Of a DNA stretch of 63,823 nt, positions 1-63,823 are shown one piece after another. The position numbers were made by a program, and so were the translations under genes. The notes under the pieces are model-generated. The model searched no databases. It had not been told where the DNA came from and saw only the letters and a program-made list of their open reading frames with translations. Origin of the DNA: a virus; the IMG/VR virus record IMGVR_UViG_3300031720_000003, positions 1 to 63,823 of that record; one strand, written 5' to 3'. The number at the start of each line of letters is the position of its first letter. Within the stretch, counting starts at the first letter, position 1.

Positions 1-256
1 CCGTGCTGCTGTCGCAGGCCGTCACCGCGCTGCAGCCGGACGCCGTCACCGTGCAGCTGCCGTAGGCCGTCACCGTGCTGCTGTCGGAGGCCGTCACCGT
101 GCTGCTGTCGTAGGCCCTCACCGTGCTGCTGCCGGAGGCCGTCACCGTGCTGCTGCCGGAGGCCCTCACCGTGCTGCTGTCGAAGGCCGTCACCGTGCTG
201 CTGTCGGAGGCCGTCACCGTGCTGCTGTCGTAGGCCGTCACCGTGCTGCTGCCGGA
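1..256. repeat. 24-bp coding tandem repeat, left part
   Basis: About eleven imperfect copies of a 24-bp unit (plus strand GTCACCGTGCTGCTGTCGGA plus four variable bases). It is entirely inside the repeat-protein gene and in frame, and is continuous with the array at 63627-63823. There are no unique spacers, so it is not a CRISPR. Confidence 0.9.
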
Positions 257-349
257 GACTTCGAAGTACCCCTCGGTGAGGACGGGATAGTCGCCGGCCT
301 TGAGGGCAGCGTCGAGCTCCTTCTGGTTCTTGACGAGGACCTCTTTCAT
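1..349 (-). CDS. Repeat-rich DUF7666-type protein, N-terminal part (continues at the other window end)
   Basis: ATG at 349 overlaps the stop of the upstream HTH gene (ATGA). After about 31 ordinary residues (start MKEVLVKNQKELDAAL) the protein becomes a run of 8-residue units of the type SSTVTAYD / SSTVTASD / SSTVRASG, each coded by 24 bp, and runs off the left edge. The same repeat continues at 63823 on the same strand, so this is the N-terminal part of the gene at 63100-63823. Repeats of this kind probably form a regular beta-solenoid-like stack (inference). Copies nearest the edge are more diverged. Joining the two window ends directly leaves the frame wrong: about 7 bases of one repeat unit are missing. 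Confidence 0.8.
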   Translation of the reverse strand, partial: MKEVLVKNQKELDAALKAGDYPVLTEGYFEVSGSSTVTAYDSSTVTASDSSTVTAFDSSTVRASGSSTVTASGSSTVRAYDSSTVTASDSSTVTAYGSCTVTASGCSAVTACDSST

Positions 350-597
350 GCCGGGATCTCCAACTGCTCTGGGCTCGCGCTGAGCGAATAGCGAACTACA
401 GCCGCCTTGTGTGTGTGGAAACGACAGCGACGCACCACAATCGCATGGCCTTCATGCGACAACTCAGAGCAACGGTTGCGCAGTGTGTACGCAACTTCAC
501 GCGGAACATCAGCAACACAGATGCCCTCGGGATGCTCACGCAGCAAGCGCAGCACGACCTGCTTCTGGGTCAAGGGCCGCTCCGCTACCGCACTCAT
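346..597 (-). CDS. Small winged-helix-type protein
   Basis: 83 aa. The start ATG at 597 (MSAVAERPLTQKQ) overlaps the previous stop as ATGA; an upstream in-frame ATG at 636 would overlap the neighbour deeply and is less likely. The middle (VVLRLLREHPEGICVADV, then YTLRNRCSEL) looks like a winged-helix fold: a first helix, a short helix at the pathogen-like ICVADV step, a recognition helix, then basic strands (VVRRCRF). Function is unknown; a small transcription regulator or DNA-binding accessory protein is likely. It lies in a tightly overlapped leftward operon. Confidence 0.7.
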   Translation of the reverse strand: MSAVAERPLTQKQVVLRLLREHPEGICVADVPREVAYTLRNRCSELSHEGHAIVVRRCRFHTHKAAVVRYSLSASPEQLEIPA

Positions 598-863
598 GCT
601 TCTGTCTCCGGCAGCTTCTGCCCACACACCGGACATGTATTCGCAGCCCCCACTGGCCAGTAGGCACGCACGCTGCCCTCCTGTCCACGCTGCTCCAACA
701 AGCCCATATCCACGGCACGCTGGAGTCGCTGCTGCACGGTGCTCGATGAGCGCAAGCCCAGCCGACGAGCCACCTCGCGCACCGATGGCGGGCGACCACT
801 TTCACGCAGCAGTTCACGCACCGCGTTGGCGGTGATGTGCTCGGTGCGCGTCGCTGTCGCCAT
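594..863 (-). CDS. LexA-N-terminal-like winged-helix protein with zinc-ribbon tail
   Basis: 89 aa from ATG 863, chosen because it makes a TGATG overlap with the upstream stop; ATG 881 is the alternative. Residues about 12-70 resemble the LexA DNA-binding domain: PPSVREVARRLGLRSSSTVQ is the HTH, followed by a wing (LEQRGQEGSVRAYWP). The C-terminus holds one CPVCG knuckle. The LexA peptidase domain is absent, so it cannot self-cleave. It is probably a DNA-binding regulator of the early phage region. Confidence 0.7.
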   Translation of the reverse strand: MATATRTEHITANAVRELLRESGRPPSVREVARRLGLRSSSTVQQRLQRAVDMGLLEQRGQEGSVRAYWPVGAANTCPVCGQKLPETEA

Positions 864-2041
864 CACTGCTGCGCTGCCCATGCGGCTGCACGCATAACGC
901 TCCGCTCATGCGCTGAGGGAGGGATCGCGAACGGAATGTCGTTGGGATCAACGTCTCCGCCGCTGTCGTCGGTGGGATGCGCCAGCGGATAGAGCTGCTC
1001 GCGGAGCTTCAACAACGTCTCCGCATTGAGCGATTGCATCCAGCGCAACACGCTGCCGCTGCCCTTCTTTCGCCCCGCTTCACTGAGCACACCCCAGGCC
1101 AGCCGACCGAGGGTGTCGCCCTGCTTCTGGGCAGCATCGAAGAGGGCCAGCACCTCATCGACCACCTCGGTGCGGGGACGGTCACCGATCATCACCACCG
1201 GACCCGTTGGTGCCGTTGGTGCCCGCTCAACCGATGCCTGCGGCGGTGGTTCGGGTGGGGGAGCATCCTGGTCGTCGAGGTCTTGGGTGACCACGTCCGA
1301 CCAGCTCGTCGCCGCGATGGTCGCCGCGACCAGTGCCCGTTTCTCGGCCATCTTTAGGATGGTGTTCAGCTGATCGGCTATGTCTGGATTGAGCACGCGC
1401 CCGACGGTCTGCTCAGTGATGCGGGTGTCGTCGTCAGCGAACTTGGCGCCGCAACCGCCCTGCTTCTTGAAGCAGACCCAGCCGCCCCCGTATTCCTTCT
1501 TGCCCTGGATGATGGTCTCTGCCTTGCACGACGGACAGACGCGCTTGCTCTCGCGGTAGCGGTACTTGGTTTCCCATGAGTTGCACTCACCGGACAGTGA
1601 GGCCACGCGCATGCGGTCGCCTTCGCGCGGCCCGGTCTGCCGCCAGATGGTGCAGCGCCGACGGAACTGAATGAACGGTTCGCCGCCGTGGTCCGCACCC
1701 GTGAGATCGATGATGGGAAGGGTCTCATCCTCTCCCTCCGGGTGCAGCCCGTAGGCGGTGAGCAGACGTTCGGCACCAGGTTTGCCTAGTGCGGGCTTGC
1801 TGGAACCCGGGATGTTGATGATCCCGTCCTTAACCTTGGCCAGCACACGCTTCATGAACTCATCGCGCTCATCGATCATGGCCACGGCGTCGTCAACCGT
1901 GATCACCATGCGCGGCGTCCAACTCGCGGCCTCGGATGCATCGAGCACGGCCTGCGGCGTGCGCACCGGGCCCACCATCACCTCAGTGCGAGCGCCGTTG
2001 TCGTCCGCGTTGCGCTCGATGATCTCCGGCTCTGTGCTCAC
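863..2041 (-). CDS. Conserved phage DNA-metabolism protein with a central zinc ribbon
   Basis: 392 aa. GTG at 2041 is preferred over GTG 2053 because it forms a GTGA overlap with the stop of the 34-aa gene upstream. An N-terminal part with KPGAERLLTAYGL is followed by a four-Cys ribbon (CPSCKAE ... CFKKQGGCGAKF), then MAEKRALVAA and SDVVTQDLDD. The last two resemble signatures I associate with phage single-strand annealing and recombination proteins; the rest is Pro-rich and acidic. I do not know a firm family name. A role in phage recombination or ssDNA handling is inference. Confidence 0.6.
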   Translation of the reverse strand: MSTEPEIIERNADDNGARTEVMVGPVRTPQAVLDASEAASWTPRMVITVDDAVAMIDERDEFMKRVLAKVKDGIINIPGSSKPALGKPGAERLLTAYGLHPEGEDETLPIIDLTGADHGGEPFIQFRRRCTIWRQTGPREGDRMRVASLSGECNSWETKYRYRESKRVCPSCKAETIIQGKKEYGGGWVCFKKQGGCGAKFADDDTRITEQTVGRVLNPDIADQLNTILKMAEKRALVAATIAATSWSDVVTQDLDDQDAPPPEPPPQASVERAPTAPTGPVVMIGDRPRTEVVDEVLALFDAAQKQGDTLGRLAWGVLSEAGRKKGSGSVLRWMQSLNAETLLKLREQLYPLAHPTDDSGGDVDPNDIPFAIPPSAHERSVMRAAAWAAQQ

Positions 2042-2142
2042 AGTTCGACCCACCGACGCAGCACAAAGGCCAGCCCGCGATAGGCATACCAGCCACCAAT
2101 GAGAACAACGAGGATGACTCCGGCGTCGAGGAAGTCCGGCAT
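2038..2142 (-). CDS. 34-aa membrane micro-protein
   Basis: ATG 2142 overlaps the DUF7694 stop (TGATG), and its own TGA overlaps the next GTG start (GTGA), so it fills the only apparent gap in this operon exactly. It begins MPDFLDAGVILVVLIGGWYA, forming one hydrophobic helix, and ends with basic residues (RR) near the C-terminus. Function unknown; it could be a holin-like or membrane-anchoring small phage protein. Confidence 0.65.
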   Translation of the reverse strand: MPDFLDAGVILVVLIGGWYAYRGLAFVLRRWVEL

Positions 2143-2543
2143 CACCGCAGGCCCCATGTGGTCGGCGTCTGCCACAAGTGGAACGTGTATGGGTGCTCGT
2201 TTACGTAGTCAACTCGCTGCGGCAGCAGCATCATCACGTCGATGTCGTCGCCGAAGAACGCATCGCGTACCAGCGTCACCGTCTCCCAACTGGGAAGCCG
2301 ATTCGGATGCGACAGCGAAACGTGCAGCAGCGGACCATGCGGTGTCTGCTCGTCGCTACCGATGATCCCGAGACTGATCGGCTGGCAGCGCCAGAGCCTC
2401 TGGTATTGCATGACACCGGGAGCAACTTCAGCCCTGACCTCTCCCGGAATCCGCCTGCACACACGCCCGTCGCTGAGCCGCACATCGCCGAGAGGCAAGA
2501 TTTCGCGACGAGCCCGAGCACCCGGCGGGAGCAGAATGCCCAT
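2142..2543 (-). CDS. DUF7694-like phage protein
   Basis: 133 aa. ATG 2543 overlaps the preceding stop (TGATG), which rules out the longer 179-aa reading from 2681. The C-terminal half has the arrangement I associate with DUF7694: HVSLSHPNRLPSWE, then a charged helix, then YVNEHPYTFHLWQ. The family is common in actinobacteriophage early operons and has no established biochemistry. It is co-transcribed leftward. Confidence 0.65.
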   Translation of the reverse strand: MGILLPPGARARREILPLGDVRLSDGRVCRRIPGEVRAEVAPGVMQYQRLWRCQPISLGIIGSDEQTPHGPLLHVSLSHPNRLPSWETVTLVRDAFFGDDIDVMMLLPQRVDYVNEHPYTFHLWQTPTTWGLR

Positions 2544-3085
2544 CACGAACCGCCGTAATACGCGGTAGTCGCAGCTGCGTCGTCGCGCTCGCGGTCGAGC
2601 GCATCGGCCTCGCGTTTGTCGGCATCCAGCTCGGCGTGGTACACGCAGAGCAGTCCATCGCCGAGATAGAGCCGTCCGCACTCACGGTCGTCCTCAACGT
2701 CGGTGAGGGCTGCACAGCGCTTGGCACCCGAGGCCAGCAAGAGTTCACGCGCGGAGTCGGTGAACTCCAATCCCCGCGCGGCGGTATGGATGACCTCGGT
2801 GCGCCACTTGGTGAGGTGCGACTCGTACCCCACCAGGGCGTCGATGGCGCGTTGCACGTAGCGCTCTTCCCCGTTGAAGGCCCGCACCGTGCGCATCGCG
2901 GCCACCGCGTCGCTGTAGGCGCCGTGCAGAAACATGGCGGCGGAACCCACGTCGTTGCCCTGCCGATCCAGGGCCATCACCGCCTCGCGGTAGGCGTCTT
3001 CGAGGGCAGCGGGAACGGTCGGATGATCGAGCGAATCGGCACCCTGCACCTCGGTGCCGACTCCGGGGGCGGTAAACTGAGCCAC
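2543..3085 (-). CDS. First gene of the leftward operon, unknown function
   Basis: 180 aa. GTG 3085 is chosen because AGGAGG lies 7 bases upstream; a TTG at 3103 would place that ribosome site inside the gene. It is mostly helical, with a Cys/His-containing stretch near residues 125-160 (CAALTDVEDDRECG, then CVYHAELDADKR) that could bind a metal, and an acidic/basic coiled tail. It opens the leftward early operon, divergent from the Xre regulator. No family recognised. Confidence 0.65.
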   Translation of the reverse strand: MAQFTAPGVGTEVQGADSLDHPTVPAALEDAYREAVMALDRQGNDVGSAAMFLHGAYSDAVAAMRTVRAFNGEERYVQRAIDALVGYESHLTKWRTEVIHTAARGLEFTDSARELLLASGAKRCAALTDVEDDRECGRLYLGDGLLCVYHAELDADKREADALDRERDDAAATTAYYGGS

Positions 3086-3216
3086 TGGCTGGCCTCCTGT
3101 CAAGGCTGGCTATGAGGCTCGGGGCGGTTTACCGTTCTCGGGCCTTCTTCGTTGTTGGCACGAGCCTACCAAACGGATGTACCAGACCGCAAGCGGTCTA
3201 GAGGTGGAGAGCGCAG
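3086..3216. promoter_or_regulatory. Divergent control region between leftward and rightward early operons
   Basis: 131 bp separate the leftward AGGAGG/GTG start at 3085 from the rightward ATG at 3217. The region is AT-richer than its surroundings and contains a perfect palindrome at 3184-3199. On the plus strand TTGGCA (3155-3160) could be a -35 box, but I see no convincing -10. It is the natural place for the lysis-lysogeny switch. Confidence 0.55.
3184..3199. promoter_or_regulatory. Candidate repressor operator (16-bp palindrome)
   Basis: AGACCGCAAGCGGTCT: two perfect 7-bp arms around AA, 18 bp upstream of the Xre gene. A 15/16 match to its complement (AGACCGCTTGCGTTCT) lies at 14402-14417, over the -35 of the antisense promoter in the tail operon. 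Two such sites, both at promoters, point to a shared operator for the Xre protein. Confidence 0.55.
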
Positions 3217-3420
3217 ATGGGGCTCCGGGAGCTGCGGTTGGCGCGCCGGCTGTCGCAGCGCGACCTCGCCTACTGGGTGGGGGTGCGCGAAGCCACCCTC
3301 TCCGCCTGGGAGAACGGCAAGGCCATCCCCTACCCGCGACACCGCAAGGCGCTCGCCTACCGGCTGGGGGTCAGCGAGCAGGAGTTGGGCTTCGATGAGG
3401 GAGAGCGCGAACGCTCCTGA
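3217..3420 (+). CDS. Xre-family HTH regulator
   Basis: 67 aa, essentially one Xre/Cro helix-turn-helix: LRLARRLSQRDLAYWVGV, then EATLSAWENGK as the recognition helix, then YRLGVSEQELGF. GGTGGAG lies just upstream of the ATG. Size and position (start of the rightward operon, next to the palindrome, before the integrase) fit a repressor, Cro or integrase-control protein; I cannot tell which. Confidence 0.85.
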   Translation: MGLRELRLARRLSQRDLAYWVGVREATLSAWENGKAIPYPRHRKALAYRLGVSEQELGFDEGERERS

Positions 3421-3497
3421 GTTCAGAGCGCACCCTTCGTGGTTGACACGGTCGGTGCGTTAGCGCATCCTGACCTCCTTCGGAGGTACGGAGCGTT

Positions 3498-4634
3498 ATG
3501 CCGGGGAGGCGAGCCACCGGGGAGGGTTCCATCGTCCGCTACCGCGGGCGCTGGCGGGTCAGGGTGCGCTGGCGCGGCCGGGAGCAGACCTGGTTCCGGC
3601 CCACCCATGTCGAGGCGGCGGCCAAGCTGCGCAGCGTGCTTGAGCAGCGGGCCAAGGGCGTGAGCATCAACGGTGGGCGCCTGCCGCTCTCCCAGTGGTG
3701 CGAGGAGTGGCTGGCCCAGAGCACGCTCACTGCCCCCCGCTCGCAGGCGTTCTACGCGGCCAAGCTCGCCTACATCCTCCCCCAGCTAGGAGGCATCAGC
3801 CTCGACGAGCTGGAGCCCGCCGAGATCCGCCGCGCCCTCGCCGCGGTGGGCACACGCCACTCGCCGACCACCGTGCAGCACGTCTACCGCAGCCTCTCCA
3901 CCTGCCTCAACGCCGCGGTCAGGGAGCGACGGATCACCCGCAACCCGGCCGGTGACGTGCAAGCCCCGCAGCGCTCGGGATTCGTGGCCCAGACCCTCAC
4001 CGTGGAACAGGCCCAACGTTTGCTCGAGGTCAGCCGCGACTCGTGGATGGGGGCGCTGATCCATCTCGCCATCGCCACCGGGATGCGGCAGGGAGAACTC
4101 TTCGCGCTGACCTGGGACGACCTCGACCTCAGCGAGCGCCGTTTGAGCGTGACCAAGAGCCTCTCGCGCCAGAAGCACGCGGGCCCGACCAAGACCGCCG
4201 CCGGCCATCGCCAGCTCACCCTCGGTGCCTCGGTGGTCGCCAGCCTGCAGCACCAGCGCGCCCGGGTGGCGCAGATGCGGCTCGAGGCCCGCGACTGGAA
4301 GGACCGCAACCTCATCTTCCCCACCGTCACGGGTGGGTACCGGGCACCCTCGGGTTCCTTCTTTCGCGAGTTCCGGTCATTCCTGACCGAAGCTGAGTGC
4401 CCGCACATCCGCTTCCACGATCTGCGCCACACCGCGGGACTCTTTCTGACCCGCAGCGCGGGCTTGGTGGTGGCGTCGCGCATCCTCGGACACGCCTCAC
4501 CGACCATTACCGCGTCGTTGTACGGAGCTGCGCAACGCGATGACTTTTTGGCCGCGGCACGCTCCATGGACGAGTTGCTGATGACCCCTTCCCAGTCCCC
4601 CCCGGAGGTGCTACAGTCCCCCTCGCTCGGCTGA
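3498..4634 (+). CDS. int: Tyrosine integrase
   Basis: 378 aa. An N-terminal arm-binding region (RYRGRWRVRVRW) is followed by a SAM-like core-binding domain (about 60-150) and a catalytic domain with GMRQGELFALTWDD (box I Arg), HDLRHTAGLF (His-x-x-Arg), ILGHASPTIT (second His) and a Tyr in ASLYG. All catalytic residues are visible. It would insert phage DNA at a chromosomal attB; a tRNA-like attP core follows at once. ATG 3498 has GGAG just upstream. Function is well supported by motifs. Confidence 0.95.
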   Translation: MPGRRATGEGSIVRYRGRWRVRVRWRGREQTWFRPTHVEAAAKLRSVLEQRAKGVSINGGRLPLSQWCEEWLAQSTLTAPRSQAFYAAKLAYILPQLGGISLDELEPAEIRRALAAVGTRHSPTTVQHVYRSLSTCLNAAVRERRITRNPAGDVQAPQRSGFVAQTLTVEQAQRLLEVSRDSWMGALIHLAIATGMRQGELFALTWDDLDLSERRLSVTKSLSRQKHAGPTKTAAGHRQLTLGASVVASLQHQRARVAQMRLEARDWKDRNLIFPTVTGGYRAPSGSFFREFRSFLTEAECPHIRFHDLRHTAGLFLTRSAGLVVASRILGHASPTITASLYGAAQRDDFLAAARSMDELLMTPSQSPPEVLQSPSLG

Positions 4635-4965
4635 GGCCGGGCTCGGAACGGTCACCACAGGCCGTCGCCGAGGGACGCTGACGCAGCGCCGACCATCTGG
4701 GTGGAAGCGGAGCGGGAGACGGGGCTCGAACCCGTCGACAGCGCCGACCTCGCTCAGGAGCGGTAGCCGGAGTCTGAGCCCCCCGACGACGACCCCTCAC
4801 ACGGAGGTCGCGCGTCGTGGCAGGAGAGGCCGACCGGGCCAAGTCTGATCCCCGCCCTTCCCCCGGGCGGCAGCGCACACGACAGGCTGGCCCGTTCGAC
4901 CCTGAGCGGAGGCGTGGGTTCGCGATCAGCGTCCCGGACCCCCCTCCGTTCTCTCGGGCCGACGC
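4635..4965. other. Intergenic attachment region
   Basis: 331 bp without a convincing gene. It holds the tRNA-like attP core (4709-4739) and an inverted repeat with arms GCTCAG/CTGAGC at 4753-4778. The end of the integrase and the first bases here are rich in short inverted CTCGGC/GCCGAG elements, which may be integrase arm sites. No T-run terminator is visible. Confidence 0.5.
4709..4739 (-). other. Candidate attP core: 3' end of a tRNA-Gly
   Basis: On the minus strand this is the T-arm and acceptor 3' strand of a tRNA: a 5-bp T-stem ACGGG/CCCGT around the TTCGAGC loop, then CTCCCGCTCC. The acceptor end CTCCCGCTCC is typical of bacterial tRNA-Gly. No 5' half is present, so it is not a gene here. 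A tRNA 3' end directly downstream of a tyrosine integrase is the classic attP arrangement. Confidence 0.7.
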
Positions 4966-5169
4966 GTGACCCTCAGCACCGCCGACCTGCGGCAGCTCTT
5001 CGCACGGCTGGCTGGTGTGTGTCCGCAGTGCGGACGCTCCGTGCCACCCGCGGAGTGGTGGAGCGACTGGCTCTGCCCGGTGTGCAAAGGCACCAGCGTC
5101 GGCGAGCTGCAACGACGCTCTGAGGATCACCTGCGCCGGGCCGGCTACTACAGCGGGTGGCGCCCGTGA
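4966..5169 (+). CDS. Small zinc-ribbon protein
   Basis: 67 aa from GTG 4966. Two knuckles (CPQCGRS and CPVCKG) make a compact four-Cys zinc ribbon between flanking helices. It precedes the replication initiator by 34 bp. DNA or protein binding is likely; the exact role is unknown. Confidence 0.6.
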   Translation: MTLSTADLRQLFARLAGVCPQCGRSVPPAEWWSDWLCPVCKGTSVGELQRRSEDHLRRAGYYSGWRP

Positions 5170-5203
5170 ACGCAGCTATCGACTATTCGCTGGGGGCGAA
5201 CAG

Positions 5204-6130
5204 TTGAGTTGGGCGAGGCTCGATGACCAGATCCTCGACAACCCGAAGATTCTGCAAGCAGGGCCCATCGGATTTGCCCTGCACGTCGCAGCCATCACCT
5301 ACTGCTCGCGCAACCTGACCGACGGGTTCGTGACGTACGCAGTGGCCCGTCGACTGCTGATCACCTCATGGACCGAGGACGGCGATGACGGCAAGGTCCG
5401 CGTGCAATCGCTCGCCATGGTGTCGGGCATGTCGGGGTCAGATGGTCCAGAGGTCATCGACCACATCATCGAGTTGCTCTGCGAGGTCGGGCTGTGGGAG
5501 ATCGTCGAGCACGGCTATTTCCTGCACGACTACCTCGAATACAACCCCAGCCGGGAGATGGTGCTCGCCAAGCGCGAGGCCAGTCGCGACCGAGTGCAGG
5601 CGCACCGCCAGCGTGGCAAGGCACCTAGTAACGACGTTGGTAACGCAGCAAGTAACGGCGGCGGGAACGCCGAAGGTAACGGGGGTAGTACGCGTCCTCC
5701 CGTACCCCGTACCCGTAACCCGGTACCCGTACCAGAGTCCCGAGATAAGACCGCATCACCTAACGGTGATGCTCGTCATCTGGCTGAGGTCGGAGCGGTG
5801 TTCATGAGGGTGTGGAACGAGCACTGCGACCCTCTGCCACGGCTCCGAAAGCTCCCCCCGAGCAGAGACACGCAGCGGCTGATGCGGCAGGCACTGGAGC
5901 ACTTCGACGGCAAGGAGGTGAAGCTGGGAGAGGCGGTCGCGCGGTGTGCTCTGAACGACCACTACCGCGAACACCGCTACGGGGTCGAAGCGTTCTGCCG
6001 ACACGTCGCGAGGTGGGCAGAGCCGGGCATGCCGTACGTGGCGCCCACGAAGCCGCCTATCGAGAACCCAAAGGATCGCCAGATTCGGGAGTTCAGCGAG
6101 CGCTGGCTGGGACAGGAGGCGACGGCATGA
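5204..6130 (+). CDS. Replication initiator / replisome organiser (DnaD-like)
   Basis: 308 aa from TTG 5204 (LSWARLDDQILDNPK), where the coding character begins; the open frame extends upstream without plausible homology. The N-terminal half (about 1-130) is a helix-turn-helix domain of the phage replisome-organiser type. A repetitive linker (about 140-185, SND/GNA/SNG tetrapeptides, then PVPRTR-like) follows, and the C-terminal half (VFMRVWNEH ... HYREHRYGVEAFCRH) resembles DnaD-like helical domains. It is followed with an ATGA overlap by a probable helicase loader, as expected for an initiator/loader pair. The linker DNA itself carries iteron-like repeats. Confidence 0.7.
   Translation: MSWARLDDQILDNPKILQAGPIGFALHVAAITYCSRNLTDGFVTYAVARRLLITSWTEDGDDGKVRVQSLAMVSGMSGSDGPEVIDHIIELLCEVGLWEIVEHGYFLHDYLEYNPSREMVLAKREASRDRVQAHRQRGKAPSNDVGNAASNGGGNAEGNGGSTRPPVPRTRNPVPVPESRDKTASPNGDARHLAEVGAVFMRVWNEHCDPLPRLRKLPPSRDTQRLMRQALEHFDGKEVKLGEAVARCALNDHYREHRYGVEAFCRHVARWAEPGMPYVAPTKPPIENPKDRQIREFSERWLGQEATA
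5628..5734. repeat. Iteron-like repeats inside the initiator gene (candidate origin)
   Basis: GTAACG occurs at 5628, 5640, 5652 and 5676, with GGAACG at 5664 and GTACGC at 5688, so six sites are spaced exactly 12 bp apart. They are followed by a cluster of CCGTAC/CCCGTAACC units (5699-5734). In phage lambda the origin iterons also lie within the initiator gene O; by analogy this may be the replication origin. Confidence 0.55.
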
Positions 6131-6855
6131 ACGAGCTGCCGCAGCACGTCGCCGAGGCCTTCCTGTTCGCGCAAGCCTGCTGGCCGAAGAGCATTCCCGC
6201 CGGCACTGAAGCCACGATGGTCGCCTGGGCACCGAAGCTCGCACCGTTCGAACTCGATGAGCTGCGGTCTGCGCTGTTCACCATCGCCGAGACCGGCGAC
6301 TTTCCAACCCTCTCGGAATGGCTCGATGTGCTTGAGCAGCAGCGTCGCCACCGTGAGATCCAACAGCGTCAACAGCAGCCCAAGCTCGCCGCTCCCGCGA
6401 GTACCGTGCAGCGTCGGCTCGAGGAGTTCGACAGGTCAGCGGCGGAGAACCGCTCCCGGCAGCACGCGGAACTGGCGGCAGCGCAACGTCACGCCTACCG
6501 CATCAACGCTCCAACGCTGAGCCCGGAACAACTCGCTCTCGCGCATGCCGAGATCGACAAGGTCGGAGAGTGGGAGATGGCGGCACGCAAGGTGCTCGCT
6601 GAGGGCTACGAGCCCGGGCATGCAGCCCAGGTGTTCGTGCAGGTGGGCACCGAGCAGTTCCTTCGCGCCACCGTGCGACCGAAGCCGAAGCGTGACCCGT
6701 CCGCAGTGCTGCAGCAGACCGAGGCGCAGCGCATCGCCGCTGAGTATCACAGCGATCCCGCGAGTTGGCCGGAAGAGAACCGGGCTGCGCTGAGCCCAGG
6801 GCTGCGCAAGGCGGTGAGCGAAGAACTCGCCCGGTTGCAGACGGTGTCGTCATGA
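6127..6855 (+). CDS. Putative replicative-helicase loader (G39P-like N-terminus)
   Basis: 242 aa, ATGA overlap with the initiator. The N-terminal 65 residues (FLFAQACWPKSIPAGTEATM ... FPTLSEWLDVLEQQRR) match the helical pattern of the SPP1 G39P-type loader domain: a short helical domain counting a window of template, ending with a P-L-SEWL helix. A long Gln/Arg-rich helix and a mostly helical C-terminus follow. No Walker motifs are visible. Being directly downstream of the initiator supports loader; the assignment is inference from context and shape. Confidence 0.5.
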   Translation: MNELPQHVAEAFLFAQACWPKSIPAGTEATMVAWAPKLAPFELDELRSALFTIAETGDFPTLSEWLDVLEQQRRHREIQQRQQQPKLAAPASTVQRRLEEFDRSAAENRSRQHAELAAAQRHAYRINAPTLSPEQLALAHAEIDKVGEWEMAARKVLAEGYEPGHAAQVFVQVGTEQFLRATVRPKPKRDPSAVLQQTEAQRIAAEYHSDPASWPEENRAALSPGLRKAVSEELARLQTVSS

Positions 6856-7139
6856 ACTGGCTGCGCCGCAAGGGCGACGATCGGATGCGCGTCACCATGC
6901 AGTGCCATGTGTGTGGCAGCCGCCTAGAAGGTGCGCTCTTCGCGACGCCCGCTGAGCTGAACGAGTGGTCGAACAGTTGGGGGCTGCTGCACCAGCGCAT
7001 GCATGAGGGTGCCGACGATGGGATGGCGTGGGTCGAGACACCACCACGACGCGTCGGTCATGCAGCCATGGAAGCACTCGCCAGACAAGACACGAATCAA
7101 TTCACCAAACCATCGGGAGCCAAGGCAACAACAGCATGA
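6852..7139 (+). CDS. Small zinc-finger-like protein
   Basis: 95 aa, ATGA overlap with the loader. CHVCGSRLEG near the start and HQRMHEG about 30 residues later make a C2H2-like set, followed by a Pro/Arg- and Thr-rich tail. Role unknown; it belongs to the replication operon. Confidence 0.6.
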   Translation: MNWLRRKGDDRMRVTMQCHVCGSRLEGALFATPAELNEWSNSWGLLHQRMHEGADDGMAWVETPPRRVGHAAMEALARQDTNQFTKPSGAKATTA

Positions 7140-7738
7140 ACAGCGAAGCCACCGCCGAGCCTGTAGCCATAGTGGATCTGGCTGATGAACTCGGGACGCG
7201 GAAGCAAACGCTTTTCAAGATCGCGCGCCGCCTTGGCCTTGACACCACGAGGCGTCGGGAGTTTGGGCGCGGCAATCAACTGATCACTGTCGTTAGCGCT
7301 GCTGGAGCACAGGCACTCCGGGCGGAGTACGCGAATGCCCGACAGCGAGGTGAACCCTCCATAGCGGGCATGCCTCTCATACCAGATGAAGGGAGCTTCT
7401 ATGTGATCCAACTAGAGCCGCAACTTGATCCCGGTCGGTTCAAGCTCGGGTTCACCGCAGATTTGGATGGTCGCCTCCGGCATCACCGCTGCTCAGCGCC
7501 CTTCGCCATTTACCGTCGAACATGGCCATGCCGTCGGTCGTGGGAACGAACCGCGATTGATTGTTTGGCCGCTGGCCTTGAGCGCATACATACCGAGGTC
7601 TTCAGGACTGACGCACTCGGACAGCTTGTAGCGCGTGGCGATCAGTTCTTCGGGCTGATGCCTGAACTCGGAGGCGCAGTTGGCCAGGATGACAAGGTAG
7701 CAAGCCTCAAGCGACTGATCCTGACCGAATTGGCATGA
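7136..7738 (+). CDS. HTH plus GIY-YIG-like (T5orf172/MUG113-type) protein
   Basis: 200 aa, ATGA overlap. The N-terminal 60 residues look like a small HTH (VDLADELGTRKQTLFKIARR). Residues about 85-180 fit the GIY-YIG fold of the T5orf172/MUG113 group: FYVIQLEP in place of GIY, FKLGFTADLDGRL in place of YIG with its Arg helix, then LERIHTEVF. Such proteins are nucleases or DNA-binding proteins in phages. Catalysis here is uncertain because the first Tyr pair is altered. Confidence 0.6.
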   Translation: MNSEATAEPVAIVDLADELGTRKQTLFKIARRLGLDTTRRREFGRGNQLITVVSAAGAQALRAEYANARQRGEPSIAGMPLIPDEGSFYVIQLEPQLDPGRFKLGFTADLDGRLRHHRCSAPFAIYRRTWPCRRSWERTAIDCLAAGLERIHTEVFRTDALGQLVARGDQFFGLMPELGGAVGQDDKVASLKRLILTELA

Positions 7739-7755
7739 ACAACGGAGGAACACCG

Positions 7756-8016
7756 ATGACGACCAAGCGAATGAGCGCAGTGGCAGAACCCGAGACGGAG
7801 GGTGAGCCGAAAGAATCACCCCTGCTCGATGAACCCCGCTACCGGGTGATCATCGATCTCGGGGTGGCCACATCGGAAGCAGCGGCCGAGCAGTTGCTCA
7901 GCCACTTCTCGGGCATGCGCTTCTGGCACGGCGATGACAACAACGGCGAAGCAAAGCTCGGTGCGGGTGAGTTCGTGCTGCGCCGTGAGCAGCTGAGTGT
8001 GGAGCGCGCTGGGTGA
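7756..8016 (+). CDS. Conserved small protein, unknown
   Basis: 86 aa from ATG 7756, which has GGAGG 7 bases upstream; ATG 7735 would give 7 extra residues and an ATGA overlap. The centre (YRVIIDLGVATSEAAAEQLL, then SHFSGMRFW) reads as one beta-alpha-beta unit. No family recognised. Confidence 0.6.
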   Translation: MTTKRMSAVAEPETEGEPKESPLLDEPRYRVIIDLGVATSEAAAEQLLSHFSGMRFWHGDDNNGEAKLGAGEFVLRREQLSVERAG

Positions 8017-8180
8017 GCGTCGCGGAGACGCTGCAAGAACTCGCACATGTTGAGCTAGAGATTGAGCGCGTGCGTGATGCCGCCGAACGCGTGGAGACCG
8101 AGGCATCGCTACTTTTGCGGATGATCGACGGCGAGCGGGCGCGACTACTGGTGAGCAGCGCGGAGGAACCTGCCGCGTGA
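8013..8180 (+). CDS. 55-aa coiled-coil micro-protein
   Basis: GTG 8013 overlaps the previous stop (GTGA), and its TGA overlaps the start of the RusA-like gene (GTGA). It is almost entirely one charged amphipathic helix (LELEIERVRDAAERVETEA). The exact double overlap is the main evidence that it is a gene. Function unknown. Confidence 0.6.
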   Translation: MSVAETLQELAHVELEIERVRDAAERVETEASLLLRMIDGERARLLVSSAEEPAA

Positions 8181-8593
8181 GCGACCTCGCCAAGGTGCTG
8201 CCGTTGCAGCGCTCCTACGAGATCACCGTGCCGCTCAGTGAGTTGCCGCCCAGCATGAACGCTCGGCTGCACTTCCGGCGCCGCGCGTCGAAGGTGGCCA
8301 ATGCCCGCGCCATCACGGCGCTGTATGCGCGCGAAGCCCGGCAGAAAGCGCGGGTGCATCAACCGTTCCAGCGTGCGGACGTGGCGGTGACGGTGACCTG
8401 GCCCAGTTCGCGCAAGGGCCCGTTGCCGGACGCCGATAACACGGCATCCAGTGTCAAGCCGCTGCTCGATAGTTTGGTGGGGATCTGGCTCGTCGACGAT
8501 TCCCCGAAGTGCATCCGCACCATCTCATGGACATCGACCAAGCACGGGGATCGCCTGGAGGTGGTGTTCACCATCACTCCGGTGTCGAGCTGA
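8177..8593 (+). CDS. RusA-like Holliday-junction resolvase
   Basis: 138 aa. RusA-type features: LPPSMNARLHFR at the N-terminus, LPDADNTASSVKPLLDSL carrying the catalytic Asp pair, then WLVDDSPK with the third acidic site. It would cleave branched DNA made during phage replication and recombination. GTGA and TGATG overlaps tie it to both neighbours. Confidence 0.8.
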   Translation: MSDLAKVLPLQRSYEITVPLSELPPSMNARLHFRRRASKVANARAITALYAREARQKARVHQPFQRADVAVTVTWPSSRKGPLPDADNTASSVKPLLDSLVGIWLVDDSPKCIRTISWTSTKHGDRLEVVFTITPVSS

Positions 8594-8820
8594 TGGCGCA
8601 GTGCTACGTGTGCGGCAAGGAGATGGTGCGGGGCAGCCACGGAAGCATCGACGTGGACGAGCACGGCATCCCCCAGCCACGGCACCCGCACTGCCATCCC
8701 GGTACCGTGCTGCCCCGGGCGTCACCGTGGGAGCGCGACCTGCGCCGGATCATCCGTGAAGAGATGCGCGCAGCACTTGCCGAACTAACACTGGACGATC
8801 CAACAGGAGGGCCCGTATGA
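8593..8820 (+). CDS. Small zinc-binding protein
   Basis: 75 aa, TGATG overlap with the resolvase. CYVCGKEM, then a His cluster (PRHPHCHPG) gives a plausible zinc site; the C-terminus is an amphipathic helix. The last bases carry an AGGAGG that serves the next reading frame. Function unknown. Confidence 0.55.
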   Translation: MAQCYVCGKEMVRGSHGSIDVDEHGIPQPRHPHCHPGTVLPRASPWERDLRRIIREEMRAALAELTLDDPTGGPV

Positions 8821-8947
8821 GGTGACCCGATTCTTTCGGCGCCGACCCGACAACGACATCGACGACATCATCGACGACTTCTTTGACTGCGACGAGTGCC
8901 GTCGCTTTCACCGTAAGCATCATCACAAGCCTCAGAGGAGGATCACC

Positions 8948-9271
8948 GTGGCAGTAGCCCTCACCGACCAGCAGCAGGTGCAGCTCTCCGTCAGCGCGCT
9001 CGACGCCGATGGTCAGCCGGATCCCAACGCGACGATCACCTGGGCCGAGGATTCCAACGGCAGCATCATCACCCTGGACAACACCACGGGTGACACCGTG
9101 AATGCCATCGCGGTCACCGGGGCGAACGGCAGCGCCAACGTCACCGCGACGGCGAGCGACAGCGACGGGAATAGCGTGACCTCGCCGCCACTGCAGATCG
9201 CGGTAACCACCAGCACGGACGCTGTTCAGGTGTCGATCTCGGCCGGCACGCCGACGCCGAAGAACCCCTAA
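8948..9271 (+). CDS. Ig-like (Big-type) domain protein, two possible starts
   Basis: 107 aa from GTG 8948, behind AGAGGAGG. The same frame is open from GTG 8822, which would add 42 residues that are very acidic, then His-rich (CDECRRFHRKHHH). The main part is a single bacterial Ig-like domain (QVQLSVSALDADGQPDP, ITWAED, then GANGSANVTATASD). Such domains usually decorate virions or bind carbohydrates, so its place in the early rightward operon is odd. A terminator follows. Confidence 0.6.
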   Translation: MAVALTDQQQVQLSVSALDADGQPDPNATITWAEDSNGSIITLDNTTGDTVNAIAVTGANGSANVTATASDSDGNSVTSPPLQIAVTTSTDAVQVSISAGTPTPKNP

Positions 9272-9296
9272 CGCGCAACGCAGCGGTCAACCTCCC

Positions 9297-9327
9297 GGGC
9301 CGGGGTGGGCAACCGCCCCGGCCTTTT
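9297..9327 (+). terminator. Rho-independent terminator
   Basis: Stem GGCCGGGG (9298-9305) with CCCCGGCC (9316-9323), a 10-base loop and then TTTT. It sits 26 bp after the Ig-like gene and ends the main rightward operon. Confidence 0.85.
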
Positions 9328-9471
9328 CTATTCGCCCCTCCGCCAGCGGCGGAAGGGCGAGAGGCGCGGCTTGCCGTGCTTGCAGGCCCGGCAGAACAGG
9401 GCGAGGCTCCACAGGGGCAGGGGACGCCCACAGGCAGCGCAGGGGCGTGGTTTGATCTCCCCCTCCTTCAC
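9328..9471 (-). CDS. 47-aa zinc-ribbon micro-protein
   Basis: GTG 9471. CAACGRPLPLW and CRACKHGK form a four-Cys ribbon, with a very basic C-terminus (FRRWRRGE). It overlaps nothing and ends at the terminator. The start has only a weak ribosome site, so the gene is tentative. Confidence 0.4.
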   Translation of the reverse strand: MKEGEIKPRPCAACGRPLPLWSLALFCRACKHGKPRLSPFRRWRRGE

Positions 9472-9488
9472 AGCAGCCACAGGGCCTC

Positions 9489-9656
9489 TTAGGGGATGTG
9501 CGGACGGGGCGCGCCGAGCAGGAAGCTGGCGAAGCCCGTGGCGAGGCCCAGATCGACCAGGAAGGTCTGTAGCTGCCCGGTTGTGACCGCCACCAGCGAG
9601 AGGATGGCGGCAAGGGCGAAGCAGACCACCGCGACCAGGAGCAAGAGGAAGCTCAT
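9489..9656 (-). CDS. 55-aa two-helix membrane micro-protein
   Basis: ATG 9656. Begins MSFLLLLVAVVCFALAAILS (helix 1), with a second hydrophobic segment at about 33-50. Its start codon shares the tetramer CATG with the start of the plus gene at 9655, giving back-to-back starts. No clear ribosome site; kept because the hydrophobic pattern is strong. Confidence 0.45.
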   Translation of the reverse strand: MSFLLLLVAVVCFALAAILSLVAVTTGQLQTFLVDLGLATGFASFLLGAPRPHIP

Positions 9657-10212
9657 GGAGGGTCAGGATACCACCTCTGAACAGACGTTCCCGGCGAAAC
9701 CCCCAGCGTTCTATGATGCGGAGCGCATGCTGGCGGCGCAGGACGTGGAGCCGGACACCGAGCAGTCCGACCCGTGGCTGGAGCAGGCCCACCGTGACGC
9801 CGTGGCCCAGGTCTCAGCGTGGCTGCGCCGGCCCTCGGGCAGCCTTGAAGTGCTCTCTTTGACGAGCTGGGACAGCAACAGCAGCGGGACGCGCGAACCC
9901 AGCTCGGCCTTCAATGTGGTCATTCGGGAATTAGATCTCGAAGCCGCCATCGACCGCCTGCCACAGCTGGAGCAGGTTTGCTGTCTGGTCAGTAAGGCCA
10001 TCGACCGGGAGACCAAGGGCTGGTTTCGCACCCAGGTCATCCCCGCCATGGAGCGCCTCTGCGGGATGGAATGGATCGAGTGGACGTACTGGGTGGAGTC
10101 GCACCCCGAGCGTGACCATGAGGGACGCGAGAACAACAAGCCCTTCGAGCGGCTGCTCTCCCGAGCTGCGGAGCACATCGTCGACGACCTCGGCGACAGC
10201 TTCTTCCGCTAG
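9655..10212 (+). CDS. Unknown protein at the end of the rightward region
   Basis: 185 aa from ATG 9655 (AAGAGGAAG upstream); ATG 9727 is an alternative. An acidic, disordered N-terminus is followed by a helical core (IDRLPQLEQVCCLVSKAIDR, then MERLCGMEWIEWTYW) that recalls small regulatory helices, but I recognise no family. It lies beyond the 9297 terminator, so it needs its own promoter or read-through, and it runs convergent to the late operon. Confidence 0.6.
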   Translation: MEGQDTTSEQTFPAKPPAFYDAERMLAAQDVEPDTEQSDPWLEQAHRDAVAQVSAWLRRPSGSLEVLSLTSWDSNSSGTREPSSAFNVVIRELDLEAAIDRLPQLEQVCCLVSKAIDRETKGWFRTQVIPAMERLCGMEWIEWTYWVESHPERDHEGRENNKPFERLLSRAAEHIVDDLGDSFFR

Positions 10213-10216
10213 ACGC

Positions 10217-10253
10217 AAAAAGAAGCCCCCGAACCCTGTGAAGGGCCGGGGGC
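10217..10253 (-). terminator. Terminator of the leftward late operon
   Basis: On the minus strand, stem GCCCCCG (10253-10247) with CGGGGGC (10231-10225), then TTCTTTTT. It lies 25 bp after the last late gene and also faces the convergent plus gene, so both may use it. Confidence 0.8.
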
Positions 10254-10277
10254 AATGCGAAGAAGGGGTTCGGGGGG

Positions 10278-10607
10278 TTAGCGGCCAGACACACTCACAG
10301 AGCATGTGCCCGGTGCCGGTGGCTCAATGCCGTACTGCGCGGCAAAGGCACCGACCACACGACAGGTGTAGTTTGCCTCAGCCAGGTAGCTCTGGATGAA
10401 TCTCGCGCTGGCTTGAGCTTGCTCCGCCTGAATCTGTTGTAGCTGTTGGTTCTGCGCAATCAGTGCGTTGACGCGCTCGCTGTTGAAGCGCACGTTGACC
10501 ACGGTGAACACCAGTCCAATGAGCAGGAGCAACTGAAAGAAGTAGATCAGCCCGAACGTATAGCGGTGTTCGAAGAAGAACTCGAAGGGCGTCTCGCGCT
10601 GGGGCAT
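10278..10607 (-). CDS. Single-pass membrane protein with coiled coil (possible lysis accessory)
   Basis: 109 aa from ATG 10607, 4 bp after the upstream stop, with AGGAGG somewhat distant. One transmembrane helix (FGLIYFFQLLLLIGLVF), then a Gln/Ala coiled coil and a C-terminal domain with two Cys (NYTCRVV, PGTCSV). Topology resembles holin accessories or spanin-like proteins, but it is far from the holin/lysin pair; a virion or host-membrane role is equally possible. Confidence 0.6.
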   Translation of the reverse strand: MPQRETPFEFFFEHRYTFGLIYFFQLLLLIGLVFTVVNVRFNSERVNALIAQNQQLQQIQAEQAQASARFIQSYLAEANYTCRVVGAFAAQYGIEPPAPGTCSVSVSGR

Positions 10608-10611
10608 TTGC

Positions 10612-11010
10612 TCATCGGCCTCCTGGGAGGGTGGGCGCAACGGTGGGGGCGGACTGGTAGATGATCGTGGGAGCAGCGGGGCCGAGCACATGCAGCGCCA
10701 CGATGACGCCCACGATGGCCGCGATGGCTTGCAACAGGGCAAAGATGGTGCCCCCGATGGTCAGCCACCGACGCAGGCGTCTGCGCTCCTCTTTTTCACG
10801 CTTAGCTTGCTCAAGCTCTTCCTGATCGCGCTGCATCCCTCGCCGCACCAAGCGGGGAAAGCTGTTGCGCTCAAGGACGCTCAGCTCGTCGATATGGGTC
10901 TCGCTGAGGATCTTGATCCAGTCGCGGATCCGGCCCAAGGAGCCGTTGGGGGTGTGGCCCAACGGCGAGCGCAGAGCATCAGCATCCTCCTCTTCAGGTG
11001 GCACGCGCAC
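10612..11010 (-). CDS. Membrane protein with charged helix, unknown
   Basis: 132 aa from GTG 11010, behind AGAGGAGG. A soluble N-terminal half leads into a strongly charged helix (EELEQAKREKEERRRL) and then one long membrane segment (TIGGTIFALLQAIAAIVGVI). Paired with the next membrane gene at the 3' end of the late operon. A lysis or superinfection role is inference. Confidence 0.65.
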   Translation of the reverse strand: MRVPPEEEDADALRSPLGHTPNGSLGRIRDWIKILSETHIDELSVLERNSFPRLVRRGMQRDQEELEQAKREKEERRRLRRWLTIGGTIFALLQAIAAIVGVIVALHVLGPAAPTIIYQSAPTVAPTLPGGR

Positions 11011-11102
11011 AGTCCTCCTCTCAGGTCGTAACAGTGTGGTCAGTGACGTGCGCGGCTTAGGTGATCAGATCGAAGTTTGGGCAGAGATCCCAAGATCCCG
11101 AG

Positions 11103-11963
11103 CTATTCGTCCCGCTCGAACCAACTCCCGACAGTTATAGAGCCAGAGCCGTTCGTGTTAGGAGCCATCGCGTACACCCCGCCGGGGTCGCAATCGCTTA
11201 CGGCTTGGAAGTTGAGCGTGGTCGCTCCTGCGCCACTTCCCCACGAATTCACGCCTACCACGCCCCAGCGCACAAGATCCCCAGCGATGGTGCTCCATGG
11301 CTCAATCGTTGCTGCGTCGAAGTGGGCACTGACGAAGGCTGCGAACGTGAGCTTCGTGGAGCGTCGATTCGCGTCGTTCAAGTACGCCTGATAGATGCTG
11401 AGTCCAGTGATTAGGGTGCCGGTACCACCCGTGCAGCCCGTGAAGGTGGTGCTTGTGACCCCCGTGTATTGCACCGATGTCCAGCCCAATTGAGTGAGCA
11501 CCACTAGGTAGCCAGAACTGTCGAAGGCGGCTGTTGAAGCCACGTTAATCGTTGCAGTAGGCAGCGCCACGTTATTGCTGCCCGACGCCGTCGTCGTTCT
11601 GGCCGCTTTGCGCGACGCCTTCATGTCCCCACCCGAGGTATAGGGCTGCTGGCTGTCGTGCGTTCGGGGCTCGATCAAGGGCGACCAGTATGTAACGTTT
11701 GGGGTTTGTCCGTCGTTGGTGTCCACAAAGAGGATGTAGTAGGTGGACTGGTCGGGGGTCTCCCAGGTGGCGGAAACCGTGATGTTGCCGTAAGTGTTCG
11801 TCACCGCCGCCACATTGGTGATGCCGAAGTCTGGGCTTCCCGCTGGTGTGACATCCCCCTGTGCCGGTGGACTGCCGAACCGACTGGTTAGCCATGCACT
11901 CGTCTGCACCGTGCTCGACGGTGTATACGAAAACGGGTTCTGCCAGGCCAGGGTGTAGCTCAC
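11103..11963 (-). CDS. Virion/tail-fibre-like protein
   Basis: 286 aa from GTG 11963. Low Lys, high Thr/Ser/Gly, beta-rich sequence. An N-terminal region with WETPDQSTYYILFVD suggests an Ig or FN3-like fold, and the middle has repeated TATINVAST / TQLGWTSVQYTG strands typical of phage fibre domains. It lies at the distal end of the tail operon after the collar protein. Exact role unknown. Confidence 0.6.
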   Translation of the reverse strand: MSYTLAWQNPFSYTPSSTVQTSAWLTSRFGSPPAQGDVTPAGSPDFGITNVAAVTNTYGNITVSATWETPDQSTYYILFVDTNDGQTPNVTYWSPLIEPRTHDSQQPYTSGGDMKASRKAARTTTASGSNNVALPTATINVASTAAFDSSGYLVVLTQLGWTSVQYTGVTSTTFTGCTGGTGTLITGLSIYQAYLNDANRRSTKLTFAAFVSAHFDAATIEPWSTIAGDLVRWGVVGVNSWGSGAGATTLNFQAVSDCDPGGVYAMAPNTNGSGSITVGSWFERDE

Positions 11964-11967
11964 GGGG

Positions 11968-12195
11968 CTAGTTGTGCCCCACGGGTTGCAGTGACGGGAC
12001 GACTGTCAGCTCAAGGTTCGGTGGGCTGAGTAGGAATTCGCGCTGCTCACCGTCCTGGAACTCCAGCGTGACCGTGGGCGGATGGGAAGCGTCGGCGTGG
12101 TAGTGGATCAGTGCGAAGGCGACGCCAACGAGCGGCATGTCCCCGTCCAACACACGCAAGGTGCCATCGTCGCGGCACTCCAAACGCAGTCGCAT
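11968..12195 (-). CDS. Small beta-rich protein
   Basis: 75 aa from ATG 12195 (GGGAGG upstream), shorter than the 87-aa open frame. Alternating strands (MRLRLECRDDGTLRVLDGD ... PTVTLEFQDGE) suggest a small beta-barrel. It sits between the collar and fibre-like genes and is probably a minor virion or assembly protein. Confidence 0.6.
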   Translation of the reverse strand: MRLRLECRDDGTLRVLDGDMPLVGVAFALIHYHADASHPPTVTLEFQDGEQREFLLSPPNLELTVVPSLQPVGHN

Positions 12196-12209
12196 TATTT
12201 GCAGCCTCC

Positions 12210-13055
12210 CTATGCGCTTTTGATGTACCAAGCCACGCCGCGAGCCGGGTTGAGAACTGAGAAGGCAGAGCCCGAGCCCGCACTTCCTGTACTGGACGCA
12301 CTAGAGGCGCTGCTGTCAGTGGTAGGGGTAGTCGAGGCAGTAATCGTGCTGGTGCCATTCAGCGCGAACCCGCTGCCGCCTGTCGTGAACACGGCGCCGC
12401 CTGCGTTGTCGAGAACGAAATGGCTGCTGCCACCGCTCGCCGTTCCGTGGGTGTGACCACCGTGGTTGTGGCTGTGCGTGTGCGTCATGCTGTGCGTGTG
12501 GCTCGGCATGTTGCTGGTGCTGATAGTCGCCGTCGTCGCTCCGGTTGTTGCACCCAGCGCCACCGTGCTGCCCGCACCCATGGGAAACACGTTGCGCATA
12601 TCTGGCACAGTCGTGGAGTTGCCCAGATACGCGTACAGCGCCGGGTTGGTGGTCGCCAGGGAGGGATAGTTGGTGCCGTCGCAGAGGATGAACACGGGCG
12701 AGCTGAAGCTCTTTGGGAACAGCAGGATGGCGCCGATGGGCACTCCTGAACCGCCCGCGCCCGCCGATCCGGCGGCTGGCCCCATCACCATGCGCGAGGT
12801 GCGCCCACTGCCCTGACCGCGGGCGATCAGCACCGCGTCCCCGACGGCCGGGTAGTAGTAGCTCATGTACGGCAAGCCCGGAGTGATGCTCGCCCCCGCG
12901 CCAGTTGCGGAGTTGTCGAGGTACACGTCCACGGTGTAGTTGCCGGTCATGTCCACCGCCGCGATGGTGCCGGTCTGCCACCCCGAGTCCTGATCCCACG
13001 ATGGCTTCAGCGCCGTGGCCAGACTGCGCGCGATCGCAGTCGGGCTCAGTGCCAC
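12210..13055 (-). CDS. Tail collar-domain protein with His-rich trimer tip
   Basis: 281 aa from GTG 13055. An N-terminal OB-like segment (about 20-95) recalls baseplate hub proteins. It is followed by a phage tail collar domain (PIGAILLFPK ... FILCDGTNYPSL ... TTVPDMRNVFPMG). After this comes a metal-binding-type stretch, MPSHTHSMTHTHSHNHGG, seen in trimeric fibre tips where His-x-His motifs bind iron, then Gly/Ser-rich loops and a closing NPARGVAWYIK. Likely host-contacting fibre or collar. Confidence 0.8.
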   Translation of the reverse strand: MALSPTAIARSLATALKPSWDQDSGWQTGTIAAVDMTGNYTVDVYLDNSATGAGASITPGLPYMSYYYPAVGDAVLIARGQGSGRTSRMVMGPAAGSAGAGGSGVPIGAILLFPKSFSSPVFILCDGTNYPSLATTNPALYAYLGNSTTVPDMRNVFPMGAGSTVALGATTGATTATISTSNMPSHTHSMTHTHSHNHGGHTHGTASGGSSHFVLDNAGGAVFTTGGSGFALNGTSTITASTTPTTDSSASSASSTGSAGSGSAFSVLNPARGVAWYIKSA

Positions 13056-13057
13056 GC

Positions 13058-14302
13058 TCAGGCCCCCGGGGCGATCACGCGCCCGCTGAGCACTGTCTGG
13101 GTCGCGTATTCGACGCTGTAGTGGATGGTGTCGGTGATGGTCTTCTGCATGTTCAAACCCAGTCGTGGTTCGGTGGCGGTGAACACGTCATCAATGTCGA
13201 AGAGGGGGTTGTTGGGCGCGCTCACCGACAAGGTGTATGCAGAGGACAGCGACACGCCGAGGTTGAACTGCGCCTCCGACAATGCCTGTGCCGACGACGT
13301 GATCAGGCTGTCCATGATGAAGTTGGGCGCCCGCCCGATCCCCCCGCCCACAAACGTCGGTGAGGCGGAGTTGTTGTCGGCGGCTTCGGCCTGGATCGGG
13401 GTGTTGGTGCCGGTCAGGTTCTGCGCCCCGGTCGCGGCCACGAAGATGTCGTTCTTGACCCCGTCGCGGGTCATCGCCAAGGTCACCGCTGCGGGAGTGG
13501 TGAACGGTGTGCCCCCGATGGGATGCACGTAGGTGCCTTGCGCGGTCACCTCACCGGGATAGAAGTTCCACACCGGAGCCAGTGAGGAGAGTGATCCGCC
13601 CGCGGCTGAACCCGGAATGGGTTTGCCAGTGAGCACGCCGTTGACATCGAAGAAGAGCTGCTGACCGCCTGACTGGGCCATGTCCAAGCACGCCTGCCAG
13701 GGATCCTGTCCCTGGTTGTACGTGCCCGCCGGCACCACGTACGACGAGCCGCCCTGAAAGTTGGGATTGGTGATCCAGGGTGGCACGGGAATGCCCACCG
13801 AGCCCGGCCCGTTGTTGTTCCAGATGTAGCTCAACAAGGCCACGACCTCATCCTCGAGCACCCCACCCGCTGCGGGAACCGTGTAGTTCTGCAGCAGTTG
13901 CCACTGCGAGAAGGGCCAGCTGCGGTCGAACAACTGCAGCGTGCAGGTGAGGTTGTTGCCCGTTGAGGCGGTCGTGGTCGTTGCAATCGCGTACACACCC
14001 AGAGGTGCCCAGCCGTTGGCTCCGATCTGTCCCGTCTGGATGTCCGGGGCCAGCACGGTCATGGCCACCGACACCTCCGTACCGAAGGGGGCAAGGGGCG
14101 AGGTGGGATCCAGCGGCAAATACGGCACCTGCTGTCCCGACCACAACACCGTCTGCGGTGGGATGGAAGGGACGATCTCGACGGTCAGCTCGCCCTGCCG
14201 GCGCTGTGCGCTGTTGCGATCGACGGTGAAGTCAGCCTCAGAGACAGGCAGGTAGATGCTGGTGCTCTGTCCGCTGTTCATGACGTTCAACTGGCACGCC
14301 AT
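13058..14302 (-). CDS. Minor tail protein (DUF5047-like)
   Basis: 414 aa from ATG 14302. Begins with ACQLNVMNSG and SEADFTVDRNSAQRR, then LTVEIVPS, a start I associate with DUF5047-type siphovirus minor tail proteins, and ends two bases before the collar gene. Probably part of the distal tail. Its upstream neighbour is on the other strand, so the 10278-14302 block may need its own promoter; TTTATAGA near 14330 (minus) is a possible -10. Confidence 0.65.
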   Translation of the reverse strand: MACQLNVMNSGQSTSIYLPVSEADFTVDRNSAQRRQGELTVEIVPSIPPQTVLWSGQQVPYLPLDPTSPLAPFGTEVSVAMTVLAPDIQTGQIGANGWAPLGVYAIATTTTASTGNNLTCTLQLFDRSWPFSQWQLLQNYTVPAAGGVLEDEVVALLSYIWNNNGPGSVGIPVPPWITNPNFQGGSSYVVPAGTYNQGQDPWQACLDMAQSGGQQLFFDVNGVLTGKPIPGSAAGGSLSSLAPVWNFYPGEVTAQGTYVHPIGGTPFTTPAAVTLAMTRDGVKNDIFVAATGAQNLTGTNTPIQAEAADNNSASPTFVGGGIGRAPNFIMDSLITSSAQALSEAQFNLGVSLSSAYTLSVSAPNNPLFDIDDVFTATEPRLGLNMQKTITDTIHYSVEYATQTVLSGRVIAPGA

Positions 14303-14401
14303 GATCGCGCTGCCCCAGCGCAGCGCGTCTATAAATCCCGAGGCTGCCGACCAGATGGCGCAAATCCCTCCCGTTCGAGAGCGCTATCGGTCGCAATGTG
14401 T

Positions 14402-14437
14402 AGACCGCTTGCGTTCTGTTGTCCCGCTCTCTACAAT
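14402..14437 (+). promoter_or_regulatory. Promoter with overlapping operator
   Basis: TTGCGT (14409-14414), 17 bp, TACAAT (14432-14437). The palindrome-like AGACCGCTTGCGTTCT (14402-14417) covers the -35 and differs at one base from the complement of the operator at 3184-3199. Transcription would start near 14444 and be blocked when the operator is occupied. Confidence 0.65.
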
Positions 14438-14440
14438 GCG

Positions 14441-14473
14441 AAGCCCCTGGAGCGGTTGGGCTCCGAGGGGCTT
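14441..14473 (+). promoter_or_regulatory. 5' leader hairpin
   Basis: AAGCCCCT-GGAGC pairs with GCTCC-g-AGGGGCTT: 13 base pairs with one bulged G and a 6-base loop, right at the expected transcript start. No T-run follows, so it is not a terminator. It could protect the transcript or be bound by a protein. Confidence 0.6.
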
Positions 14474-14504
14474 CTAACCACCAACCTGTGTGGAGGTCAA
14501 TGGC

Positions 14505-15152
14505 GTGGCTATTAATGGTACGGCGACTGCTGTCAGGCCAACAGAAGAGCGCACTTTCGTGGAAGCAGCCCTCACGCTGGAGCCGCTACAGATCAGTTCC
14601 GTGGACATTCGCGTCGAGGGGCTGTCCCCGCTGAGCACACATCGCTGGTCGGAGAAGGCCAAACGGATGATGCTCGAGGCGCAGAGCGGCAAGGCACGCA
14701 AGCGCAAGGAGCCGAAGGATCCCGACGCGGACTACAACGACGCGCGCTACCGAATTGACGCTAAGCGCGACGGCATCCCCGCGATCTGTTTCAAGGCCGC
14801 GATCGTCGGCGCGGCTCGTCACTTCGAAGGCATCCCCATGACCGTTCTCAAGACCGCAATCTTCGTTGAGGGCATCGGCAAGGAGCAACTCATCCCAATC
14901 GAGGGCAAGCCCGAGAAGTGGGAGGCGACGGTGCGCATCGCCATGGGCACTGCCGACCTGCGCTATCGTCCACTGTACTGGCCATGGTCTGCGGTGCTGC
15001 CGGTGCGCTTCGTGGCGTCGACCATCTCGCTTGACGCTGTCTACGCTTTGGTCGATGCTGCCGGCTTGGGTGGCGTCGGTGAGTGGCGTCCCAGCGCACC
15101 AAAGTCGCTCACAGGCTCCTACGGTCGATTCAAGGTTTCAGTGGAGGCTTAG
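14505..15152 (+). CDS. Conserved phage protein of unknown function, gene 1 of the pentamer-array locus
   Basis: 215 aa from GTG 14505, with GGAGG 8 bases upstream; GTG 14490 would bury that site. Mixed alpha/beta with a Lys-rich middle (SEKAKRMMLEAQSGKARKRK), then GIPAICFKAAIVGAAR, IPIEGKPEKWEA, MGTADLRYRPLYW and GSYGRFKV near the end. I recall proteins of this general pattern paired with the next gene in other phages, but know no function. It is on the plus strand inside the minus-strand tail operon. Confidence 0.75.
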   Translation: MAINGTATAVRPTEERTFVEAALTLEPLQISSVDIRVEGLSPLSTHRWSEKAKRMMLEAQSGKARKRKEPKDPDADYNDARYRIDAKRDGIPAICFKAAIVGAARHFEGIPMTVLKTAIFVEGIGKEQLIPIEGKPEKWEATVRIAMGTADLRYRPLYWPWSAVLPVRFVASTISLDAVYALVDAAGLGGVGEWRPSAPKSLTGSYGRFKVSVEA

Positions 15153-15154
15153 CC

Positions 15155-15616
15155 ATGGCACTCGCCACCGCTCCGACGCTGGTTTACGAAGGACTGCCCG
15201 ACGCTGCGCTACGCGAGTTGGAGCAGCTCCATGAGCAGGATGGGGCGCTTCGACCTGAACGTGTTATCGAAGTCGCGGCTGATGCCGATAGCCCTCTGCA
15301 CAGCTACTTCGAGTGGGATGACACCGAGGCGGCTCGGCAGCACCGCATCGCACAGGCACGTCAGGTGATCCGGTCGGTCAAGGTCTATGTCAGCGATCGC
15401 CCTGCTGTGCAAGTGCGTGCCTACGTGTCCATGGGCGTTGAGCACGGACGGGCGTATCAGCGCACCAGCCAGGTCGTGAACAATGAGTTCACTCTGAACG
15501 AACTGCGGCGATCACTCGGTCGTGATCTCCAGCGGATCCAGCGGAAGCTACAGCTCATTGATGAATTCGCCGAAGCCGCAGCGGGACTCAACGGCGTTAT
15601 TGCCATGTTGTCCTAG
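15155..15616 (+). CDS. Conserved phage protein of unknown function, gene 2 of the pentamer-array locus
   Basis: 153 aa from ATG 15155, 2 bp after the previous stop, with GTGGAGG upstream. Key stretch SPLHSYFEWDDTEAARQHR, then QARQVIRSVKVYV, VRAYVSMG, and a C-terminal basic helix pair (LRRSLGRDLQRIQRKLQL). Predominantly helical and basic enough at the C-terminus to bind nucleic acid (inference). It ends 65 bp before the phased pentamer repeats. Confidence 0.75.
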   Translation: MALATAPTLVYEGLPDAALRELEQLHEQDGALRPERVIEVAADADSPLHSYFEWDDTEAARQHRIAQARQVIRSVKVYVSDRPAVQVRAYVSMGVEHGRAYQRTSQVVNNEFTLNELRRSLGRDLQRIQRKLQLIDEFAEAAAGLNGVIAMLS

Positions 15617-15681
15617 GGGCAGCAATGGCGCGCACAGGCGAGCACTGAAGGGGACAGCCCTGCGGTGGAATGGTCAGTCTT

Positions 15682-16015
15682 GGAACGGCACGGCAGCATT
15701 GGAATGGCAGTAACGGCTAGCTTGGCCCGGCACCGCACTGCAGCGCACCACTGCGCAACGACACGGAATGGCAGTAATGGCGTGGCGAGCAAGGCACCGG
15801 ATTGGCAGCATGGCAGCGGTGCGTCCTGCGTGGGTCGGTCAAGCAAGGCATGGCAGGGCACAGGTACGCATGGGATTGCAGTGGCAGTGGTGGATAGCCA
15901 CGCGAGGGACGGCAATGTTAAGCAAGGCATTGGCAGCAGTGGACAGGCGAGCCCTGGGCTGCCGGGCACAGGCAGGCTACGGTATGCAGCGCGACGGCAC
16001 GGTTTGGAATGGCAG
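15682..16015. repeat. Degenerate pentanucleotide-phased array
   Basis: Low-complexity DNA with strict 5-bp phasing and consensus G-(G/C)-N-N-N, often GGCAN. In block 15793-15887, 17 of 19 consecutive pentamers start with G. In block 15906-16015, 19 of 22 start with G and all 22 have G or C second. Earlier blocks (15730-15789, 15701-15720, 15682-15696) keep the pattern, with small insertions resetting the phase. Several frames are open across it, but 5-bp phasing argues against a conserved protein. Confidence 0.75.
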
Positions 16016-16094
16016 TAGAGGCTGGCGTCGGAGTGCGACGCACTGGCGGGCGTTGGACAGGCTCGCAATGTAGCGCAGAGGCAGGCTAACCGTG

Positions 16095-16127
16095 CTCAGG
16101 ACGGCGGCGATGTGTCGTCGTCCTGAG
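16095..16127. other. Perfect inverted repeat at the end of a tail gene
   Basis: CTCAGGACG (16095-16103) and CGTCCTGAG (16119-16127), 9-bp arms with a 15-base loop, overlapping the stop codon of the 48-aa minus gene and lying between it and the pentamer array. No T-run on either strand; it may be a processing or attenuation hairpin. Confidence 0.6.
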
Positions 16128-16242
16128 TCTCATCCTCGGGGTGCAGCAGTTCACGAGCGGCATCAAGCAACCACTGCGGTGTCCGATCCGATCGCAGAAT
16201 CGTCTCGCGACCGTGCAGAACAACGACCGGAGCGGGATCCAT
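16096..16242 (-). CDS. 48-aa tail-operon micro-protein
   Basis: ATG 16242, 8 bp after the long tail protein; GTGAGG upstream. Begins MDPAPVVVLHGRETILRSD, then WLLDAARELLH and an acidic tail. Coding logic is good: a compact hydrophobic core, and it fills the space exactly. Function unknown. Confidence 0.6.
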   Translation of the reverse strand: MDPAPVVVLHGRETILRSDRTPQWLLDAARELLHPEDETQDDDTSPPS

Positions 16243-16250
16243 GCTGTGCC

Positions 16251-18758
16251 TCACACCGCTGGACGCGGGGTGGCAATGCCACTCACTCGCATGACCCGAT
16301 GCGGACCCGACGACGTGCTCGGCTGCAACTGTGTGTTGTGTGCTGGGGCGCTGCCCATGCCACCGGGGGTTTGCGCGAGCCGATAGTAGGGTGAGAGGTT
16401 GACGCCGCCGAACGGATCAGACACGAACACACTTTGCTGCGACGTACAGAGCGCCACCATGCCGCTGTACTGCGCAGCCGTGAACAACTCCAGCGTTGCG
16501 GCCATGTCCGGCCGCTGCACGGCGTACGCCATGATCGCTGCGGTCTGTTGCCCGAGCACTTGATGCGCTTGCGCCTGCTCGCTGACCGAGGGGTTCCAAT
16601 CAACAGCGTTAGCGAGCGTCGCAGTAGTCGGGTTGGTCGGGTTGAACCACCACCACCCTTGTCCTGCCGCAATGGTTTGTGCTGACGACGTTGCCGTGGG
16701 GCTTGAGATGGTCGACGCGCCCACCACCGCGGAAATAGTCGCGGTGTACGAATACGCCACCGTGGGCACGCACTCCGGGTCGTACACCACGACCGACTGG
16801 GTGCCGACTGGAATGCTGGTCGGATTCGTCGTGCTGGCTAGGCGCACGTAGACGCCGTCACTGCGCAGGATGGACAGGGTTGTGCTGCCCACCAGTCCAC
16901 CGCGCGCCCATGTTGACACCGTGCCGGGGAACAGGCCCATCTCCACCACGAAATGGTTCTCACCAGCTGAGGACACGGTGAGCACGATGGCGGCGAAGGC
17001 AGCATTGGCCGGTGCCGCTGCAGTGATGGACGCTTGGGTCCACGCAGAGGACACATCGCTCACCGCCGAGGAGGTGGAGGTGGAGAGCAGCGTGCCCGAG
17101 CTGTTGTACCAAGCGATGCCCACCGTGGCGTTGCGCGCCGTCGACGCCGAGCGGAACGAGGCCAATCCGCTGTACGTCTGTCCCACCGTGACCGCGATGC
17201 CCGATGTTCCTGTCGGCGTGGTGGCTGAGAGCGTGCCCGAGCCCGCCATCTGCAGGCTGTACGTGCCTTCTGCGGTCGGTGGGGTGGGGCTCGTGGCTGC
17301 GGAGAGAGTCGTGCCCCCGCCCGCCGTCCAGCCTGTGGTGTTGCCGTTCACCAGCGCTGCTTGATTCGTGGTCAGGTAGTTGTCAAACGCGTTGACGGTG
17401 AGCACGACACAGGGCAGCGAGGTGCCCGGATACGTGCCCAATGAGGAGACGATGGTGGGGGTGTTCGGTGAGTCCAGCTGCACCGTGTAGCCGGTGGACA
17501 CCCACGCTGAGGTTTGACCACCCGGGCTCTGGGTGATCTGCACGTAGGAGGCCACGGTGGTGTTGTTGGGGAGCGTGTTGACCACCGTGTACGAGGACGC
17601 GAGCGGATCGCTGACCACGCCGGAGTCGTCCAGTGAGGGGCCCGAGCCGGGGGTGAAGCCGGGGGCGCCGTACTGCGCTGCCGAGTAGGTGACCACGCGA
17701 TACGCGCTCTGGGTAGCACCGGAGGCCAGCGAATCGGACCACGTCACTGACGGTGTCTGCGTGGTGGTGAGCGTGCCGGTGGGGCCGGTGACGGTGACCG
17801 AGGGGCCGACCTGTGCGGTGACCGTGAAGTCGGATGCGTACGGGCCCGTGCCGGAAGAGTCAACGGACGCGACCGACCAGTTGTAGACGTTGCCGTCCGT
17901 CCACACCCCGCCGGCGAAGGTGATGCTCTGGGCGGTCGAGGTGTTCGCGATGTCCGTGCCCTGAAAGGCCGACCCTCCCGCGTTCCAGTAGTTGTACGAA
18001 CCGCCCGAGATCTTCTGGCGGAAGTGGTAGCCGGTCTCTCCTCCGGTGGCGCTGCCTTTGTAAACCCAGGTGAAGGGGCCGCCGTTGGTTTGCAGATCGC
18101 TATAGACCGCGTTGCTGGGAGCCGTGAGTGAGGGTGCAGGCGGAGCAGGGGGGATGAGCGCAACGGTGAGTGACGACCACTCCACGAGCTGGCTTGAGGT
18201 GGCGCTGCCCGGTGCCGACGACCCCGGCGATCCGGGTCCGGTGTAGTCGCCAGCGACGATGCCGACTGCTGTGGAGGTGACGTTGGCTCGAGCCGTGACA
18301 CCACCTGGGGCGGTGAAGGTGACGCCGTTGAAATAGGTGCCGGCCCAGAACACCACCACCTTCTCGCTGGCCTGGGTGGTGGTCACCGAAGCGGCCGCGA
18401 AGCTAGTGGCTCCCGAGCCGTTCGCCGACTGCCGTTGCGCTTGCACGTCGATCTGCGCCCCGGTGTAGTCGAGGATCGCCGCAGCGAGGTTCTGGTTGCC
18501 GACGTTGGTGGTAAACGTGTACGAACTGGGTTCGCTCGAGCCCGCGCTCTTCTGATACAGCGCAGCCGCCCCGGCCGTGTTGCTCATCAGCGTGCCCAGC
18601 GCGCTCCACCCAGTCGGGGCTGAGTAGGTCGCGGGATCGTCGCCGCCGATAACCATGGCCAGCAGCAAATCGCCCGAGGCAGCTCCGGCAGGTTTGTTCA
18701 CGGTCACCGAACTGCCGAGGTTGTTCCCCGTGCTCGATGAGCGGAAGGTGACCGCCAT
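16251..18758 (-). CDS. Large minor tail protein (Ig/FN3-like domains)
   Basis: 835 aa, ATG 18758 directly after a TAG. The N-terminal about 200 residues (FRSSSTGNNLGSSVTVNKP) look like a lectin/Ig-like virion domain. Then come several FN3-like blocks (APSLTAPSNAVYSD, YNWSVASVDSSG, TGTLTTTQTPSVTWSD), and a C-terminal region that may bind the tail tip (QRPDMAATLELFTAAQYSG). Downstream of the tape measure, it is a typical siphovirus tail-tip or adhesion protein. Confidence 0.75.
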   Translation of the reverse strand: MAVTFRSSSTGNNLGSSVTVNKPAGAASGDLLLAMVIGGDDPATYSAPTGWSALGTLMSNTAGAAALYQKSAGSSEPSSYTFTTNVGNQNLAAAILDYTGAQIDVQAQRQSANGSGATSFAAASVTTTQASEKVVVFWAGTYFNGVTFTAPGGVTARANVTSTAVGIVAGDYTGPGSPGSSAPGSATSSQLVEWSSLTVALIPPAPPAPSLTAPSNAVYSDLQTNGGPFTWVYKGSATGGETGYHFRQKISGGSYNYWNAGGSAFQGTDIANTSTAQSITFAGGVWTDGNVYNWSVASVDSSGTGPYASDFTVTAQVGPSVTVTGPTGTLTTTQTPSVTWSDSLASGATQSAYRVVTYSAAQYGAPGFTPGSGPSLDDSGVVSDPLASSYTVVNTLPNNTTVASYVQITQSPGGQTSAWVSTGYTVQLDSPNTPTIVSSLGTYPGTSLPCVVLTVNAFDNYLTTNQAALVNGNTTGWTAGGGTTLSAATSPTPPTAEGTYSLQMAGSGTLSATTPTGTSGIAVTVGQTYSGLASFRSASTARNATVGIAWYNSSGTLLSTSTSSAVSDVSSAWTQASITAAAPANAAFAAIVLTVSSAGENHFVVEMGLFPGTVSTWARGGLVGSTTLSILRSDGVYVRLASTTNPTSIPVGTQSVVVYDPECVPTVAYSYTATISAVVGASTISSPTATSSAQTIAAGQGWWWFNPTNPTTATLANAVDWNPSVSEQAQAHQVLGQQTAAIMAYAVQRPDMAATLELFTAAQYSGMVALCTSQQSVFVSDPFGGVNLSPYYRLAQTPGGMGSAPAHNTQLQPSTSSGPHRVMRVSGIATPRPAV

Positions 18759-19127
18759 CTACTCGCGATCCTTGCGGGCGTTCTCGACGTGCTTCGCGAA
18801 CTCTTCGTGCAGGCTGAGGCTGCTCAGAAAGGTCAGGTGGTCGTCACTGAGCATTGGAAGATGCTCGTGCAGCGCTGAGGTGCCCCGGACTCTCGCGGCC
18901 TCGCGTTCGACCTCGACCTGCTCGGCGATCTGTCGTGCTTCCGCGGTGTGGCCCCGGTCGTGATGGCGCACCCGGTAGAGCTCACGGGCCAGCGGAGAAA
19001 GTTCGGCCGTCCAGAAACCACGATGACAGGGCCCGCACAGCCAAGGAGTCGCGTCCGGCGGACCCGCGAACGGCTGCAGCTCAGCACCGCAACTCGGGCA
19101 TGAGGTTAGGACGGTCGGCTGGGGCAC
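18759..19127 (-). CDS. Zinc-ribbon protein in the tail operon
   Basis: 122 aa from GTG 19127 (AAGGA 8 bases upstream). CPSCGAEL and CGPCHRGF form a zinc ribbon; the rest is a long helix (ARQIAEQVEVEREAARV) and a helical C-terminus. Adjacent to the antisense lipoprotein gene. Role unknown. Confidence 0.6.
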   Translation of the reverse strand: MPQPTVLTSCPSCGAELQPFAGPPDATPWLCGPCHRGFWTAELSPLARELYRVRHHDRGHTAEARQIAEQVEVEREAARVRGTSALHEHLPMLSDDHLTFLSSLSLHEEFAKHVENARKDRE

Positions 19128-19204
19128 ACAAATGTTCCTTATGAGCGTGGGGTAGGATGCGTAGTTATTAAGAGAGGCGCGGGGGACGTACGGAGGTGGC
19201 GGCA

Positions 19205-19651
19205 ATGAAGGGGATCGGTATTGCCCTAGCGGCGGGGATGCTCAGTGCGTGCGGGGCTGCCTCAGCGGGCAGTTCAGCGACGGACACACCCACTGATACC
19301 GCCGCGGTGGCGCCGGCCACCTTTGCGCCGAGCACCGATATGCCGACGGCGGTGGCCACCGTCCCGCCAGCACCTGTGGGGATAACCGCGTGTTACGTAG
19401 CGCCCAGCGACGGCAAGGACACCCGAGTCAGCATCACAGGTGTGGATGCAGCGACGACGTGCCCACAGGTGCAAGCCACCCTCGGCGCGAGCACATGGAC
19501 GGTGCTTGCCGACAACGCCCCCGTGCCCTCAGACGACGTGAAAACGCTGTGTCAGGGAACGGTGGGCCAGTCAACGTGGCGCGTACTCGATCACCGCTTC
19601 GTCAACTTCACCGGGCTGGCCGCCTGCGACACGCTGCAGCACGCGTACTAA
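19205..19651 (+). CDS. Secreted lipoprotein on the antisense strand (moron candidate)
   Basis: 148 aa from ATG 19205 with GGAGG 8 bases upstream. MKGIGIALAAGMLSACGAAS is a lipoprotein signal with lipobox LSAC, followed by a Thr/Ala/Pro linker and a small domain with four Cys (ITACYVA, ATTCPQV, TLCQGT, LAACDT), likely two disulphides. Plus strand inside the minus tail operon, with its stop overlapping the tape-measure stop, so it is probably expressed independently. Superinfection exclusion from the outer face of the membrane is the most likely role (inference). Confidence 0.75.
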   Translation: MKGIGIALAAGMLSACGAASAGSSATDTPTDTAAVAPATFAPSTDMPTAVATVPPAPVGITACYVAPSDGKDTRVSITGVDAATTCPQVQATLGASTWTVLADNAPVPSDDVKTLCQGTVGQSTWRVLDHRFVNFTGLAACDTLQHAY

Positions 19652-22600
19652 GCGGGTTGCAGAGAGTAGGCGCCACCACCGAGGCTGCGTAGCACTTTCG
19701 ACCAGGCCCGGTTCACCGCTTGTTCTGCGGCGTCGCCGATCTGATGTGGGCTGGCGTTGGTGTTGGGAACGTGGATGGTGATCGGAGCGCTGATTTGCAG
19801 CGTGTGCCCACCCACTGCTGCAACAGCTGAGCTAGACGCTGGGGTGGAGGCCAGCACTGTTGCGGGTCGCACCGCACGGCCTTGGATTGAGGCCACCGCC
19901 ATCTGCCAGAGCGCGGGATCGGTGCGATCCTTGGCGAGAATCGCCTCCACCCCATGCACCATGATCGGTGTGCCGGATCCGAAGTTGCCAACGATACCGT
20001 GCTGCGCTCCGAGCCCCACGCCTCCAGTGTACCCGGGAGGCAGCAGGTGGTTGTAGCGGTTCTCGGCGTTCTGGATGGCAGTGAGCAGTCCTTGGTTGGC
20101 CCCGGGGATCTGTCCCGCCGAGGGGATGCCTTTGGCGATGTCGCTGGCGATGGTGTTGGCGTTGGTGACGCCGTTCTGCACATCGGTCAGGAAAATCTGC
20201 ATCGCGGTCGCTGAGAGCGGGCCGGTGATCGCGGACACCTGCATCAGCGCGTTCATGTCCTTACTCAGGGTGGTGGCGTCGGTGACGCCGTTGCCCCAGA
20301 GCGTCTCGAACGCCTGCAAGCGCTGCCCAGTGATAGGTCCGACGTTCTGCTCAACAGCGGTCAGTGCTGCCACGCCCGCAGTGAGATTGCCCATGTCCTG
20401 ATTGCCCTTCTGCCACTGTTGCAGGAAGAACTGCTGCGCCTCCGAACTCTGGGGGCCAGCCACACCGAAGACCTGACGCTCCGCGAGGACGGCTTGGCTG
20501 ATCTGGGTGACATCGTGAACGCCGTTGTGCCACAGCTGCGCGAACAGGGTTTGCTCATTCTGGCTGAGTTGTCCGGTGACATCGGTGACCCGGCCGAGCG
20601 CACCCATGGCGAGGCTGATCTGGAACGCGGAATGCGTGCCGTTGTCCCAGAGGGTGTGGAACATGTCCTGCTGGACCTGGTTCCTCAAGAGACCGTTCTG
20701 CTGCAGCGCCGCGAACACCTGCTCGGAATTCGCCGCCGCAGCAGCAGCGCCGGTGAGCAGCCCGAGCTTGGCAAGGAAGGCGTCAAACTGCGGCTTGGTT
20801 TGCACCGCACCGCTCTGCACCGCGTTGGCGATCAGATGCAACTGATCGACGGAGATGGTGCTGATCCCGTACATGCTGTGCAGATCGCTGAGGAAGCCGC
20901 GCATGTCCGCGATGCCCTGACCACTGCTGTTGTTGAGCATGTCCTGCAAGTTGGCGAAGGCTCCACCACCGACTGCAGTGCCAGAACTCATGAAAGGCAC
21001 CGTGATGCCCAACCCACCCGGTGCAGCCCAGCTCGCAGTATCGCCTTGGCTGTGCATCAGTGCCATCGCTGAGTTCAACTGACCGAGCGCGCCTGCGAGA
21101 CCAACGATCACGGGGGCTAGGCCACCAGCAGCGGTGAGCGCACCGAGGGCCCCAATGAGCCCGCCGGCGCCGGTAGATGCGCCTGCTCCCGCGCCACCCA
21201 CCAGCGTCTCTGCACCAGCGAGCGCGTCCTCTTCGCCTGCTGCGGTCGCTGCGGCGGTGCCAGCCAGCGCTTCTGAGCCAGCCAACGCATCCTCTTCGCC
21301 AGCCGCAACGGCTGCAGCAGCCCCTAGGCCAACGGTGGCAGCCTTAGCAGCGTCAGCAGCAGGTCCAAAGCCGAGCAATGCTCTGACCGCGGCTCCGATA
21401 CCCGCCTCGCCGGCCATGGTCACGAAGGCCGCGCCCATCCTGATCAGTCCCGCGATCCACTCCGCGAACGTGAACAACTTCATACGGTTGGCGAGGATGG
21501 CGATGGCGATGCCCCACTCCAAGATCGGTCCCACCACGGGGATCTTGCTCAGCCAGCCGACGAATTGCGCGATGAGCGCCACGATCTCGGTGAGCGCGGG
21601 GGCGATGGTGAGGTAGATCTGGCCGAAGGAACTGAACAGCCCGGGCAGCAGCGCGAGGAGGTTTTTGATCTCATCGAGATGCGCCTGGAACAGGCTGTGC
21701 AGTTGCGTCTGCCCAGAGGTGCTCGCCAGCCAGACGTGCAGTCTCATGAGCATCTGGTCGAGTATTCCGACGATGCTGGTGCCGAGGCCGACGGATGGCT
21801 TGAAGAGCAGCACAAGATCCTGGGCAGCGATAACAATGAGCGCTTCCCAGGCGTGCCACACGTCGATCATGTGACTCATGACCGACTCCCATTTCGCGAA
21901 GCCTTCGGGAGAGTTGGCTTTGGCCAGCAGATCGCCGATCTTGGCGGTGATGCCCCCGGTGTGCAGCGAGAGTAGGTCGAGCGTCTTGAGCACGAACTCC
22001 ACGCCATTCGTGAAGGCGGCCATGGCATTGGGCAGGTTGGCCGCAAAGGCGTTCTCCAAATCCTTGAAGATGGCGATGCCCTGCGGCCCCTCAAGCCATG
22101 CAAACAACGGCTTGAGGCTGTCGTTGATGATGGTGAGGTTGCGCTCTGCAGCTGCAGCCACCAACGGCGTGTAGACGGTGCCGAGCGTCACCACCTGCTG
22201 CATGATGTTGGTGGCAGCAACCCGAGCGCCGGACGTTTGCTGGTCCCAGAAGGCGTTGAGCGCAGCAGCAGATTTGGTGAGCGCCATCTCGGCCTGCACC
22301 CCGGCGGTGTTGCCAAGCACCTGCATTTCTACGTTGAGGTTCTTCTGATCGGCCGCAGCCTGCGCAGAACCGGCGCCGTACTGGATCACGTCCTTCTGCA
22401 GCTGCGTATACAGTTTGCTCAGCGTTTGGGTGTCGGCGATGGTCGACTTCATCACCGCCATGTCCGAGCCACTGCCCACCGCCATGGTGCCCAGCGAGCC
22501 CGCGCCGAGCAGCGCACCGCCGCCCAGTGCTTCGGTGGCTGAACCACCGAGTCCCATCAGGGTGGTGATGATGTGCTCTGCACCGAACCCTGCCAGCGAT

Positions 22601-23046
22601 GCCGCGCTGCCCCAGCGAGCACCGGGTATGGGCCCGATACCACCACCACCGAAGCCGAGCGTGTTGCCGACTCCGCGACCGCCGCCACCGAGTAGCCCTG
22701 CGCCTAGGAGCCCGGCGAGGAATCCTCCGCCACCTCCGCTTGCGCTCCCGCCAGCACCGGCTCCGAGTGCGCCGCCTGCAGCACGGCTGGCAGCAATGGA
22801 TGCGAGGGCTGGTGCGGTATCGGCGGTGACGGTGAGCGTGACGGGATCGGCTTCCATCGCCGCGCGTGCAGCCTCGACTTCGCTGATTGCGGGCGATGTA
22901 TCAGCGGTGACCTTGACATCGGTGGGCGTCTTTTCGAGATCTTCGAGCGCAGCCTTGACTTCGGCAATCTTGCGAATGGCATCTTCGTCGTCCGCGATGA
23001 GCGAGGCCAAGACCGGCGGCAGATAGCCCCCAGCGCCACCAGGCAT
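19648..23046 (-). CDS. Tail tape measure protein
   Basis: 1132 aa, the longest gene. The N-terminus is helical; a Gly-rich stretch (about 90-150), several hydrophobic segments (about 470-560) and Ala/Gly-rich helices follow. The C-terminal half has repeated helical units with QVFAALQQNGLLR / TLWDNGTHSAFQISL / QLWHNGVHDVTQIS, a roughly 40-residue W-NG-H/D pattern repeated about six times. It sits directly after the tail chaperones and gp10-like gene, as expected. Length sets tail length. Confidence 0.9.
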   Translation of the reverse strand: MPGGAGGYLPPVLASLIADDEDAIRKIAEVKAALEDLEKTPTDVKVTADTSPAISEVEAARAAMEADPVTLTVTADTAPALASIAASRAAGGALGAGAGGSASGGGGGFLAGLLGAGLLGGGGRGVGNTLGFGGGGIGPIPGARWGSAASLAGFGAEHIITTLMGLGGSATEALGGGALLGAGSLGTMAVGSGSDMAVMKSTIADTQTLSKLYTQLQKDVIQYGAGSAQAAADQKNLNVEMQVLGNTAGVQAEMALTKSAAALNAFWDQQTSGARVAATNIMQQVVTLGTVYTPLVAAAAERNLTIINDSLKPLFAWLEGPQGIAIFKDLENAFAANLPNAMAAFTNGVEFVLKTLDLLSLHTGGITAKIGDLLAKANSPEGFAKWESVMSHMIDVWHAWEALIVIAAQDLVLLFKPSVGLGTSIVGILDQMLMRLHVWLASTSGQTQLHSLFQAHLDEIKNLLALLPGLFSSFGQIYLTIAPALTEIVALIAQFVGWLSKIPVVGPILEWGIAIAILANRMKLFTFAEWIAGLIRMGAAFVTMAGEAGIGAAVRALLGFGPAADAAKAATVGLGAAAAVAAGEEDALAGSEALAGTAAATAAGEEDALAGAETLVGGAGAGASTGAGGLIGALGALTAAGGLAPVIVGLAGALGQLNSAMALMHSQGDTASWAAPGGLGITVPFMSSGTAVGGGAFANLQDMLNNSSGQGIADMRGFLSDLHSMYGISTISVDQLHLIANAVQSGAVQTKPQFDAFLAKLGLLTGAAAAAANSEQVFAALQQNGLLRNQVQQDMFHTLWDNGTHSAFQISLAMGALGRVTDVTGQLSQNEQTLFAQLWHNGVHDVTQISQAVLAERQVFGVAGPQSSEAQQFFLQQWQKGNQDMGNLTAGVAALTAVEQNVGPITGQRLQAFETLWGNGVTDATTLSKDMNALMQVSAITGPLSATAMQIFLTDVQNGVTNANTIASDIAKGIPSAGQIPGANQGLLTAIQNAENRYNHLLPPGYTGGVGLGAQHGIVGNFGSGTPIMVHGVEAILAKDRTDPALWQMAVASIQGRAVRPATVLASTPASSSAVAAVGGHTLQISAPITIHVPNTNASPHQIGDAAEQAVNRAWSKVLRSLGGGAYSLQPA

Positions 23047-23049
23047 TGC

Positions 23050-23490
23050 TCACGCCCTCCTGATAGCTTCGGCCCAACGGCGCGCGCACATGTCACGGAA
23101 GCGCGGACGCACTTCTTCTACTGCGTGCAGCAGGTAGTGCGTGCCGTGTTGATGCACCTTGCGCTTGAACACCGGGCGTCCCTCCCAGTACCAGCGCAGA
23201 TAGGGGTGCGTCATCACCGTGCGGCGCCCCGGAATCGGACCACCCAGCTCCCGAATGCGCCCATAGACAACAGTAGGCCCCACTAACGCTGCGTACGACG
23301 CAACGCCAGTGGGGGTTGGCCCAGTGATCGTGATCGATCCGGCCAGTTCGCCAGAGAGGTGCGGAGCAAACGCGCGCGCGCCGTCCTGCACCGCTTTCGC
23401 ACCATCCTCGACGCCGTCGTGGGTGGCTTCGTGCAGTGACACCATCAGTCTGTCCAGCGCAGCGATGGCGCCTTCGGCTTCAACGGCCAC
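23050..23490 (-). CDS. HK97-gp10-like head-tail/tail-completion protein
   Basis: 146 aa from GTG 23490, overlapping the chaperone extension by 11 bp. DGAKAVQDGARAFAPHLSGE then YAALVGPTVVYGRI is the usual gp10-type start (a helix, then P-x-LSG-L with beta strands), and HPYLRWYWEGR lies near the middle. Normally encoded before the chaperones; here it is after them and before the tape measure. Confidence 0.6.
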   Translation of the reverse strand: MAVEAEGAIAALDRLMVSLHEATHDGVEDGAKAVQDGARAFAPHLSGELAGSITITGPTPTGVASYAALVGPTVVYGRIRELGGPIPGRRTVMTHPYLRWYWEGRPVFKRKVHQHGTHYLLHAVEEVRPRFRDMCARRWAEAIRRA

Positions 23491-23719
23491 GAGCAGCCTT
23501 CTTTGCCTTGGCCTCTTGCACATCTGCCTCCACACCGGCCATGGCAATCATCCAGTCAACCGTTTCAGCAGGCTCGTCGAGGTACTGCTCGTGGCTCAGG
23601 CCGCGGAGGACTCTCCGGTACGTGAACTCGCGCCAGTACGCGGCCGTTTCCGCGTCGACCGACTCCGGTTCGCCCCTGTCGAGGAGGACGTTGCGGAGTT
23701 GGCGGATGCGCCGAAAGGG
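23480..23719 (-). CDS. Tail assembly chaperone, frameshift extension (T-like)
   Basis: Open in the -1 frame relative to the gene at 23596-24159. Sequence after the slip has good coding character (RQLRNVLLDRGEPES, YWREFTYRRVLRGLSHEQYL, ETVDWMIAM), in contrast to the zero frame there. There is no start codon suited to independent translation. Slipping at C-CCT-TTC (23719-23713) would give a 226-aa fusion. This is the lambda G/GT arrangement. Confidence 0.7.
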   Translation of the reverse strand, partial: PFRRIRQLRNVLLDRGEPESVDAETAAYWREFTYRRVLRGLSHEQYLDEPAETVDWMIAMAGVEADVQEAKAKKAARGR

Positions 23720-24159
23720 GAGTCGCGATCCGGCGGCTGGGGCTCGAAGTTGGCAGGGTTGATGCGCTGCACCAGATCCATCTCTTGCCCACGGATGGCG
23801 CTGTTGAGCGCGTCGTAGAGCTCCGGAGTGAGATCCTGCACCGTGTCCACGTCCGGCAACGGTTGCGGCAGCGTCCACGATTGCAGCAGGGCGCAGATCA
23901 TGGCATCGCGCAGTTCGCTCATGGCCAAGCGCTCCTGACGAGTCATCAGGCCGGACATGATCAGCTCGGCTTGCGCACGAGCCTGCTCACCCTCGGGGCC
24001 TTGCTCGGCACCCTCGCGGATCAGGTCAGAGGGAATCTTGGCGTAGACCTTGGCCAGCGGCCCCACCGCAGCGAGAATCTGCCGCCGATGGCGTTCGCGC
24101 AGGTCGCTGACATCACGGAGGACTGCCGTACCACCAGGGATCTCCACAGAGCGAGCCAT
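23596..24159 (-). CDS. Tail assembly chaperone (G-like) with -1 slippery site
   Basis: 187 aa. Helical core (LRERHRRQILAAVGPLAKVY, SELRDAMICALLQSW, LTPELYDALNSAI) of tail-chaperone type, lying between the tail-tube and tape-measure genes. The X-XXY-YYZ heptamer CCCTTTC occurs at 23719-23713. Beyond it the zero frame reads as Ser/Arg-rich noise (SATSSSTGANRSRSTRKR), so the short form ends with a meaningless tail. Confidence 0.75.
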   Translation of the reverse strand: MARSVEIPGGTAVLRDVSDLRERHRRQILAAVGPLAKVYAKIPSDLIREGAEQGPEGEQARAQAELIMSGLMTRQERLAMSELRDAMICALLQSWTLPQPLPDVDTVQDLTPELYDALNSAIRGQEMDLVQRINPANFEPQPPDRDSPFGASANSATSSSTGANRSRSTRKRPRTGASSRTGESSAA

Positions 24160-24162
24160 TGG

Positions 24163-24459
24163 TCAGCCCCCCTGCGACAGGTAGCGCTCGCGCTCGGGGA
24201 ACGATCCCGTGCGCACCCCGCTCAGCAGGTTGTCGTGGACCTCATCCTCGGGCTTGCCGCCGGTCAGATCCGCCGGCCAGTGGATGATCTCCGCGCGCTT
24301 CAGCTGCTCACCGCTGCGCTTGAGCTGGCGCACCAACTCACGCGCCTTGCAGTCAGGACAGCTGCGCTGCTCGCAGCCGATGACGGTTTCGCCGTGACCT
24401 TTTTCACGGCTGCACCCGTGTGCCCCAACACCCTCCAAAACGAGTCGATAGAAACCCAT
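24163..24459 (-). CDS. Small Cys-containing protein after the tail tube gene
   Basis: 98 aa from ATG 24459 (GAGG upstream). Zinc-like residues HGCSREKGHG and CEQRSCPDCKA, then basic helices. It precedes the tail chaperones. Perhaps an assembly cofactor; unknown. Confidence 0.55.
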   Translation of the reverse strand: MGFYRLVLEGVGAHGCSREKGHGETVIGCEQRSCPDCKARELVRQLKRSGEQLKRAEIIHWPADLTGGKPEDEVHDNLLSGVRTGSFPERERYLSQGG

Positions 24460-24618
24460 GGTTGTTCCTCATATGTGTGATGTATGTGCGTTGATGATTT
24501 GGTGTTCGAGAGAGAAGAGCGCCGCCACTCGCTTGACGGGTGGAACCGACCGGGCGGCAGAGACCGTGACCGTAATTCCCGGCCTTGCTAGCTTCAGCCC
24601 CGTGGGCGACGCTCAGGC

Positions 24619-25791
24619 TCAGTAGGCCGTGGTGGTTCCGTTGCCTACGGACACGACTATCGGCGAGACGCCACCCGCTTGTGCGTCGGTGGCGGTGGGC
24701 AGGAGTTGCACATCGAGCGTGGCCTCCACCCATTCCTTGCCGCGCACCAGCTCGCCGGTCTTGAACGCCGATGAGGTGGTGTGGATGCGCATCCCGTAGC
24801 CGTTGTTCACGTCGTACAGCGAGATGTCCAGCGCGCTCTTGGTGCCCGCGAGATACTTGGTGAGCTCGGGCGCACCCGACTGCTCCACCACCGTGATCTT
24901 TGCGGTGGCAGTGAGCGGTCCCGCGAAGTACTGGTAGTACGCCTGGGTGCCGGTGAGTGCGGGGATGGGCTTGACGCCGCGTCCCAGATCGATCTCCCAG
25001 TCCTCGACGTAGGTGATCGCCGAGCCGCCGATGGAGATCAGCGTGGTCCATGCGGGCGGAGCCGACACCGATGAAAACGATGGGGTGGGCGATGACGGGG
25101 TGATGGACGGGTTGGCGAAGAACGACGCCGAGAAGTCCACGTAGCCCGCGTTGGTGCCCTTGATGGTGAGCTTGTCCAGCTGCGCTGCGGCGAGCTGCCG
25201 CCATTCCTCGCCGTCATAGTCGGTGATGGTCAGCGAGGGGGGCTGGTTGCCTGTGCCCGCGTTGTTGAGCAGCGAGAAGGAGTGTCCGGTGAGTCCGGTG
25301 ACCGTCGCACCATTGCTCTGCGCGTACTGCAGCGCGTACTGCAGTGTCACCGTGTACGGGCCTGAACCCGAGACGGCGGTGGTGTAGTGCGTCTCCTGGG
25401 TTGCGCCGGAGCCGATCTTGATCCACGAGTTGGCCGCGACGGTAGCCGCAGTGGAGATGGTGGTCGCTCCCGCTGCAGCGCTCGATGACAGCGTGGTGTT
25501 GGTGGGTGCAGTCGACACCGTGTCTGTCGATCCCAGCTCTGCGAGGAGATAGAGGGGGAAGATGTCGAGGTGGGGATAGCCGTCCCACCCGTGACTGTCG
25601 TAACGCATCCCCGGGGTCTGGTCATAGACGGAGACCATCGACCCCTGCAGGGTGTCGTCCTCAATGACGGTTAACGACGGCTTGAACTTCGGGGCTTTCA
25701 CCTTTGCCCAATAGGCCGGCGCTACCGGAGTTCCTCGAGTGACTTCCTTTGCCAGACCGATTTCAGTCTGGGCGACGGCGTATGCGGGCAA
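24619..25791 (-). CDS. Major tail tube protein
   Basis: 390 aa. Typical siphovirus tail-tube start: AQTEIGLAKEVTRGTPVAPA, then FKPSLTVIEDDTLQGSM. Beta-rich middle, TATAKITVVEQSGAPELTKY, and WVEATLDVQLLPT at the end. Longer than many, with an inserted Ig-like region (about 90-150). Position just before the chaperones fits. Confidence 0.8.
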   Translation of the reverse strand: MPAYAVAQTEIGLAKEVTRGTPVAPAYWAKVKAPKFKPSLTVIEDDTLQGSMVSVYDQTPGMRYDSHGWDGYPHLDIFPLYLLAELGSTDTVSTAPTNTTLSSSAAAGATTISTAATVAANSWIKIGSGATQETHYTTAVSGSGPYTVTLQYALQYAQSNGATVTGLTGHSFSLLNNAGTGNQPPSLTITDYDGEEWRQLAAAQLDKLTIKGTNAGYVDFSASFFANPSITPSSPTPSFSSVSAPPAWTTLISIGGSAITYVEDWEIDLGRGVKPIPALTGTQAYYQYFAGPLTATAKITVVEQSGAPELTKYLAGTKSALDISLYDVNNGYGMRIHTTSSAFKTGELVRGKEWVEATLDVQLLPTATDAQAGGVSPIVVSVGNGTTTAY

Positions 25792-25817
25792 GGCGGATGC
25801 CTCCTAGTGAACTCCGA

Positions 25818-25823
25818 TATAAT
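25818..25823 (+). promoter_or_regulatory. -10 box for the antisense HNH gene
   Basis: A perfect TATAAT lies 18 bp before ATG 25841, on the plus strand just outside the start of the tail-tube gene. No good -35 is visible. The leader would be only about 11 bases, so translation is close to leaderless. Confidence 0.45.
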
Positions 25824-25840
25824 TGATCCGCCTAAAAGCG

Positions 25841-26656
25841 ATGGCGGGTTGTCTAGTTATCGACTGCACACAGCCGCACTACGCGCGCGGGGTTTGTACG
25901 AGTCACTACCACCGGTGGCGTAATGGGGACGCCACGATTCCCACCGCACCGCTAAAGGTGTGGCTACCGCAGCCCGCCTGTTCCATCGAAGGATGCGACC
26001 GGCAGGCCAAGAGTCGCGGATGGTGTCAGTTGCACTACGCGCGGTGGCGACTAAACGGTCACCCGCTGAAGTTGGTTCGCCATGGGCCGCCTGAGGAGCG
26101 ATTCTGGCGTTGGGTCAATCAGAGTGGGCCCGTTTCGGAGATGCGGCCCGATCTCGGATCGTGCTGGCTGTGGACCGGCTCGCACGTTACGTGCGGATAT
26201 GGGCTGTTTCGCAAGGAGAAGGGTTCAACGCGCAGTTCGCTTGCCCACCGATTCGCCTACACCATGCTGGTGGGAGAGATCCCGGAGGACTATGAGATCG
26301 ACCACCTCTGCTGCGTGCGGGACTGCGTGAATCCTGAGCACTTAGAAGCCGTCACGCCTGCCGAGAACCGGCGGCGCAGGATCGCTGTGAAACCCCGGCG
26401 CCCATGGAAACGCCAAACACATTGCGTGAACGGCCATGAGTACACGCCTGAGAACACCTACGTGAACGCCAGGAGCGGGTGGCGCTTCTGCCGAATCTGC
26501 AAGCGCGCCGCCTTTATGAAGTGGTACGCGAGCAAGCGAGCGGCCGCTTCCGCTCAGTCCTCCTGCTTATCGGTGGGCGCAGGCGGTGTCGGCTCTGCGG
26601 CCTTGGCTGCGACGGGTGTCGGTGGTGTCACACGAGTAACGCGCGCGTCCTTGTAG
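25841..26656 (+). CDS. HNH homing-type endonuclease with zinc knuckles
   Basis: 271 aa from ATG 25841. Two N-terminal zinc repeats (CTQPHYARGVCTSHYHRW, then CDRQAKSRGWCQLHYARW) precede an HNH core (LAHRFAYTMLVGE, EDYEIDHLCCVRDCVNPEHL), and CVNGHEY / CRICKR form a C-terminal finger. It lies opposite to and between tail genes, as selfish HNH genes do. The last 34 residues (SVGAGGVGSAALAATG) are antisense to the minus gene at 26554 and are probably acquired read-through sequence. Confidence 0.85.
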   Translation: MAGCLVIDCTQPHYARGVCTSHYHRWRNGDATIPTAPLKVWLPQPACSIEGCDRQAKSRGWCQLHYARWRLNGHPLKLVRHGPPEERFWRWVNQSGPVSEMRPDLGSCWLWTGSHVTCGYGLFRKEKGSTRSSLAHRFAYTMLVGEIPEDYEIDHLCCVRDCVNPEHLEAVTPAENRRRRIAVKPRRPWKRQTHCVNGHEYTPENTYVNARSGWRFCRICKRAAFMKWYASKRAAASAQSSCLSVGAGGVGSAALAATGVGGVTRVTRASL

Positions 26657-26820
26657 GACTCGGTCACGTCGATGAGGTAGGGATCGCTGAAGTCGTCGGG
26701 GAGATCGAGCTGTGCGGTGCCCCCGGGCTCCAGTTCCAGGGTTTGTCCGTTGTCGGGCCGAATGATGCCCGGCCAGACACGCGTGTGAATATCTGAGTTA
26801 GCAAAGGTGCGCGCTGGCAA
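26554..26820 (-). CDS. Small virion-region protein
   Basis: 88 aa from TTG 26820, supported by AAGGAG 9 bases upstream; ATG 26883 would overlap the previous gene by 38 bp. Beta-type core (DIHTRVWPGIIRPDNGQT, LELEPGGTAQLDLP), with a Pro/Ala-rich tail. It resembles small head-tail proteins in position only. Its 3' end is overlapped by the antisense HNH gene. Confidence 0.55.
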   Translation of the reverse strand: MPARTFANSDIHTRVWPGIIRPDNGQTLELEPGGTAQLDLPDDFSDPYLIDVTESYKDARVTRVTPPTPVAAKAAEPTPPAPTDKQED

Positions 26821-26845
26821 TTGTGCGGACTCCTTGGTGTGCTGA

Positions 26846-27376
26846 TTACGTGCCGGCGGGACCGGAGATCCACTCAATGACATCGGTGCGAATTACCGCG
26901 AGGATGAACACGGTGGTGCCGTCGGCTCCAGTGAAGGGCATGGACTGCGTCACTTGGACTTGCGCACTGCCGGCGGGGAACACCCGACCACTCAGGCCAG
27001 TGCCTAGCAAGGGATCGGCGCGGATGCTGGCCACGATGGCGTCGCAGACGGTGTCGTGATCCTGCTGCGCCTCAACAGCCTCACCTGCGGTGTTGGCCAG
27101 CACCAGTTCGAGCACCAGCTCATGCGTGTCGGTGTCCTCGACGTGGCTGAGGCCGGTGAGGGTCTCGCGTTTGCGATCGCTGCTGGGGACGTTGACGATC
27201 AGGACTGCGGCGGAACCGCTCTGTGAGGTGACGTACTGCGATACCGCCCCGGAGAGGGAGCGCTCGTAGTCCTCTTCGTCGACGACCTCGGGGCGCGCCG
27301 CGAACACGGTGCCCACGAAGGGGAGGTTGGCGTTCTGCAGATACTCGACCGCTGCCTCGCGGACGTTGGCGCGCAC
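26846..27376 (-). CDS. Head-tail connector or tail terminator-like protein
   Basis: 176 aa from GTG 27376. LREAAVEYLQ-like start (NVREAAVEYLQNANLPFVG), a central helix (GEAVEAQQDHDTVCDAIVAS) and a closing strand (TTVFILAVIRTDVIEW). This helix-then-beta pattern and the position between connector and tail tube suit a tail terminator/completion protein. Confidence 0.55.
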   Translation of the reverse strand: MRANVREAAVEYLQNANLPFVGTVFAARPEVVDEEDYERSLSGAVSQYVTSQSGSAAVLIVNVPSSDRKRETLTGLSHVEDTDTHELVLELVLANTAGEAVEAQQDHDTVCDAIVASIRADPLLGTGLSGRVFPAGSAQVQVTQSMPFTGADGTTVFILAVIRTDVIEWISGPAGT

Positions 27377-27379
27377 TGG

Positions 27380-28381
27380 TCAGGCAGCGCGCAAGGTGGC
27401 CACGACGAAGGGCTTGAGCAGCTCAAGTGCCTGCTCATAGTCCTCGCTGGCCCCGGCCTGCCCCATCACCTGACGGTTGGGTGTGCCTCCGGGCGTTCCG
27501 GGCATCACCAACGCGCGCGAGCCACGCGTCTTGATGAGGCAGGAGGTGAGCAAGATCACCGCCTGCTCCACCGCCCGGGGCAGCGCAGAGACGCGGGTCA
27601 CATCGGGTGGCTGGGGGATGGTGTGCGCGAACTGCGTCGGCGCGGCCAGGGTGATGTTCAGCCCGGTCGGCGCCGATGCGGCCACCACGATCTCGGTGTT
27701 GTCCCCATCATTGATCGTCAGCTGCGTGCCCGCGTACACGCCGGCCACCGTGGATCCTCCCGGAGAGGACGGGTACACTGTGATCGACGTGGCTGCCGCG
27801 TTACAGTTCGCTGAGAGCGCGGTGTGCGGGTAGCCGTTGATGTACGTCCAGACCGCGAAGAGCTGCCCGAACACGCCGAGCGGACGGGGCAGCGGAACCA
27901 GTCCCCCACCGGGGGCGGGGTAGTTCCACCAGCCGGGCACCCAGATGACCTTGCCGTCGATGAAGATGTCGCCCGCAGTGCTCGGACTCACGTTGCCGAG
28001 CTGCGAGGGCGTGGAGCCCAGTCCGAGCCCGACCACCTCGAGCACCGGGCGGTAGTTGCAGATCAAGGCCAGCGCTCCGCCACTCTTGGCGGTGACCCAG
28101 GCGGATTCCGTGCTCGGTGAGGCGGCTAGTGTGCCGTCGGCGCGGTGGAAGCAGATCAGATCCGCCCACGAGGAGGCGCGTTCGATCACCCGAGCCAGTG
28201 CAGAGGTGGAGTCGCCGGGATTGGTGGATCCCGACACCAGCGCCGTCGTGGAGACTGCAGTCGGTGCGTTGCGGTAATCGGTGACCGAGATGTACGGTCG
28301 CGCACGATTGGCGCTGAGCACTCCCGGCGCGACCACGCTGGTCGAGAACGGGGCCGGCGAGAAGGGTGTGCCTGTGGTCAT
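27380..28381 (-). CDS. Head-tail junction protein
   Basis: 333 aa from ATG 28381. A first part with ARPYISVTDYRNAPTAV and ARVIERASSWADLICF, a helical pattern seen in head-tail connector proteins, is joined to an Ig-like or fibre-like middle (ITVYPSSPGGSTVAGVYAG) and a C-terminal helix (EDYEQALELLKPFVVATL). Larger than usual connectors, probably because of the inserted beta domain. Confidence 0.6.
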   Translation of the reverse strand: MTTGTPFSPAPFSTSVVAPGVLSANRARPYISVTDYRNAPTAVSTTALVSGSTNPGDSTSALARVIERASSWADLICFHRADGTLAASPSTESAWVTAKSGGALALICNYRPVLEVVGLGLGSTPSQLGNVSPSTAGDIFIDGKVIWVPGWWNYPAPGGGLVPLPRPLGVFGQLFAVWTYINGYPHTALSANCNAAATSITVYPSSPGGSTVAGVYAGTQLTINDGDNTEIVVAASAPTGLNITLAAPTQFAHTIPQPPDVTRVSALPRAVEQAVILLTSCLIKTRGSRALVMPGTPGGTPNRQVMGQAGASEDYEQALELLKPFVVATLRAA

Positions 28382-28476
28382 CGATCCACCACGATGTGAG
28401 CCTCGCCGTCAGCATCGAAGTACACGGTGAGTCCCGACGACTTGGCGATCTCACAGGCAACGCGCCACAGATCCAC
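28378..28476 (-). CDS. 32-aa micro-protein
   Basis: GTG 28476 with GAGGAG 9 bases upstream, and a TGA that overlaps the next ATG (ATGA). Sequence begins VDLWRVACEIAKSSGLTVYF and ends with an acidic/hydrophobic strand (GEAHIVVDR). The strong ribosome site and exact overlap support it. Function unknown. Confidence 0.6.
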   Translation of the reverse strand: MDLWRVACEIAKSSGLTVYFDADGEAHIVVDR

Positions 28477-28499
28477 GAAGCGTTCTCCTCAAGCGAAGC

Positions 28500-28528
28500 G
28501 ACCGGGTCCGGTTTCCCGAAACCCGGTC
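28500..28528. other. Hairpin at the left edge of the sugar cassette
   Basis: GACCGGGT (28500-28507) pairs with ACCCGGTC (28521-28528); an alternative inner stem GGTTTC/GAAACC overlaps it. No T-run. It separates the glycosyltransferase cassette from the head-tail genes and may attenuate or process the late transcript. Confidence 0.5.
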
Positions 28529-28552
28529 CTTCGTGCTGCAGGCGGGCACGGA

Positions 28553-29038
28553 TCAACTTGCGCAGCCGTGAGACGGGAGCAACGACGCCTTGGCGTGATC
28601 CAGCACGGTGTCGTGCAGATGGCGCGGCTCGTGACGGAGCACGATCTGCATCCAGCCATCGAGCCTGCACCAGTGTCCGGGCGGATGCGTGGCGTCTGAC
28701 ATCCGACTGACGGTGCGCATGGCTTCCGGGTTGCGAGCGAGCAGTGAGCCGGCGAACTTCACACAGCCCAGCCCGGCGTAGATACCAACGAAGTAGGGCG
28801 ACGCGAAGCAACACCATTCGCCTGAGCAGGCTTCGAGCTCGTCGAGCGTGTCGGGGCGGATGACGATGTCCTGCTCGACAATCGCGAAGGTCTCTGCGCG
28901 CTCCCAGAGCCCGCTCAGCAGGGCACAGTAGTCGGTGTCGCTAGCTGAGACATCGACGGCTTCCCAGTCATGGCCGCTGGCCTCGAGCGCTGCTCGCGTC
29001 TCGTCACGCAGCTCAACGAAGGGACAGATGACCCTCAC
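28553..29038 (-). CDS. GT-A-like glycosyltransferase-type protein 1
   Basis: 161 aa. Begins MRVICPFVELRDETR. The VEQDIVI motif after a helix takes the place of a DxD nucleotide-sugar site, followed by SPYFVGIYAGLGCVKF and a DGWMQIVLRHEPRHLHD segment. Same architecture as the gene at 31563-32051 (LIEHDIEI, GSLGCTRF), so the two are paralogues. Small for a glycosyltransferase; likely adds or orients sugars on virion or host glycan. Confidence 0.55.
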   Translation of the reverse strand: MRVICPFVELRDETRAALEASGHDWEAVDVSASDTDYCALLSGLWERAETFAIVEQDIVIRPDTLDELEACSGEWCCFASPYFVGIYAGLGCVKFAGSLLARNPEAMRTVSRMSDATHPPGHWCRLDGWMQIVLRHEPRHLHDTVLDHAKASLLPSHGCAS

Positions 29039-30000
29039 GCGAGGAGTTGGTCAGCCAGCTCCATCGAGGCGGCCACCACGCCATCGAGGTTCAGATACTT
29101 GTGCGAGCCGGTGCGCCCGTGGCGGATCTGCCAGGAGGGTTCGAGATCCACATCCAGGGGCAGGGGATAGGCGTGCGGTGAGACGTGCGCATCGAGCAAC
29201 AGGGGATCGCGGTGACCGAGACGCTCGAACAGTTCCAGCGCCGACTGACAGTAGGCGTCGGGGCTGAAGGCGAGTTCCCCGGGACAGGTGGCCTCCGCCT
29301 GCAGGCTGTAGAGCCCGATGGGTGCATTGGCCGACGCGAAGTTGCTCGGCACGCTGACCCGGTGAAACACCGTCTCATCACCGGGGATGTAGAGCGCGGT
29401 GAAGTCAGGGTCGATGCCCGTGAATCCGGCGCTGACCGTGATCAGGCTGTTGTAGGGCAGCTGCGCAACCGGGATGGTGGAGACCACTCGGTCGAAGCCG
29501 GAGAGATCCGGATCGGAGGCTCCGCAGATCAGCGCGGTGTCCACCCGGCGCGCCCACGCCTCGGTGATGGCACCATAGCCACCCTGCGAGGGGTAGGCGT
29601 ACTCGCTCACCCCGCCCGGTTTACGCCCGGCCTGCGCACCCAAGCGCACCCGGGAGAGTGAACTGGGGTCGCGTTTCCAGAGCTTGCGGCTGTAGCGGGT
29701 GACCTGGGCGGGATCCTCGAAGGGATGCTGTGCGAACGCTCCGTTGATCCACGCGCGGTTGCGGGTACGACCTGTCTCCCAGGTCAGTCCGGTGGAGACG
29801 CGGATCCACTCCACCGCCTCGGGGATGCCACCTAAGACGTGGGGGCCTTGATCGAAGGTGAAGTCCATGATGCACCGCGAGCGGCAGAGCCCACCGGGCG
29901 TACGCTCACGCTCGAACACGGTGACCGATTCACCACGCTCGCGCAGCAGCACAGCGAGGGAGAGGCCAGCGGCGCCAGCACCGAGGATGGCGGTGGGCAC
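29035..30000 (-). CDS. UDP-galactopyranose-mutase-like / FAD-dependent amine-oxidase-fold protein
   Basis: 321 aa. The N-terminal Rossmann loop AILGAGAAGLSLAVLLRERG with the GESVTVFERERTPGGL continuation binds FAD. The middle (FDQGPHVLGG, GGYGAITEAWARRV) and C-terminus (LEPSWQIRHGRTGSHKYLNL) follow the pattern of UGM and protoporphyrinogen-oxidase-like enzymes. ATGA-type overlap with the GT-A-like gene suggests the product feeds a transferase, for example with a furanose sugar. Confidence 0.7.
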   Translation of the reverse strand: MPTAILGAGAAGLSLAVLLRERGESVTVFERERTPGGLCRSRCIMDFTFDQGPHVLGGIPEAVEWIRVSTGLTWETGRTRNRAWINGAFAQHPFEDPAQVTRYSRKLWKRDPSSLSRVRLGAQAGRKPGGVSEYAYPSQGGYGAITEAWARRVDTALICGASDPDLSGFDRVVSTIPVAQLPYNSLITVSAGFTGIDPDFTALYIPGDETVFHRVSVPSNFASANAPIGLYSLQAEATCPGELAFSPDAYCQSALELFERLGHRDPLLLDAHVSPHAYPLPLDVDLEPSWQIRHGRTGSHKYLNLDGVVAASMELADQLLA

Positions 30001-30001
30001 A

Positions 30002-30595
30002 TCAGGCGACCCTGCGCAGCCAGCCGCGCGGGTTCAGCGTGGTGGGCCAGCGATCCTCAAGCTCCTGGTCATCGACGAAGTCGGTGTGGGTGGCGAGGTA
30101 GTACGCGGTCGCCTCCAGTGGTGAGCCGCGATTCCAGTCGTTCTCCCAGTAGTCGAACATGCCGTCCTCGACCACCATGTAGCTCCCCGGACTCACCAGG
30201 CTGCGGTAGAGCAGCATCTCCTCGAGCACGGTCAGGGTGTCGTGCTCGGAATCGAGGGTGACCATGACCGGACCCGGGAGTGCTTCGACGATGTCGCGCA
30301 CCGTGTCAAGCATCTGCTGCGAGCGTCCCGCCACGATGGTGACGTTGTCTGGCATGCGCGATGCTTGGGCAGCGATGTAGTCCGGATTCATCTCCACCGA
30401 GACCACCTGAGGGACGCGTGCCGCAAACCAGCGCGCACTCTCGCCGTAGGCGAAGCCGGTCTCGACCAGCACACCGGGCTTGACGCGCTCGATGAGCACC
30501 TCGTAGCGGGCGAGGTCGAAGGGGGTCTTGAGCAATCCCTCATGGCGAACCACCATGGCCTCGAACTCGCGCAGCGAACCATCGAGGTCGATCAT
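30002..30595 (-). CDS. Cephalosporin-hydroxylase-like (CmcI-type) SAM methyltransferase fold
   Basis: 197 aa. LVETGFAYGESARWFA is the SAM-binding loop region, VVSVEMNPDYIAAQ the acidic end of strand 2, and VMVTLDSEHDTLTVLEEML with SPGSYMVVEDGMFDYW is the CmcI / rhamnosyl-O-methyltransferase signature. It could O-methylate the sugar made by its neighbours. 1-bp spacing from the mutase gene. Confidence 0.7.
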   Translation of the reverse strand: MIDLDGSLREFEAMVVRHEGLLKTPFDLARYEVLIERVKPGVLVETGFAYGESARWFAARVPQVVSVEMNPDYIAAQASRMPDNVTIVAGRSQQMLDTVRDIVEALPGPVMVTLDSEHDTLTVLEEMLLYRSLVSPGSYMVVEDGMFDYWENDWNRGSPLEATAYYLATHTDFVDDQELEDRWPTTLNPRGWLRRVA

Positions 30596-31566
30596 CGGCG
30601 CCCGTGGAGCTCGTCCATCACCGCACAGATCTCAGCAATCTCCTGAGCGCGAGAGTACGTGCGTTGATGCCACTCGGCCCAGATCGCGGTGTTCGTCGCC
30701 CACGGCTGCCAGTCGGCCTCGATGCTGCGCGCGGTGCTGTCCAGCGCGTCGCGCAGAGCGTTGACATCGTCCTGCGCCACGATCACCGCGCGGCCCTCGA
30801 GGTATTCCATGGGGCCTCCGCCTTGTTGCTGCCACGCCCAGGTCGGGCAGGGATGGTGTGCAAAGTGCGAAGGCCCCCCGGGCCAGGCGACGATGGCGCA
30901 GCCCGAGAGCATGGCCTCTTGCGTAGGCGCACAAAGTCCTTCGATGGCGTTGGGTGCGCAGAAGATGGCCCCGGTGCGCAGGCTCTCGGCGACCTGTGCA
31001 TCGGTGCCACCGAGCTGCTCAACGCTCCATCCCAGCGGCAAGCGTACGTCCTCGAAGATGGCTGCGTTCTGCGCGGAGTGCTTGTAGCCGAAGAACATCA
31101 CCGCCGGCCGCCGGGGCCAGGCACCGTACGTGAAACCCGCGTCCCGACCCATGCGTCCGTTGCCGCTGCTGTGCAGATGGATCACCGGCAGCTGCAGCGT
31201 GGGGAAGCGGAGACGTAACAGTGCCGCGGAGTGCTCGCTCTCGACGAAGATGGCGATGAGGTCGGGCGTGTCGAGGTACGGGTGCGGACGATCCGCATCC
31301 ATGCCGAAGCTGTCGAGCAGGTAGGCGTTCTGGATAAAGCTCACCCGCGGCACCCCGCGCGGGATCAGCGTGTCGAGGCCGTGCCCGTAGATCTCAGGGA
31401 CCACGACCAGGTCGTTGTCGGCCCAGTCGATGCCAGCAAGATCCTGAGTAAGCACGACGCGGCTGCTGAAGCCGTGCTCACTGAGGATGCAACTGAGATC
31501 GCCGAGCTTGCGCGTGCCCCCGCTGGTCGATTCACTGGGGGGGACCGGCGAGAGAAAGTAGATCAA
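30592..31566 (-). CDS. Glycosyltransferase family 4-like
   Basis: 324 aa from TTG 31566, which overlaps the upstream TGA (TTGA); the open frame upstream is antisense noise. GT-B C-terminal signature: GAIFCAPNAIEGLCAPTQEA with the E-x7-E pattern, then LSGCAIVAWPGGP. N-terminal LIYFLSPVPPSESTSGGTRK is the usual first strand plus sugar-acceptor loop. It transfers a sugar from an activated donor; the acceptor is unknown. Confidence 0.75.
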   Translation of the reverse strand: MIYFLSPVPPSESTSGGTRKLGDLSCILSEHGFSSRVVLTQDLAGIDWADNDLVVVPEIYGHGLDTLIPRGVPRVSFIQNAYLLDSFGMDADRPHPYLDTPDLIAIFVESEHSAALLRLRFPTLQLPVIHLHSSGNGRMGRDAGFTYGAWPRRPAVMFFGYKHSAQNAAIFEDVRLPLGWSVEQLGGTDAQVAESLRTGAIFCAPNAIEGLCAPTQEAMLSGCAIVAWPGGPSHFAHHPCPTWAWQQQGGGPMEYLEGRAVIVAQDDVNALRDALDSTARSIEADWQPWATNTAIWAEWHQRTYSRAQEIAEICAVMDELHGRR

Positions 31567-32051
31567 TGCGACTGGCGACAGTCGCAGCGGCCGTCTCGTA
31601 CATGGTGCGAGAGCACGGCCGGCCAGTGGATGTGCTGCGTGTAGCCGAGCTGTTGCAGCCGGGGCAGCATCTCGCAGTCCAAGCGCCGCCAGTCGCGCAC
31701 CGGCAGGTTGGTCATGAACATGGGATGCGCTTGTAGAAGTTCCGAGCCGAAGCGCGTGCAACCGAGGCTGCCGTAGAGGTGGCGATCACCGTCGTCATCT
31801 CCCGCTGCCTCATAGGGGAGCACGCACCACGGCTCGCCGCATTGCTCAAGCTGCGGGATCACGTCAGCGTGGATCTCGATGTCGTGCTCGATGAGCAGGA
31901 AGGACTCGCCGTCACGCCACAGGCTGTCGAGCAGCACCCAGTACGCGTCCGTCTGCAAGCCGAGCTCGTAGCGCTCAGCGGCCGGGGCGAAGCGTGTCAG
32001 TGCAGCGTCGGCGAGTGGGTGCAGCGCCGTGTAGGCGCAGCAGACCCGCAT
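31563..32051 (-). CDS. GT-A-like glycosyltransferase-type protein 2
   Basis: 162 aa. LLIEHDIEIHADVIP occupies the nucleotide-sugar site, followed by LYGSLGCTRFG and RRLDCEMLPRLQQLGYTQH. Paralogue of 28553-29038, which lies at the other end of the same five-gene block. Starts 3 bp after the next upstream gene. Confidence 0.55.
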   Translation of the reverse strand: MRVCCAYTALHPLADAALTRFAPAAERYELGLQTDAYWVLLDSLWRDGESFLLIEHDIEIHADVIPQLEQCGEPWCVLPYEAAGDDDGDRHLYGSLGCTRFGSELLQAHPMFMTNLPVRDWRRLDCEMLPRLQQLGYTQHIHWPAVLSHHVRDGRCDCRQSH

Positions 32052-32054
32052 GCA

Positions 32055-32336
32055 CTATGCGGTGCGGCGCACCTTGGGCCGCGAATCCGCCGCATCCTTC
32101 TCGGCAAATGGACTTTCGCCCTCATGCCAGCCCGGCATGCGCAGCATGAACGCGGCCACGTCGTCGGGCACTTCGAAGGTGCCGTTGCGGGCTTCGTAGG
32201 TGGCCCCGCTGTGGATGATGCGGTCAGCTCCGGAGGGTTGCGCGGCTTCGCGTCGCACCAGGCGTGCGCCTTCGTGCGCGTCGAAGTCCCACTCTTCCTT
32301 GACGCTGTTGATCACATGGTGAATGCGTCGAGCCAT
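32055..32336 (-). CDS. Small virion-region protein after the capsid gene
   Basis: 93 aa from ATG 32336 (AAGGA upstream). Begins MARRIHHVINSVKEEWDF; the middle ATYEARNGTFEVPDDVAAFM reads as a mini strand-helix unit of the type found in small head proteins. It could be a head decoration or completion protein; unproven. Confidence 0.6.
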   Translation of the reverse strand: MARRIHHVINSVKEEWDFDAHEGARLVRREAAQPSGADRIIHSGATYEARNGTFEVPDDVAAFMLRMPGWHEGESPFAEKDAADSRPKVRRTA

Positions 32337-32377
32337 GTATTGTCCTTTTCTGGTGTGTTGTGTTCCCCTCGCCCGCA

Positions 32378-32409
32378 CGGGTGCCCGCAGGGGGACTGCG
32401 GGACACCCG
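32378..32409. other. Strong hairpin after the capsid gene
   Basis: CGGGTGCCCGCAG (32378-32390) pairs with CTGCGGG-a-CACCCG (32396-32409): 13 base pairs, one bulge, 5-base loop. No T-run. It lies between the capsid gene and the cargo side of the operon and may reduce read-through or stabilise capsid mRNA. Confidence 0.6.
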
Positions 32410-32459
32410 CTAGGCGGAGGGAAGGCCGATGTGTTGGACGACCTATTGGCTAACTACGC

Positions 32460-33938
32460 TCACGCCACATTGCAGGCAACGGCCTGGGCCGACGGTGCGA
32501 AGTTGACCAGCGTTTCAAGAGACCTGATCTCAAAGTCGTACCGGGGGCCACCACCGAGCACGCCGGTGGAGAGGTTGGCCGCGTAGTCGAACCTGCGCGT
32601 GTCGTAGAGGCAGCGCACCTCAAAGCTCGAGCCGATGTTGGAGCCCGGGAAGGGCACGCGGTCGCTGCGAGCGATGATGGTGCCGGGGGCAACCCGGGGA
32701 TGCACCTCGATCTGCACGGGCACGCCACCCGCCGCGCGGTTGACGTAGCGCCCGATGAAGCCACCGCCAGCCAGATTGGTGCGGGCGTCCGCATCGGTCG
32801 GAGGCAGGAAGGTGGTCGCGGAGTTCGAGCCGAGGATGAGCTTGGAGATCTCATCGCCTTGCTGCGAGTTGACCATGTACGCGGTCGGAGACAGCTGCAC
32901 CGTGTTCCAGAGCTGGTCGTTGATCTTGTCGAGGATGTCGACGCCACCACCCGACAGGGCCGGCGCACTGCCACCGTTGTCGATGAAGATGGCGCCCGAC
33001 GCAGTTCCGGATCCCGGGGTCACCGGACCCGTGGTGCCGTAGTCGCCGAGACTGGAGGCGACCACACCGTTGTACCAGTTGGCCGAGTACGAGGTGTCTG
33101 CGGTGGGCGGAGTGGTCGGAGCCGTGCTGGAGAGCAGCGGCAGGGTCGAGGAACCCGGCAGCGCCTGCGGTGCAGTGGGCACCGAGGTGATGACCACTGA
33201 GGCCGTGGTCGTGGTCGTGTAGTACTGCTGGTTGCTGGACGAAGAGCCCACGAACCAGTCGTACGCAGCCGCGCCTTTGACCGCAGCGATGGAGGCGGTC
33301 ACCGAGTTGGTGGAGGTGGTGGTGCCAGCGGTGGATGCCGCGTTGGCTGAGGCCACCGAGGAGCCGCCGAGGAAGTAGTTAGCTCCCGAGCGCGCGGCCA
33401 CCTTGACGTTCACCGAGACGCCGGTGTTGCCGATCGAGCCGCCCGTGGTGGAGGCGACCAGCGTGGGAGTCGCCGGGGTGCCCAGCGACCACGCCTGCGA
33501 GTTGATGATGTGGAGATCCTGGGCGATGAACAGCTGCATCAGGGTGAGCAGTTCAGCGTCGGCGAGCGCGTCGTAGAAACCGCGCCCGATGGCGACCGAA
33601 TCCAGGGTGACGCGGCCCGACTTGGCCAGCGGCTTGTAGGGCGCGAACACGTCCTGCTCCTGGAAGTTGACCAGCGAGCCGGCGTAGTCCATACCCACCG
33701 CAGCGTCGGACTGCGAGGAGTTGATGTTGATCCAGGCGCGCCAGGTGGCCGTGTTCGACCCCACTGACGGCGTGGTGCGCGGGAAGGCGAGGGTGTTGTT
33801 GCGAGCGGGGACGTTGGCCGGAACCAGCGAGACGCGCCGGACCAGGTCGACTCCCTGCATCCCAGTCGAGGCAAAGATGCCAGCGGTCGACTTGATCGCT
33901 TGCAGCGTCTCCTCGGTGATCTGCTCAGCGGGGTTCAC
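32460..33938 (-). CDS. Major capsid protein with inserted Ig-like domain
   Basis: 492 aa. Position after protease/scaffold and before head completion; N-terminal helix (ITEETLQAIKSTAGIFAS), VPARNNTLAFPRTTPSVGS, and a C-terminal part with LPPTDADARTNLAGGGF, VEVHP-like IEVHPRVAPGTIIARSDRVP and FDYAANLSTG, matching HK97-fold capsid logic. Residues about 155-310 are Thr/Ser/Ala-rich beta repeats with no place in a minimal capsid and are likely an Ig-like insertion on the capsomer surface. Confidence 0.85.
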   Translation of the reverse strand: MNPAEQITEETLQAIKSTAGIFASTGMQGVDLVRRVSLVPANVPARNNTLAFPRTTPSVGSNTATWRAWININSSQSDAAVGMDYAGSLVNFQEQDVFAPYKPLAKSGRVTLDSVAIGRGFYDALADAELLTLMQLFIAQDLHIINSQAWSLGTPATPTLVASTTGGSIGNTGVSVNVKVAARSGANYFLGGSSVASANAASTAGTTTSTNSVTASIAAVKGAAAYDWFVGSSSSNQQYYTTTTTASVVITSVPTAPQALPGSSTLPLLSSTAPTTPPTADTSYSANWYNGVVASSLGDYGTTGPVTPGSGTASGAIFIDNGGSAPALSGGGVDILDKINDQLWNTVQLSPTAYMVNSQQGDEISKLILGSNSATTFLPPTDADARTNLAGGGFIGRYVNRAAGGVPVQIEVHPRVAPGTIIARSDRVPFPGSNIGSSFEVRCLYDTRRFDYAANLSTGVLGGGPRYDFEIRSLETLVNFAPSAQAVACNVA

Positions 33939-34005
33939 GTAGACGTGCTCCTTTCAATGGACATGCGGAAGCAGAACGCTTCCGAGTGGCGAGACCGGAG
34001 TGAGC

Positions 34006-34539
34006 TCAGATCTCGTTGCGGCGGTGACCCTGGAGGAGCTTCCTCCGGGTCAGGTCGTAGGAGATGGTCGAGGCGCGCTGCACGGCCTCGGGCCCCTTCT
34101 GGCTGAGCGCTTCCTCGAGACTCTTCTCGAGACGCTCGATCTCCGCGTCCTCGGCGCTCTTGGCCACGTCCTCGCTCTGGCGTCCCTCGCTGGCCGGGTA
34201 GGCCCCACGAGCGATGCCGTCCAGAACTGGTCCGCCGGCACGCGGCTTGGCTGCCATCTTCTCCAGCAGTGCCTTGACATCACCGAGTTCCTTGCGGAGA
34301 TCGGCCACGTCTTCGGTCGCTGCTTCTTTGGCGGTGAAACGCGAGTCGACCGGCGCACCCACGACGGCCACGTCGTTGGCTGCGGATTCGCCCGTGACCT
34401 TGGCTTCGAGGTCGGCCTGGGTCACGTCGCCGCCGTTGTTGGCGTTCTTCTCGGCCAGCGCCTTCACAGCCGCGGCTGCCGCCGCGCCCGAGGCACCAGC
34501 GATAAGGTCGCTCAGCTCTTCCTTGGTGAGCTGCGTCAT
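34006..34539 (-). CDS. Nested scaffold protein, internal in-frame start
   Basis: 177 aa from ATG 34539, in frame within the 556-aa gene. AGGAGG (34553-34548) stands 8 bases upstream of the ATG, one of the best ribosome sites in the window and useless unless it starts a protein here. The product (MTQLTKEELSDLIAGASGAA, then coiled coil) is exactly the scaffold part. This parallels lambda Nu3 inside gene C. Confidence 0.7.
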   Translation of the reverse strand: MTQLTKEELSDLIAGASGAAAAAAVKALAEKNANNGGDVTQADLEAKVTGESAANDVAVVGAPVDSRFTAKEAATEDVADLRKELGDVKALLEKMAAKPRAGGPVLDGIARGAYPASEGRQSEDVAKSAEDAEIERLEKSLEEALSQKGPEAVQRASTISYDLTRRKLLQGHRRNEI

Positions 34540-35676
34540 GATCTTGTCCTCCTCGGACGTGGAGCCGGTGTCCCCGGCGGGTTGGTGTTCACCGAGGACA
34601 TCGGTGAGGTGAGCGTGGGCGGCGCGCAGTGCCGAGACGGTGCGTGCAGAGAGCCGACGGCCGGCCTTCATGGCGTCGGAAGCAGCCCCCTCATGGAAGG
34701 CGAGCCGGGCCACGATGCCCAGCGCGCACTCGAGGGCTGAAGCGGCGTCAGCGAGATCCCAGGCGTCCTCTTGGTCGCCAGCATCCCCAGCTGCGGCCTC
34801 GATCTGTTCGCGCTTCTGGATGGCGTCGATGGCCATCCCGCACGAGGCGAGGGACTGCGCAACCTGCGCGAGCGTCGCGGAGTCGACGGATTCCCACGGC
34901 GCCGAACCGATGCCGGTGGCAGTGCTCCAGGGGGCGTCCTTCTCCAGCGTCTCGACCACGCCGATAAGCACCTCACTGGCTTTGCCGAGCGCCTGATCCA
35001 TCGACTCGCCAGCCGGCGGATGGAAGGCTTGGGCTTCGATGGGGATGACGTAGGTGCTCTGGCCGCCACCCTGCTCTTCAGGAGAGCGGGTGATGGTGCC
35101 TGCGGTCATCGGTGCAATGCGCTGACCCGAGGTGCCAGTGTCAGTCGTGTGCGGCAGCGACTCCGGGTCGGGGATCTGCAGGGAAGCGTCGGGCACGCCC
35201 GGCGACTTCTCAGCGTCGCCCTCATCCTCCTGGTCGATGTTGGGGAACTTGCGTCGTACCGCAGCCTTCACGCGCTTCTGCTCATCGGGCGTGCCGTGCT
35301 GCGCGACACGCGACAGCGCGGAACGCGCGTGAGCCTCATCGGGCAACGGATAGCTACCCGAGCCAGGGGCCTTTTCTGGAATCGCGAATGAACTCTTGGG
35401 CAACGCCTTACGCTGTGCAGCCTTGAGCTTGCCCTTGGCGATCAGCGGTGCGCAGACTTCGCAGTCAGCTACACCGCACGCCTTCACTGCGGGCTCGTCC
35501 TCATCATCATCGGGCTCGGGCTCACCGGCCTTCGCGGCCAGCTCATCGGCGGTCGCAGCGACCTCTTCAGCGGCGGCCTTGGCGACCAGCGCGGGGAAGC
35601 CGTTGGCTCCGTCCTTCACAAGATGCAGTTCGTCAACGTCGAGATCGACGAACTCGGTCAGCGCAACGTCAGCCAT
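34006..35676 (-). CDS. Scaffold-containing head protein (DUF6582-type segment plus scaffold)
   Basis: 556 aa, starting 8 bp inside the end of the protease gene. N-terminal part: DLDVDELHLVKDGANGFPAL, an acidic linker, CGVADCEVC, then the FAIPEKAPGSGSYPLPDEAH / ARSALSRVAQHGTPDEQKRV motif typical of DUF6582-like phage segments. C-terminal 177 residues are a coiled-coil scaffold (VADLRKELGDVKALLEKMAA) that also has its own start (34539). Confidence 0.7.
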   Translation of the reverse strand: MADVALTEFVDLDVDELHLVKDGANGFPALVAKAAAEEVAATADELAAKAGEPEPDDDEDEPAVKACGVADCEVCAPLIAKGKLKAAQRKALPKSSFAIPEKAPGSGSYPLPDEAHARSALSRVAQHGTPDEQKRVKAAVRRKFPNIDQEDEGDAEKSPGVPDASLQIPDPESLPHTTDTGTSGQRIAPMTAGTITRSPEEQGGGQSTYVIPIEAQAFHPPAGESMDQALGKASEVLIGVVETLEKDAPWSTATGIGSAPWESVDSATLAQVAQSLASCGMAIDAIQKREQIEAAAGDAGDQEDAWDLADAASALECALGIVARLAFHEGAASDAMKAGRRLSARTVSALRAAHAHLTDVLGEHQPAGDTGSTSEEDKIMTQLTKEELSDLIAGASGAAAAAAVKALAEKNANNGGDVTQADLEAKVTGESAANDVAVVGAPVDSRFTAKEAATEDVADLRKELGDVKALLEKMAAKPRAGGPVLDGIARGAYPASEGRQSEDVAKSAEDAEIERLEKSLEEALSQKGPEAVQRASTISYDLTRRKLLQGHRRNEI

Positions 35677-36295
35677 GCGATCGACTCCTTACTCGCTCGA
35701 GAGTGTCGGGTGTGGGCACACGGCGTTTCGCGCCACCTTGCACGCTCACTCCTCCGATGACCTGGGCTTTGTAGAGCGCCCACGTCGGTTCTGAGAGCAC
35801 CATGCCCACCAGCCAGTCACCGGGCATGACCACTTGTTCGGTGCCGTCGGCCGCTTTGATGGCCCACGGTTCACCGCGCCAGATGTAGTTCTCCACGACC
35901 TGCGCGGCCTTGTCGAAGCCACGCTTGTGCCACATGCCGACCCGGGCTCCCTTGCGCATAAAGTTCCATGCGGCACGTTCCACAACTTCCTCGGACGCGG
36001 CATCACGGAACCCGTCGGCACCGACTGCAGCATCTTTGTAGGCGGGATAGGCGACGGTGAGCAGGTACCGCTTGGCGTCGTCCGCTTTGAGCACCGCGCC
36101 AGGAACGATGTCGCGTTTTTCTTTGCTCATCGGATCGTGCGTGTGCGCTCCTAGGGTGTGAACGATGTTGGCGACAACGGTGGCCACGTCGGGGCAACCG
36201 CACTGATCTGCCTGTGCCTGCAGGTCGAGCGTGACGATGCTGCGCGCATCACCATGATCGTCCTCGGGCATCAAGCACCCGCATCCCCAGCACAC
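35669..36295 (-). CDS. XkdF-like prohead protease (Peptidase_S78_2 type)
   Basis: 208 aa from GTG 36295; ATG 36271 is an alternative. Signature: KRDIVPGAVLKADDAKRYL near the start, VERAAWNFM then GMWHKRGFD with the His-containing segment, VVENYIWRGEPWAI, GDWLVGMVLSEPTWALY and VIGGVSVQGGAKR at the end. Family members process scaffold and capsid precursors. Upstream, CWGCGCL and CGC may bind metal if the GTG start is used. Confidence 0.75.
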   Translation of the reverse strand: MCWGCGCLMPEDDHGDARSIVTLDLQAQADQCGCPDVATVVANIVHTLGAHTHDPMSKEKRDIVPGAVLKADDAKRYLLTVAYPAYKDAAVGADGFRDAASEEVVERAAWNFMRKGARVGMWHKRGFDKAAQVVENYIWRGEPWAIKAADGTEQVVMPGDWLVGMVLSEPTWALYKAQVIGGVSVQGGAKRRVPTPDTLERVRSRSHG

Positions 36296-36300
36296 GCTAG

Positions 36301-36609
36301 CTATACGTCCTTTGTGCCGCTGTGGGGATTGAGTTGCGGCACGCTCTCGTCCTGATGATTGGCCACGCACGCGTTGGCGCTCATCATCGCGTCCTGCAGC
36401 TTGCGCATCGCCAGCGTGCGATCGGGGCTACTGGGCAGGAGCTTGAGCAGATCGATAGCGAGACTGCGGAAGCCGACGCGGATGGCATCGTGGATCGGCC
36501 CGGTGATCGGTGTGGCCGGATGGAAGCGGAACCAGTTGACCACGTCGTCATCACTGGGACCGAAGGTGCCGATCTGCGCTGCGTAGTTCTCGATGCCGTG
36601 CTCTGCCAT
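36301..36609 (-). CDS. Acb2/Tad1-like cyclic-nucleotide sponge (anti-CBASS/anti-Thoeris)
   Basis: 102 aa. The pattern F-x-FHPATPITGPIHDAIRVG (start of the hook domain), SLAIDLLKLLPSSPDRTLAM and LQDAMMSANACVANH matches the Acb2/Tad1 hook family as I know it: YHPP...I...R, LA..I....P.S.....AL.KLEEAVMWANA.IAR. Those proteins sequester cyclic nucleotide signals and block CBASS or Thoeris. Its place between the MuF-like and protease genes is a common one for Acb2-type genes. Confidence 0.7.
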   Translation of the reverse strand: MAEHGIENYAAQIGTFGPSDDDVVNWFRFHPATPITGPIHDAIRVGFRSLAIDLLKLLPSSPDRTLAMRKLQDAMMSANACVANHQDESVPQLNPHSGTKDV

Positions 36610-36622
36610 CGCTCTCCCTTCG

Positions 36623-37165
36623 CTACGCCGGGATCGTCCAGCAGTGGCAGCCCGGATGCACAGGTGGCGATCCGTCGGGCCAGTGGTCGTTCATACCGAT
36701 CGGTGACGCTGCGGCATTGGCCTGACAGCGTTTGCACTGTCCGCCCACCCAGTGCAGACGTTGCACATGGTTGGCGCGGTACACCTCCATGGCAGCGAGG
36801 TGTGCAGCCTTGGCCTGCTCGGTCTGTGCAAGCAGTTTCGCGCGGCGCTGGATAGCCGATGAGACCGCGCGCTCAGTGGTGCCCGCGTCGCTCGGTGTAG
36901 TGACGCTGCTGGCGATGCGATCGGCGACCTCGAAGAGCAGCGCGTGGGCTACTCCGTCTGCGATGGGCAGTTCGGCCAGACGCTCAACCACATGCGTGTG
37001 ATCGGGTACGGGAACCCCGAGTGCATCCGCCGCACGTTTGGCCCCTGCTAAGGCGCCGAGATTCCACAGCGCTCGCAGCGCGGTGACGACGGCGTCGAGG
37101 ACGACGCCGAGGTTGAGCAGGACGGCGAGCGCCGCATCACGGGCCCGGGCGCGGGGGTCGCTCAT
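36623..37165 (-). CDS. MuF-like minor head protein
   Basis: 180 aa. Long helical N-terminus; the C-terminus is the MuF/SPP1-gp7 signature: QRLHWVGGQCKRCQANA, then PIGMNDHWPDGSPPVHPGCH with paired Cys and HPxCHC. Located right after the portal gene, where MuF-type proteins are found. Involved in head assembly or DNA-ejection cargo. Confidence 0.75.
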   Translation of the reverse strand: MSDPRARARDAALAVLLNLGVVLDAVVTALRALWNLGALAGAKRAADALGVPVPDHTHVVERLAELPIADGVAHALLFEVADRIASSVTTPSDAGTTERAVSSAIQRRAKLLAQTEQAKAAHLAAMEVYRANHVQRLHWVGGQCKRCQANAAASPIGMNDHWPDGSPPVHPGCHCWTIPA

Positions 37166-37292
37166 GCCAAGCCAGCTCGTAGGCGATCAGCAGGATGAGC
37201 ACGATCACGGCAGCTCCCCACAGCCAATGCAGCGAGATGCCCCCGCCCAGCAGGGCAAGGATGAGCAGGATGGCAACGAAGAGCAGCAGCAT
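37137..37292 (-). CDS. 51-aa membrane micro-protein next to the portal
   Basis: ATG 37292 overlaps the portal stop (TGATG). Two hydrophobic helices: MLLLFVAILLILALLGGGIS and a second at about 28-41, then a Pro/Arg tail. It overlaps the MuF gene start by 29 bp. Hydrophobic pattern and overlap support it; function unknown. Confidence 0.6.
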   Translation of the reverse strand: MLLLFVAILLILALLGGGISLHWLWGAAVIVLILLIAYELAWHERPPRPGP

Positions 37293-39517
37293 CAGGCTGT
37301 CGCGTTCTGCGCAGCTGCAATGGCCTGCTGACGGGTCGCCTCGGGAATGAGCGCGGACAAGGCTGCATGCAGATCCGCGTCGTCGGCGTGGCGCAGGAAG
37401 GCACGATCCACCTCCTCACGGGTGGTGGCTTTGCCCAACTCCGCCCAAATCTTCTCGCTCAGCGCATCGGGCAGTGCTGCATCGGTGAATCGGCGCGGGC
37501 TGAGTCCCTTGCGCAGCCGGTTGCGGGCGTTCTCCCGCCAACGGCGCAGGATGCTCGCGATCTCATCCGTGTCGGGCTCGACCATGTCCACACCAGTCAT
37601 GCCCGTGCTCGCGGTGATCCCTGCGGTGGCTTCGGCTTTGTCGAGCCGCGCGAGCAGGCGATCCACGGTCGTCAGGGCTGCCTTGAGCGCCTCCTGGTCG
37701 TCGTCCAGCGAGCCCACCGCAGTGTCGGCTGGGAAGGGGGCGGGTTGTCCGCTGGTGATCGCATTCATGTTGCGCGACATCTCAGCGGTGGCTTGATCGG
37801 CGAGCTGGTTGTCCTTGGAGCCGATGGGTGGCATCACCCCGGGCATGGGCACGAAGGGATGCGGCACCAAGGGCGCTCCTTTGGCTGGCCCGAAGGTCTC
37901 GGGATCGATGTCTCCCGCCATCGACTCCAGTGCGATCAGCGGGATGGGACCGCTTCTGGTGTTGTCGATGAAGCGCGGGGTGGGCCGGTTCAATGACACC
38001 GGATAGCCGAGACGCGCGCGGGGTTCATCCGGTGAGATGACCCCAGTGCGGATATAGACCGCTTCTGCATTGGCGGTGCTGAGCCGGTCCTCGATCTCGC
38101 GGCCGGTGTCCATGCGCAGCCGCACCCGGAGCTTGAGGTGCTCCGAGAGGAACAGGTTGATGACATCTTCGACGTGCTTGATGAGCGGCAGCGTGCCAAC
38201 CCTGAACTGCACATCGACCTGCACTTCGCTGGTCGCTTTGTTCACCGTCTCGGTGAAACCGAGGTCAGCAGGCGTGACGCCGTGTGCTGCGCAGGTTCGC
38301 CGCATGAGATAGAGCGGGAACTCGGAGTCGAACTCGTCCGATCCCGGGCCCACCGGCTGATACTTCGAGCCCGCTGGCACCCAGCGGATCTGGCGCAGCT
38401 TGGACTGGTCGCCGATCATCAGCGCGTCCCAGGTGTTCTGCCACTCTGCGATCTGCGCGGGGTCGGAGAGATCCGGTGGCGCTTCCATGAATCCTGCTGG
38501 GATCGAGCCCTGCGCGAAGTAGTTGAGGAAGTGCCACTGGAAGCGCAGATCCGTGTTTGCGGTGAGCATCACCGCCTCGAGCGGCGCGCGACCGTACTGC
38601 GAATCCGGCTCGGGATTGAGCGGCTGGTAGACGAGATCGTCAGCTGCCAGCCAGTCCCAGGGCATGCCTTCGATGACCTGCACGTAGGCTGGCGCTACCT
38701 CACCGTGGAAGGTGCCTGCGGGTGAGACGTTCGGGTCAGCATCGTCCTCATCAGTGACGACGCGTCCGTAGTAATCGAGTTGCGGCACGATGCTGGTTCC
38801 CGACACCACCTCGAGTGCGATGGGATCGCCCGCGCGATTGCGGCGGATGTAGAGCGCGCCCGCATCGAAGCGGATGACATCGGTGAGGTACTCGGCCAAC
38901 CAGGCGCGGAAGGGCTGCCGCTTGTCCGGCGAATCGAAGAACTGCCGCGCTTTGATGATGTCGTCGGACACATCCTCGCGAATGCCGATCGCCGCCTCGA
39001 AGTGATAATCGAGCGAGCGCACATCGTTGATGAGGTGGCGCGTGGCAATTTGCGCGATGTCATAGGCTTCCCAGAGCGCCTTGATGGTGGCGAAGGAGAT
39101 GCGCCCCGCGCGCGGCGAGACCTGGGTGTTGACCCCTATCTGGTAGTCGAAGGTGCGCGCCGGCTGGCGATAGCCGAAGAAGGGATCCAGCGGCCGACCC
39201 GGGGAGAAGGGCGGTGCCATGGAGAGGCCCTGCCGCTGCAGCGCGAGTTCGACCTGCTCCGGGGTGCGCTTGAAGGTGCTGGCCAGGTTGGAAGTGACCC
39301 GGTTAAGCAGGGATTGGCTGGCTGCACCCAGCGGCGTGCCCCATGAGGAGGTGCCGTTCATGTCCCCCCCGTAGGGGATCACCCCCACCCCGGCCTTGCG
39401 CACCGTCTGATCAGCGAGGAGGGCGCCCACGGTAGCGTCGATGGCCTTGCTGAAGGCGAGAGCGTCAGCTGATTTCTGGGCGTCTCGGGAGCGACGAAAG
39501 GGAAGCGAGAACGCCAT
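37292..39517 (-). CDS. Portal protein
   Basis: 741 aa. Portal-type signatures: ISFATIKALWEAYDIAQIAT near 140, RQFFDSPDKRQPFRAWLAEY, VIRFDAGALYIRRNRAGDP, APLEAVMLTANTDLRFQWHF and HGVTPADLGFTE near 430. Longer than typical, with a Pro/Gly-rich region after about 550. It follows terminase and a small gene and forms the DNA-entry ring of the capsid. Confidence 0.9.
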   Translation of the reverse strand: MAFSLPFRRSRDAQKSADALAFSKAIDATVGALLADQTVRKAGVGVIPYGGDMNGTSSWGTPLGAASQSLLNRVTSNLASTFKRTPEQVELALQRQGLSMAPPFSPGRPLDPFFGYRQPARTFDYQIGVNTQVSPRAGRISFATIKALWEAYDIAQIATRHLINDVRSLDYHFEAAIGIREDVSDDIIKARQFFDSPDKRQPFRAWLAEYLTDVIRFDAGALYIRRNRAGDPIALEVVSGTSIVPQLDYYGRVVTDEDDADPNVSPAGTFHGEVAPAYVQVIEGMPWDWLAADDLVYQPLNPEPDSQYGRAPLEAVMLTANTDLRFQWHFLNYFAQGSIPAGFMEAPPDLSDPAQIAEWQNTWDALMIGDQSKLRQIRWVPAGSKYQPVGPGSDEFDSEFPLYLMRRTCAAHGVTPADLGFTETVNKATSEVQVDVQFRVGTLPLIKHVEDVINLFLSEHLKLRVRLRMDTGREIEDRLSTANAEAVYIRTGVISPDEPRARLGYPVSLNRPTPRFIDNTRSGPIPLIALESMAGDIDPETFGPAKGAPLVPHPFVPMPGVMPPIGSKDNQLADQATAEMSRNMNAITSGQPAPFPADTAVGSLDDDQEALKAALTTVDRLLARLDKAEATAGITASTGMTGVDMVEPDTDEIASILRRWRENARNRLRKGLSPRRFTDAALPDALSEKIWAELGKATTREEVDRAFLRHADDADLHAALSALIPEATRQQAIAAAQNATA

Positions 39518-39846
39518 TACGGGCTCGCGGTCTCGGCGTCATGTCGTAGCTTCGCACCGAGACAAAACAGCAGCCCGTGCATGATGAGGCGGTACACGTA
39601 TTCCGCCTCCTGCTCGGTAAGCGTCGACGCCGGATCAGCGAGTTCGCGAGCACCAATCCGAATGCCAACGCGACTAGCGCCCTCGCGTGGATCCTCTGGA
39701 TTAGTGCTGTGAACGAACCACAGCGTCACGTCCTGACGCACGACTTCATCGGGAAGATGTGCGGTGCCGATGTCAGCGGGAAGCGGCTCCAGCGATGGCA
39801 AATGCGCCATCGCCTCATCCCAGAGTGCGTCGCCGTACCACGTCAT
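39517..39846 (-). CDS. Unknown small protein between terminase and portal
   Basis: 109 aa; its TAA shares a base with the portal ATG (TAATG) and it overlaps terL by 4 bp. Contains DVTLWFVHSTNPEDP and EQEAEYVYRLIMHGLLFCLG. Helical C-terminus. No family recognised; the tight overlap implies a function coupled to packaging or portal assembly. Confidence 0.65.
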   Translation of the reverse strand: MTWYGDALWDEAMAHLPSLEPLPADIGTAHLPDEVVRQDVTLWFVHSTNPEDPREGASRVGIRIGARELADPASTLTEQEAEYVYRLIMHGLLFCLGAKLRHDAETASP

Positions 39847-41669
39847 TGCCCGTCGCTCCTCTGTGCGCCGCAGTACACGCAGTGCCCATCACCAAACCAG
39901 CGGTGCTGGCAGGTCGCTGAGGGTTTGGGGATCTCCGGGGCGTCGGGGCCGAGCAGGTAGTCGCGCGGTGAGGCAGCGGGGAGCGCCGCAACCGCCGGCC
40001 CCGGTGGCCCGCTGTTGCCGTTCGCGACTGCGGTCTGCTCCCCTTGCTTGCCGAGTTCCTGTTTGAGGTAGCTGAGCCACCCGGCGCCCATGCTCGGTCT
40101 CGATGCTGCGCGGTCGTGAGCCATCACCGCAGCGATGGCAAGGTCGATCTTGCGCGGTGACCATTTGTTCTGCTTGCGCAGCCGGCGTCCCCGGTAGTCG
40201 TCGTTGACCACCGCGTTGCCGAGATGGCGGGTCAAACGCTCATCGCCAGAATGAGTGAGCGTGCCGTTGACCACAGCGGTCTGAAACCGCGCGGTAGCCG
40301 GGCACATACGTTCGGGAGTTTGAGGATACTCCACCACCGGGAGGCCCTCTTTGGCGAGGGCCTGCATGGTGCGAGCCCAGCGATAGGGGTCGAAGAGCAG
40401 CTCCCGCACACGCCAGCGCTTGCAGGCGGTACGGATCACGCCCTCGACTTCCTCGATGGGCACCGTCCACTCGCCCTCGCCGGCCTCAGGACGCTCCCAC
40501 ACCCCGACCACGTCGAGATGCGGCCGATCCCCACAGGCGGCCACCATGATCCCGGTGCTGTCGTCGTTGTACGACCCGTCCACGGCCAGCATCACGTCAA
40601 CGCCATCGGGCACCGGCCCGGGCACCGCACGGTCTGGCCAGGGGCGGGTGACCTCAGCCCAGGATTCCGCCGTTCCCGACCAGACCTGGTTGAAATAGAA
40701 GCGCCGGGAGATGGACTCCGAGGTGGTGGGGTCGCGCATCTCGGCGAGCACGCGGGTGAGATCCACCCACACCGAATCACCCCGCGCCGCTCGCAGCCCC
40801 TCCATGACCACGGGGTCGGGGAGGTTGTTCAGAGCGATGGGTTTGCCGTCGTCGCCGAGGATCAGCGGGGCCTCAACCGAGTCGTAGTAGACGCCCTCGA
40901 GCTGGCCGTCGGACTGCCGCCACGCCTCATAGGTGGCTTCTGCCACCGAGCCCTCCTCGACCAGGTGGGCGTTGGTGATCTCCATCACCCGCGCAGCGCC
41001 GTCTCGAGACTTGCCGAGGTTCCGGCGGATCGCCGACATCATGGCGGCACCGTCGTTGGCAGCCAGCCAGTGCGCGGTCTCATCGGCCACCACCAGCGAG
41101 GGCCGGCCGCCTTCCAGCGCTCTCGGGGAACTCGTCACCGCCTCGATTCGGGCGGCTCCCTTGCGGCTGTAGATGATCAGCTTGCCGATGTCGACGTCGT
41201 ACTCATCGAGCGCGGCGCGTGAGAAGAGTCCCGGGAACACCGTCATGGTGTTGCGGGTCTGGTCCTGGTTGACCGCAGCGATCTGCACCCAGGGGGCCGG
41301 ATGGGGAATGGCCACCGGACGCTTGCGCGCGTCCCAGCCGCCGAATCGGCAGGGACCACAGAGCTCGACAGCTGCGAGCGCCGCGAGAAAAGGTGACTTG
41401 CCCTAACCCCACCCCTTCATTCGACGCAAGACGCCGCGCCGATGGACGAACCGGCCCTCGTCGTTCACTTCGTACCAGCGCAGGATGATCTTGGCCTGCT
41501 CGGTGGTGAACTCCCAGGGCTGGCCGGCATTGGGGCCGTCAGGCTGCGTTAGGTTGTCAGCCGTCCATTCCAAGACCGCCCAGCCGAGCGTGCGATCCTC
41601 GGGTGGCACCACGTCGGGCCAGGAGCGGATCGATGGGGGTAGCGTCAGAGAAGGGGTGGAAATTTGCAA
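39843..41669 (-). CDS. terL: Terminase large subunit, interrupted by an in-frame amber codon at the P-loop
   Basis: Full frame from TTG 41669 (AGGAGGTGA just upstream) to 39843: 607 aa plus one internal TAG at 41405-41403. ATPase: KGWG, then TAG, then GKSPFLAALA at the P-loop; Walker B LVVADETAHW. Nuclease: VMLAVDGSYNDDSTG, ELLFDPYRW and KIDLAIAAVMAHD carry the acidic triad. Removing two codons (GGT TAG) gives KGWGKSP, the usual motif of related terminases, so a 6-bp insertion is likely. The stretch after the stop could also be initiated internally but would lack the P-loop. Confidence 0.85.
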
Positions 41670-41683
41670 CTCACCTCCTTCCC

Positions 41684-41707
41684 TGTTACGTATCGTGTTA
41701 CGTATCA
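41684..41707. repeat. Tandem 12-bp repeat between divergent genes
   Basis: TGTTACGTATCG then TGTTACGTATCA, 11/12 identical, between the terL ribosome site and the divergent zinc-finger gene. Each contains the palindrome TACGTA. Likely operator pair or promoter element. Confidence 0.55.
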
Positions 41708-41714
41708 TGGCCGC

Positions 41715-41927
41715 GTGACCTGTCCTGAGTGCGGCATGTCTGAGTGGCGCGGCATCGCGCAGCACCGTCCAACCTGCTCACGCAGCACCCGGTCGACGCC
41801 GGCCGACGACAAGCGCCGGGTGTGTGCTGGCTGCGGTAAGACGTATCAGCCAGCGCCCACCGGGCGACCCTCGCGTTTCTGCACGGCCGCCTGCCGAGTT
41901 ACGACGTGGCGAGCGCAGCGATCCTAG
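41715..41927 (+). CDS. Two-finger zinc protein, antisense between terL and terS
   Basis: 70 aa from GTG 41715. First finger CPECGMSEWRGIAQHRPTC, second CAGCGKTYQP ... RFCTAACR. Its TAG shares the palindrome CTAG with the TAG of terS on the other strand. Being a plus-strand gene within a packaging operon with repeats in front suggests a small regulator. Function unknown. Confidence 0.6.
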   Translation: MTCPECGMSEWRGIAQHRPTCSRSTRSTPADDKRRVCAGCGKTYQPAPTGRPSRFCTAACRVTTWRAQRS

Positions 41928-42346
41928 CCAGCGACCGCCTTCCGGTAACGATGCAGCTGCACGACCGAGTTCGGCACGGGTGGAGCACCCTTCTCCAGCT
42001 CGATCCGAGCCCGGCGTCGAGCCCCCTCAGTGGTCAGCAATTCAGTCATGGCCGCCATCACCGAGGCGAACAACTGGGCCGAGAACCGGCTCTGCTCGAG
42101 GTTGCGCGACATCGCCTCAGCCACATAGCGCGCGGTCAGCCAGTCCGACTCCTCATAGAAGCGCGACTGCCCCGACTGCCCGAGGGAACGAAACCACTCC
42201 TGGGCCATCGGTGCCCACGACGGATCCGGCTCGGGTGCTGGACGATCCGCCGCCCCCGAGGGAGCGGTGATCACCGGTACCTCGGGCTTGTTGCGCCGGC
42301 GTCGCTCCTCAGATCGCTTCGGCAACGGGCCGTCACCAGGCATCAA
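41924..42346 (-). CDS. terS: Terminase small subunit
   Basis: 140 aa. GPLPKRSEERRRRNKPE is the usual basic start in actinophage small terminases, then SGQSRFYEESDWLTARYVAE, RFSAQLFASVMAAMTELLTT and GARRRARIELEK. It recognises the packaging site and recruits TerL. Located between HNH and terL, as in HK97-like packaging modules. Confidence 0.85.
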   Translation of the reverse strand: MMPGDGPLPKRSEERRRRNKPEVPVITAPSGAADRPAPEPDPSWAPMAQEWFRSLGQSGQSRFYEESDWLTARYVAEAMSRNLEQSRFSAQLFASVMAAMTELLTTEGARRRARIELEKGAPPVPNSVVQLHRYRKAVAG

Positions 42347-42442
42347 ATCGCTCCAAATCGTTCGTCGGCGATGGGACCCGTACGCAATCGGAGACGACCC
42401 GGCCCATGTGAGCGTGGTGGGTTGAGGTAATTTTTGGGTTCA

Positions 42443-42787
42443 CTAGAATTTGGTGGAGGGGAGGATGGTGATAGCCGCGGTGGGACGGTCACGCTTGGCG
42501 GAGTTGCAGGACTGACAGAGCACGGATACGCCCGTGTGTGCGGTGCCTCCGAGGGCTACGGGGAAGGTGTGATCGAGGCTCAGCTTGTGGGTGGACATGC
42601 ACGGCCCTGTGTGGCGGACACAACCTGCGCAGGTGCAGTGCTTGACCTTGGCGCGTTCGCGTCTGCTGAGGGCCTGCCACTGGGGGCCATAAGCTGCGTT
42701 GTGATACAGGGCGGCACAGGGTGCGCATCTACCGTCCATGGCTCGGGTGAGCTCGCCGCAGTGCAGGCAGGGACGGGGCAACCTCAC
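42443..42787 (-). CDS. HNH endonuclease of the packaging module
   Basis: 114 aa from GTG 42787 (GTGA overlap). Zinc ribbon CLHCGEL / CAPCAALYH, then the HNH core HTGPCMSTHKLSLDHTFPVA and LCQSCNSAKRD. HNH proteins directly before small terminase, as in phage HK97 (gp74), assist cos cleavage and packaging; this one is in the operon and on the same strand, unlike the selfish HNH genes elsewhere here. Confidence 0.85.
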   Translation of the reverse strand: MRLPRPCLHCGELTRAMDGRCAPCAALYHNAAYGPQWQALSRRERAKVKHCTCAGCVRHTGPCMSTHKLSLDHTFPVALGGTAHTGVSVLCQSCNSAKRDRPTAAITILPSTKF

Positions 42788-43011
42788 AGCGGCCAGCCTG
42801 ACCTCAGCGCGCCAGCATTGAGGCGAATGTAGCGGGTCAGCTCAGCAACACAGAGGGGACAGACCACGTCGAGGTCATCTCCCAGCCAGTAGAGCAGGTC
42901 GCAGCGTGGGCATTGCGCAGCTCCCGTGGGGATCGATTCCGGCTCGAGCGGTTCGTCCAGATAGGTCGGCTGAACTGGAACGCCTAGCCGCTCTGCACCC
43001 AGGCGCCCCAT
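42784..43011 (-). CDS. Small zinc-ribbon protein
   Basis: 75 aa from ATG 43011 (43020 also possible), overlapping the previous gene. CPRCDLLYWLGDDLDVVCPL makes a zinc ribbon, with a short C-terminal helix. GTGA overlap with the HNH gene. Probably a packaging or regulatory accessory. Confidence 0.55.
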   Translation of the reverse strand: MGRLGAERLGVPVQPTYLDEPLEPESIPTGAAQCPRCDLLYWLGDDLDVVCPLCVAELTRYIRLNAGALRSGWPL

Positions 43012-43784
43012 CCGGTCCATGCCTTGTAATTGCCAGCCTTCTCGTACACGTGCATGCCGCCGTCGCTGGTCTTCACCAGTGCGCGACAGGCGATGAAGGT
43101 CGTTGGAATGCCGGTGTAGAGGCCGGTCACTCCGACAACCTGGCCGCCCGAAACTGGAACGCCGAGATCCTCGGTTGCCTTGTGGACAGCGCCGACCTCG
43201 TAGTGATGCCAGACGTGGCCTGAGCACGCGTCGAAGACGAAAATATCGCCGTCATCCTGACCGGGGCGCTTGGCGTTCCAGCCGGGGGCGAAGTTGCCCA
43301 CGTCATCGTCCTCCGTAAACGGGATCGGGGCGGGCTGCAGTGAGGGGATCGGGGCCTGGAATTGCACGTACTCGTGCTGGCTCGCCGCCAGATAGGCGGG
43401 GAATGTCGCCGGGGGCAGCACGCCACCCCAGGCCGGGTTCATCAGCCAGCCGGGCGGCGGGTCGCCCGGAAGTTGGGGCGTGGGTTGGAGGCCGAACTGG
43501 GCCGCCACCCGGATCAGCCCGTTCCAGCCCGTGCCGTAGCTGGGATTGGTGCCGGCGTCCTGCTCGAGCGTGTGCGCCGGCGGAACTGGAAGCCCGCGAT
43601 CCTCGAGGGCGGAGATGAGCACGCCTTCAGCACAGTCGAAGTCGGGATACCAGCCGCCGATGTGCAGCTGGTTGACCGGGTGCGTGGTGGCGAAGCTCGA
43701 GCAGCGCACGAAGTGGCCATCCGGCCCGCCCGCCTGGGGCTGACCCTGCGGCGTCGCCCTGATCAAGAGAACGCTGTCGTTCAC
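42984..43784 (-). CDS. Putative endolysin (cysteine-peptidase-like)
   Basis: 266 aa. DCAEGVLISALEDRG places a Cys at the start of a helix, and GDIFVFDACSGHVWHHYEVG puts a His after a strand, the order seen in papain-like cell-wall peptidases (NlpC/P60, CHAP, C39). The Pro-rich middle may be a linker, and the C-terminal part (GGMHVYEKAGNYKAWTGWGA) may bind the wall. Only an EndoVII gene separates it from a holin-like gene. Lysin is inferred mainly from the Cys/His pattern and that neighbour. Confidence 0.45.
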   Translation of the reverse strand: MNDSVLLIRATPQGQPQAGGPDGHFVRCSSFATTHPVNQLHIGGWYPDFDCAEGVLISALEDRGLPVPPAHTLEQDAGTNPSYGTGWNGLIRVAAQFGLQPTPQLPGDPPPGWLMNPAWGGVLPPATFPAYLAASQHEYVQFQAPIPSLQPAPIPFTEDDDVGNFAPGWNAKRPGQDDGDIFVFDACSGHVWHHYEVGAVHKATEDLGVPVSGGQVVGVTGLYTGIPTTFIACRALVKTSDGGMHVYEKAGNYKAWTGWGAWVQSG

Positions 43785-44281
43785 GACGGCTTACGGCGGT
43801 GCTCTTGAATGTAGGCTTCGGCGCGATCCCTCCACCCTTGGTCTTCGAACCGCCCAAGCAACCCGTTGCATCCAGCGCACAGGAGCCCTCGAATGCAGTT
43901 CCCACATGTCCGCTTGGGGGACTTGACATTGCAGCAGGCGTGGTCGTGATCGACGTGGTATTTCTCAAGGGGTCGCTCACAAATCGCGCACTTCATGCCT
44001 TGAGCCATCAGCATTTGGTCGAGCTGCTCGAGCGTTAGCCCATAGGTCCGCACCATGAACAGCTCTCGCAACTGTGTGCGATTCGCCTGTCTATAAGCGA
44101 CCTGCTTGGCTTGAATCCGCTCTTTGTTGGCTGCGTAGTGCTTCTGATAGACCTGCTTTCGACGAGCCTTGCGCTCCTCAGGCGAAAGCTTGACCTTCAC
44201 AGGAACGCCCAACTTGCGCCGCCGCCTCTCCTTCGACGCACGAGAACACGCTCGCGCCTTTTCAGGATCGGCATACGGCAT
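43781..44281 (-). CDS. Recombination endonuclease VII-like protein
   Basis: 166 aa. EndoVII signature: CAICERPLEKYHVDHDH, then CGNCIRGLLCAGCNGLLGRF, after a basic N-terminus (RKARRKQVYQKHY). EndoVII cuts branched DNA and is also found as a free-standing homing-type nuclease. Overlaps the lysin by 4 bp and splits the holin-lysin pair, which suggests insertion. Confidence 0.8.
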   Translation of the reverse strand: MPYADPEKARACSRASKERRRRKLGVPVKVKLSPEERKARRKQVYQKHYAANKERIQAKQVAYRQANRTQLRELFMVRTYGLTLEQLDQMLMAQGMKCAICERPLEKYHVDHDHACCNVKSPKRTCGNCIRGLLCAGCNGLLGRFEDQGWRDRAEAYIQEHRRKPS

Positions 44282-44314
44282 GGCCTAGCTACGAGCCAGA
44301 CAGCATCGAACACG

Positions 44315-44503
44315 TCACCCAGCGGGTGCTGACTTGTTCGGCACGAAGTAGACGGCCAGCGTGGTGACGATCGCCGCAGCGATGGTCAGCAGCAGCTGGC
44401 GCAGGTCGAAGTTCGGCCCGAGGTTGGTGACCGCCGTGATGATGGCGGCCAAGCCAGTGATGAGGCCGGCGATCACCGCCTTGGCGACGGGGGAACTGGG
44501 CAC
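44315..44503 (-). CDS. Holin-like two-helix membrane protein
   Basis: 62 aa from GTG 44503 with AGAGGAG 5 bases upstream. Two hydrophobic helices (AVIAGLITGLAAIITAVTNL; QLLLTIAAAIVTTLAVYF) joined by a short polar turn and a basic end, as in small actinophage holins. First gene of the leftward lysis-packaging operon. Confidence 0.7.
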   Translation of the reverse strand: MPSSPVAKAVIAGLITGLAAIITAVTNLGPNFDLRQLLLTIAAAIVTTLAVYFVPNKSAPAG

Positions 44504-44590
44504 GGGCACTCCTCTATATATGCGGGCGAACTGGGCGGACGGCATGCGCAACCGTCACAGGATCGTTACACATAAACCGCCTCACGACAC

Positions 44591-44619
44591 TGGACATACG
44601 TACCGCGCGATGGTACAGT
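44591..44619 (+). promoter_or_regulatory. Sigma-70-type promoter of the plus-strand small-gene operon
   Basis: TGGACA (44591-44596), 17 bp, TACAGT (44614-44619). The expected start of transcription (about 44626) coincides with an ATG, so the first codon may be leaderless. Faces away from the holin operon. Confidence 0.65.
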
Positions 44620-44625
44620 CGTCAT

Positions 44626-44718
44626 ATGGAACAGCACCCCATGGAGGACAGGCCCATGGACGACGACGCGATCGACAGATGGCTAGATGACGGCGGGGCC
44701 GTGGGATCAGATCAATGA
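44626..44718 (+). CDS. Short leader peptide or micro-protein
   Basis: 30 aa from ATG 44626 at the predicted transcript start; ATG 44656, behind GGAGGACAGGCCC, would give 20 aa. Ends DDGGAVGSDQ. Its 3' end runs into the end of the minus-strand HNH gene, so it may be the stub of a gene cut by that insertion. Confidence 0.4.
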   Translation: MEQHPMEDRPMDDDAIDRWLDDGGAVGSDQ

Positions 44719-45212
44719 CCGGCCAGACGCTTCAGCGACCGGGCTGGCCAACGCCGACGATCCCGCTCCCGCCGACAGATTCGGCACTTGCGCGAACCGT
44801 TGTAGACCTCAACCTTCGTGTTCTCGGGGCTGTACGGATGCCCACGGGGACAGTGCGTCTTGCGGAGGTTGGCACCCGGCCGAGTGTGGCCGCTTCGGAT
44901 GTTCTCGCGATGGGTGGCCAGTCGGAGGTGTCCGAGGCGAACGCAGGCCCGGTGGATGCACTTCCCTTCGCAGGTTGCCTTGTTGTGACAGACATGGTCA
45001 ACCTCGAAGCCCTCAACACCGCCCACCATGATCGAGTACACGACGCGGTGGGCGTCGCGGACTTTGCCGTCCCAGTAGATGTGTCCATAGCCCGTCGCGC
45101 CACGGGCACCGACCCACAAGTAACAGGCTTCACCCTCACCGAAGGCGATCTTCGCGACCATGCGCGGTGGCAAGAGTTCACGGTAAGCGCTGGGTGCGAG
45201 ATCCACTATCAC
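44712..45212 (-). CDS. HNH homing-type endonuclease
   Basis: 166 aa from GTG 45212. HNH core: AHRVVYSIMVGGVEGFEVDH then CVRLGHLRLATHRENIR, followed by the C-terminal finger CPRGHPYSPENT / CRICRRERDRR. Minus strand, placed across the plus-strand small-gene operon, so it interrupts its leader. TAAAAT just upstream (minus) may be its own -10. Confidence 0.85.
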   Translation of the reverse strand: MIVDLAPSAYRELLPPRMVAKIAFGEGEACYLWVGARGATGYGHIYWDGKVRDAHRVVYSIMVGGVEGFEVDHVCHNKATCEGKCIHRACVRLGHLRLATHRENIRSGHTRPGANLRKTHCPRGHPYSPENTKVEVYNGSRKCRICRRERDRRRWPARSLKRLAGH

Positions 45213-45250
45213 CGCTCATTTTACGAGCGCAACGAAGGCGGGGCGGCTCG

Positions 45251-45460
45251 ATGAATCACCTGCTCGCGCTCGCCTGGTCGTTCGGGCTCTTGGGTTCGGG
45301 CGGCTACGTCGACGACGACTCGCCGATGCTCTACCTGCCCCAGATTCAGCAGACGGTGAGCATCGATCAGTCCGACTGCTTCGGGTTCACGCTCGGCGTC
45401 ATGAGCGGGGAACTCGCCATCGAAGTGCTGGCAGGACCGCCCTGCCAACCGGAGAGCTGA
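45251..45460 (+). CDS. Small protein with hydrophobic N-terminus
   Basis: 69 aa. Starts MNHLLALAWSFGLLGSGG, signal-like but short, then DDDSPMLYLPQIQQTVSID and DCFGFTLGV with two Cys. Start has a poor ribosome site. Function unknown. Confidence 0.5.
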   Translation: MNHLLALAWSFGLLGSGGYVDDDSPMLYLPQIQQTVSIDQSDCFGFTLGVMSGELAIEVLAGPPCQPES

Positions 45461-45462
45461 AG

Positions 45463-45918
45463 ATGAGCGCTTTCATGGTTAGCAAGGGTCACATCGACCG
45501 ACTCGTCGCCCTCGCGATCTACGGACCGAGTGATGGCGGCGTCTGGTGGGGCAAGGATGACAACGTCGCGGACACACTGGGCGCAATGCTCACCGCTGAA
45601 AACCTGCGCAGCATCCACGCTCGCTACCCCGACACCATCAACGATCCCGACGCTGTGCCGGGTTCGGGTGACTGGGAGACTCCGTACGTTTTTCCGGTGA
45701 CCACCGAGCGCATCTCGGCCATCGAAGGGCTCAACGCGCTGGCCTGCTACGAGTATCAGGCGTGTGAGACCGACGACTGGCTGACCACTGAGGCGCACGA
45801 GTTCTGCGAGGGCCTCCGCGATCGGCTCTGCAGCGTGCTCTCCAGCCGTGCGACCCGGGGCTGGGACGATTGGGATCGGCACCCGGTGCCGCTTGACCGT
45901 TTCGCGGAGGCACGTTGA
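45463..45918 (+). CDS. Conserved phage/plasmid protein of unknown function
   Basis: 151 aa. MSAFMVSKGHIDRLVALAI at the start and YEYQACETDDWLTTEAHEFC near residue 105 are hallmarks of a small conserved protein found in many phages and plasmids, unnamed as far as I know. Mostly helical. Followed by a TGATG overlap. Confidence 0.65.
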   Translation: MSAFMVSKGHIDRLVALAIYGPSDGGVWWGKDDNVADTLGAMLTAENLRSIHARYPDTINDPDAVPGSGDWETPYVFPVTTERISAIEGLNALACYEYQACETDDWLTTEAHEFCEGLRDRLCSVLSSRATRGWDDWDRHPVPLDRFAEAR

Positions 45919-46112
45919 TGGCCCCACTCACCCACACCGTCACCTACCACGACCCGGACGGCTCGCGGCACAGTTTCGAACTGCCGGACATCGTCTTTGC
46001 GGCCCGCTCACTGTTCAGCGAGCGTCCGTCGGAGGTGGTCGCCTACTACATCGAGCAGGATCGGATGGGGCGTCAGTGTGAGGCCGAGCACGCGCTGCGG
46101 ACAGCAGCATGA
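45918..46112 (+). CDS. Small protein of the plus operon
   Basis: 64 aa from ATG 45918 (GGAGG 7 bases upstream; TGATG overlap). THTVTYHDPDGSRHSFELPD is a beta hairpin, then a helix with PSEVVAYYIEQD. Unknown. Confidence 0.6.
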   Translation: MAPLTHTVTYHDPDGSRHSFELPDIVFAARSLFSERPSEVVAYYIEQDRMGRQCEAEHALRTAA

Positions 46113-46339
46113 CCCGGATCGATCTCAGTCTCGACGACACCCGCCGACTCACCGCCGCGGTGGCCGAGCATGGCTCGGTCGATGCTCTGCTTGAGGCAGC
46201 GGCAAAGCGCCGCGCCAACGCCAAGCCGACGCTGTCGGCCCGCGACGTGCTCGACGCCTACAACCTCAAGCTACTCAGCCGTGATGAGGCCCGGCGCCTG
46301 CTCGGCATCCGCAGCGCGCGCCGGAGGACAACGGCATGA
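46109..46339 (+). CDS. Small helical protein of the plus operon
   Basis: 76 aa, ATGA overlap. LSLDDTRRLTAAVAEHGSVD, LSARDVLDAYNLKLLSRDEA, then a basic end (IRSARRRTT). The second helix pair looks HTH-like. Unknown. Confidence 0.6.
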   Translation: MTRIDLSLDDTRRLTAAVAEHGSVDALLEAAAKRRANAKPTLSARDVLDAYNLKLLSRDEARRLLGIRSARRRTTA

Positions 46340-46473
46340 CCGCCCTCTGGCTCGGGCTCATCCTCGCAGGCATCGTCACTTGGGGGCGGCTGGTGCTGCT
46401 CCCCACTGACGCCGAGCGAGTGGACGTTCACGGTCTCGAGCGGATCGCCCGCTGCTTGATGGAGGATCTCTGA
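46336..46473 (+). CDS. 45-aa membrane micro-protein
   Basis: ATG 46336 overlaps the previous TGA. Begins MTALWLGLILAGIVTWGRLV, one membrane helix, then an acidic amphipathic helix. The last codons carry the GGAGG used by the next gene. Function unknown. Confidence 0.65.
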   Translation: MTALWLGLILAGIVTWGRLVLLPTDAERVDVHGLERIARCLMEDL

Positions 46474-46475
46474 AC

Positions 46476-46682
46476 ATGCCAGACGTGCCCTGCGATCCCG
46501 TCGGTGAGCGAGAGATCGCCGATCGACTGGGGCTCGCACGGGGAACGATCCACAAGTGGCGGCAACGGGGACAGCTCCCCGCGCCCGAATTTACGATCAG
46601 CGGTCAGCCGGCCTGGAACTGGGCGACGGTTGTCGATGCCCGACTCCGGCACAACCGGCGACCGCGCAAGGAGCCATCATGA
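46476..46682 (+). CDS. MerR/excisionase-like HTH protein
   Basis: 68 aa. REIADRLGLARGTIHKWRQR is an HTH of the MerR/AlpA type, followed by GQLPAPEFTISGQPAWNW, the usual wing of that group. May be an excisionase or a late regulator. GGAGG 10 bases before the ATG. Confidence 0.75.
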   Translation: MPDVPCDPVGEREIADRLGLARGTIHKWRQRGQLPAPEFTISGQPAWNWATVVDARLRHNRRPRKEPS

Positions 46683-47023
46683 GTCGCACCACATCCGTCA
46701 CCACGGACGGCGCCGGCAACGTCATCGCCACCACGCGAAGCAAAACGAGCTTTTGCGGTTGCGGTGGCCTGCTGACGCTCTTGGTCGCCGTGTTTTGCGT
46801 ATATGCGCCCGGCTATTACGCCGCACACGACAATTGGCCGCTCGGATGGGCCGGCGCGGTGCTCGCCTACGTTGTCATGGCGGGCATCATCATTGCCGCG
46901 GTGGCAGCAGCCATGAAGCGACAGCGCCCGGTCAATGTGACGCCACAAGCGCCACCGCCGCCGATGCATGTGCCATCGGTGCGTCGGCCGATCATCCCGC
47001 CACCACCCCCACCCGTGCGATGA
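46679..47023 (+). CDS. Two-helix membrane protein with proline-rich tail
   Basis: 114 aa, ATGA overlap, AGGAG upstream. Helices at about 28-50 (LLTLLVAVFCVYAPGYY) and 56-80 (GAVLAYVVMAGIIIAAVAAA), then KRQRP and a Pro-rich cytoplasmic tail (PPPPMHVPS). Possibly acts at the host membrane; unknown. Confidence 0.65.
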   Translation: MSRTTSVTTDGAGNVIATTRSKTSFCGCGGLLTLLVAVFCVYAPGYYAAHDNWPLGWAGAVLAYVVMAGIIIAAVAAAMKRQRPVNVTPQAPPPPMHVPSVRRPIIPPPPPPVR

Positions 47024-47253
47024 GCGAGCAGCCCTCCGCGTTTCAAACCGCCCGCACTCTTGAGGTTGCCAAGATCGTCTACAAGACTCTGCTCGAAGAT
47101 ACCGAGAAGGCCATCGAGGCGAGCCGACTGGTCGCGCAGAATGAGAATGGCGAGCTACTGGCAGTGCTGCTCTTGACCATGCAGCTCGGGGCGTGTGCAG
47201 CCCGGGCGGCGCAGGATCTGCAGCGCTTCGGGGTGCAAGCGCCGACGGGTTAG
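47020..47253 (+). CDS. Small helical protein, last of the plus operon
   Basis: 77 aa, ATGA overlap. Long amphipathic helices (VAKIVYKTLLEDTEKAIEAS; LAVLLLTMQLGACAARAAQD). Its stop overlaps the stop of the convergent tail gene at 47250. Unknown. Confidence 0.6.
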   Translation: MSEQPSAFQTARTLEVAKIVYKTLLEDTEKAIEASRLVAQNENGELLAVLLLTMQLGACAARAAQDLQRFGVQAPTG

Positions 47254-47576
47254 GAGACCGTCAACGTACCTGCGGCGAGCACTGGCTGCTCAGGAGTTGA
47301 ACTAATTTTCAACCAGATGAAGTAGGCGGTGTTCGCGCTGGGAACAAAGCTACCCGAGGGTCCGACCAACACCTTTGCGATATGCACCGTCTCACCGGAG
47401 ATGGTGTCCGTCTCCCAAACGCCGTTCACCCATGAGCCCGGTACGGTGCTTGGTGATCCTGCTGAGGTCGCCACAAACCCGAACTGCACCACGTCGCCGC
47501 TCGGGTCAAAGTCAGCGCCGTTGACGACAGCTTTGACACGAACGCGCAGATATTGCAACGTCGCGGAGGACCACAC
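47250..47576 (-). CDS. Small beta-rich virion-like protein
   Basis: 108 aa from GTG 47576 (TAGTG overlap). Strand pattern ATLQYLRVRVKAVVNGADFD, GDVVQFGFVATSAGSPS, TISGETVHIAKVLVGPSG is typical of a phage Ig-like or adaptor protein. It ends the leftward fibre operon. Confidence 0.6.
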   Translation of the reverse strand: MWSSATLQYLRVRVKAVVNGADFDPSGDVVQFGFVATSAGSPSTVPGSWVNGVWETDTISGETVHIAKVLVGPSGSFVPSANTAYFIWLKISSTPEQPVLAAGTLTVS

Positions 47577-47701
47577 TAGGGCTGTTTCCGCTCCCGGGCC
47601 AGCCGGCGCAGCTCGCGGATCTCGATGACCTCAGCTGCGCCCATCATGAGCAGGCAGCCGACCAGCACACCCCCGAGGCCGACGACGATGTAGCCGAGCA
47701 C
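47576..47701 (-). CDS. 41-aa membrane micro-protein
   Basis: GTG 47701, 3 bp after the repeat-protein stop; TAG overlaps the next GTG. LGYIVVGLGGVLVGCLLMMG is a membrane helix, then a basic amphipathic helix (IRELRRLARERKQ). The hydrophobic/charged order is that of a membrane-anchored small phage protein. Unknown. Confidence 0.6.
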   Translation of the reverse strand: MLGYIVVGLGGVLVGCLLMMGAAEVIEIRELRRLARERKQP

Positions 47702-47704
47702 GGG

Positions 47705-48628
47705 TCACGCCTCCTCTGCACTCCAATTCGCGGGGGCGAGACCAGTGGACCACCCCGAACTGAGCACGCCAGCCGTCCAGGTGGGCGGCATGACAGCGAG
47801 GACGAGCTGCAGATCGATGCTCAGCCCAGGGGTAGCGTTGACGGTGTCGACGGCCGGCCCCACTGACTCGCTGAGGCTGCGGCGCAGCGCGACCTGACGC
47901 GAGATGAGATCGACCGCGACCCCGCCGCTCTCGGCCACCAGACGAACGACCGCGACCGGACCCCGGCTCACCGTGTCCGAGGCGGCAGGGATTACCTCGA
48001 GAATGAGGCGGAGACTGGTCAGCGTTCGTGACGGGGTGTCGGTGGCAGGCCCGACGCTCTCGCTCAGGCTGCGGCTCAGCACCACGATCCGGGTCACCGA
48101 ATCGCTGGCCGAGACCGACTCGGACACCGAGCGGACGATGGCCACGGTGCGGGAGACGCTGTCGCTCGCTATGGTCGATTCCGTGACCGTGCGACTGGCC
48201 GCGAACAAGCGGGTGACCGCGTCGGCGGCGGCGCTCAGGGCCTCGGAGAGGCTGCGGGCGAAGCCAGCGATGCGAGAGACCGTGTCCGAGGCGCTGACGC
48301 TCTCTGCGACGCTCCGGGAGGCAGCATAGAGGCGCGAGACGGTGTCACTGGCCGCGCCCACGCTCTCCGAGAGGCTGCGGGTGCTCGCGACGGTACGGCT
48401 GACCGTGTCCGACGCTGAGACGCTCTCAGAGGCCGTCCGCGCGCCTGCGTAGGCCCGGGTGACGGTGTCTGAGGCGCTGACCGATTCCGAGGCCGTGCGA
48501 GCTCCGGCGAACACCCGAGAGGGGCTGTCCGTGGCGGCACCGACCGATTCGCTGACCGAGGCGGTGAAGGTGCCCGGGCCCTCCCCCCCGTAGCGGGCGG
48601 TTCCGAACGGGCTACCCCCAAAAGGCAC
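47705..48628 (-). CDS. Tail protein with about ten 18-20-residue SESVSASDTVSR repeats
   Basis: 307 aa from GTG 48628. After PFGGSPFGTARYGG, a common tail-protein start, come about ten imperfect repeats of R-SLSESV-SASDTVSR-xxAxx with helix-strand alternation, then a short C-terminal globular part (TWTAGVLSSGWSTGLAPANW). It probably forms a fibrous stalk linking tip and host-binding proteins. Confidence 0.75.
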   Translation of the reverse strand: MPFGGSPFGTARYGGEGPGTFTASVSESVGAATDSPSRVFAGARTASESVSASDTVTRAYAGARTASESVSASDTVSRTVASTRSLSESVGAASDTVSRLYAASRSVAESVSASDTVSRIAGFARSLSEALSAAADAVTRLFAASRTVTESTIASDSVSRTVAIVRSVSESVSASDSVTRIVVLSRSLSESVGPATDTPSRTLTSLRLILEVIPAASDTVSRGPVAVVRLVAESGGVAVDLISRQVALRRSLSESVGPAVDTVNATPGLSIDLQLVLAVMPPTWTAGVLSSGWSTGLAPANWSAEEA

Positions 48629-48647
48629 GGCGCGTTACCTCCGGGGC

Positions 48648-48728
48648 TCAGCCCTTGATGCGCGGCACCGCGAAGCCCGCACCGCCGAGCAGCAGGATCA
48701 GCAGCAGGACGACGACTAGCAGCGTCAC
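48648..48728 (-). CDS. 26-aa hydrophobic micro-protein
   Basis: GTG 48728 overlaps the previous TGA (GTGA). MTLLVVVLLLILLLGGAGF then a short basic end: a bare membrane helix. Its hydrophobicity and overlap are the evidence. Confidence 0.55.
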   Translation of the reverse strand: MTLLVVVLLLILLLGGAGFAVPRIKG

Positions 48729-48868
48729 TGGGCGTTGTTGACCACGAAACGGATGAGACGTGCGAGCACCGCCTGCACCTGCGCCGGCGTCGCGGTCCCG
48801 GCGTCGAGCGCAGCCAGCACGGCCTTCAGTTGCTTGCGGTTGGGCGCGCCATAGTCAGGGTCGTCCAA
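48725..48868 (-). pseudogene. C-terminal remnant of a gene paralogous to 49487-49825
   Basis: The frame from about 48868 reads LDDPDYGAPNRKQLKAVLAA then TPAQVQAVLARLIRFV, which aligns with YDPLYGQPHTRALQAALNAA and NAQIQTILGHLIRRV of the gene at 49487. Upstream of 48868 the frame is antisense HNH sequence, so the N-terminal half is missing. It is either a remnant or a 47-aa domain started at TTG 48868 without a ribosome site. Confidence 0.6.
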
Positions 48869-48886
48869 GATGCTACAATTGGAGTC

Positions 48887-49552
48887 GTGGACGATCTCGT
48901 GCTCTGGCGCCGCTTTTGGAGCCGGGTGCGAATCGGTGATGGGTGCTGGGAGTGGACGGGCTATGTCATGCCATCCGGATACGGCAGCATCACGATTGGC
49001 CCGAGAGGTGCCACCCAGCGTTGGGTAGTGCATCGGCTCGCCTATGAATGGCTGGTCGGCCCGATTCCTGACGGCCTCGATATCGACCATGAGTGTCACA
49101 ACCTAGACCCCAACTGCCACGGCGGCCCTTGCCCCCATCGCCGGTGTGTGAACCCGAGTCACTTGGCTCCCAAGACGCGACGACAGAATCTCAGGGCCAG
49201 CCCTCATTGGGAAGGCAAGCGAACGCACTGCCCGCTCGGCCACCCCTACGATGAAGCCAACACGCGCGTGGCAGCGGAGAGGCCGCGACACGGCACCAGC
49301 CGCAACTGTCGAACCTGTGACCGCGAGGCGCATCGCATCCTCCGTCAAGACCCAGCCTACGAGGCTCGCGCGCGTGAACTGGCGCGGCAGTGGCGACTCA
49401 AGCACGCGGATGACCCCGAGTGGATCGCGAAGGAACGAGAGCGCAGCCAACGACGCAGCGCAGAGGCGAAGGCACGTCGTAGGGCTTCACGAGCTACCCA
49501 GAACACGACGAATCAGATGCCCCAGGATCGTCTGGATCTGAGCGTTCGTTAG
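48887..49552 (+). CDS. HNH homing-type endonuclease (leaderless)
   Basis: 221 aa from GTG 48887. TGCTACAAT (extended -10, 48871-48879) is 7 bases upstream, so transcription would start at or next to the start codon. N-terminal LWRRFWSRVRIGDGCWEWTG is an NUMOD-like or AP2-like entry, the HNH core has VVHRLAYEWLVG and DGLDIDHECHNLDPNCHG, followed by CPLGHPYDEANT / CRTCDREAH, then a long basic helix. Its 3' end overlaps the gene at 49487. Confidence 0.85.
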   Translation: MDDLVLWRRFWSRVRIGDGCWEWTGYVMPSGYGSITIGPRGATQRWVVHRLAYEWLVGPIPDGLDIDHECHNLDPNCHGGPCPHRRCVNPSHLAPKTRRQNLRASPHWEGKRTHCPLGHPYDEANTRVAAERPRHGTSRNCRTCDREAHRILRQDPAYEARARELARQWRLKHADDPEWIAKERERSQRRSAEAKARRRASRATQNTTNQMPQDRLDLSVR

Positions 49553-49825
49553 CGTCCCGGCCTCAGCGGCATTCAGTGCCGCTTGCAGCGCCCTGGTGTG
49601 AGGCTGCCCATACAGAGGGTCGTATTGCGCTACCGCTGTCGCCACCGCAGTGTCGAACTGGGCCTGGGTGACGGCGGGGTCGAGCGCGGTGATGGTCACC
49701 GGCGAGGCTGCGCTCGCTTGGCTCGGGTCGCCCGAGGAACGGCAATCCGGCTGCCTTCCCGCCGCCGTCAGCAGCGCGCACACCTGCGGGAGCTGTATCG
49801 GCGAGGTGATGACGCTGCTCGCCAT
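49487..49825 (-). CDS. Small tail-region protein (intact paralogue)
   Basis: 112 aa from ATG 49825. N-terminal half ITALDPAVTQAQFDTAVATA; C-terminal half DPLYGQPHTRALQAALNAAE with a Leu/Arg end. Related to the remnant at 48725. Its last 66 bp lie under the antisense HNH gene. Unknown role, probably virion assembly. Confidence 0.6.
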   Translation of the reverse strand: MASSVITSPIQLPQVCALLTAAGRQPDCRSSGDPSQASAASPVTITALDPAVTQAQFDTAVATAVAQYDPLYGQPHTRALQAALNAAEAGTLTNAQIQTILGHLIRRVLGSS

Positions 49826-50635
49826 CTAGTTGATCCGCCGCACCGTCAGCGCTCGGTCAGCCCAGGTGATCGTGCCCGCAGTGGTGAGGGTCGAGTACAT
49901 CATCTTGAAGGTATCCGATCCCGCCGTCAGCGTTGTGAACAAGATGGTGGCGCCAATGTGGTGCGGCCAGTCGTAGCTGTTCTGCTTACCAGGACCGGTG
50001 TCCGGACTGGCGGCGATGCTGTTGGTGCCGCTGATGTTTACTGCTGTCCATGAATAGCGGTCCGGGTTGTTCACACTGGCCGTGATGTAGTAGCTAAGCT
50101 CGACCGCAACCTTCGTTCCGTGAATCATTGTAATCGACGGACCGACGGTAGTCAGATCAACGAAGGTGCTTGTCGTCGCTGTCTCTGCGGTAGCGATGTA
50201 GGCGACAGCCTCGACTACCGCGGGCACATAGCTCGCGTACCAGGTCACGCCGTCGAGGCAGGTGAGCTGCACGCCCTCGACCGTGCTCGCCGTGTTGCAG
50301 CCGATCGGGTTCTGCCACTGCGACAGCCAGGTCAGCGTGCCGCCCGTGGGTGCGTTCAGCGTGAGCGTGCGTCCCCCGGTGGCGTCCTGCTTGACAAGCA
50401 GGGTGCATTGGCCGCGGAAGACGTTGGCGGGCAGCGTGAACGTGGTCGAGGCCTGGTCGAGCAGGATGGCGATCACGCTGTTGGCGAACAGGTTATTGAC
50501 CGCGTTCTGCCCCAGCGAGCTGATCACCGTGGCCGACAGGAAGGACGGCGCCAGTCCGGCGATCCGCGCCCCGCCCTGCGCCGTGGAATCAGCGACTAGC
50601 ACCCCGCCGTCGCTGCCCACCGCTCCCGGCCCCAT
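49826..50635 (-). CDS. Tail fibre protein, N-terminus possibly lost
   Basis: 269 aa from ATG 50635, with no ribosome site. GPGAVGSDGGVLVADSTAQG is a fibre motif that normally sits after a short leader. The frame is open 66 bp further upstream (reading WPETNRGIRRGLGPDTFFPP), without a start codon, and then meets TAA and the antisense HNH region. Beta-rich body (LLVKQDATGGRTLTLNAPTG, TKVAVELSYYITASVNNPD). I suspect the true start was removed by the HNH insertion. Confidence 0.6.
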   Translation of the reverse strand: MGPGAVGSDGGVLVADSTAQGGARIAGLAPSFLSATVISSLGQNAVNNLFANSVIAILLDQASTTFTLPANVFRGQCTLLVKQDATGGRTLTLNAPTGGTLTWLSQWQNPIGCNTASTVEGVQLTCLDGVTWYASYVPAVVEAVAYIATAETATTSTFVDLTTVGPSITMIHGTKVAVELSYYITASVNNPDRYSWTAVNISGTNSIAASPDTGPGKQNSYDWPHHIGATILFTTLTAGSDTFKMMYSTLTTAGTITWADRALTVRRIN

Positions 50636-50771
50636 GAAGGGCGGGAAGAAGGTGTCAGGGCCTAAGCCCCTACGAATCCCGCGATTCGTCTCAGGCCACC
50701 TTTACAATAAGAAGGTCGGCGACTGCGTTACCAGCCCCGACCCATGGCCGAACCTGTCTAGGAGGCCCGAC

Positions 50772-51407
50772 GTGGCCAAGAGTACCTGTTCGATCCCCGA
50801 TTGCGGCAGAAGTGTCTTCGGTCGCGGTTGGTGCTCGATGCACTGGCAACGCTGGAAGGCGCACGGTGATCCTACGATCCTCCTCATACGACGGGTCGTG
50901 CGCGGACACAAGGTGAACCGCACGGCGCCTACTGACGAACGGTTCCGCGCGTTATCGGATCAGCAAGGCCCCATGTCCGTTCTTGGCACCCACTGCATTC
51001 CTTGGCTTGGGCGCGTCACCGACGATGGCTACGGTCAGTTCGTCGTCGGCCAGAAGAAGGGTGAGATGCGCCGCGTTTGGGTCGCCCATCACTTCGCTTG
51101 GCATTTAGCCGGTCGCACCATTGCGCCCGGGCATCACTTCGACCATCTCTGCCACACCCTGGATCCGAACTGCTTCGCAGGCATTGGTTGCCTTCACCGA
51201 CGCTGCGTCAATGCGGATCACTTAGAGGTAGTGGATCCGGTTGAGAACATCCAGCGCCGACATGTACGAATTCCTAGCGTCTGCCGTAACCGACTGCACG
51301 CAATGACGGACGACAATGTGTATGTAAGCCCGCGAGGCCGGCGCATCTGCCGTGCGTGTTTGCGGCTCAAGGATGCGAGACGCCGACCACGGCGCAGGTC
51401 GACTTGA
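50772..51407 (+). CDS. HNH homing-type endonuclease
   Basis: 211 aa from GTG 50772 with AGGAGG 6 bases upstream. N-terminal zinc unit CSIPDCGRSVFGRGWCSMHW, then the HNH core WVAHHFAWHLAGRTIAPGHH and FDHLCHTLDPNC / CLHRRCVNADHLEVV, and a basic C-terminal finger (CRNRLHAM ... CRACLRLKD). TACAAT at 50703-50708 may be its -10. Inserted on the plus strand between two fibre genes. Confidence 0.85.
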   Translation: MAKSTCSIPDCGRSVFGRGWCSMHWQRWKAHGDPTILLIRRVVRGHKVNRTAPTDERFRALSDQQGPMSVLGTHCIPWLGRVTDDGYGQFVVGQKKGEMRRVWVAHHFAWHLAGRTIAPGHHFDHLCHTLDPNCFAGIGCLHRRCVNADHLEVVDPVENIQRRHVRIPSVCRNRLHAMTDDNVYVSPRGRRICRACLRLKDARRRPRRRST

Positions 51408-51419
51408 CCGCCCCGCGGT

Positions 51420-52019
51420 TCAGAGGTTCTCTCCGAGCGCCACACAGTTGATCAGCTGCGAGGCCACCGTGGACGCCGCCACCAGCTTCCAGCCAGGCGG
51501 GATCCAGAGGTTGCTATACGTGTTCCTCGCGAAGTACGGGAGCACCGTTGTGGACGGCGTGACCACCGTCACCAGCACCGAGTCGAAGTAATCGTAGGTC
51601 GTGCCATCGAACAGGAAAATCGGCGACACCCCTGCTACGGTGGTGCCCGTGCCGAGCCAGCGCACCTCCGGCACAATGGTTCCCACCCCACCTCCAAGCG
51701 TGAGCGTCACTCCCGTGGCCGTGGCCGTGGCCGGCGCTGAGATGGTCACCGAGGTTGCCGACGCGAACGCGGTAATGATGGCGCCCACCGGGATGCCAGT
51801 GCCCGAGATGCCCCGGCCGATGTCACCCGAGTTGAACGATGCAGTCGCTGAGGTGACGGTGGTGTTGGAGTTGGTCGCGCCATCGGTGACCTGACGCGGG
51901 GATTGCCCACCCAACAGCGTGACAGCATGTGTCGGTGCGGTGTAGGTGTTGTCCGCGCTGGCCGAGAGCACTGACGAACCCACAACCGGCGTGGCGCCGT
52001 AGGATGGCTCGCTCGCCAC
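51420..52019 (-). CDS. Tail fibre-region protein
   Basis: 199 aa from GTG 52019 (TAGTG overlap). NTTVTSATASFNSGDIGRGI and IPVGAIITAFASATSVTISA are the short beta repeats found in phage fibre domains, then VRWLGTGTTVAGVSPIFLFD and SNLWIPPGWKLVAASTVA. Likely a receptor-region virion protein. Confidence 0.65.
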   Translation of the reverse strand: MASEPSYGATPVVGSSVLSASADNTYTAPTHAVTLLGGQSPRQVTDGATNSNTTVTSATASFNSGDIGRGISGTGIPVGAIITAFASATSVTISAPATATATGVTLTLGGGVGTIVPEVRWLGTGTTVAGVSPIFLFDGTTYDYFDSVLVTVVTPSTTVLPYFARNTYSNLWIPPGWKLVAASTVASQLINCVALGENL

Positions 52020-52366
52020 TAGCGAAACCTCGCGGCTTGCAAGGCACGCCTGCCAGCGGGGAAGTCCTTCACGGTCGGGTCATTGCCCACGGGGAAGGGG
52101 CCGGTGTGTGCCACTGCTGACGTACCCTCCCTGCCCCGTCGTATCAGCCCCGTGGTGCCACCCGATGTGTAACCGAACAGCTCCACGATCTCGAAGGTGG
52201 AGAGCCTCGCGTCCAAGCACAATGCGACGTGATCCGTCATCGCTATGGACGGCAGGTTCACCCCGCCTGCATAGGTCAGCGCTGCTGAGAAGGTGATGGT
52301 GTCGGCAGTAGCGCTGAGGTTCGCGCTGCCGGTACCGAACAGGTTATTGAATATGAGCCGCGCCAC
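52019..52366 (-). CDS. Small tail-region protein
   Basis: 115 aa. MARLIFNNLFGTGSANLSAT, then DHVALCLDARLSTFEIVELF and GGTTGLIRRGREGTSAVAH. The last block resembles fibre-head segments that follow DPTVKDFPAG. Virion location inferred from neighbours. Confidence 0.6.
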   Translation of the reverse strand: MARLIFNNLFGTGSANLSATADTITFSAALTYAGGVNLPSIAMTDHVALCLDARLSTFEIVELFGYTSGGTTGLIRRGREGTSAVAHTGPFPVGNDPTVKDFPAGRRALQAARFR

Positions 52367-52367
52367 A

Positions 52368-53111
52368 TCACATGGACACTTGCACGGATTGCGACAACGT
52401 GTCGCCGCTGATCAGCGGCGGCGGTGAGGGTTCGGCGGATTCAAAGGTCATGATGCCACCGTTCTGCGCGTTGAAGATGGCTTCTTTGTTGATCGTGTTG
52501 CTGCCGCCGGTCGAGGTGAAGAGGTTGTTCAGGGTGGCTGACGTAGTTCCGTTGGTGTGCGTCCAGCCACCTAGGGCGCGGCCGAGTCCGTTGGTGGTTA
52601 GTTCGCTTGCCAGGGTGTGATCCGAGGCTGACGGCGAAGTGGCGTCTGTGGACAGCGCCATCCACCAGCTCGGGAAGGCTGCGGTGAAGATCGCGTAGTT
52701 GCACGTCGCGGACGGAGTCGACGCTGCCGCACCACCTGGGCTCGCCGGGTTGTTCCAGCGGTCGATGGTCAGCGCCGTCGAGGTGTTGCTGAGAATGACG
52801 CCATACGCACCACCGGAGACCAACGCCACCACAATCTTGCCCGCCAGCGGAGATGAGGCCGTGTTGCCGTAGCCGCCGGAGGTGGGAAATGTCGCGCCGC
52901 TGTTGGTCAGCGAGGTTGCGCCGGTTGCGGTCGCCGTGCCGGTGAGCTGCGCGCTCGATTCCGATGGACCGCCAAGCAGCGCACTCTGCCAATCCCCACC
53001 GTCCGTCGTGCGCAGGTTGGGCCTGTACGCGCCATCGTGGATGGTGACGTACTCGTCACCGACACGGCGGTAGATCTCGGTGCGAAACGTGGCCAGCCAG
53101 GTGCGGCTCAC
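52368..53111 (-). CDS. Tail fibre-region protein
   Basis: 247 aa from GTG 53111. Beta-rich Thr/Ser/Gly sequence: QLTGTATATGATSLTNSGAT, GKIVVALVSGGAYGVILSN, then DHTLASELTTNGLGRALGG and TTSATLNNLFTSTGGSNTIN, the latter motif being common in phage baseplate/fibre proteins. Probably a virion component. Confidence 0.65.
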   Translation of the reverse strand: MSRTWLATFRTEIYRRVGDEYVTIHDGAYRPNLRTTDGGDWQSALLGGPSESSAQLTGTATATGATSLTNSGATFPTSGGYGNTASSPLAGKIVVALVSGGAYGVILSNTSTALTIDRWNNPASPGGAAASTPSATCNYAIFTAAFPSWWMALSTDATSPSASDHTLASELTTNGLGRALGGWTHTNGTTSATLNNLFTSTGGSNTINKEAIFNAQNGGIMTFESAEPSPPPLISGDTLSQSVQVSM

Positions 53112-53614
53112 GACACGGCCTCCTGTCCGGTGCTGGTCTCGGCCTCGATGGGCGGGGTGTCGCCGGTACTCGGCTGCACCATCGCGGCGGAGAATTCGGG
53201 CACGCCGCCCTGTTGTGCGCGGGGATCCGGCGCACCGCCATCGGGTGCGGGCTCACCGCTGCACTCGAACACAGTGTTGAGATACGCGGCCAAATCGGGC
53301 TCCTCCGCACACTCGATGTGGTCCAGATGTCCGAGGGGGACGTGGTCGCGAAGCCCGATCTTGCGCAGATACTCAGCCACCAGTGCGTTGCGGGTGATGG
53401 GCTGGCCGATCTCTTCGCGCGCTGCCATCTCACGCTCGATGAGCGCCTCGGGAACCTCGGCGAGCGTGAAGTTGCCAGGCCACTCCACCAGCGTGCGGCG
53501 CAGCACCTCATCGTTCTTGGCAGCTGCGGTGAACACCTCACCGGGCGCGATGGAATCCTTGGGCACGATCGCCCACTCAAAGTGCTTGCCATGGGAACAC
53601 CGAAGGGTGGGCAT
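53108..53614 (-). CDS. Unknown protein of the fibre operon
   Basis: 168 aa. MPTLRCSHGKHFEWAIVPKD, a compact N-terminal domain, then helices (LIEREMAAREEIGQPITRNA, YLRKIGLRDHVPLGHLDH) and a disordered Pro-rich end. ATGA-type overlap with the next gene. No family recognised. Confidence 0.6.
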   Translation of the reverse strand: MPTLRCSHGKHFEWAIVPKDSIAPGEVFTAAAKNDEVLRRTLVEWPGNFTLAEVPEALIEREMAAREEIGQPITRNALVAEYLRKIGLRDHVPLGHLDHIECAEEPDLAAYLNTVFECSGEPAPDGGAPDPRAQQGGVPEFSAAMVQPSTGDTPPIEAETSTGQEAVS

Positions 53615-53622
53615 CGCTCTCC

Positions 53623-53829
53623 TCAGTCGTCGTCGCGCGCCCCGAGGCGGCGGAGTTCTTCTTCCAGACGGCGCATGGCCTCACTGCGCTTGCTCGCGTC
53701 ACGTTCAGCTTCGGCGATCCAGCGCAGACGGTTCAGCCGCACCAGTGCAGCCTCAGCATCCGCTTGTGCTTCACGGTCGGCTTGTTCCTGCGCGCGTCGT
53801 TGGTCGGCTTCCCAATCGCCCGGAGCCAT
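53623..53829 (-). CDS. Small coiled-coil protein
   Basis: 68 aa from ATG 53829. Entirely charged helix (DQRRAQEQADREAQADAEAA, MRRLEEELRRLGARDDD). Function unknown. Confidence 0.55.
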   Translation of the reverse strand: MAPGDWEADQRRAQEQADREAQADAEAALVRLNRLRWIAEAERDASKRSEAMRRLEEELRRLGARDDD

Positions 53830-53852
53830 AACGACCCCCACCCCTGCGCAGC

Positions 53853-54710
53853 TCAGTTGTTGTGAAGGATGTCCAAGTACGTGCCCATCCCGGATGGGCT
53901 CTGCCATTCAGCTGCACACTCGACTGAGTGTCCCTCTCCCCATTCGTTCATGCTGCAAACGAGTTGCCACGGGGCTTTGCTCGCCACCATCGCGTTCACC
54001 GCCGTCTGAAACTGCGCAGGATCACGCACCAGACGCGGGGATGTTTCATTGAACTTCCAAAATCCCGGCGACACCTCAAACGAATGTCCCACGATCACGT
54101 TCTGTGAGGATGCAGGGCCATACTGGTGGACCTGTGCTGGCGGATTCGCACACGTCTGCCAGCCCTTGAACACCTTGAGATTCGTGTAGAACGCGTTCCC
54201 TACCGCTACGTTGGCTTGGTGCCAGCGGCTGAACATGTCGCAGGTGTCAGCGCCATCACCGTACGCGAAGATGACGGGTGCGCCGCTGATGTGGAGGTAC
54301 GCCGGGTGGCTCGCGTACTTGCTCTTGATGTAGTTCAGATCACTGGTGAGTTGCGCGACGGTGGGATTCGGCGACCCGGTCACGCCTGAGACGGCGTTGC
54401 CCTCCGCCTCATAGTAGGGGCAGATCGAAAAGCCGACTGCGGCCGCAGCATCGAGCAGCAGCGGGAAGTGCTGATCCTCGAAGGACCCCTGTCCCCACCA
54501 ACTCGCGATCGCAGCCTGGATCTTGCCGTACTGCATCATCGCGACGTGCGCCGCGAGGATGGTGGCGTTGCCGGTGTCGTAGAAGCCGAGCGCGGGATGG
54601 TAGTGCGTGGCCAGGTTGTAGCCACTCTGCGACCAACCGTGCCAGCCGGGTGCCTGACTAAACCACGGATAGTAAAAGGCGGCGCGAACCGGCAGCGTCA
54701 GATTCGCCAT
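53853..54710 (-). CDS. GH99-like endo-glycosidase (candidate depolymerase)
   Basis: 285 aa. VRAAFYYPWFSQAPGWHGW, then YDTGNATILAAHVAMMQYGK and IASWWGQGSFEDQHFPLLLD, with the Asp/Glu loops of GH99/GH71-type barrels; CSMNEWGEGHSVECAAEW carries the NEW-EG signature, and APVIFAYGDGADTC lies between. Members cleave alpha-mannosides or related glycans. No signal peptide; as a fibre-operon gene it is likely carried on the virion to cut host surface polysaccharide. Confidence 0.7.
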   Translation of the reverse strand: MANLTLPVRAAFYYPWFSQAPGWHGWSQSGYNLATHYHPALGFYDTGNATILAAHVAMMQYGKIQAAIASWWGQGSFEDQHFPLLLDAAAAVGFSICPYYEAEGNAVSGVTGSPNPTVAQLTSDLNYIKSKYASHPAYLHISGAPVIFAYGDGADTCDMFSRWHQANVAVGNAFYTNLKVFKGWQTCANPPAQVHQYGPASSQNVIVGHSFEVSPGFWKFNETSPRLVRDPAQFQTAVNAMVASKAPWQLVCSMNEWGEGHSVECAAEWQSPSGMGTYLDILHNN

Positions 54711-56167
54711 CAGTGGAATGTGACCGTCAGCGTCGGGGCATGCGCACTCTCACGACTAGCAACGCGTTGTATCCATCCGGCCACGCTGAACGACAGGCCG
54801 AAGTCTGCTTCACTGCCCGACGAGCAGGGCACGTCCACGCTCACTGTCGCGTTCAGGCTAGGTGTCGAGGTGGTAGCGAGCACGGTGCTGTTCCAGGCCG
54901 GCTGCGAGCTCCACGTCGTGCTCTCTGTCCATCCGGTCGCTTCGGGATGCACTTGGATGCCGCCTGAGCTGGGCGCCACCGTGGAGTAGAGATGCAGCGT
55001 GCATGTGTCCACCGTGCCTGCGGGCAACGGGAAGCGCAGCAGTGATCGGTACTGCGAAGCGCTCGCGTCCAGTTCTGCGCTGCCACCGTACGACGGGCCC
55101 GGAGCGCCGCCGTACACGTAGGTGTCCACGCTGGCCGTCTCGGTCACCGTTTGCTCACCGCTTGGCGTCGGTGTCGCCGTGGCCGTTGGTGTGCTCGTCG
55201 GTGTTGCGGTGGGCGTCGCCGTTGCTGTCGCGGTGACTGTCGGTGTCGGTGTGGGACTCGTCGAGGGGAACGCCCCGCTCAGATCCCCGTTCGCTGCATT
55301 GCTGGCTGCGCCCGTGAGTGGGAGGCCGAAGGCTTCCTCGATGGCGCGCAGAGTGCCGTAGTGGTTCAGCCCAGAGGTGAACTGCCCAGCCGACTTCGAG
55401 GAAATCACAATGGTGGCGATGTGGCCACCGCTCGAGCCGTTGAAGCCAGCGTTGCTTGAGCCCTCATCGAAGGTGAGGATCACGACGCCGTTGGTGGCGA
55501 ACCAGGGCGACGATAGGACCGCGGGGAGGCGGTTCTTCAGCCAGGTATCGCCCTGCGAGATCGAACCGTCGTGCATGTCGTCGTTGAGATTGGGGGTCAC
55601 CCAAGCGAACGACGGGCCCCCGCTCGCGTTGAGCGCACCCGAGAGGTCACTGGGCAGCGGCACGTCGTGCGACGCGCAGGTTGCACCCAGTACATCGCTC
55701 AGGTAGACAAAGGGGTTGTGTTTTTTCGCGTACGCACCAGACGATGCCCCCGTGTAACACGCGGACGGCATGGTCTCCATGTACGCTTTCCAGGGGATCC
55801 CCGCTGCGCTCAGCTCACCGGGAAGATCCGGGCCTGCGAACGGTCCGCACGATGTGCAGTCGTCGGTGACACCGTGCGTTGAACCCGTCGTCAACGCGAG
55901 GTAGTTGGGCAAACTGGGGTGCGTCGTCGCGTACGACTGCGTTGCGAGATTGTGCTGCTGCGCCAGTGAGTTGATGTACGGCGCGCTGCTGCTGCCGATA
56001 ATCGACGTTATTTCGTGATTCTCTTCGACGACCACAAGGATGTGCGGAGCCGCGCTACTCGCTGTGCTCTGCCCCACCAGCCCGATGCCGAGCACCGTGC
56101 CAGTGAGCAGCAGTGCCGCCGCGCCAGCCCCGAGGACAGCGCGCGGATAGGTGGTGCGCAGCCTCAC
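54710..56167 (-). CDS. Secreted phosphoesterase with C-terminal DNRLRE (CBM96-like) domain
   Basis: 485 aa from GTG 56167, chosen because it makes a GTGA overlap. A signal peptide or anchor (VLGAGAAALLLTGTVLGIG) leads to a phosphoesterase/acid-phosphatase domain of the PLC-like alkaline-phosphatase superfamily: HILVVVEENHEITSIIG, YATTHPSLPNYLALTTGSTH with the nucleophile-type Ser/Thr, WLKNRLPAVLSSPWF, VVILTFDEGSSNAGF and GGHIATIVIS. A Thr/Pro linker (PTPTPTVTATATATPT) joins a DNRLRE domain (VDTYVYGG ... RSLLRFPLPAGTVDTC). A cargo-like gene for a phage. Confidence 0.75.
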   Translation of the reverse strand: MRLRTTYPRAVLGAGAAALLLTGTVLGIGLVGQSTASSAAPHILVVVEENHEITSIIGSSSAPYINSLAQQHNLATQSYATTHPSLPNYLALTTGSTHGVTDDCTSCGPFAGPDLPGELSAAGIPWKAYMETMPSACYTGASSGAYAKKHNPFVYLSDVLGATCASHDVPLPSDLSGALNASGGPSFAWVTPNLNDDMHDGSISQGDTWLKNRLPAVLSSPWFATNGVVILTFDEGSSNAGFNGSSGGHIATIVISSKSAGQFTSGLNHYGTLRAIEEAFGLPLTGAASNAANGDLSGAFPSTSPTPTPTVTATATATPTATPTSTPTATATPTPSGEQTVTETASVDTYVYGGAPGPSYGGSAELDASASQYRSLLRFPLPAGTVDTCTLHLYSTVAPSSGGIQVHPEATGWTESTTWSSQPAWNSTVLATTSTPSLNATVSVDVPCSSGSEADFGLSFSVAGWIQRVASRESAHAPTLTVTFH

Positions 56168-56346
56168 CGTCGCGCCGCCTGCTCCAACCGCCATCTCCCG
56201 TACACGAAGCGGTGCAGCTCCCCGCAGCTGCCACAGCGCCAGAGCTGGCCGAACATGGCCCGGGGACTCGGTGGGCTGCATTCATGCGCCGGCTGAGGCC
56301 GGATGAGCGCGGCCACCTGGGCACGCAGATCGAGAGCGGTGGGCAT
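56164..56346 (-). CDS. 60-aa zinc protein
   Basis: ATG 56346 with AGGAGG 7 bases upstream; its TGA overlaps the next GTG (GTGA). MPTALDLRAQVAALIRPQ, then HECSPPSP and WRCGSCGELHRF, forming a zinc site. First gene of the fibre/host-recognition operon. Unknown. Confidence 0.65.
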   Translation of the reverse strand: MPTALDLRAQVAALIRPQPAHECSPPSPRAMFGQLWRCGSCGELHRFVYGRWRLEQAARR

Positions 56347-56571
56347 CGCAGCCCTCCTAAAGTTGACGCGTGGGCGCGTGCCGACACCGTGGGGAGATGC
56401 GGGCCGCAAAGCCGACGATCAGGGGGAGGTTCGCAAGCCCTCTGCCGATCAGAGGGCGCGCGCTACCGGCCCGGAGGGTCATTGTAAGCGGTCGCACGGG
56501 CGTTCGCAAGAGGCTCCCCGAATACAAATCGAGCCCCTCAGCCGGTCAGCCGGAGCCGGATAGTCCTCCTA
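56347..56571. other. Intergenic region before the fibre operon
   Basis: 225 bp with no gene. Contains a perfect hairpin CCCTCTG (56438-56444)/CAGAGGG (56450-56456), a direct repeat GTTCGCAAG (about 56430 and 56502) and related GCCGA-GATCAG repeats. A promoter for the 56346-47250 operon is expected here; no clear -10 seen. Confidence 0.45.
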
Positions 56572-57126
56572 TCACACTTTCGTCCTCCCGAGCGCTCGGA
56601 GAGCTTCGCGCAGAGCTGGGGTGCCTGGGATCGAGGCACGAATTCGCGCCCCTTCGCCCGCCGTCACATCGACGTAGTCGGGAACGTTCTGGGCCGCGGT
56701 CACCAGCGTCAGCAGCGACGCGATGGTGTCCTCCAGTTCGTCGAGGATGCCGTCCTTCGGGGGCGGTCTGAACGTCTCCAGCAGCATGAACGGCCAGTCG
56801 CCAATCCGCTCGGTGGCGTCGTCGTCGATCTGCAGCGCAGGGCGCTGGCCGACACGTTCCAGCACCGACGCCTTCGTCATCGGATAGTCGGGCTTGCTCA
56901 GAAAGCGATGGATGGAGCCGTGCAAACCGCAGCGTTCCACAGCCTTCAACGCGTGCTCCGCGCCACCGGACGACCAAGCCACAACCTCAAAGCCCAACAA
57001 GGTCAACGTGTCGCAGAGCAGCACCATCCCCGGTCGCGAATGCTTCGGACCACTCTCGATCACGCCGTCAATGTCAAGGAGCACAACTCCACCGGCTCGT
57101 GCCTCGGCACGCTTCAACTTCTTCAC
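56572..57126 (-). CDS. HAD-superfamily phosphatase-like protein
   Basis: 184 aa from GTG 57126 (GTGA overlap; GGAGG upstream). GGVVLLDIDGVIESGPK is the HAD nucleophile motif (DxDG), LLGFEVVAWSSGGAEHALKA is motif II, and QIDDDATERIGDWPFML is the acidic motif. May be a nucleotide or polynucleotide 3'-phosphatase (PseT-like) involved in nucleic-acid repair; substrate unknown. Confidence 0.75.
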   Translation of the reverse strand: MKKLKRAEARAGGVVLLDIDGVIESGPKHSRPGMVLLCDTLTLLGFEVVAWSSGGAEHALKAVERCGLHGSIHRFLSKPDYPMTKASVLERVGQRPALQIDDDATERIGDWPFMLLETFRPPPKDGILDELEDTIASLLTLVTAAQNVPDYVDVTAGEGARIRASIPGTPALREALRALGRTKV

Positions 57127-57323
57127 GCACCCCTCCACGAACGGTTGCCTTCCCACGCGATCGAACTTCTGACCTTGCGACAGGTGAAGCACACCTGGGT
57201 CAGCGTGTCCATGAACGTGCTGAGGATGGCCTGCTGCACATGCTTGCCTTCACAGTCGCGGATGCGGTCGTGGACTTGGTCAGGCGTCAACAGTTCGTAC
57301 TCGAACGTGATCGGCTCGCTCAT
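57123..57323 (-). CDS. Small Cys-pair protein
   Basis: 66 aa from ATG 57323 (ATGA overlap). LTPDQVHDRIRDCEGKHVQQ, then VCFTCRKV, a single CxxC, and a basic end. Unknown; in the compact modification operon. Confidence 0.6.
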   Translation of the reverse strand: MSEPITFEYELLTPDQVHDRIRDCEGKHVQQAILSTFMDTLTQVCFTCRKVRSSIAWEGNRSWRGA

Positions 57324-57514
57324 GGGGCTGGCTGGGAGAGCACCGGGTTGCCGGTGATTCGCTCTAACTCGTGGCAGGGATGGCGGCACGGCGCGTCACA
57401 GAACTTGCACGTCTTGCGACACTCCGAACAGCGAAGGTGAATGCAGGCCGTGGACACGTAGTGCTCACCGCACACCATCTCCAGGGCATCGCGAGAGATC
57501 AACTCCTTGCTCAC
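57320..57514 (-). CDS. Cys-rich small protein
   Basis: 64 aa from GTG 57514 (GTGA overlap). CGEHYVSTACIHLRCSECRK and CKFCDAPCRHPCHELE supply eight or more Cys/His, enough for two zinc ions. Possibly a B-box/RING-like fold. Ends SQPAP, a sequence shared with the next gene (LLSQPAP). Confidence 0.6.
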   Translation of the reverse strand: MSKELISRDALEMVCGEHYVSTACIHLRCSECRKTCKFCDAPCRHPCHELERITGNPVLSQPAP

Positions 57515-57798
57515 GGATGCTCCTTGGGGGCTGGCTGGGAGAGCAGAGCGTCGATTCGCTTCACCAGATCGTAGTAGCCCGTGTTGTAGGCGGACGAGAA
57601 GTGCGGACGCGCCTCCGCCAACGCGGCCTCCAGTTCGCCCACACGCTTGTCACCACTAAGGATGGCTTTGCTGAACGCATCACAGGTGCGCTCTAGTTCG
57701 CGCACTCGAGCCCGAAGCCGGTCGAGTTCGTCGAGGCGCGCGAGGGTGCCGCTGCCGGGCGCAATTGCCGTACCCAGTGGACGCTCCCTCTCAGTCAT
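57511..57798 (-). CDS. Small coiled-coil protein
   Basis: 95 aa from ATG 57798 (57810 is an alternative). LARLDELDRLRARVRELERT is a heptad coiled coil, then VGELEAALAEARPHFSSAY and a C-terminal LLSQPAPKEHP. The shared SQPAP ends of this and the next gene suggest a short duplicated 3' end. Unknown. Confidence 0.55.
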   Translation of the reverse strand: MTERERPLGTAIAPGSGTLARLDELDRLRARVRELERTCDAFSKAILSGDKRVGELEAALAEARPHFSSAYNTGYYDLVKRIDALLSQPAPKEHP

Positions 57799-58060
57799 TG
57801 AAGCAGTCATGGCACAAGATGGTGGGCTTGGCTGTCGCTGCGTCAACCACCTCGAAGTCCCAATCGGCGTATGAACAGTCGAGCCGGGTGCATTTCGGGT
57901 AAACCCACCACGTCGGGTCTTCCTCCGTGATGTGTTGCACCACGCCCACGACATGAACCTGCCTCTCCGCGCGGGTGAGCCGCCGCCAGTCTGTGAAGTG
58001 CCCAGCGATGAGGAGGACGGATTGGCCAACGCGAATCGTCGGCTCCCTGGGCTCAGTCAC
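57791..58060 (-). CDS. Small beta-barrel-like protein
   Basis: 89 aa from GTG 58060 (GTGA overlap). VGQSVLLIAGHFTDWRRLTR, VHVVGVVQHI and EEDPTWWVYPKC give a strand-rich OB/SH3-like pattern, with CHDCF at the end. Unknown. Confidence 0.55.
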   Translation of the reverse strand: MTEPREPTIRVGQSVLLIAGHFTDWRRLTRAERQVHVVGVVQHITEEDPTWWVYPKCTRLDCSYADWDFEVVDAATAKPTILCHDCFND

Positions 58061-58545
58061 CGTTGAGCACCCCGCTGCCGCTGCGGCACGAAGCGGTCGG
58101 CCTCGTCGATTAGCAGGTGCAGCGGATCGTTGTGGCCGGCGTGGCCCTTCAGGCGGTAGAGGCGCTCGATGAAGTCGGTGGCGAACTGTCGCTCCGCCTC
58201 AGCCGACTCGAACAGCGAGAAGTCGACGACGTAGTAGCCGGGGTGCTCGACGACTATCTCGGCCAGCACGCGGCCTCCTGTGCGCTCGAGCGGCAGATCA
58301 CCGTGCTGACCACCAACAATGACGACTGGTAGGCCTGGTCGTACGCCATCCGCTGCGGCTCGCAGTCCCCACCATGCCCCCGTTGGGTCTAGCACCACGA
58401 AGGGCTGATGCGCAGCGACCAGTTCCTCCGCGATGACGGAGGCGGTGTAGGTCTTGCCGACCCGCCGCTGCGCGAGGATGCCGCACGTCTTCGTGACGAA
58501 GCCGAGATCGAGCGTGAGCGAGTCGGAGATGCGTAGATCGCTCAT
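58057..58545 (-). CDS. Truncated HerA/FtsK-like ATPase
   Basis: 162 aa from ATG 58545 (GGAGGAG upstream). GILAQRRVGKTYTASVIAEE is a P-loop and HLLIDEADRFVPQR a Walker B, both typical of HerA-type (DUF87) ATPases. The family normally runs hundreds of residues further, with the second half of the RecA core and the Arg finger. Here it stops 8 codons after Walker B, at an exact GTGA overlap, so the truncation is stable, not a fresh break. Confidence 0.7.
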   Translation of the reverse strand: MSDLRISDSLTLDLGFVTKTCGILAQRRVGKTYTASVIAEELVAAHQPFVVLDPTGAWWGLRAAADGVRPGLPVVIVGGQHGDLPLERTGGRVLAEIVVEHPGYYVVDFSLFESAEAERQFATDFIERLYRLKGHAGHNDPLHLLIDEADRFVPQRQRGAQR

Positions 58546-58934
58546 GCGCTTCTCCTCCACGCCGCCGGCATGGCAGGAGCTGCGACGTCACGACCACAAG
58601 GCCAGCCCTGCTGCTGCCACTTCCACACCTTCCCTTCGCAGGCCGCACATACGTCGGTGGCGCAGATGAACTCAGGGTCGTCGGTGAGGTGAGCGTAGTT
58701 GGAGCTGTTGCCGCAGGCGTAGTCGACGGCAAAGCCGGGACCGCCATGCGCAGCGCGGCCGTTGTGACGGATGACCACCTGCACGGTTCGGTGCCGCATC
58801 CAGCCTCGCTGTGCGACCGCAAAGGGCGGGAACCGCGACGCCAGAATTCCCCACGGAGGGCGCGGCGTCGAGAAGTGGCCTACGGCGAAGGGATCACGCC
58901 GCGGGGGAAACTCAGAGGCGGAGATCTTCAGCAT
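58542..58934 (-). CDS. Unknown protein with Cys motifs
   Basis: 130 aa from ATG 58934 (TGATG overlap). FPPRRDPFAVGHFSTPRPPW, TVQVVIRHNGRAAHGGPGFA, then CATDVCAACEGKVWKW. May be a small metal-binding enzyme or adaptor. No family recognised. Confidence 0.55.
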   Translation of the reverse strand: MLKISASEFPPRRDPFAVGHFSTPRPPWGILASRFPPFAVAQRGWMRHRTVQVVIRHNGRAAHGGPGFAVDYACGNSSNYAHLTDDPEFICATDVCAACEGKVWKWQQQGWPCGRDVAAPAMPAAWRRSA

Positions 58935-59455
58935 CACCGCACCGCCGTCGCCCTGATCCAAGGCCGTAGCGACGTCTGTGACGAGACAAACAGTGGATGC
59001 CGGGGCCAGCCCAATTGCGTCGTGCCGAGGCATTGCAGCGGCTTTCGGTGGAGGCTATTGAGCAGCCTACATACCAAAACGGCACGGTTCCACTGCAGGC
59101 GTCTCAGAGCGCCGAACGCCACGACAATCGAATCCGCGACAGCGGCGGCGGAGGCTATGGCAGCATCGTTTTCGTCACCGATGGGATTCGGTTCGGTCAG
59201 AAGCAGGGCCGGGCTTGGACTGCGCAGCGCAAAGAGATTGACTACCTCTAGCCGCTCAAAGCCCCACCGCTGCGAGAACCAGACGCAGCGTCGGATGGTC
59301 GGATCATCAATGTACGCAGATGCTGTTGACGGATTCAGCATCACCCACAGCACTGAGCCCATGCCGTCATCCCAGCTGCGGACAAGGCTGTACCGATACC
59401 GACCACATTCGGACAGGTGCGCTGCACGGTCCACGTATCCAGCCGCGACGCTCAC
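58934..59455 (-). CDS. DUF1643 protein
   Basis: 173 aa from GTG 59455 (GTGA overlap). Signature of DUF1643: SVLWVMLNPSTASAYIDDPT with RRCVWFSQRWGFERLEVVNL, FALRSPSPALL, SIVVAFGALRRLQWNR and LQCLGTTQLGWPRHPLFV. Found widely in phages and restriction/defence regions; biochemical role unknown to me. Confidence 0.8.
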   Translation of the reverse strand: MSVAAGYVDRAAHLSECGRYRYSLVRSWDDGMGSVLWVMLNPSTASAYIDDPTIRRCVWFSQRWGFERLEVVNLFALRSPSPALLLTEPNPIGDENDAAIASAAAVADSIVVAFGALRRLQWNRAVLVCRLLNSLHRKPLQCLGTTQLGWPRHPLFVSSQTSLRPWIRATAVR

Positions 59456-59892
59456 AGCCCAGCCTCCTCGACGAGCCTCTGCCACTCGTCGCCGTCCTTC
59501 AGCAGGCGTTCGAGCTCGCGGATCTGATCGACCGGCTCACCCGGTGTGAGGCGGATGTGTGGCCACTTCTGTTGTGCCCACTCGATGGCGCGACGCTGCA
59601 GGAATTGGCGCAGCTCGCCGTTCGGCTCAACGCCAGCCTGGTCGTGATGGGCGCGGCAGAGCGCCGCGATCTGCGAGCTGTGGCTGAGCAGTGGTTCACT
59701 GATGCGCGACCTGCTGCCCCAGACGTGATCGCCGTCCCGCGATGCAGTGCGGCACCGCACCCCATCCAACACGGCCTCGCAGCGGAAGCCAGCCCGCAGA
59801 TTTACCCTGGCCGCTTGGTCGCGGCGCCAGCGGTCGAAGCGGGCCGACACCTTGCCGCGCATGCTCATCGGCTTGGGGAGCGCGGGGCTCAC
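59452..59892 (-). CDS. HNH-type nuclease of the operon
   Basis: 146 aa from GTG 59892 (GTGA overlap). FRCEAVLDGVRCRTASRDGD then HVWGSRSRISEPLLSHSSQI and LCRAHHDQA give an HNH core with GDH and HxxxxC. Basic N-terminus. Same strand and tight overlaps show it belongs to the operon and is not an intruder. Confidence 0.7.
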   Translation of the reverse strand: MSPALPKPMSMRGKVSARFDRWRRDQAARVNLRAGFRCEAVLDGVRCRTASRDGDHVWGSRSRISEPLLSHSSQIAALCRAHHDQAGVEPNGELRQFLQRRAIEWAQQKWPHIRLTPGEPVDQIRELERLLKDGDEWQRLVEEAGL

Positions 59893-60761
59893 ACGAGCAC
59901 CCCCTGTGACTGCGCTGGCATCTCATCCCACGTGCGGCCGTCGAGAACACGTCCTGCGGCGTGCTTGCCGTAGCGACGGACAAAGCCTCCGCCGTTTGGA
60001 TCGTCCGCTCCGCTCCAAGCCAGAAGTCGATCACGTGAGCTGTCCCACTCGAGCGGATCGACTGGACCCCACTCTCCCCATTGCTTGAGGAAATAGGGCA
60101 CTCCCGCGCGCTGACACTGGTCGCGGATGTCTCGCGCCCACGATGGATGCATGGGCCTCGCTCCCGGCCCACTCTCGCCACCGACGATTACCCAACCGAT
60201 GCCGTCGAGAGAGAGGTCCTCGAGCGGTGCCAGTAACGGCTCGCAGCTGAGGAACCGCACGGCTGCGGGCGTGCGCTGCAGATGTCGGATGCGCGAGTAA
60301 TAGGCCGGCGACTCCACACTGACGCCGAGCCAGACGTTCGGCAGATCGTACGTGAGGCCCGGCACCAGTCCCAGTTCGCATCCGGCGTCCACCTCTGCCG
60401 GGGTCGCCTGTCGCTCGCGACAGAGTCGCTCCATCCGCTCAGCGCGCTTCGTTAGCACCTGATATGTGTGCCGAGGCGTGCGTCGCATGACGGCAAACAC
60501 ATCGCGAAGGAAGGGCGCCGGCACCTTGGCGTGGAAGAGGTCGCTCATGGAGTTCACGAAGACCATTCGCGGCTTTCGCCAGCGCAGCGGAGCATCCAGC
60601 CGTTCAGGGTGCAGCACCACATGCTCGAAGCTCCCGCGACCGTGGAACCGCTCCGTGATGCGCTCGGCGTAGCAGTGGTCACAGCCCGGACTGACCTTCG
60701 TGCAGCCCGTGATCGGATTCCACGTCGCATCCGTCCATTCGATTGCGCTCGGGCCGCTCAT
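59889..60761 (-). CDS. Phage Gp37/Gp68-like (DUF5131) protein
   Basis: 290 aa. Signature IEWTDATWNPITGCTKVSPG then CDHCYAERITERFHG with the Cys trio, FVNSMSDLFHAKVP and FAVMRRTPRHTYQVLTKRAE, and SCEPLLAPLEDLSLDGIGWV. DUF5131/Gp37-68 proteins resemble radical-SAM enzymes; substrate unknown. Tight GTGA overlaps on both sides. Confidence 0.85.
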   Translation of the reverse strand: MSGPSAIEWTDATWNPITGCTKVSPGCDHCYAERITERFHGRGSFEHVVLHPERLDAPLRWRKPRMVFVNSMSDLFHAKVPAPFLRDVFAVMRRTPRHTYQVLTKRAERMERLCRERQATPAEVDAGCELGLVPGLTYDLPNVWLGVSVESPAYYSRIRHLQRTPAAVRFLSCEPLLAPLEDLSLDGIGWVIVGGESGPGARPMHPSWARDIRDQCQRAGVPYFLKQWGEWGPVDPLEWDSSRDRLLAWSGADDPNGGGFVRRYGKHAAGRVLDGRTWDEMPAQSQGVLV

Positions 60762-61330
60762 GCCGCTGCCTCCGGCAGTGCAGCGATCAGCGCGGCGTAG
60801 TGGCGGAACTCCGTGAGATGCAGGCGAGCGTCGGCGAGTGCGCGGTGCGGCTTGCTGCCGTCCAGCTCGGGCACCAAGTCCTTACGCTGCGCGTAGTCAC
60901 GAATCAGCCGGCGCACCGGTCCGACATCCATGCTGGGGTAGTCGAACATCGCCTCGACACGCGGCATGTGGGCCTTGAGCCAGCGCCGGTCGAAGTGCGC
61001 CACTCCGCTGCCGGCGAGACGTAGTGGCGGCTCGAACTGATCCAGGAAGGCGAACAGCTGCGTCTCGGCAACGCGGAGCGGGCAATGGCAGGCGTCGACG
61101 GCGATCGCCAGCCCGTTGGCCGCATGCATGGCCGTGACGGTGTCGTCCATCAGCGATCGCCAGTCCTGCCTGTAGAGCCGGATGATCCGCGTGAACTCGC
61201 CGAGCTCCACGAAGGGCGCGGCGGGATCCGTCACGACGACAGCGACCTCGAGGATCTCGCCGGTGCGCTCGTCGGCGCCGGTCGTTTCGAGATCCAAGAA
61301 AGCTAGGGGTGGTTCGCGGCGCTTGCTCAC
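60758..61330 (-). CDS. DnaQ/oligoribonuclease-like DEDDh exonuclease
   Basis: 190 aa. LAFLDLETTGADERTGEILE is Exo I; GSGVAHFDRRWLKAHMP carries the second Asp; KPHRALADARLHL is the Exo III His/Asp. The catalytic set is complete. A 3'-5' exonuclease, proofreading or nucleic-acid turnover, lying between the Gp37-like and methyltransferase genes. Confidence 0.85.
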   Translation of the reverse strand: MSKRREPPLAFLDLETTGADERTGEILEVAVVVTDPAAPFVELGEFTRIIRLYRQDWRSLMDDTVTAMHAANGLAIAVDACHCPLRVAETQLFAFLDQFEPPLRLAGSGVAHFDRRWLKAHMPRVEAMFDYPSMDVGPVRRLIRDYAQRKDLVPELDGSKPHRALADARLHLTEFRHYAALIAALPEAAA

Positions 61331-62661
61331 AGCACTGCTGCCATCTGACGTCCTGTCTGTGCGAGGCGGCGCTCAGCGAGCCTGACGTACGCCGGGTTCA
61401 GCTCGATGCCGATGTAGTCGCGGTCCAACCCCTTCGCCACGGCGAGGGTCGTACCGCTGCCAGCGAAGGGATCGAGCACCGTGCAGGGCACTGGCGAGCA
61501 GCTCGTGTGGGCGCATGTCGGCTCCCAGCCGGAGGTTGTCGCAGCGCGGTTGACGCGCGGCATCGCTGCGCCGTCCCAGCCATTACTGCCCGTGGCGTAA
61601 TGGCGCCCGACCACTGAGCTATCGCCGTGAACTGGACTCTTGACGTACTCGACACTCACCATCCGGCGCCATGGCGCTCCACAGTCAGCGCACGCCCCGC
61701 GCTCTGATGTGCCGGCGAGGATGCAGGGCTCTACCAACGCCTCCGGGAACGTCGCGAAGTGCGCGCCCGGATAGGGCTGCGTGGCGATCGTCCAGACACT
61801 GCGCTTGTTGCGCGTTAGCGGCGCGGTGCCGTTAGCCTCTGAGGCGTCCCAGTTCTGGTTCAGGTCATGCAGGCGGTCACCCGGCTTGGTGTCGGGCCGC
61901 GTGACGTTCTTGTGGTTGGCGTACCGGCCGATCCGGTCGCCGTTGTCACCGCCGGGTCCGGTGTTCCAGCCAGACGGCAGTCGCTCTTCAGAGCGGCGCG
62001 TGAAGCCCTGGCCATAGGGCGAGTGCTGAGGACCGTTGGGCCCCACGTACTGCGCCGGCTCACGAATAGCCTCCGCATCGTAGAAATAGCGCTCACTGCG
62101 GCTGAGCAGGAACACATACTCATGTGCCTTGGTGGGCCGGTCCGTGACGCTCTCGGGCATCGGATTGGGCTTCGACCACACGATGTCACTGCGCAGCCAC
62201 CACCCATCCGCGCGCAGCGCGAAGGCCAGCAACCACGGCAGCCCGACCAGATCCTTGGGCTTGAGTCCCGCGACGATGGTGTTGAACGGCTTGTCCCGGA
62301 AGGTGCGGTCGTCCTCATCGTGCGGATGCGCATAGGTCTTGGCGCTGCCTATTCGCCGGCGCGCCTGTCCTCCATCATGCAATCCAGTGTTGCCAACGTT
62401 GCCGTTGGGCTGCGTGGCATAGCAGTCGCCCATGTTGAGCCAGAGCGTCCCGTCCTTCCGGAGGACGCGCCGGATCTCGCTGAAGATCTCAACGATCTTC
62501 TCGACATACGCTTCCGGTGTCGGCTCGAGGCCCAGCTGACCGGGTGTGCCGTAATCGCGCAATCCCCAGTACGGTGGGGACGTCACGCAACACTGCACGC
62601 TCTGATCCGTGAGCGTTCGAAGGACGTCGAGGGCGTCACCGCAGTGGAGTTCGCTACTCAC
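61327..62661 (-). CDS. Beta-class DNA methyltransferase
   Basis: 444 aa from GTG 62661 (GTGA overlap with the end of the Mom-like gene). Motif IV CCVTSPPYWGLRDYGTPGQL comes first, and motif I CTVLDPFAGSGTTLAVAKGL near the C-terminus, so it is beta-class, of N4-cytosine or N6-adenine type; the SPPYW form favours N4C. LVGLPWLLAFALRADGWWLR and VWSKPNPMPESVTDRPTKAH are further family motifs. Likely shields the genome from host restriction. Confidence 0.9.
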   Translation of the reverse strand: MSSELHCGDALDVLRTLTDQSVQCCVTSPPYWGLRDYGTPGQLGLEPTPEAYVEKIVEIFSEIRRVLRKDGTLWLNMGDCYATQPNGNVGNTGLHDGGQARRRIGSAKTYAHPHDEDDRTFRDKPFNTIVAGLKPKDLVGLPWLLAFALRADGWWLRSDIVWSKPNPMPESVTDRPTKAHEYVFLLSRSERYFYDAEAIREPAQYVGPNGPQHSPYGQGFTRRSEERLPSGWNTGPGGDNGDRIGRYANHKNVTRPDTKPGDRLHDLNQNWDASEANGTAPLTRNKRSVWTIATQPYPGAHFATFPEALVEPCILAGTSERGACADCGAPWRRMVSVEYVKSPVHGDSSVVGRHYATGSNGWDGAAMPRVNRAATTSGWEPTCAHTSCSPVPCTVLDPFAGSGTTLAVAKGLDRDYIGIELNPAYVRLAERRLAQTGRQMAAVL

Positions 62662-63099
62662 GTAGCAACTGCCTTGATGAGCAAGTGGTAGCCGCGCTGG
62701 CTGACGCCGGCAAATCGGTAGCCAGCCACCTTGAAGCAGTAGCCGGGGTTCGGGCTCTGCACGCGTCGCGGATCGACGTACGTGTAGAACTGTGAGACCC
62801 CCCCCCCAACGCTCTAGCGCATGCTGCTCGGCCTCGAGGATGATGTCCGAGCTGAGCCGCTCACTCTCGTTGCGGAAGATGGTGCAACTGACGCCGGGCA
62901 CCGCGTGGTGCTGCGGATAGAGCCAGCCAAACACCACTGATCCGGCGAGATCGCGCAACACCAGCGTCCGACCGTTGCCCATGAACTCCCGTGCGCCGGG
63001 CGTCTGCCTGCTGTAGTGGCGATCGGCGAGCAGGCGCGATTCAGCGTCCGTCCGCTTCACAGCGACGAGGTTGTCTGGCGCGCTCAGCGGTAGCAGCAT
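62658..63099 (-). CDS. Mom-like DNA-modification protein, frameshifted at a poly-G tract
   Basis: 146 aa if one G is removed. GNAT-like/Mom-type pattern: RLLADRHYSRQTPGAREFMG, TLVLRDLAGSVVFGWLY, CTIFRNESERLSSDIILEAE in one frame, then SQFYTYVDPRRVQSPNPGYC and FKVAGYRFAGVSQRGYHLLI in the next. The two halves join at a run of ten G (62807-62798, minus strand). As sequenced the first half is fused in frame to the methyltransferase. Nine or six Gs would restore the normal ending, whose TGA overlaps the methyltransferase GTG. Confidence 0.7.
62798..62807 (-). repeat. Homopolymeric poly-G tract
   Basis: Ten Cs on the plus strand in the Mom-like gene, the longest homopolymer I see here. One base out of frame for a continuous gene, so a slippage, phase-variation or sequencing site. 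Confidence 0.8.
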
Positions 63100-63823
63100 C
63101 TACGCCGCGGCCTTCTTCGCCGTGCGCTTCGGCTTAGCTGGCTCGATACGGTTGCCTTCGATGTCGACTTCGTAGCAGGGCGCACAGACGCGCGGCGCCT
63201 TGACCTTGTCGGGGAACTGGGCGTCCCATCCGTGTGCGGCGATCTCGCTCACCTTCACCGGGCAGGCCACGATGTGCTTGAAGTCCGGGTTCCAGCGGTG
63301 CGCCATCCAGGGCTGCGGGAAGAAGTGCAGCCCGCCACCGCACTCCGCCTTCCCGCCATCCCAATCGGCAGCACTCGGTGTGGTGCCGGGCTTGTACGAC
63401 ATGCCATACGCGCTCTTCCACTGCGCGTCGACTGCCTTGTACAGGACCGCCACGCCACGCTTCACCTCGACGCCCTGCGCGTCGCACCAGGCCTTACCGG
63501 TGTTGATGTCGGGCGGCCGGATCTCGATGCCGCCCGTCACGGACACCTTGGCCCCGAGGATCGTCACCGCGACATACGCGGTGGCGATCACCTTGACGGC
63601 GTGCCGCGCAATGACTTGCGCGGCGCCGGAGGCCGTCACCGTGCTGCTGCCGGAGGCCGTCACCGTGCTGCTGCCGGAGGCCCTCACCGTGCTGCTGCCG
63701 GAGGCCGTCACCGTGCTGCTGTCGTAGGCCGTCACCGTGCTGCTGCCGGAGGCCCTCACCGTGCTGCTGCCGGAGGCCGTCACCGTGCTGCTGTCGTAGG
63801 CCGTCACCGTGCTGCTGTCGAAG
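63100..63823 (-). CDS. Repeat-rich DUF7666-type protein, C-terminal part
   Basis: Continues the gene from 349-1. A series of SSTVTAYD/SSTVRASG octapeptides ends about residue 65 from the right edge; then comes VKVIATAYVAVTILGAKVSV, IRPPDINTGKAWCDAQGVE and a C-terminal domain with VAVLYKAVDAQWKSAYGMSY, AECGGGLHFFPQPWMAHRWN and KIVACPV-type HIVACPVKVSEI, then Lys/Ala-rich KRTAKKAAA. The Y-KAV...CG-GLHF arrangement fits DUF7666-type phage domains. Conservation and function unknown; no start is seen at this end because it runs over the edge. Confidence 0.75.
   Translation of the reverse strand, partial: FDSSTVTAYDSSTVTASGSSTVRASGSSTVTAYDSSTVTASGSSTVRASGSSTVTASGSSTVTASGAAQVIARHAVKVIATAYVAVTILGAKVSVTGGIEIRPPDINTGKAWCDAQGVEVKRGVAVLYKAVDAQWKSAYGMSYKPGTTPSAADWDGGKAECGGGLHFFPQPWMAHRWNPDFKHIVACPVKVSEIAAHGWDAQFPDKVKAPRVCAPCYEVDIEGNRIEPAKPKRTAKKAAA
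63627..63823. repeat. 24-bp coding tandem repeat, right part
   Basis: About eight near-identical 24-bp units in frame with the repeat protein, continuing at position 1. Copies here are more uniform than those at the left edge, as if recently expanded. Confidence 0.9.

Follow-up and report, generated by a model that had tools for sequence, protein, structure and literature searches.

The window analysed here is the whole of a 63,823-nucleotide stretch of phage genome (IMG/VR record IMGVR_UViG_3300031720_000003), and its minus strand carries the gene for the large terminase subunit (TerL) from position 41669 to 39843. Six extra bases interrupt the Walker A motif, KGWGKSP, of this gene, where an amber codon lies in frame. 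The break region reads AAG GGG TGG GGT TAG GGC AAG TCA CCT in the window sequence, and its translation runs ...RRMKGWG, TAG, then GKSPFLAAL... in the same frame. The features of the gene and its surroundings are as follows, with the basis of each in brackets.

41674..41680, minus strand: Shine-Dalgarno (S-D)-like AAGGAGG ahead of the TerL start (sequence)
41669-41667, minus strand: TTG start codon of TerL (sequence)
41406..41669, minus strand: N-terminal part of TerL, 88 codons from the TTG to the proposed take-off glycine (PHROG 9, E 8e-16; dN/dS 0.24 against L002, a relative described below)
41406..41417, minus strand: AAGGGGTGGGGT, the KGWG codons, S-D-like in the mRNA; candidate nascent-peptide and internal S-D signal (sequence)
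41406..41408, minus strand: proposed take-off codon GGT, Gly (sequence and family comparison)
41403..41405, minus strand: amber codon TAG, which would lie in the A site, within the proposed skipped stretch (sequence)
41400..41402, minus strand: proposed landing codon GGC, Gly (sequence and landing codons across the family)
39843..41402, minus strand: C-terminal part of TerL with the Walker A lysine, Walker B and the nuclease domain, through the TGA (PHROG 9, Pfam PF20441; dN/dS 0.215 against L002)
39845-39843, minus strand: TGA stop codon of TerL (sequence)
41924..42346, minus strand: terminase small subunit gene, directly upstream of TerL (Pfam PF25673 Terminase_7, E 7.5e-41)
42446-42787, minus strand: HNH endonuclease gene near the small terminase gene
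44715-45212, minus strand: HNH endonuclease gene (HNH_3)
25823-26653, plus strand: HNH endonuclease gene (HNH_3)
48830-49549, plus strand: HNH endonuclease gene (HNH_3)

Both flanks of the amber codon match terminases: the 88 residues before it belong to PHROG 9, terminase large subunit (E 8e-16), and the 519 residues after it to PHROG 9 (E 2.7e-56) and to Pfam TerL_nuclease (PF20441). This confirms the in-frame amber codon in the TerL P-loop that had been described in a first-pass annotation made from the sequence alone. We found 1,798 phage records with a relative of the C-terminal part, all with identity below 60%. No second TerL was present in the window, where the C-terminal part is single copy, and no tRNA gene, including a suppressor tRNA, was found there. 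TAG terminates other window ORFs that have homologues in the related phage G001, and global reassignment of the amber codon was therefore rejected. The genome had also been described as full of HNH genes, four of which were found in the window; the three HNH_3 genes match one and the same G001 ORF and are thus paralogues. Elsewhere in the window, the portal gene (37292-39517) and a downstream ORF (36623-37165, minus strand) align to a single 1147-aa ORF of G001, hence a fusion or split difference. A phosphoesterase with a CBM96 module is encoded at 54713-56281 and an N6/N4 DNA methylase at 61330-63099, both on the minus strand.

Among the 80 viral loci nearest to the window TerL, 77 read KGWGKDP or KGHGKDP gap-free and three (L002-L004) carry an insert, so the earlier description of the break as a six-base insertion is the right one. 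The six extra bases had been written as TTAGGG or GGTTAG; their number stands, and the repeated GG makes the two spellings equivalent. L002-L004 are one phage in three IMG/VR records, and its C-terminal part is 62% identical to that of the window. Its break reads AAG GGG TGG GGT TAG GTAAG ACC, with the same amber codon in the same place and five extra bases and, unlike the window, with the C-terminal part out of frame with the N-terminal part. Comparison with the nearest viral relatives thus upholds the insertion.

We scanned further sequences for the same arrangement with patterns that imposed neither insert length, frame nor first codon, and that had no bias toward stops. Scan 1, of a viral collection, sought KGWG...GKDP with a glycine codon at both ends and 2-32 bases of any content between; it gave 40 stretches, 39 of them in TerL, and all inserts were 5-13 nt long. 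Scan 2 covered genome contigs and allowed 1-14 bases between; of its 16 stretches, seven were in TerL, from Streptomyces (five prophages), Amycolatopsis and a Gordonia MAG. A GK[ST]P version (scan 3) returned six stretches, four in TerL including L002-L004, and a version with the landing bases free (scan 4) returned 53, of which 40 were TerL. United, the four scans yield 68 TerL loci, not counting the window, whose P-loop holds an insert of 4-15 nt in the same position. Adding the window and four loci from isolated phages brings the total to 73 rows, which fall into 44 clusters at 90% amino-acid identity, the clustering being greedy and approximate. Contig copies (L089, L135, L154, L251) and whole-record loci (L258-L261, L263) were removed before counting, and a scan that favoured TA right after take-off was kept out of the codon counts. 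A motif filter dropped 27 rows with insert-like spacing as non-TerL, among them L039, in our judgement an uninterrupted TerL whose lysine codon is AAA. A search for inserts in the KGHG variant gave two matches, neither of them TerL.

The inserts occur in cultured and isolated material. Four plaque-forming phages isolated on Streptomyces, phiHau3, BroPlease, GreenWeasel and Triumph, have a P-loop insert of the TTA form; TTA is thus found in all of these isolated phages and a stop codon in none, and no stop-type insert in an isolated phage was seen among the matches listed (25 in each of two listings, with coordinates and annotation only). Cultured Streptomyces albospinus has two prophage TerLs, with inserts TGACCC and TAACCC. 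Across 392 Streptomyces-group genomes (the genus of the L243 genome), the DNA pattern identified five interrupted sites in four genomes and 18 uninterrupted sites in 16. The annotated TerL of BroPlease (ON526970), GreenWeasel (ON526974), Triumph (OQ190479) and phiHau3 (NC_018836) is a split CDS or misc_feature because of the inserts. At residue 327 of its C-terminal part, the TerL of L214 has an extra single in-frame TGA besides its P-loop insert, which is an error or another recoding site.

The inserts agree in the kind of codon that follows take-off. It is a stop (35) or TTA (24) in 59 of the 68 loci, which places a stop or slow codon in the putative A site, as in programmed translational bypassing; the full counts are TAG 22, TGA 8, TAA 5, TTA 24, AGA 4, CCA 2, AGG 2 and GAT 1. 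Of the sense codons, TTA is used least in these genes (18 times in 24,750 codons of the C-terminal parts of interrupted genes, never in 25,151 codons of uninterrupted relatives), and AGA is the third rarest. For a random insert at the base composition of these genes, the probability of a stop or TTA right after the take-off codon is about 0.03; binomial probabilities on clusters presuppose that the clusters are independent, and nothing here rests on them. The inserts have no sequence in common across the family. Insert length modulo three is 1 in 19 of the 44 clusters, 2 in 14 and 0 in 11, which is no different from uniform (chi-square p 0.33), and therefore frame does not matter: 33 clusters break the frame, and in 11 the insert is divisible by three.

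The take-off codon encodes glycine in 59 of the 73 rows and tryptophan in 14, with a stop or AGA directly after TGG in the latter. In the landing-unbiased scan, glycine-type loci land on GGN in 23 of 26 cases, on GAC in two and on AGC in one, while the 14 tryptophan-type rows have AGG (12), CGG (1) or TGA (1). Apart from these exceptions and the tryptophan type, the take-off codon has a cognate landing codon, and the protein is encoded in two separated pieces that only the skipping of nucleotides, in whichever frame, would join, which is the arrangement of programmed translational bypassing. In the window, GGT and GGC encode the same amino acid and are identical at two of three bases, and GGT TAG GGC gives the in-frame stop-hop layout of nine nucleotides per amino acid; L225, with GGT TGA GGT, likewise has synonymous codons around a stop. 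L202, an outlier on the tree, has the insert GATTTTTT (2242-2272, plus strand) that includes a T TTT TTG run, at which ordinary -1 slippage may take place.

The clade that includes the window (SH-aLRT 99) has inserts of 6 nt in the window, 5 nt in L002 and 9 nt in L157, all of the form GGT-TAG...GG[TC]. Readthrough could serve the window and L157, and frameshifting could serve L002; judged from these sequences, a single hop from GGT to the next GGT or GGC would yield KGWGK[SDT]P from all three, and nothing else does. A tree of 84 rows requires no fewer than 36 changes in insert length, 47 in insert sequence and four in insert presence; with 11 of 57 plain rows included, the four is a lower bound. 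Insert lengths shift freely among relatives. Between the window and L002, both of which are interrupted, dN/dS is 0.24 before the break and 0.215 after it, and for 15 further interrupted pairs dN/dS past the break is 0.09-0.33 in 14 and 0.49 in one distant pair. We conclude that purifying selection acts on the sequence past the break.

We propose, with a probability of roughly 0.84, that the window TerL is made by short programmed translational bypassing, in the form of a natural stop-hop. The proposal rests on sequence comparison, from which we infer its translational nature, the tRNA slip, its efficiency, the roles of KGWG and the S-D-like bases, and the effect on dosage. Counting against it are the imperfect landing codons in part of the family, the TTA form of every P-loop insert in the isolated phages, the lack of RNA structure or stronger S-D-like pairing that would set interrupted genes apart at this site, and L202, where -1 slippage could serve. 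Once ...KGWG has been decoded, the ribosome would halt while peptidyl-tRNA-Gly is paired with GGU and the A site holds the amber codon. A fraction of ribosomes would release GGU without terminating, slide six nucleotides and re-pair on GGC, which the same tRNA-Gly should be able to read. Decoding would resume at AAG, and hence the nine nucleotides GGU UAG GGC would specify one glycine, and the Walker A motif would again read KGWGKSP. An 88-residue fragment would be released by ribosomes that fail to hop. The KGWG nascent peptide and the S-D-like GGGGUGGGG may contribute to the hop, which would set the ratio of the 88-aa fragment to full TerL and keep the motor scarce, thereby limiting the dosage of a protein presumably needed in few copies.

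KGWG and the S-D-like G-rich codons AAGGGNTGGGG are present in uninterrupted genes too. RNA structure at the P-loop site does not differ clearly between interrupted and plain genes (mean z over 90 nt downstream, -0.21 versus 0.34), and pairing with the anti-S-D sequence there is not stronger in interrupted genes (mean duplex energy, -9.51 versus -10.05 kcal/mol). Since KGWG and the S-D-like bases are common to plain genes and no structure distinguishes the two groups, the site would seem to be hop-permissive by itself, and we infer that all an insert would have to supply is a codon slow to decode in the A site and a codon acceptable for landing. The nascent-peptide point had been made for Hau3 in PMC5009743.

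A second interruption site, absent from the window TerL, lies at the approach to Walker B. In L217, L218, L223, L230, L249 (GreenWeasel) and L250 (phiHau3), the sequence ...EGARS/TFVVLNE is interrupted as TC[TC]-TTA...-TCC; TTA again stands right after the take-off codon of this short form, and in all six loci TerL also has a P-loop insert. Following an odd break in L255 revealed a long form at almost the same place, with 44-47 nt between ...GARPTF and FVVCDEV, in these loci:

L308 (the same as L255), L309, L310, L318 and L320, prophage loci: long Walker B form, gap just upstream of 1501
L324, isolated phage Ponzi (PQ723756), 1939-2000: long Walker B form

The take-off codon of the long form is TTT, and so is the landing codon, except for TTC in L309. 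The distances are 50, 47, 49, 50, 50 and 50 nt in L308, L309, L310, L318, L320 and Ponzi, and thus span two different frames. Directly after the take-off codon comes a covarying hairpin of 16-17 bp (-33 to -44 kcal/mol), imperfect at its base in L310. Over the six sequences 94% of cells pair and four of 17 pairs are changed on both sides, and slid versions fare much worse. Past the gap dN/dS is 0.05-0.22, with dS 0.9-2.9. Of 16 loci, 15 were examined for the gap, which was present in five and absent from ten. Ponzi TerL is annotated as two terminase genes, one with the ATPase domain and one with the nuclease domain; if bypassed, the joined sequence would read ...GARPTFVVCDEV.... On sequence and predicted structure, the long form is a candidate for gene-60-like bypassing.

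Other routes to a single protein fit parts of these data. Stop-codon readthrough, in which a suppressor tRNA would decode the amber codon and yield KGWG-X-GKSP, is compatible with the frame kept in the window and with the 11 of 44 clusters whose inserts are divisible by three. However, frame is not kept and amber is not used as sense across the family: 33 of the 44 clusters break the frame, L002 of the window's own clade among them, and other members have TAA, TGA or the sense codon TTA. Readthrough would also put two extra residues inside the P-loop, the window has no tRNA gene, and TAG ends other genes there. We consider it quite improbable, and amber suppression, one of four options raised in the first-pass annotation with none preferred, falls with it. 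Ordinary -1/+1 frameshifting would link both parts in single members, such as L002 by -1 (KGWGLGKTP), and the T TTT TTG run of L202 would suit it, but it is useless for the window and the other in-frame clusters, both directions would be required, a common slippery motif is absent, and variable residues would sit inside the P-loop; we think it highly improbable. Removal of the extra bases by mRNA splicing or editing would give the same protein as bypassing, although the placement of a stop or rare codon would then make no sense and, to our knowledge, 4-15 nt is far shorter than any known intron. We give this almost no credence.

The window is a single metagenomic contig, known as assembled sequence, and a dead gene or a sequencing or assembly error might be suspected. 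The same insert site in 68 more loci, from metagenomes and cultured-strain genomes, and in isolated phages makes this very unlikely, as do the dN/dS of 0.215 past the break and the lack of another TerL in the window. An error or mixed assembly, another of the options first listed, is similarly hard to reconcile with a trait common to independent phages, cultured-strain prophages and isolated phages, and the inert scar of a lost intron or intein is contradicted by purifying selection past the break. Ribosomal bypass, the remaining one of the four, is well supported. A separate question is how the inserts arose. Conserved catalytic motifs are common homing targets, and an origin as endonuclease protection or scar at a hop-permissive site has been argued for T4 gene 60. 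The P-loop inserts might similarly be protection against, or a scar of, a homing endonuclease aimed at the P-loop codons, and a hop-permissive site would let the phage tolerate them. Both TerL insert sites are at catalytic motifs, and the window has HNH genes, as do the TerL neighbourhoods of several relatives. However, no nuclease is linked to the P-loop site, phiScoe15 has an HNH gene near an uninterrupted TerL, and a scar alone leaves the stop or TTA directly after the take-off codon unexplained. We regard this origin as possible but doubtful; it concerns origin and is compatible with bypassing.

Beyond the window, we see a slightly better than even chance that phages of Actinobacteria have in TerL a hotspot where ribosomes naturally hop in a programmed way, at each of two catalytic motifs. 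The P-loop hops, 4-15 nt long and frame-blind, would pass over any stop codon or rare codon, and among them would be the first in-frame stop-hops known from nature. They would tolerate relaxed landing codons and need no dedicated RNA structure, since the KGWG peptide and G-rich codons would make the site hop-permissive. Where the sequence approaches Walker B, there would be short hops over TTA as well as a gene-60-like 47-50-nt hairpin bypass. The combined effect would be to restrict or gate production of the packaging motor. The family offers dozens of natural variants of take-off codon, A-site codon, gap and landing codon in one motif, which makes the rules of hopping directly testable. The inserts also explain split-gene terminase annotation in public phage genomes, and they warn that an in-frame stop interpreted as a case of suppression or as the mark of a pseudogene may instead be a hop.

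Very few natural cases of bypassing are well proved (T4 gene 60 and yeast mitochondria), and the TerL candidate of phage Hau3 reportedly goes back to Smith et al. 2013. We re-found phiHau3 among the carriers of P-loop inserts. Within the open-access literature, PMC5009743 was the only source found on TerL bypassing. This 2016 review considers bypassing likely for TerL of Hau3, a Streptomyces phage, and of the prophage Strep C.1, ties it to UUA, ranks the Streptomyces UUA cases as the best candidates for regulatory bypassing, and describes a natural in-frame stop hop as not known; PMC4351075 mentions a possible bypass at a tape-measure gene. Hau3 and Strep C.1 resemble the window in the gene, the KGWG site, a short gap and a slow A-site codon, but their A-site codon is UUA, whereas the window and its clade have a stop codon. 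The family further extends beyond Hau3 in its inserts of 4-15 nt and in interrupted members from Amycolatopsis and a Gordonia MAG. With stop codons and non-Streptomyces hosts in the family, UUA is not required, and the insert family suggests that UUA is not special. As far as the open-access literature shows, the A-site stop codons, the nine-nucleotide stop-hop, the family breadth and frame-blindness, the relaxed landing codons, the hosts beyond Streptomyces and the second-site hairpin form would be new.

Synthetic stop-hop work in E. coli, as outlined in the same review, pointed to matched codons that flank an A-site codon which is a stop or slow to decode (PMC5009743); those are constructs, whereas the window is a natural sequence. 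T4 gene 60, again as described there, is like the window in its Gly take-off codon followed by UAG, in resumption past a synonymous codon and in a gap unrelated to frame. It differs in having a gap of 50 nt and two matching GGA codons, together with a stem-loop at take-off and a signal in the nascent peptide, where the window has 6 nt and no special structure, and the second TerL site, with 47-50 nt and a hairpin, is closer to gene 60 than the window's insert does. The byp elements of Magnusiomyces mitochondria, in the review's account (PMC5009743), resemble the TerL family in their short skipped blocks and an unused codon in the A site. However, byp elements are spread over many mitochondrial genes, and their bypass is independent of context and attributed to relaxed ribosomes, whereas the TerL inserts lie at defined motifs in bacterial viruses.
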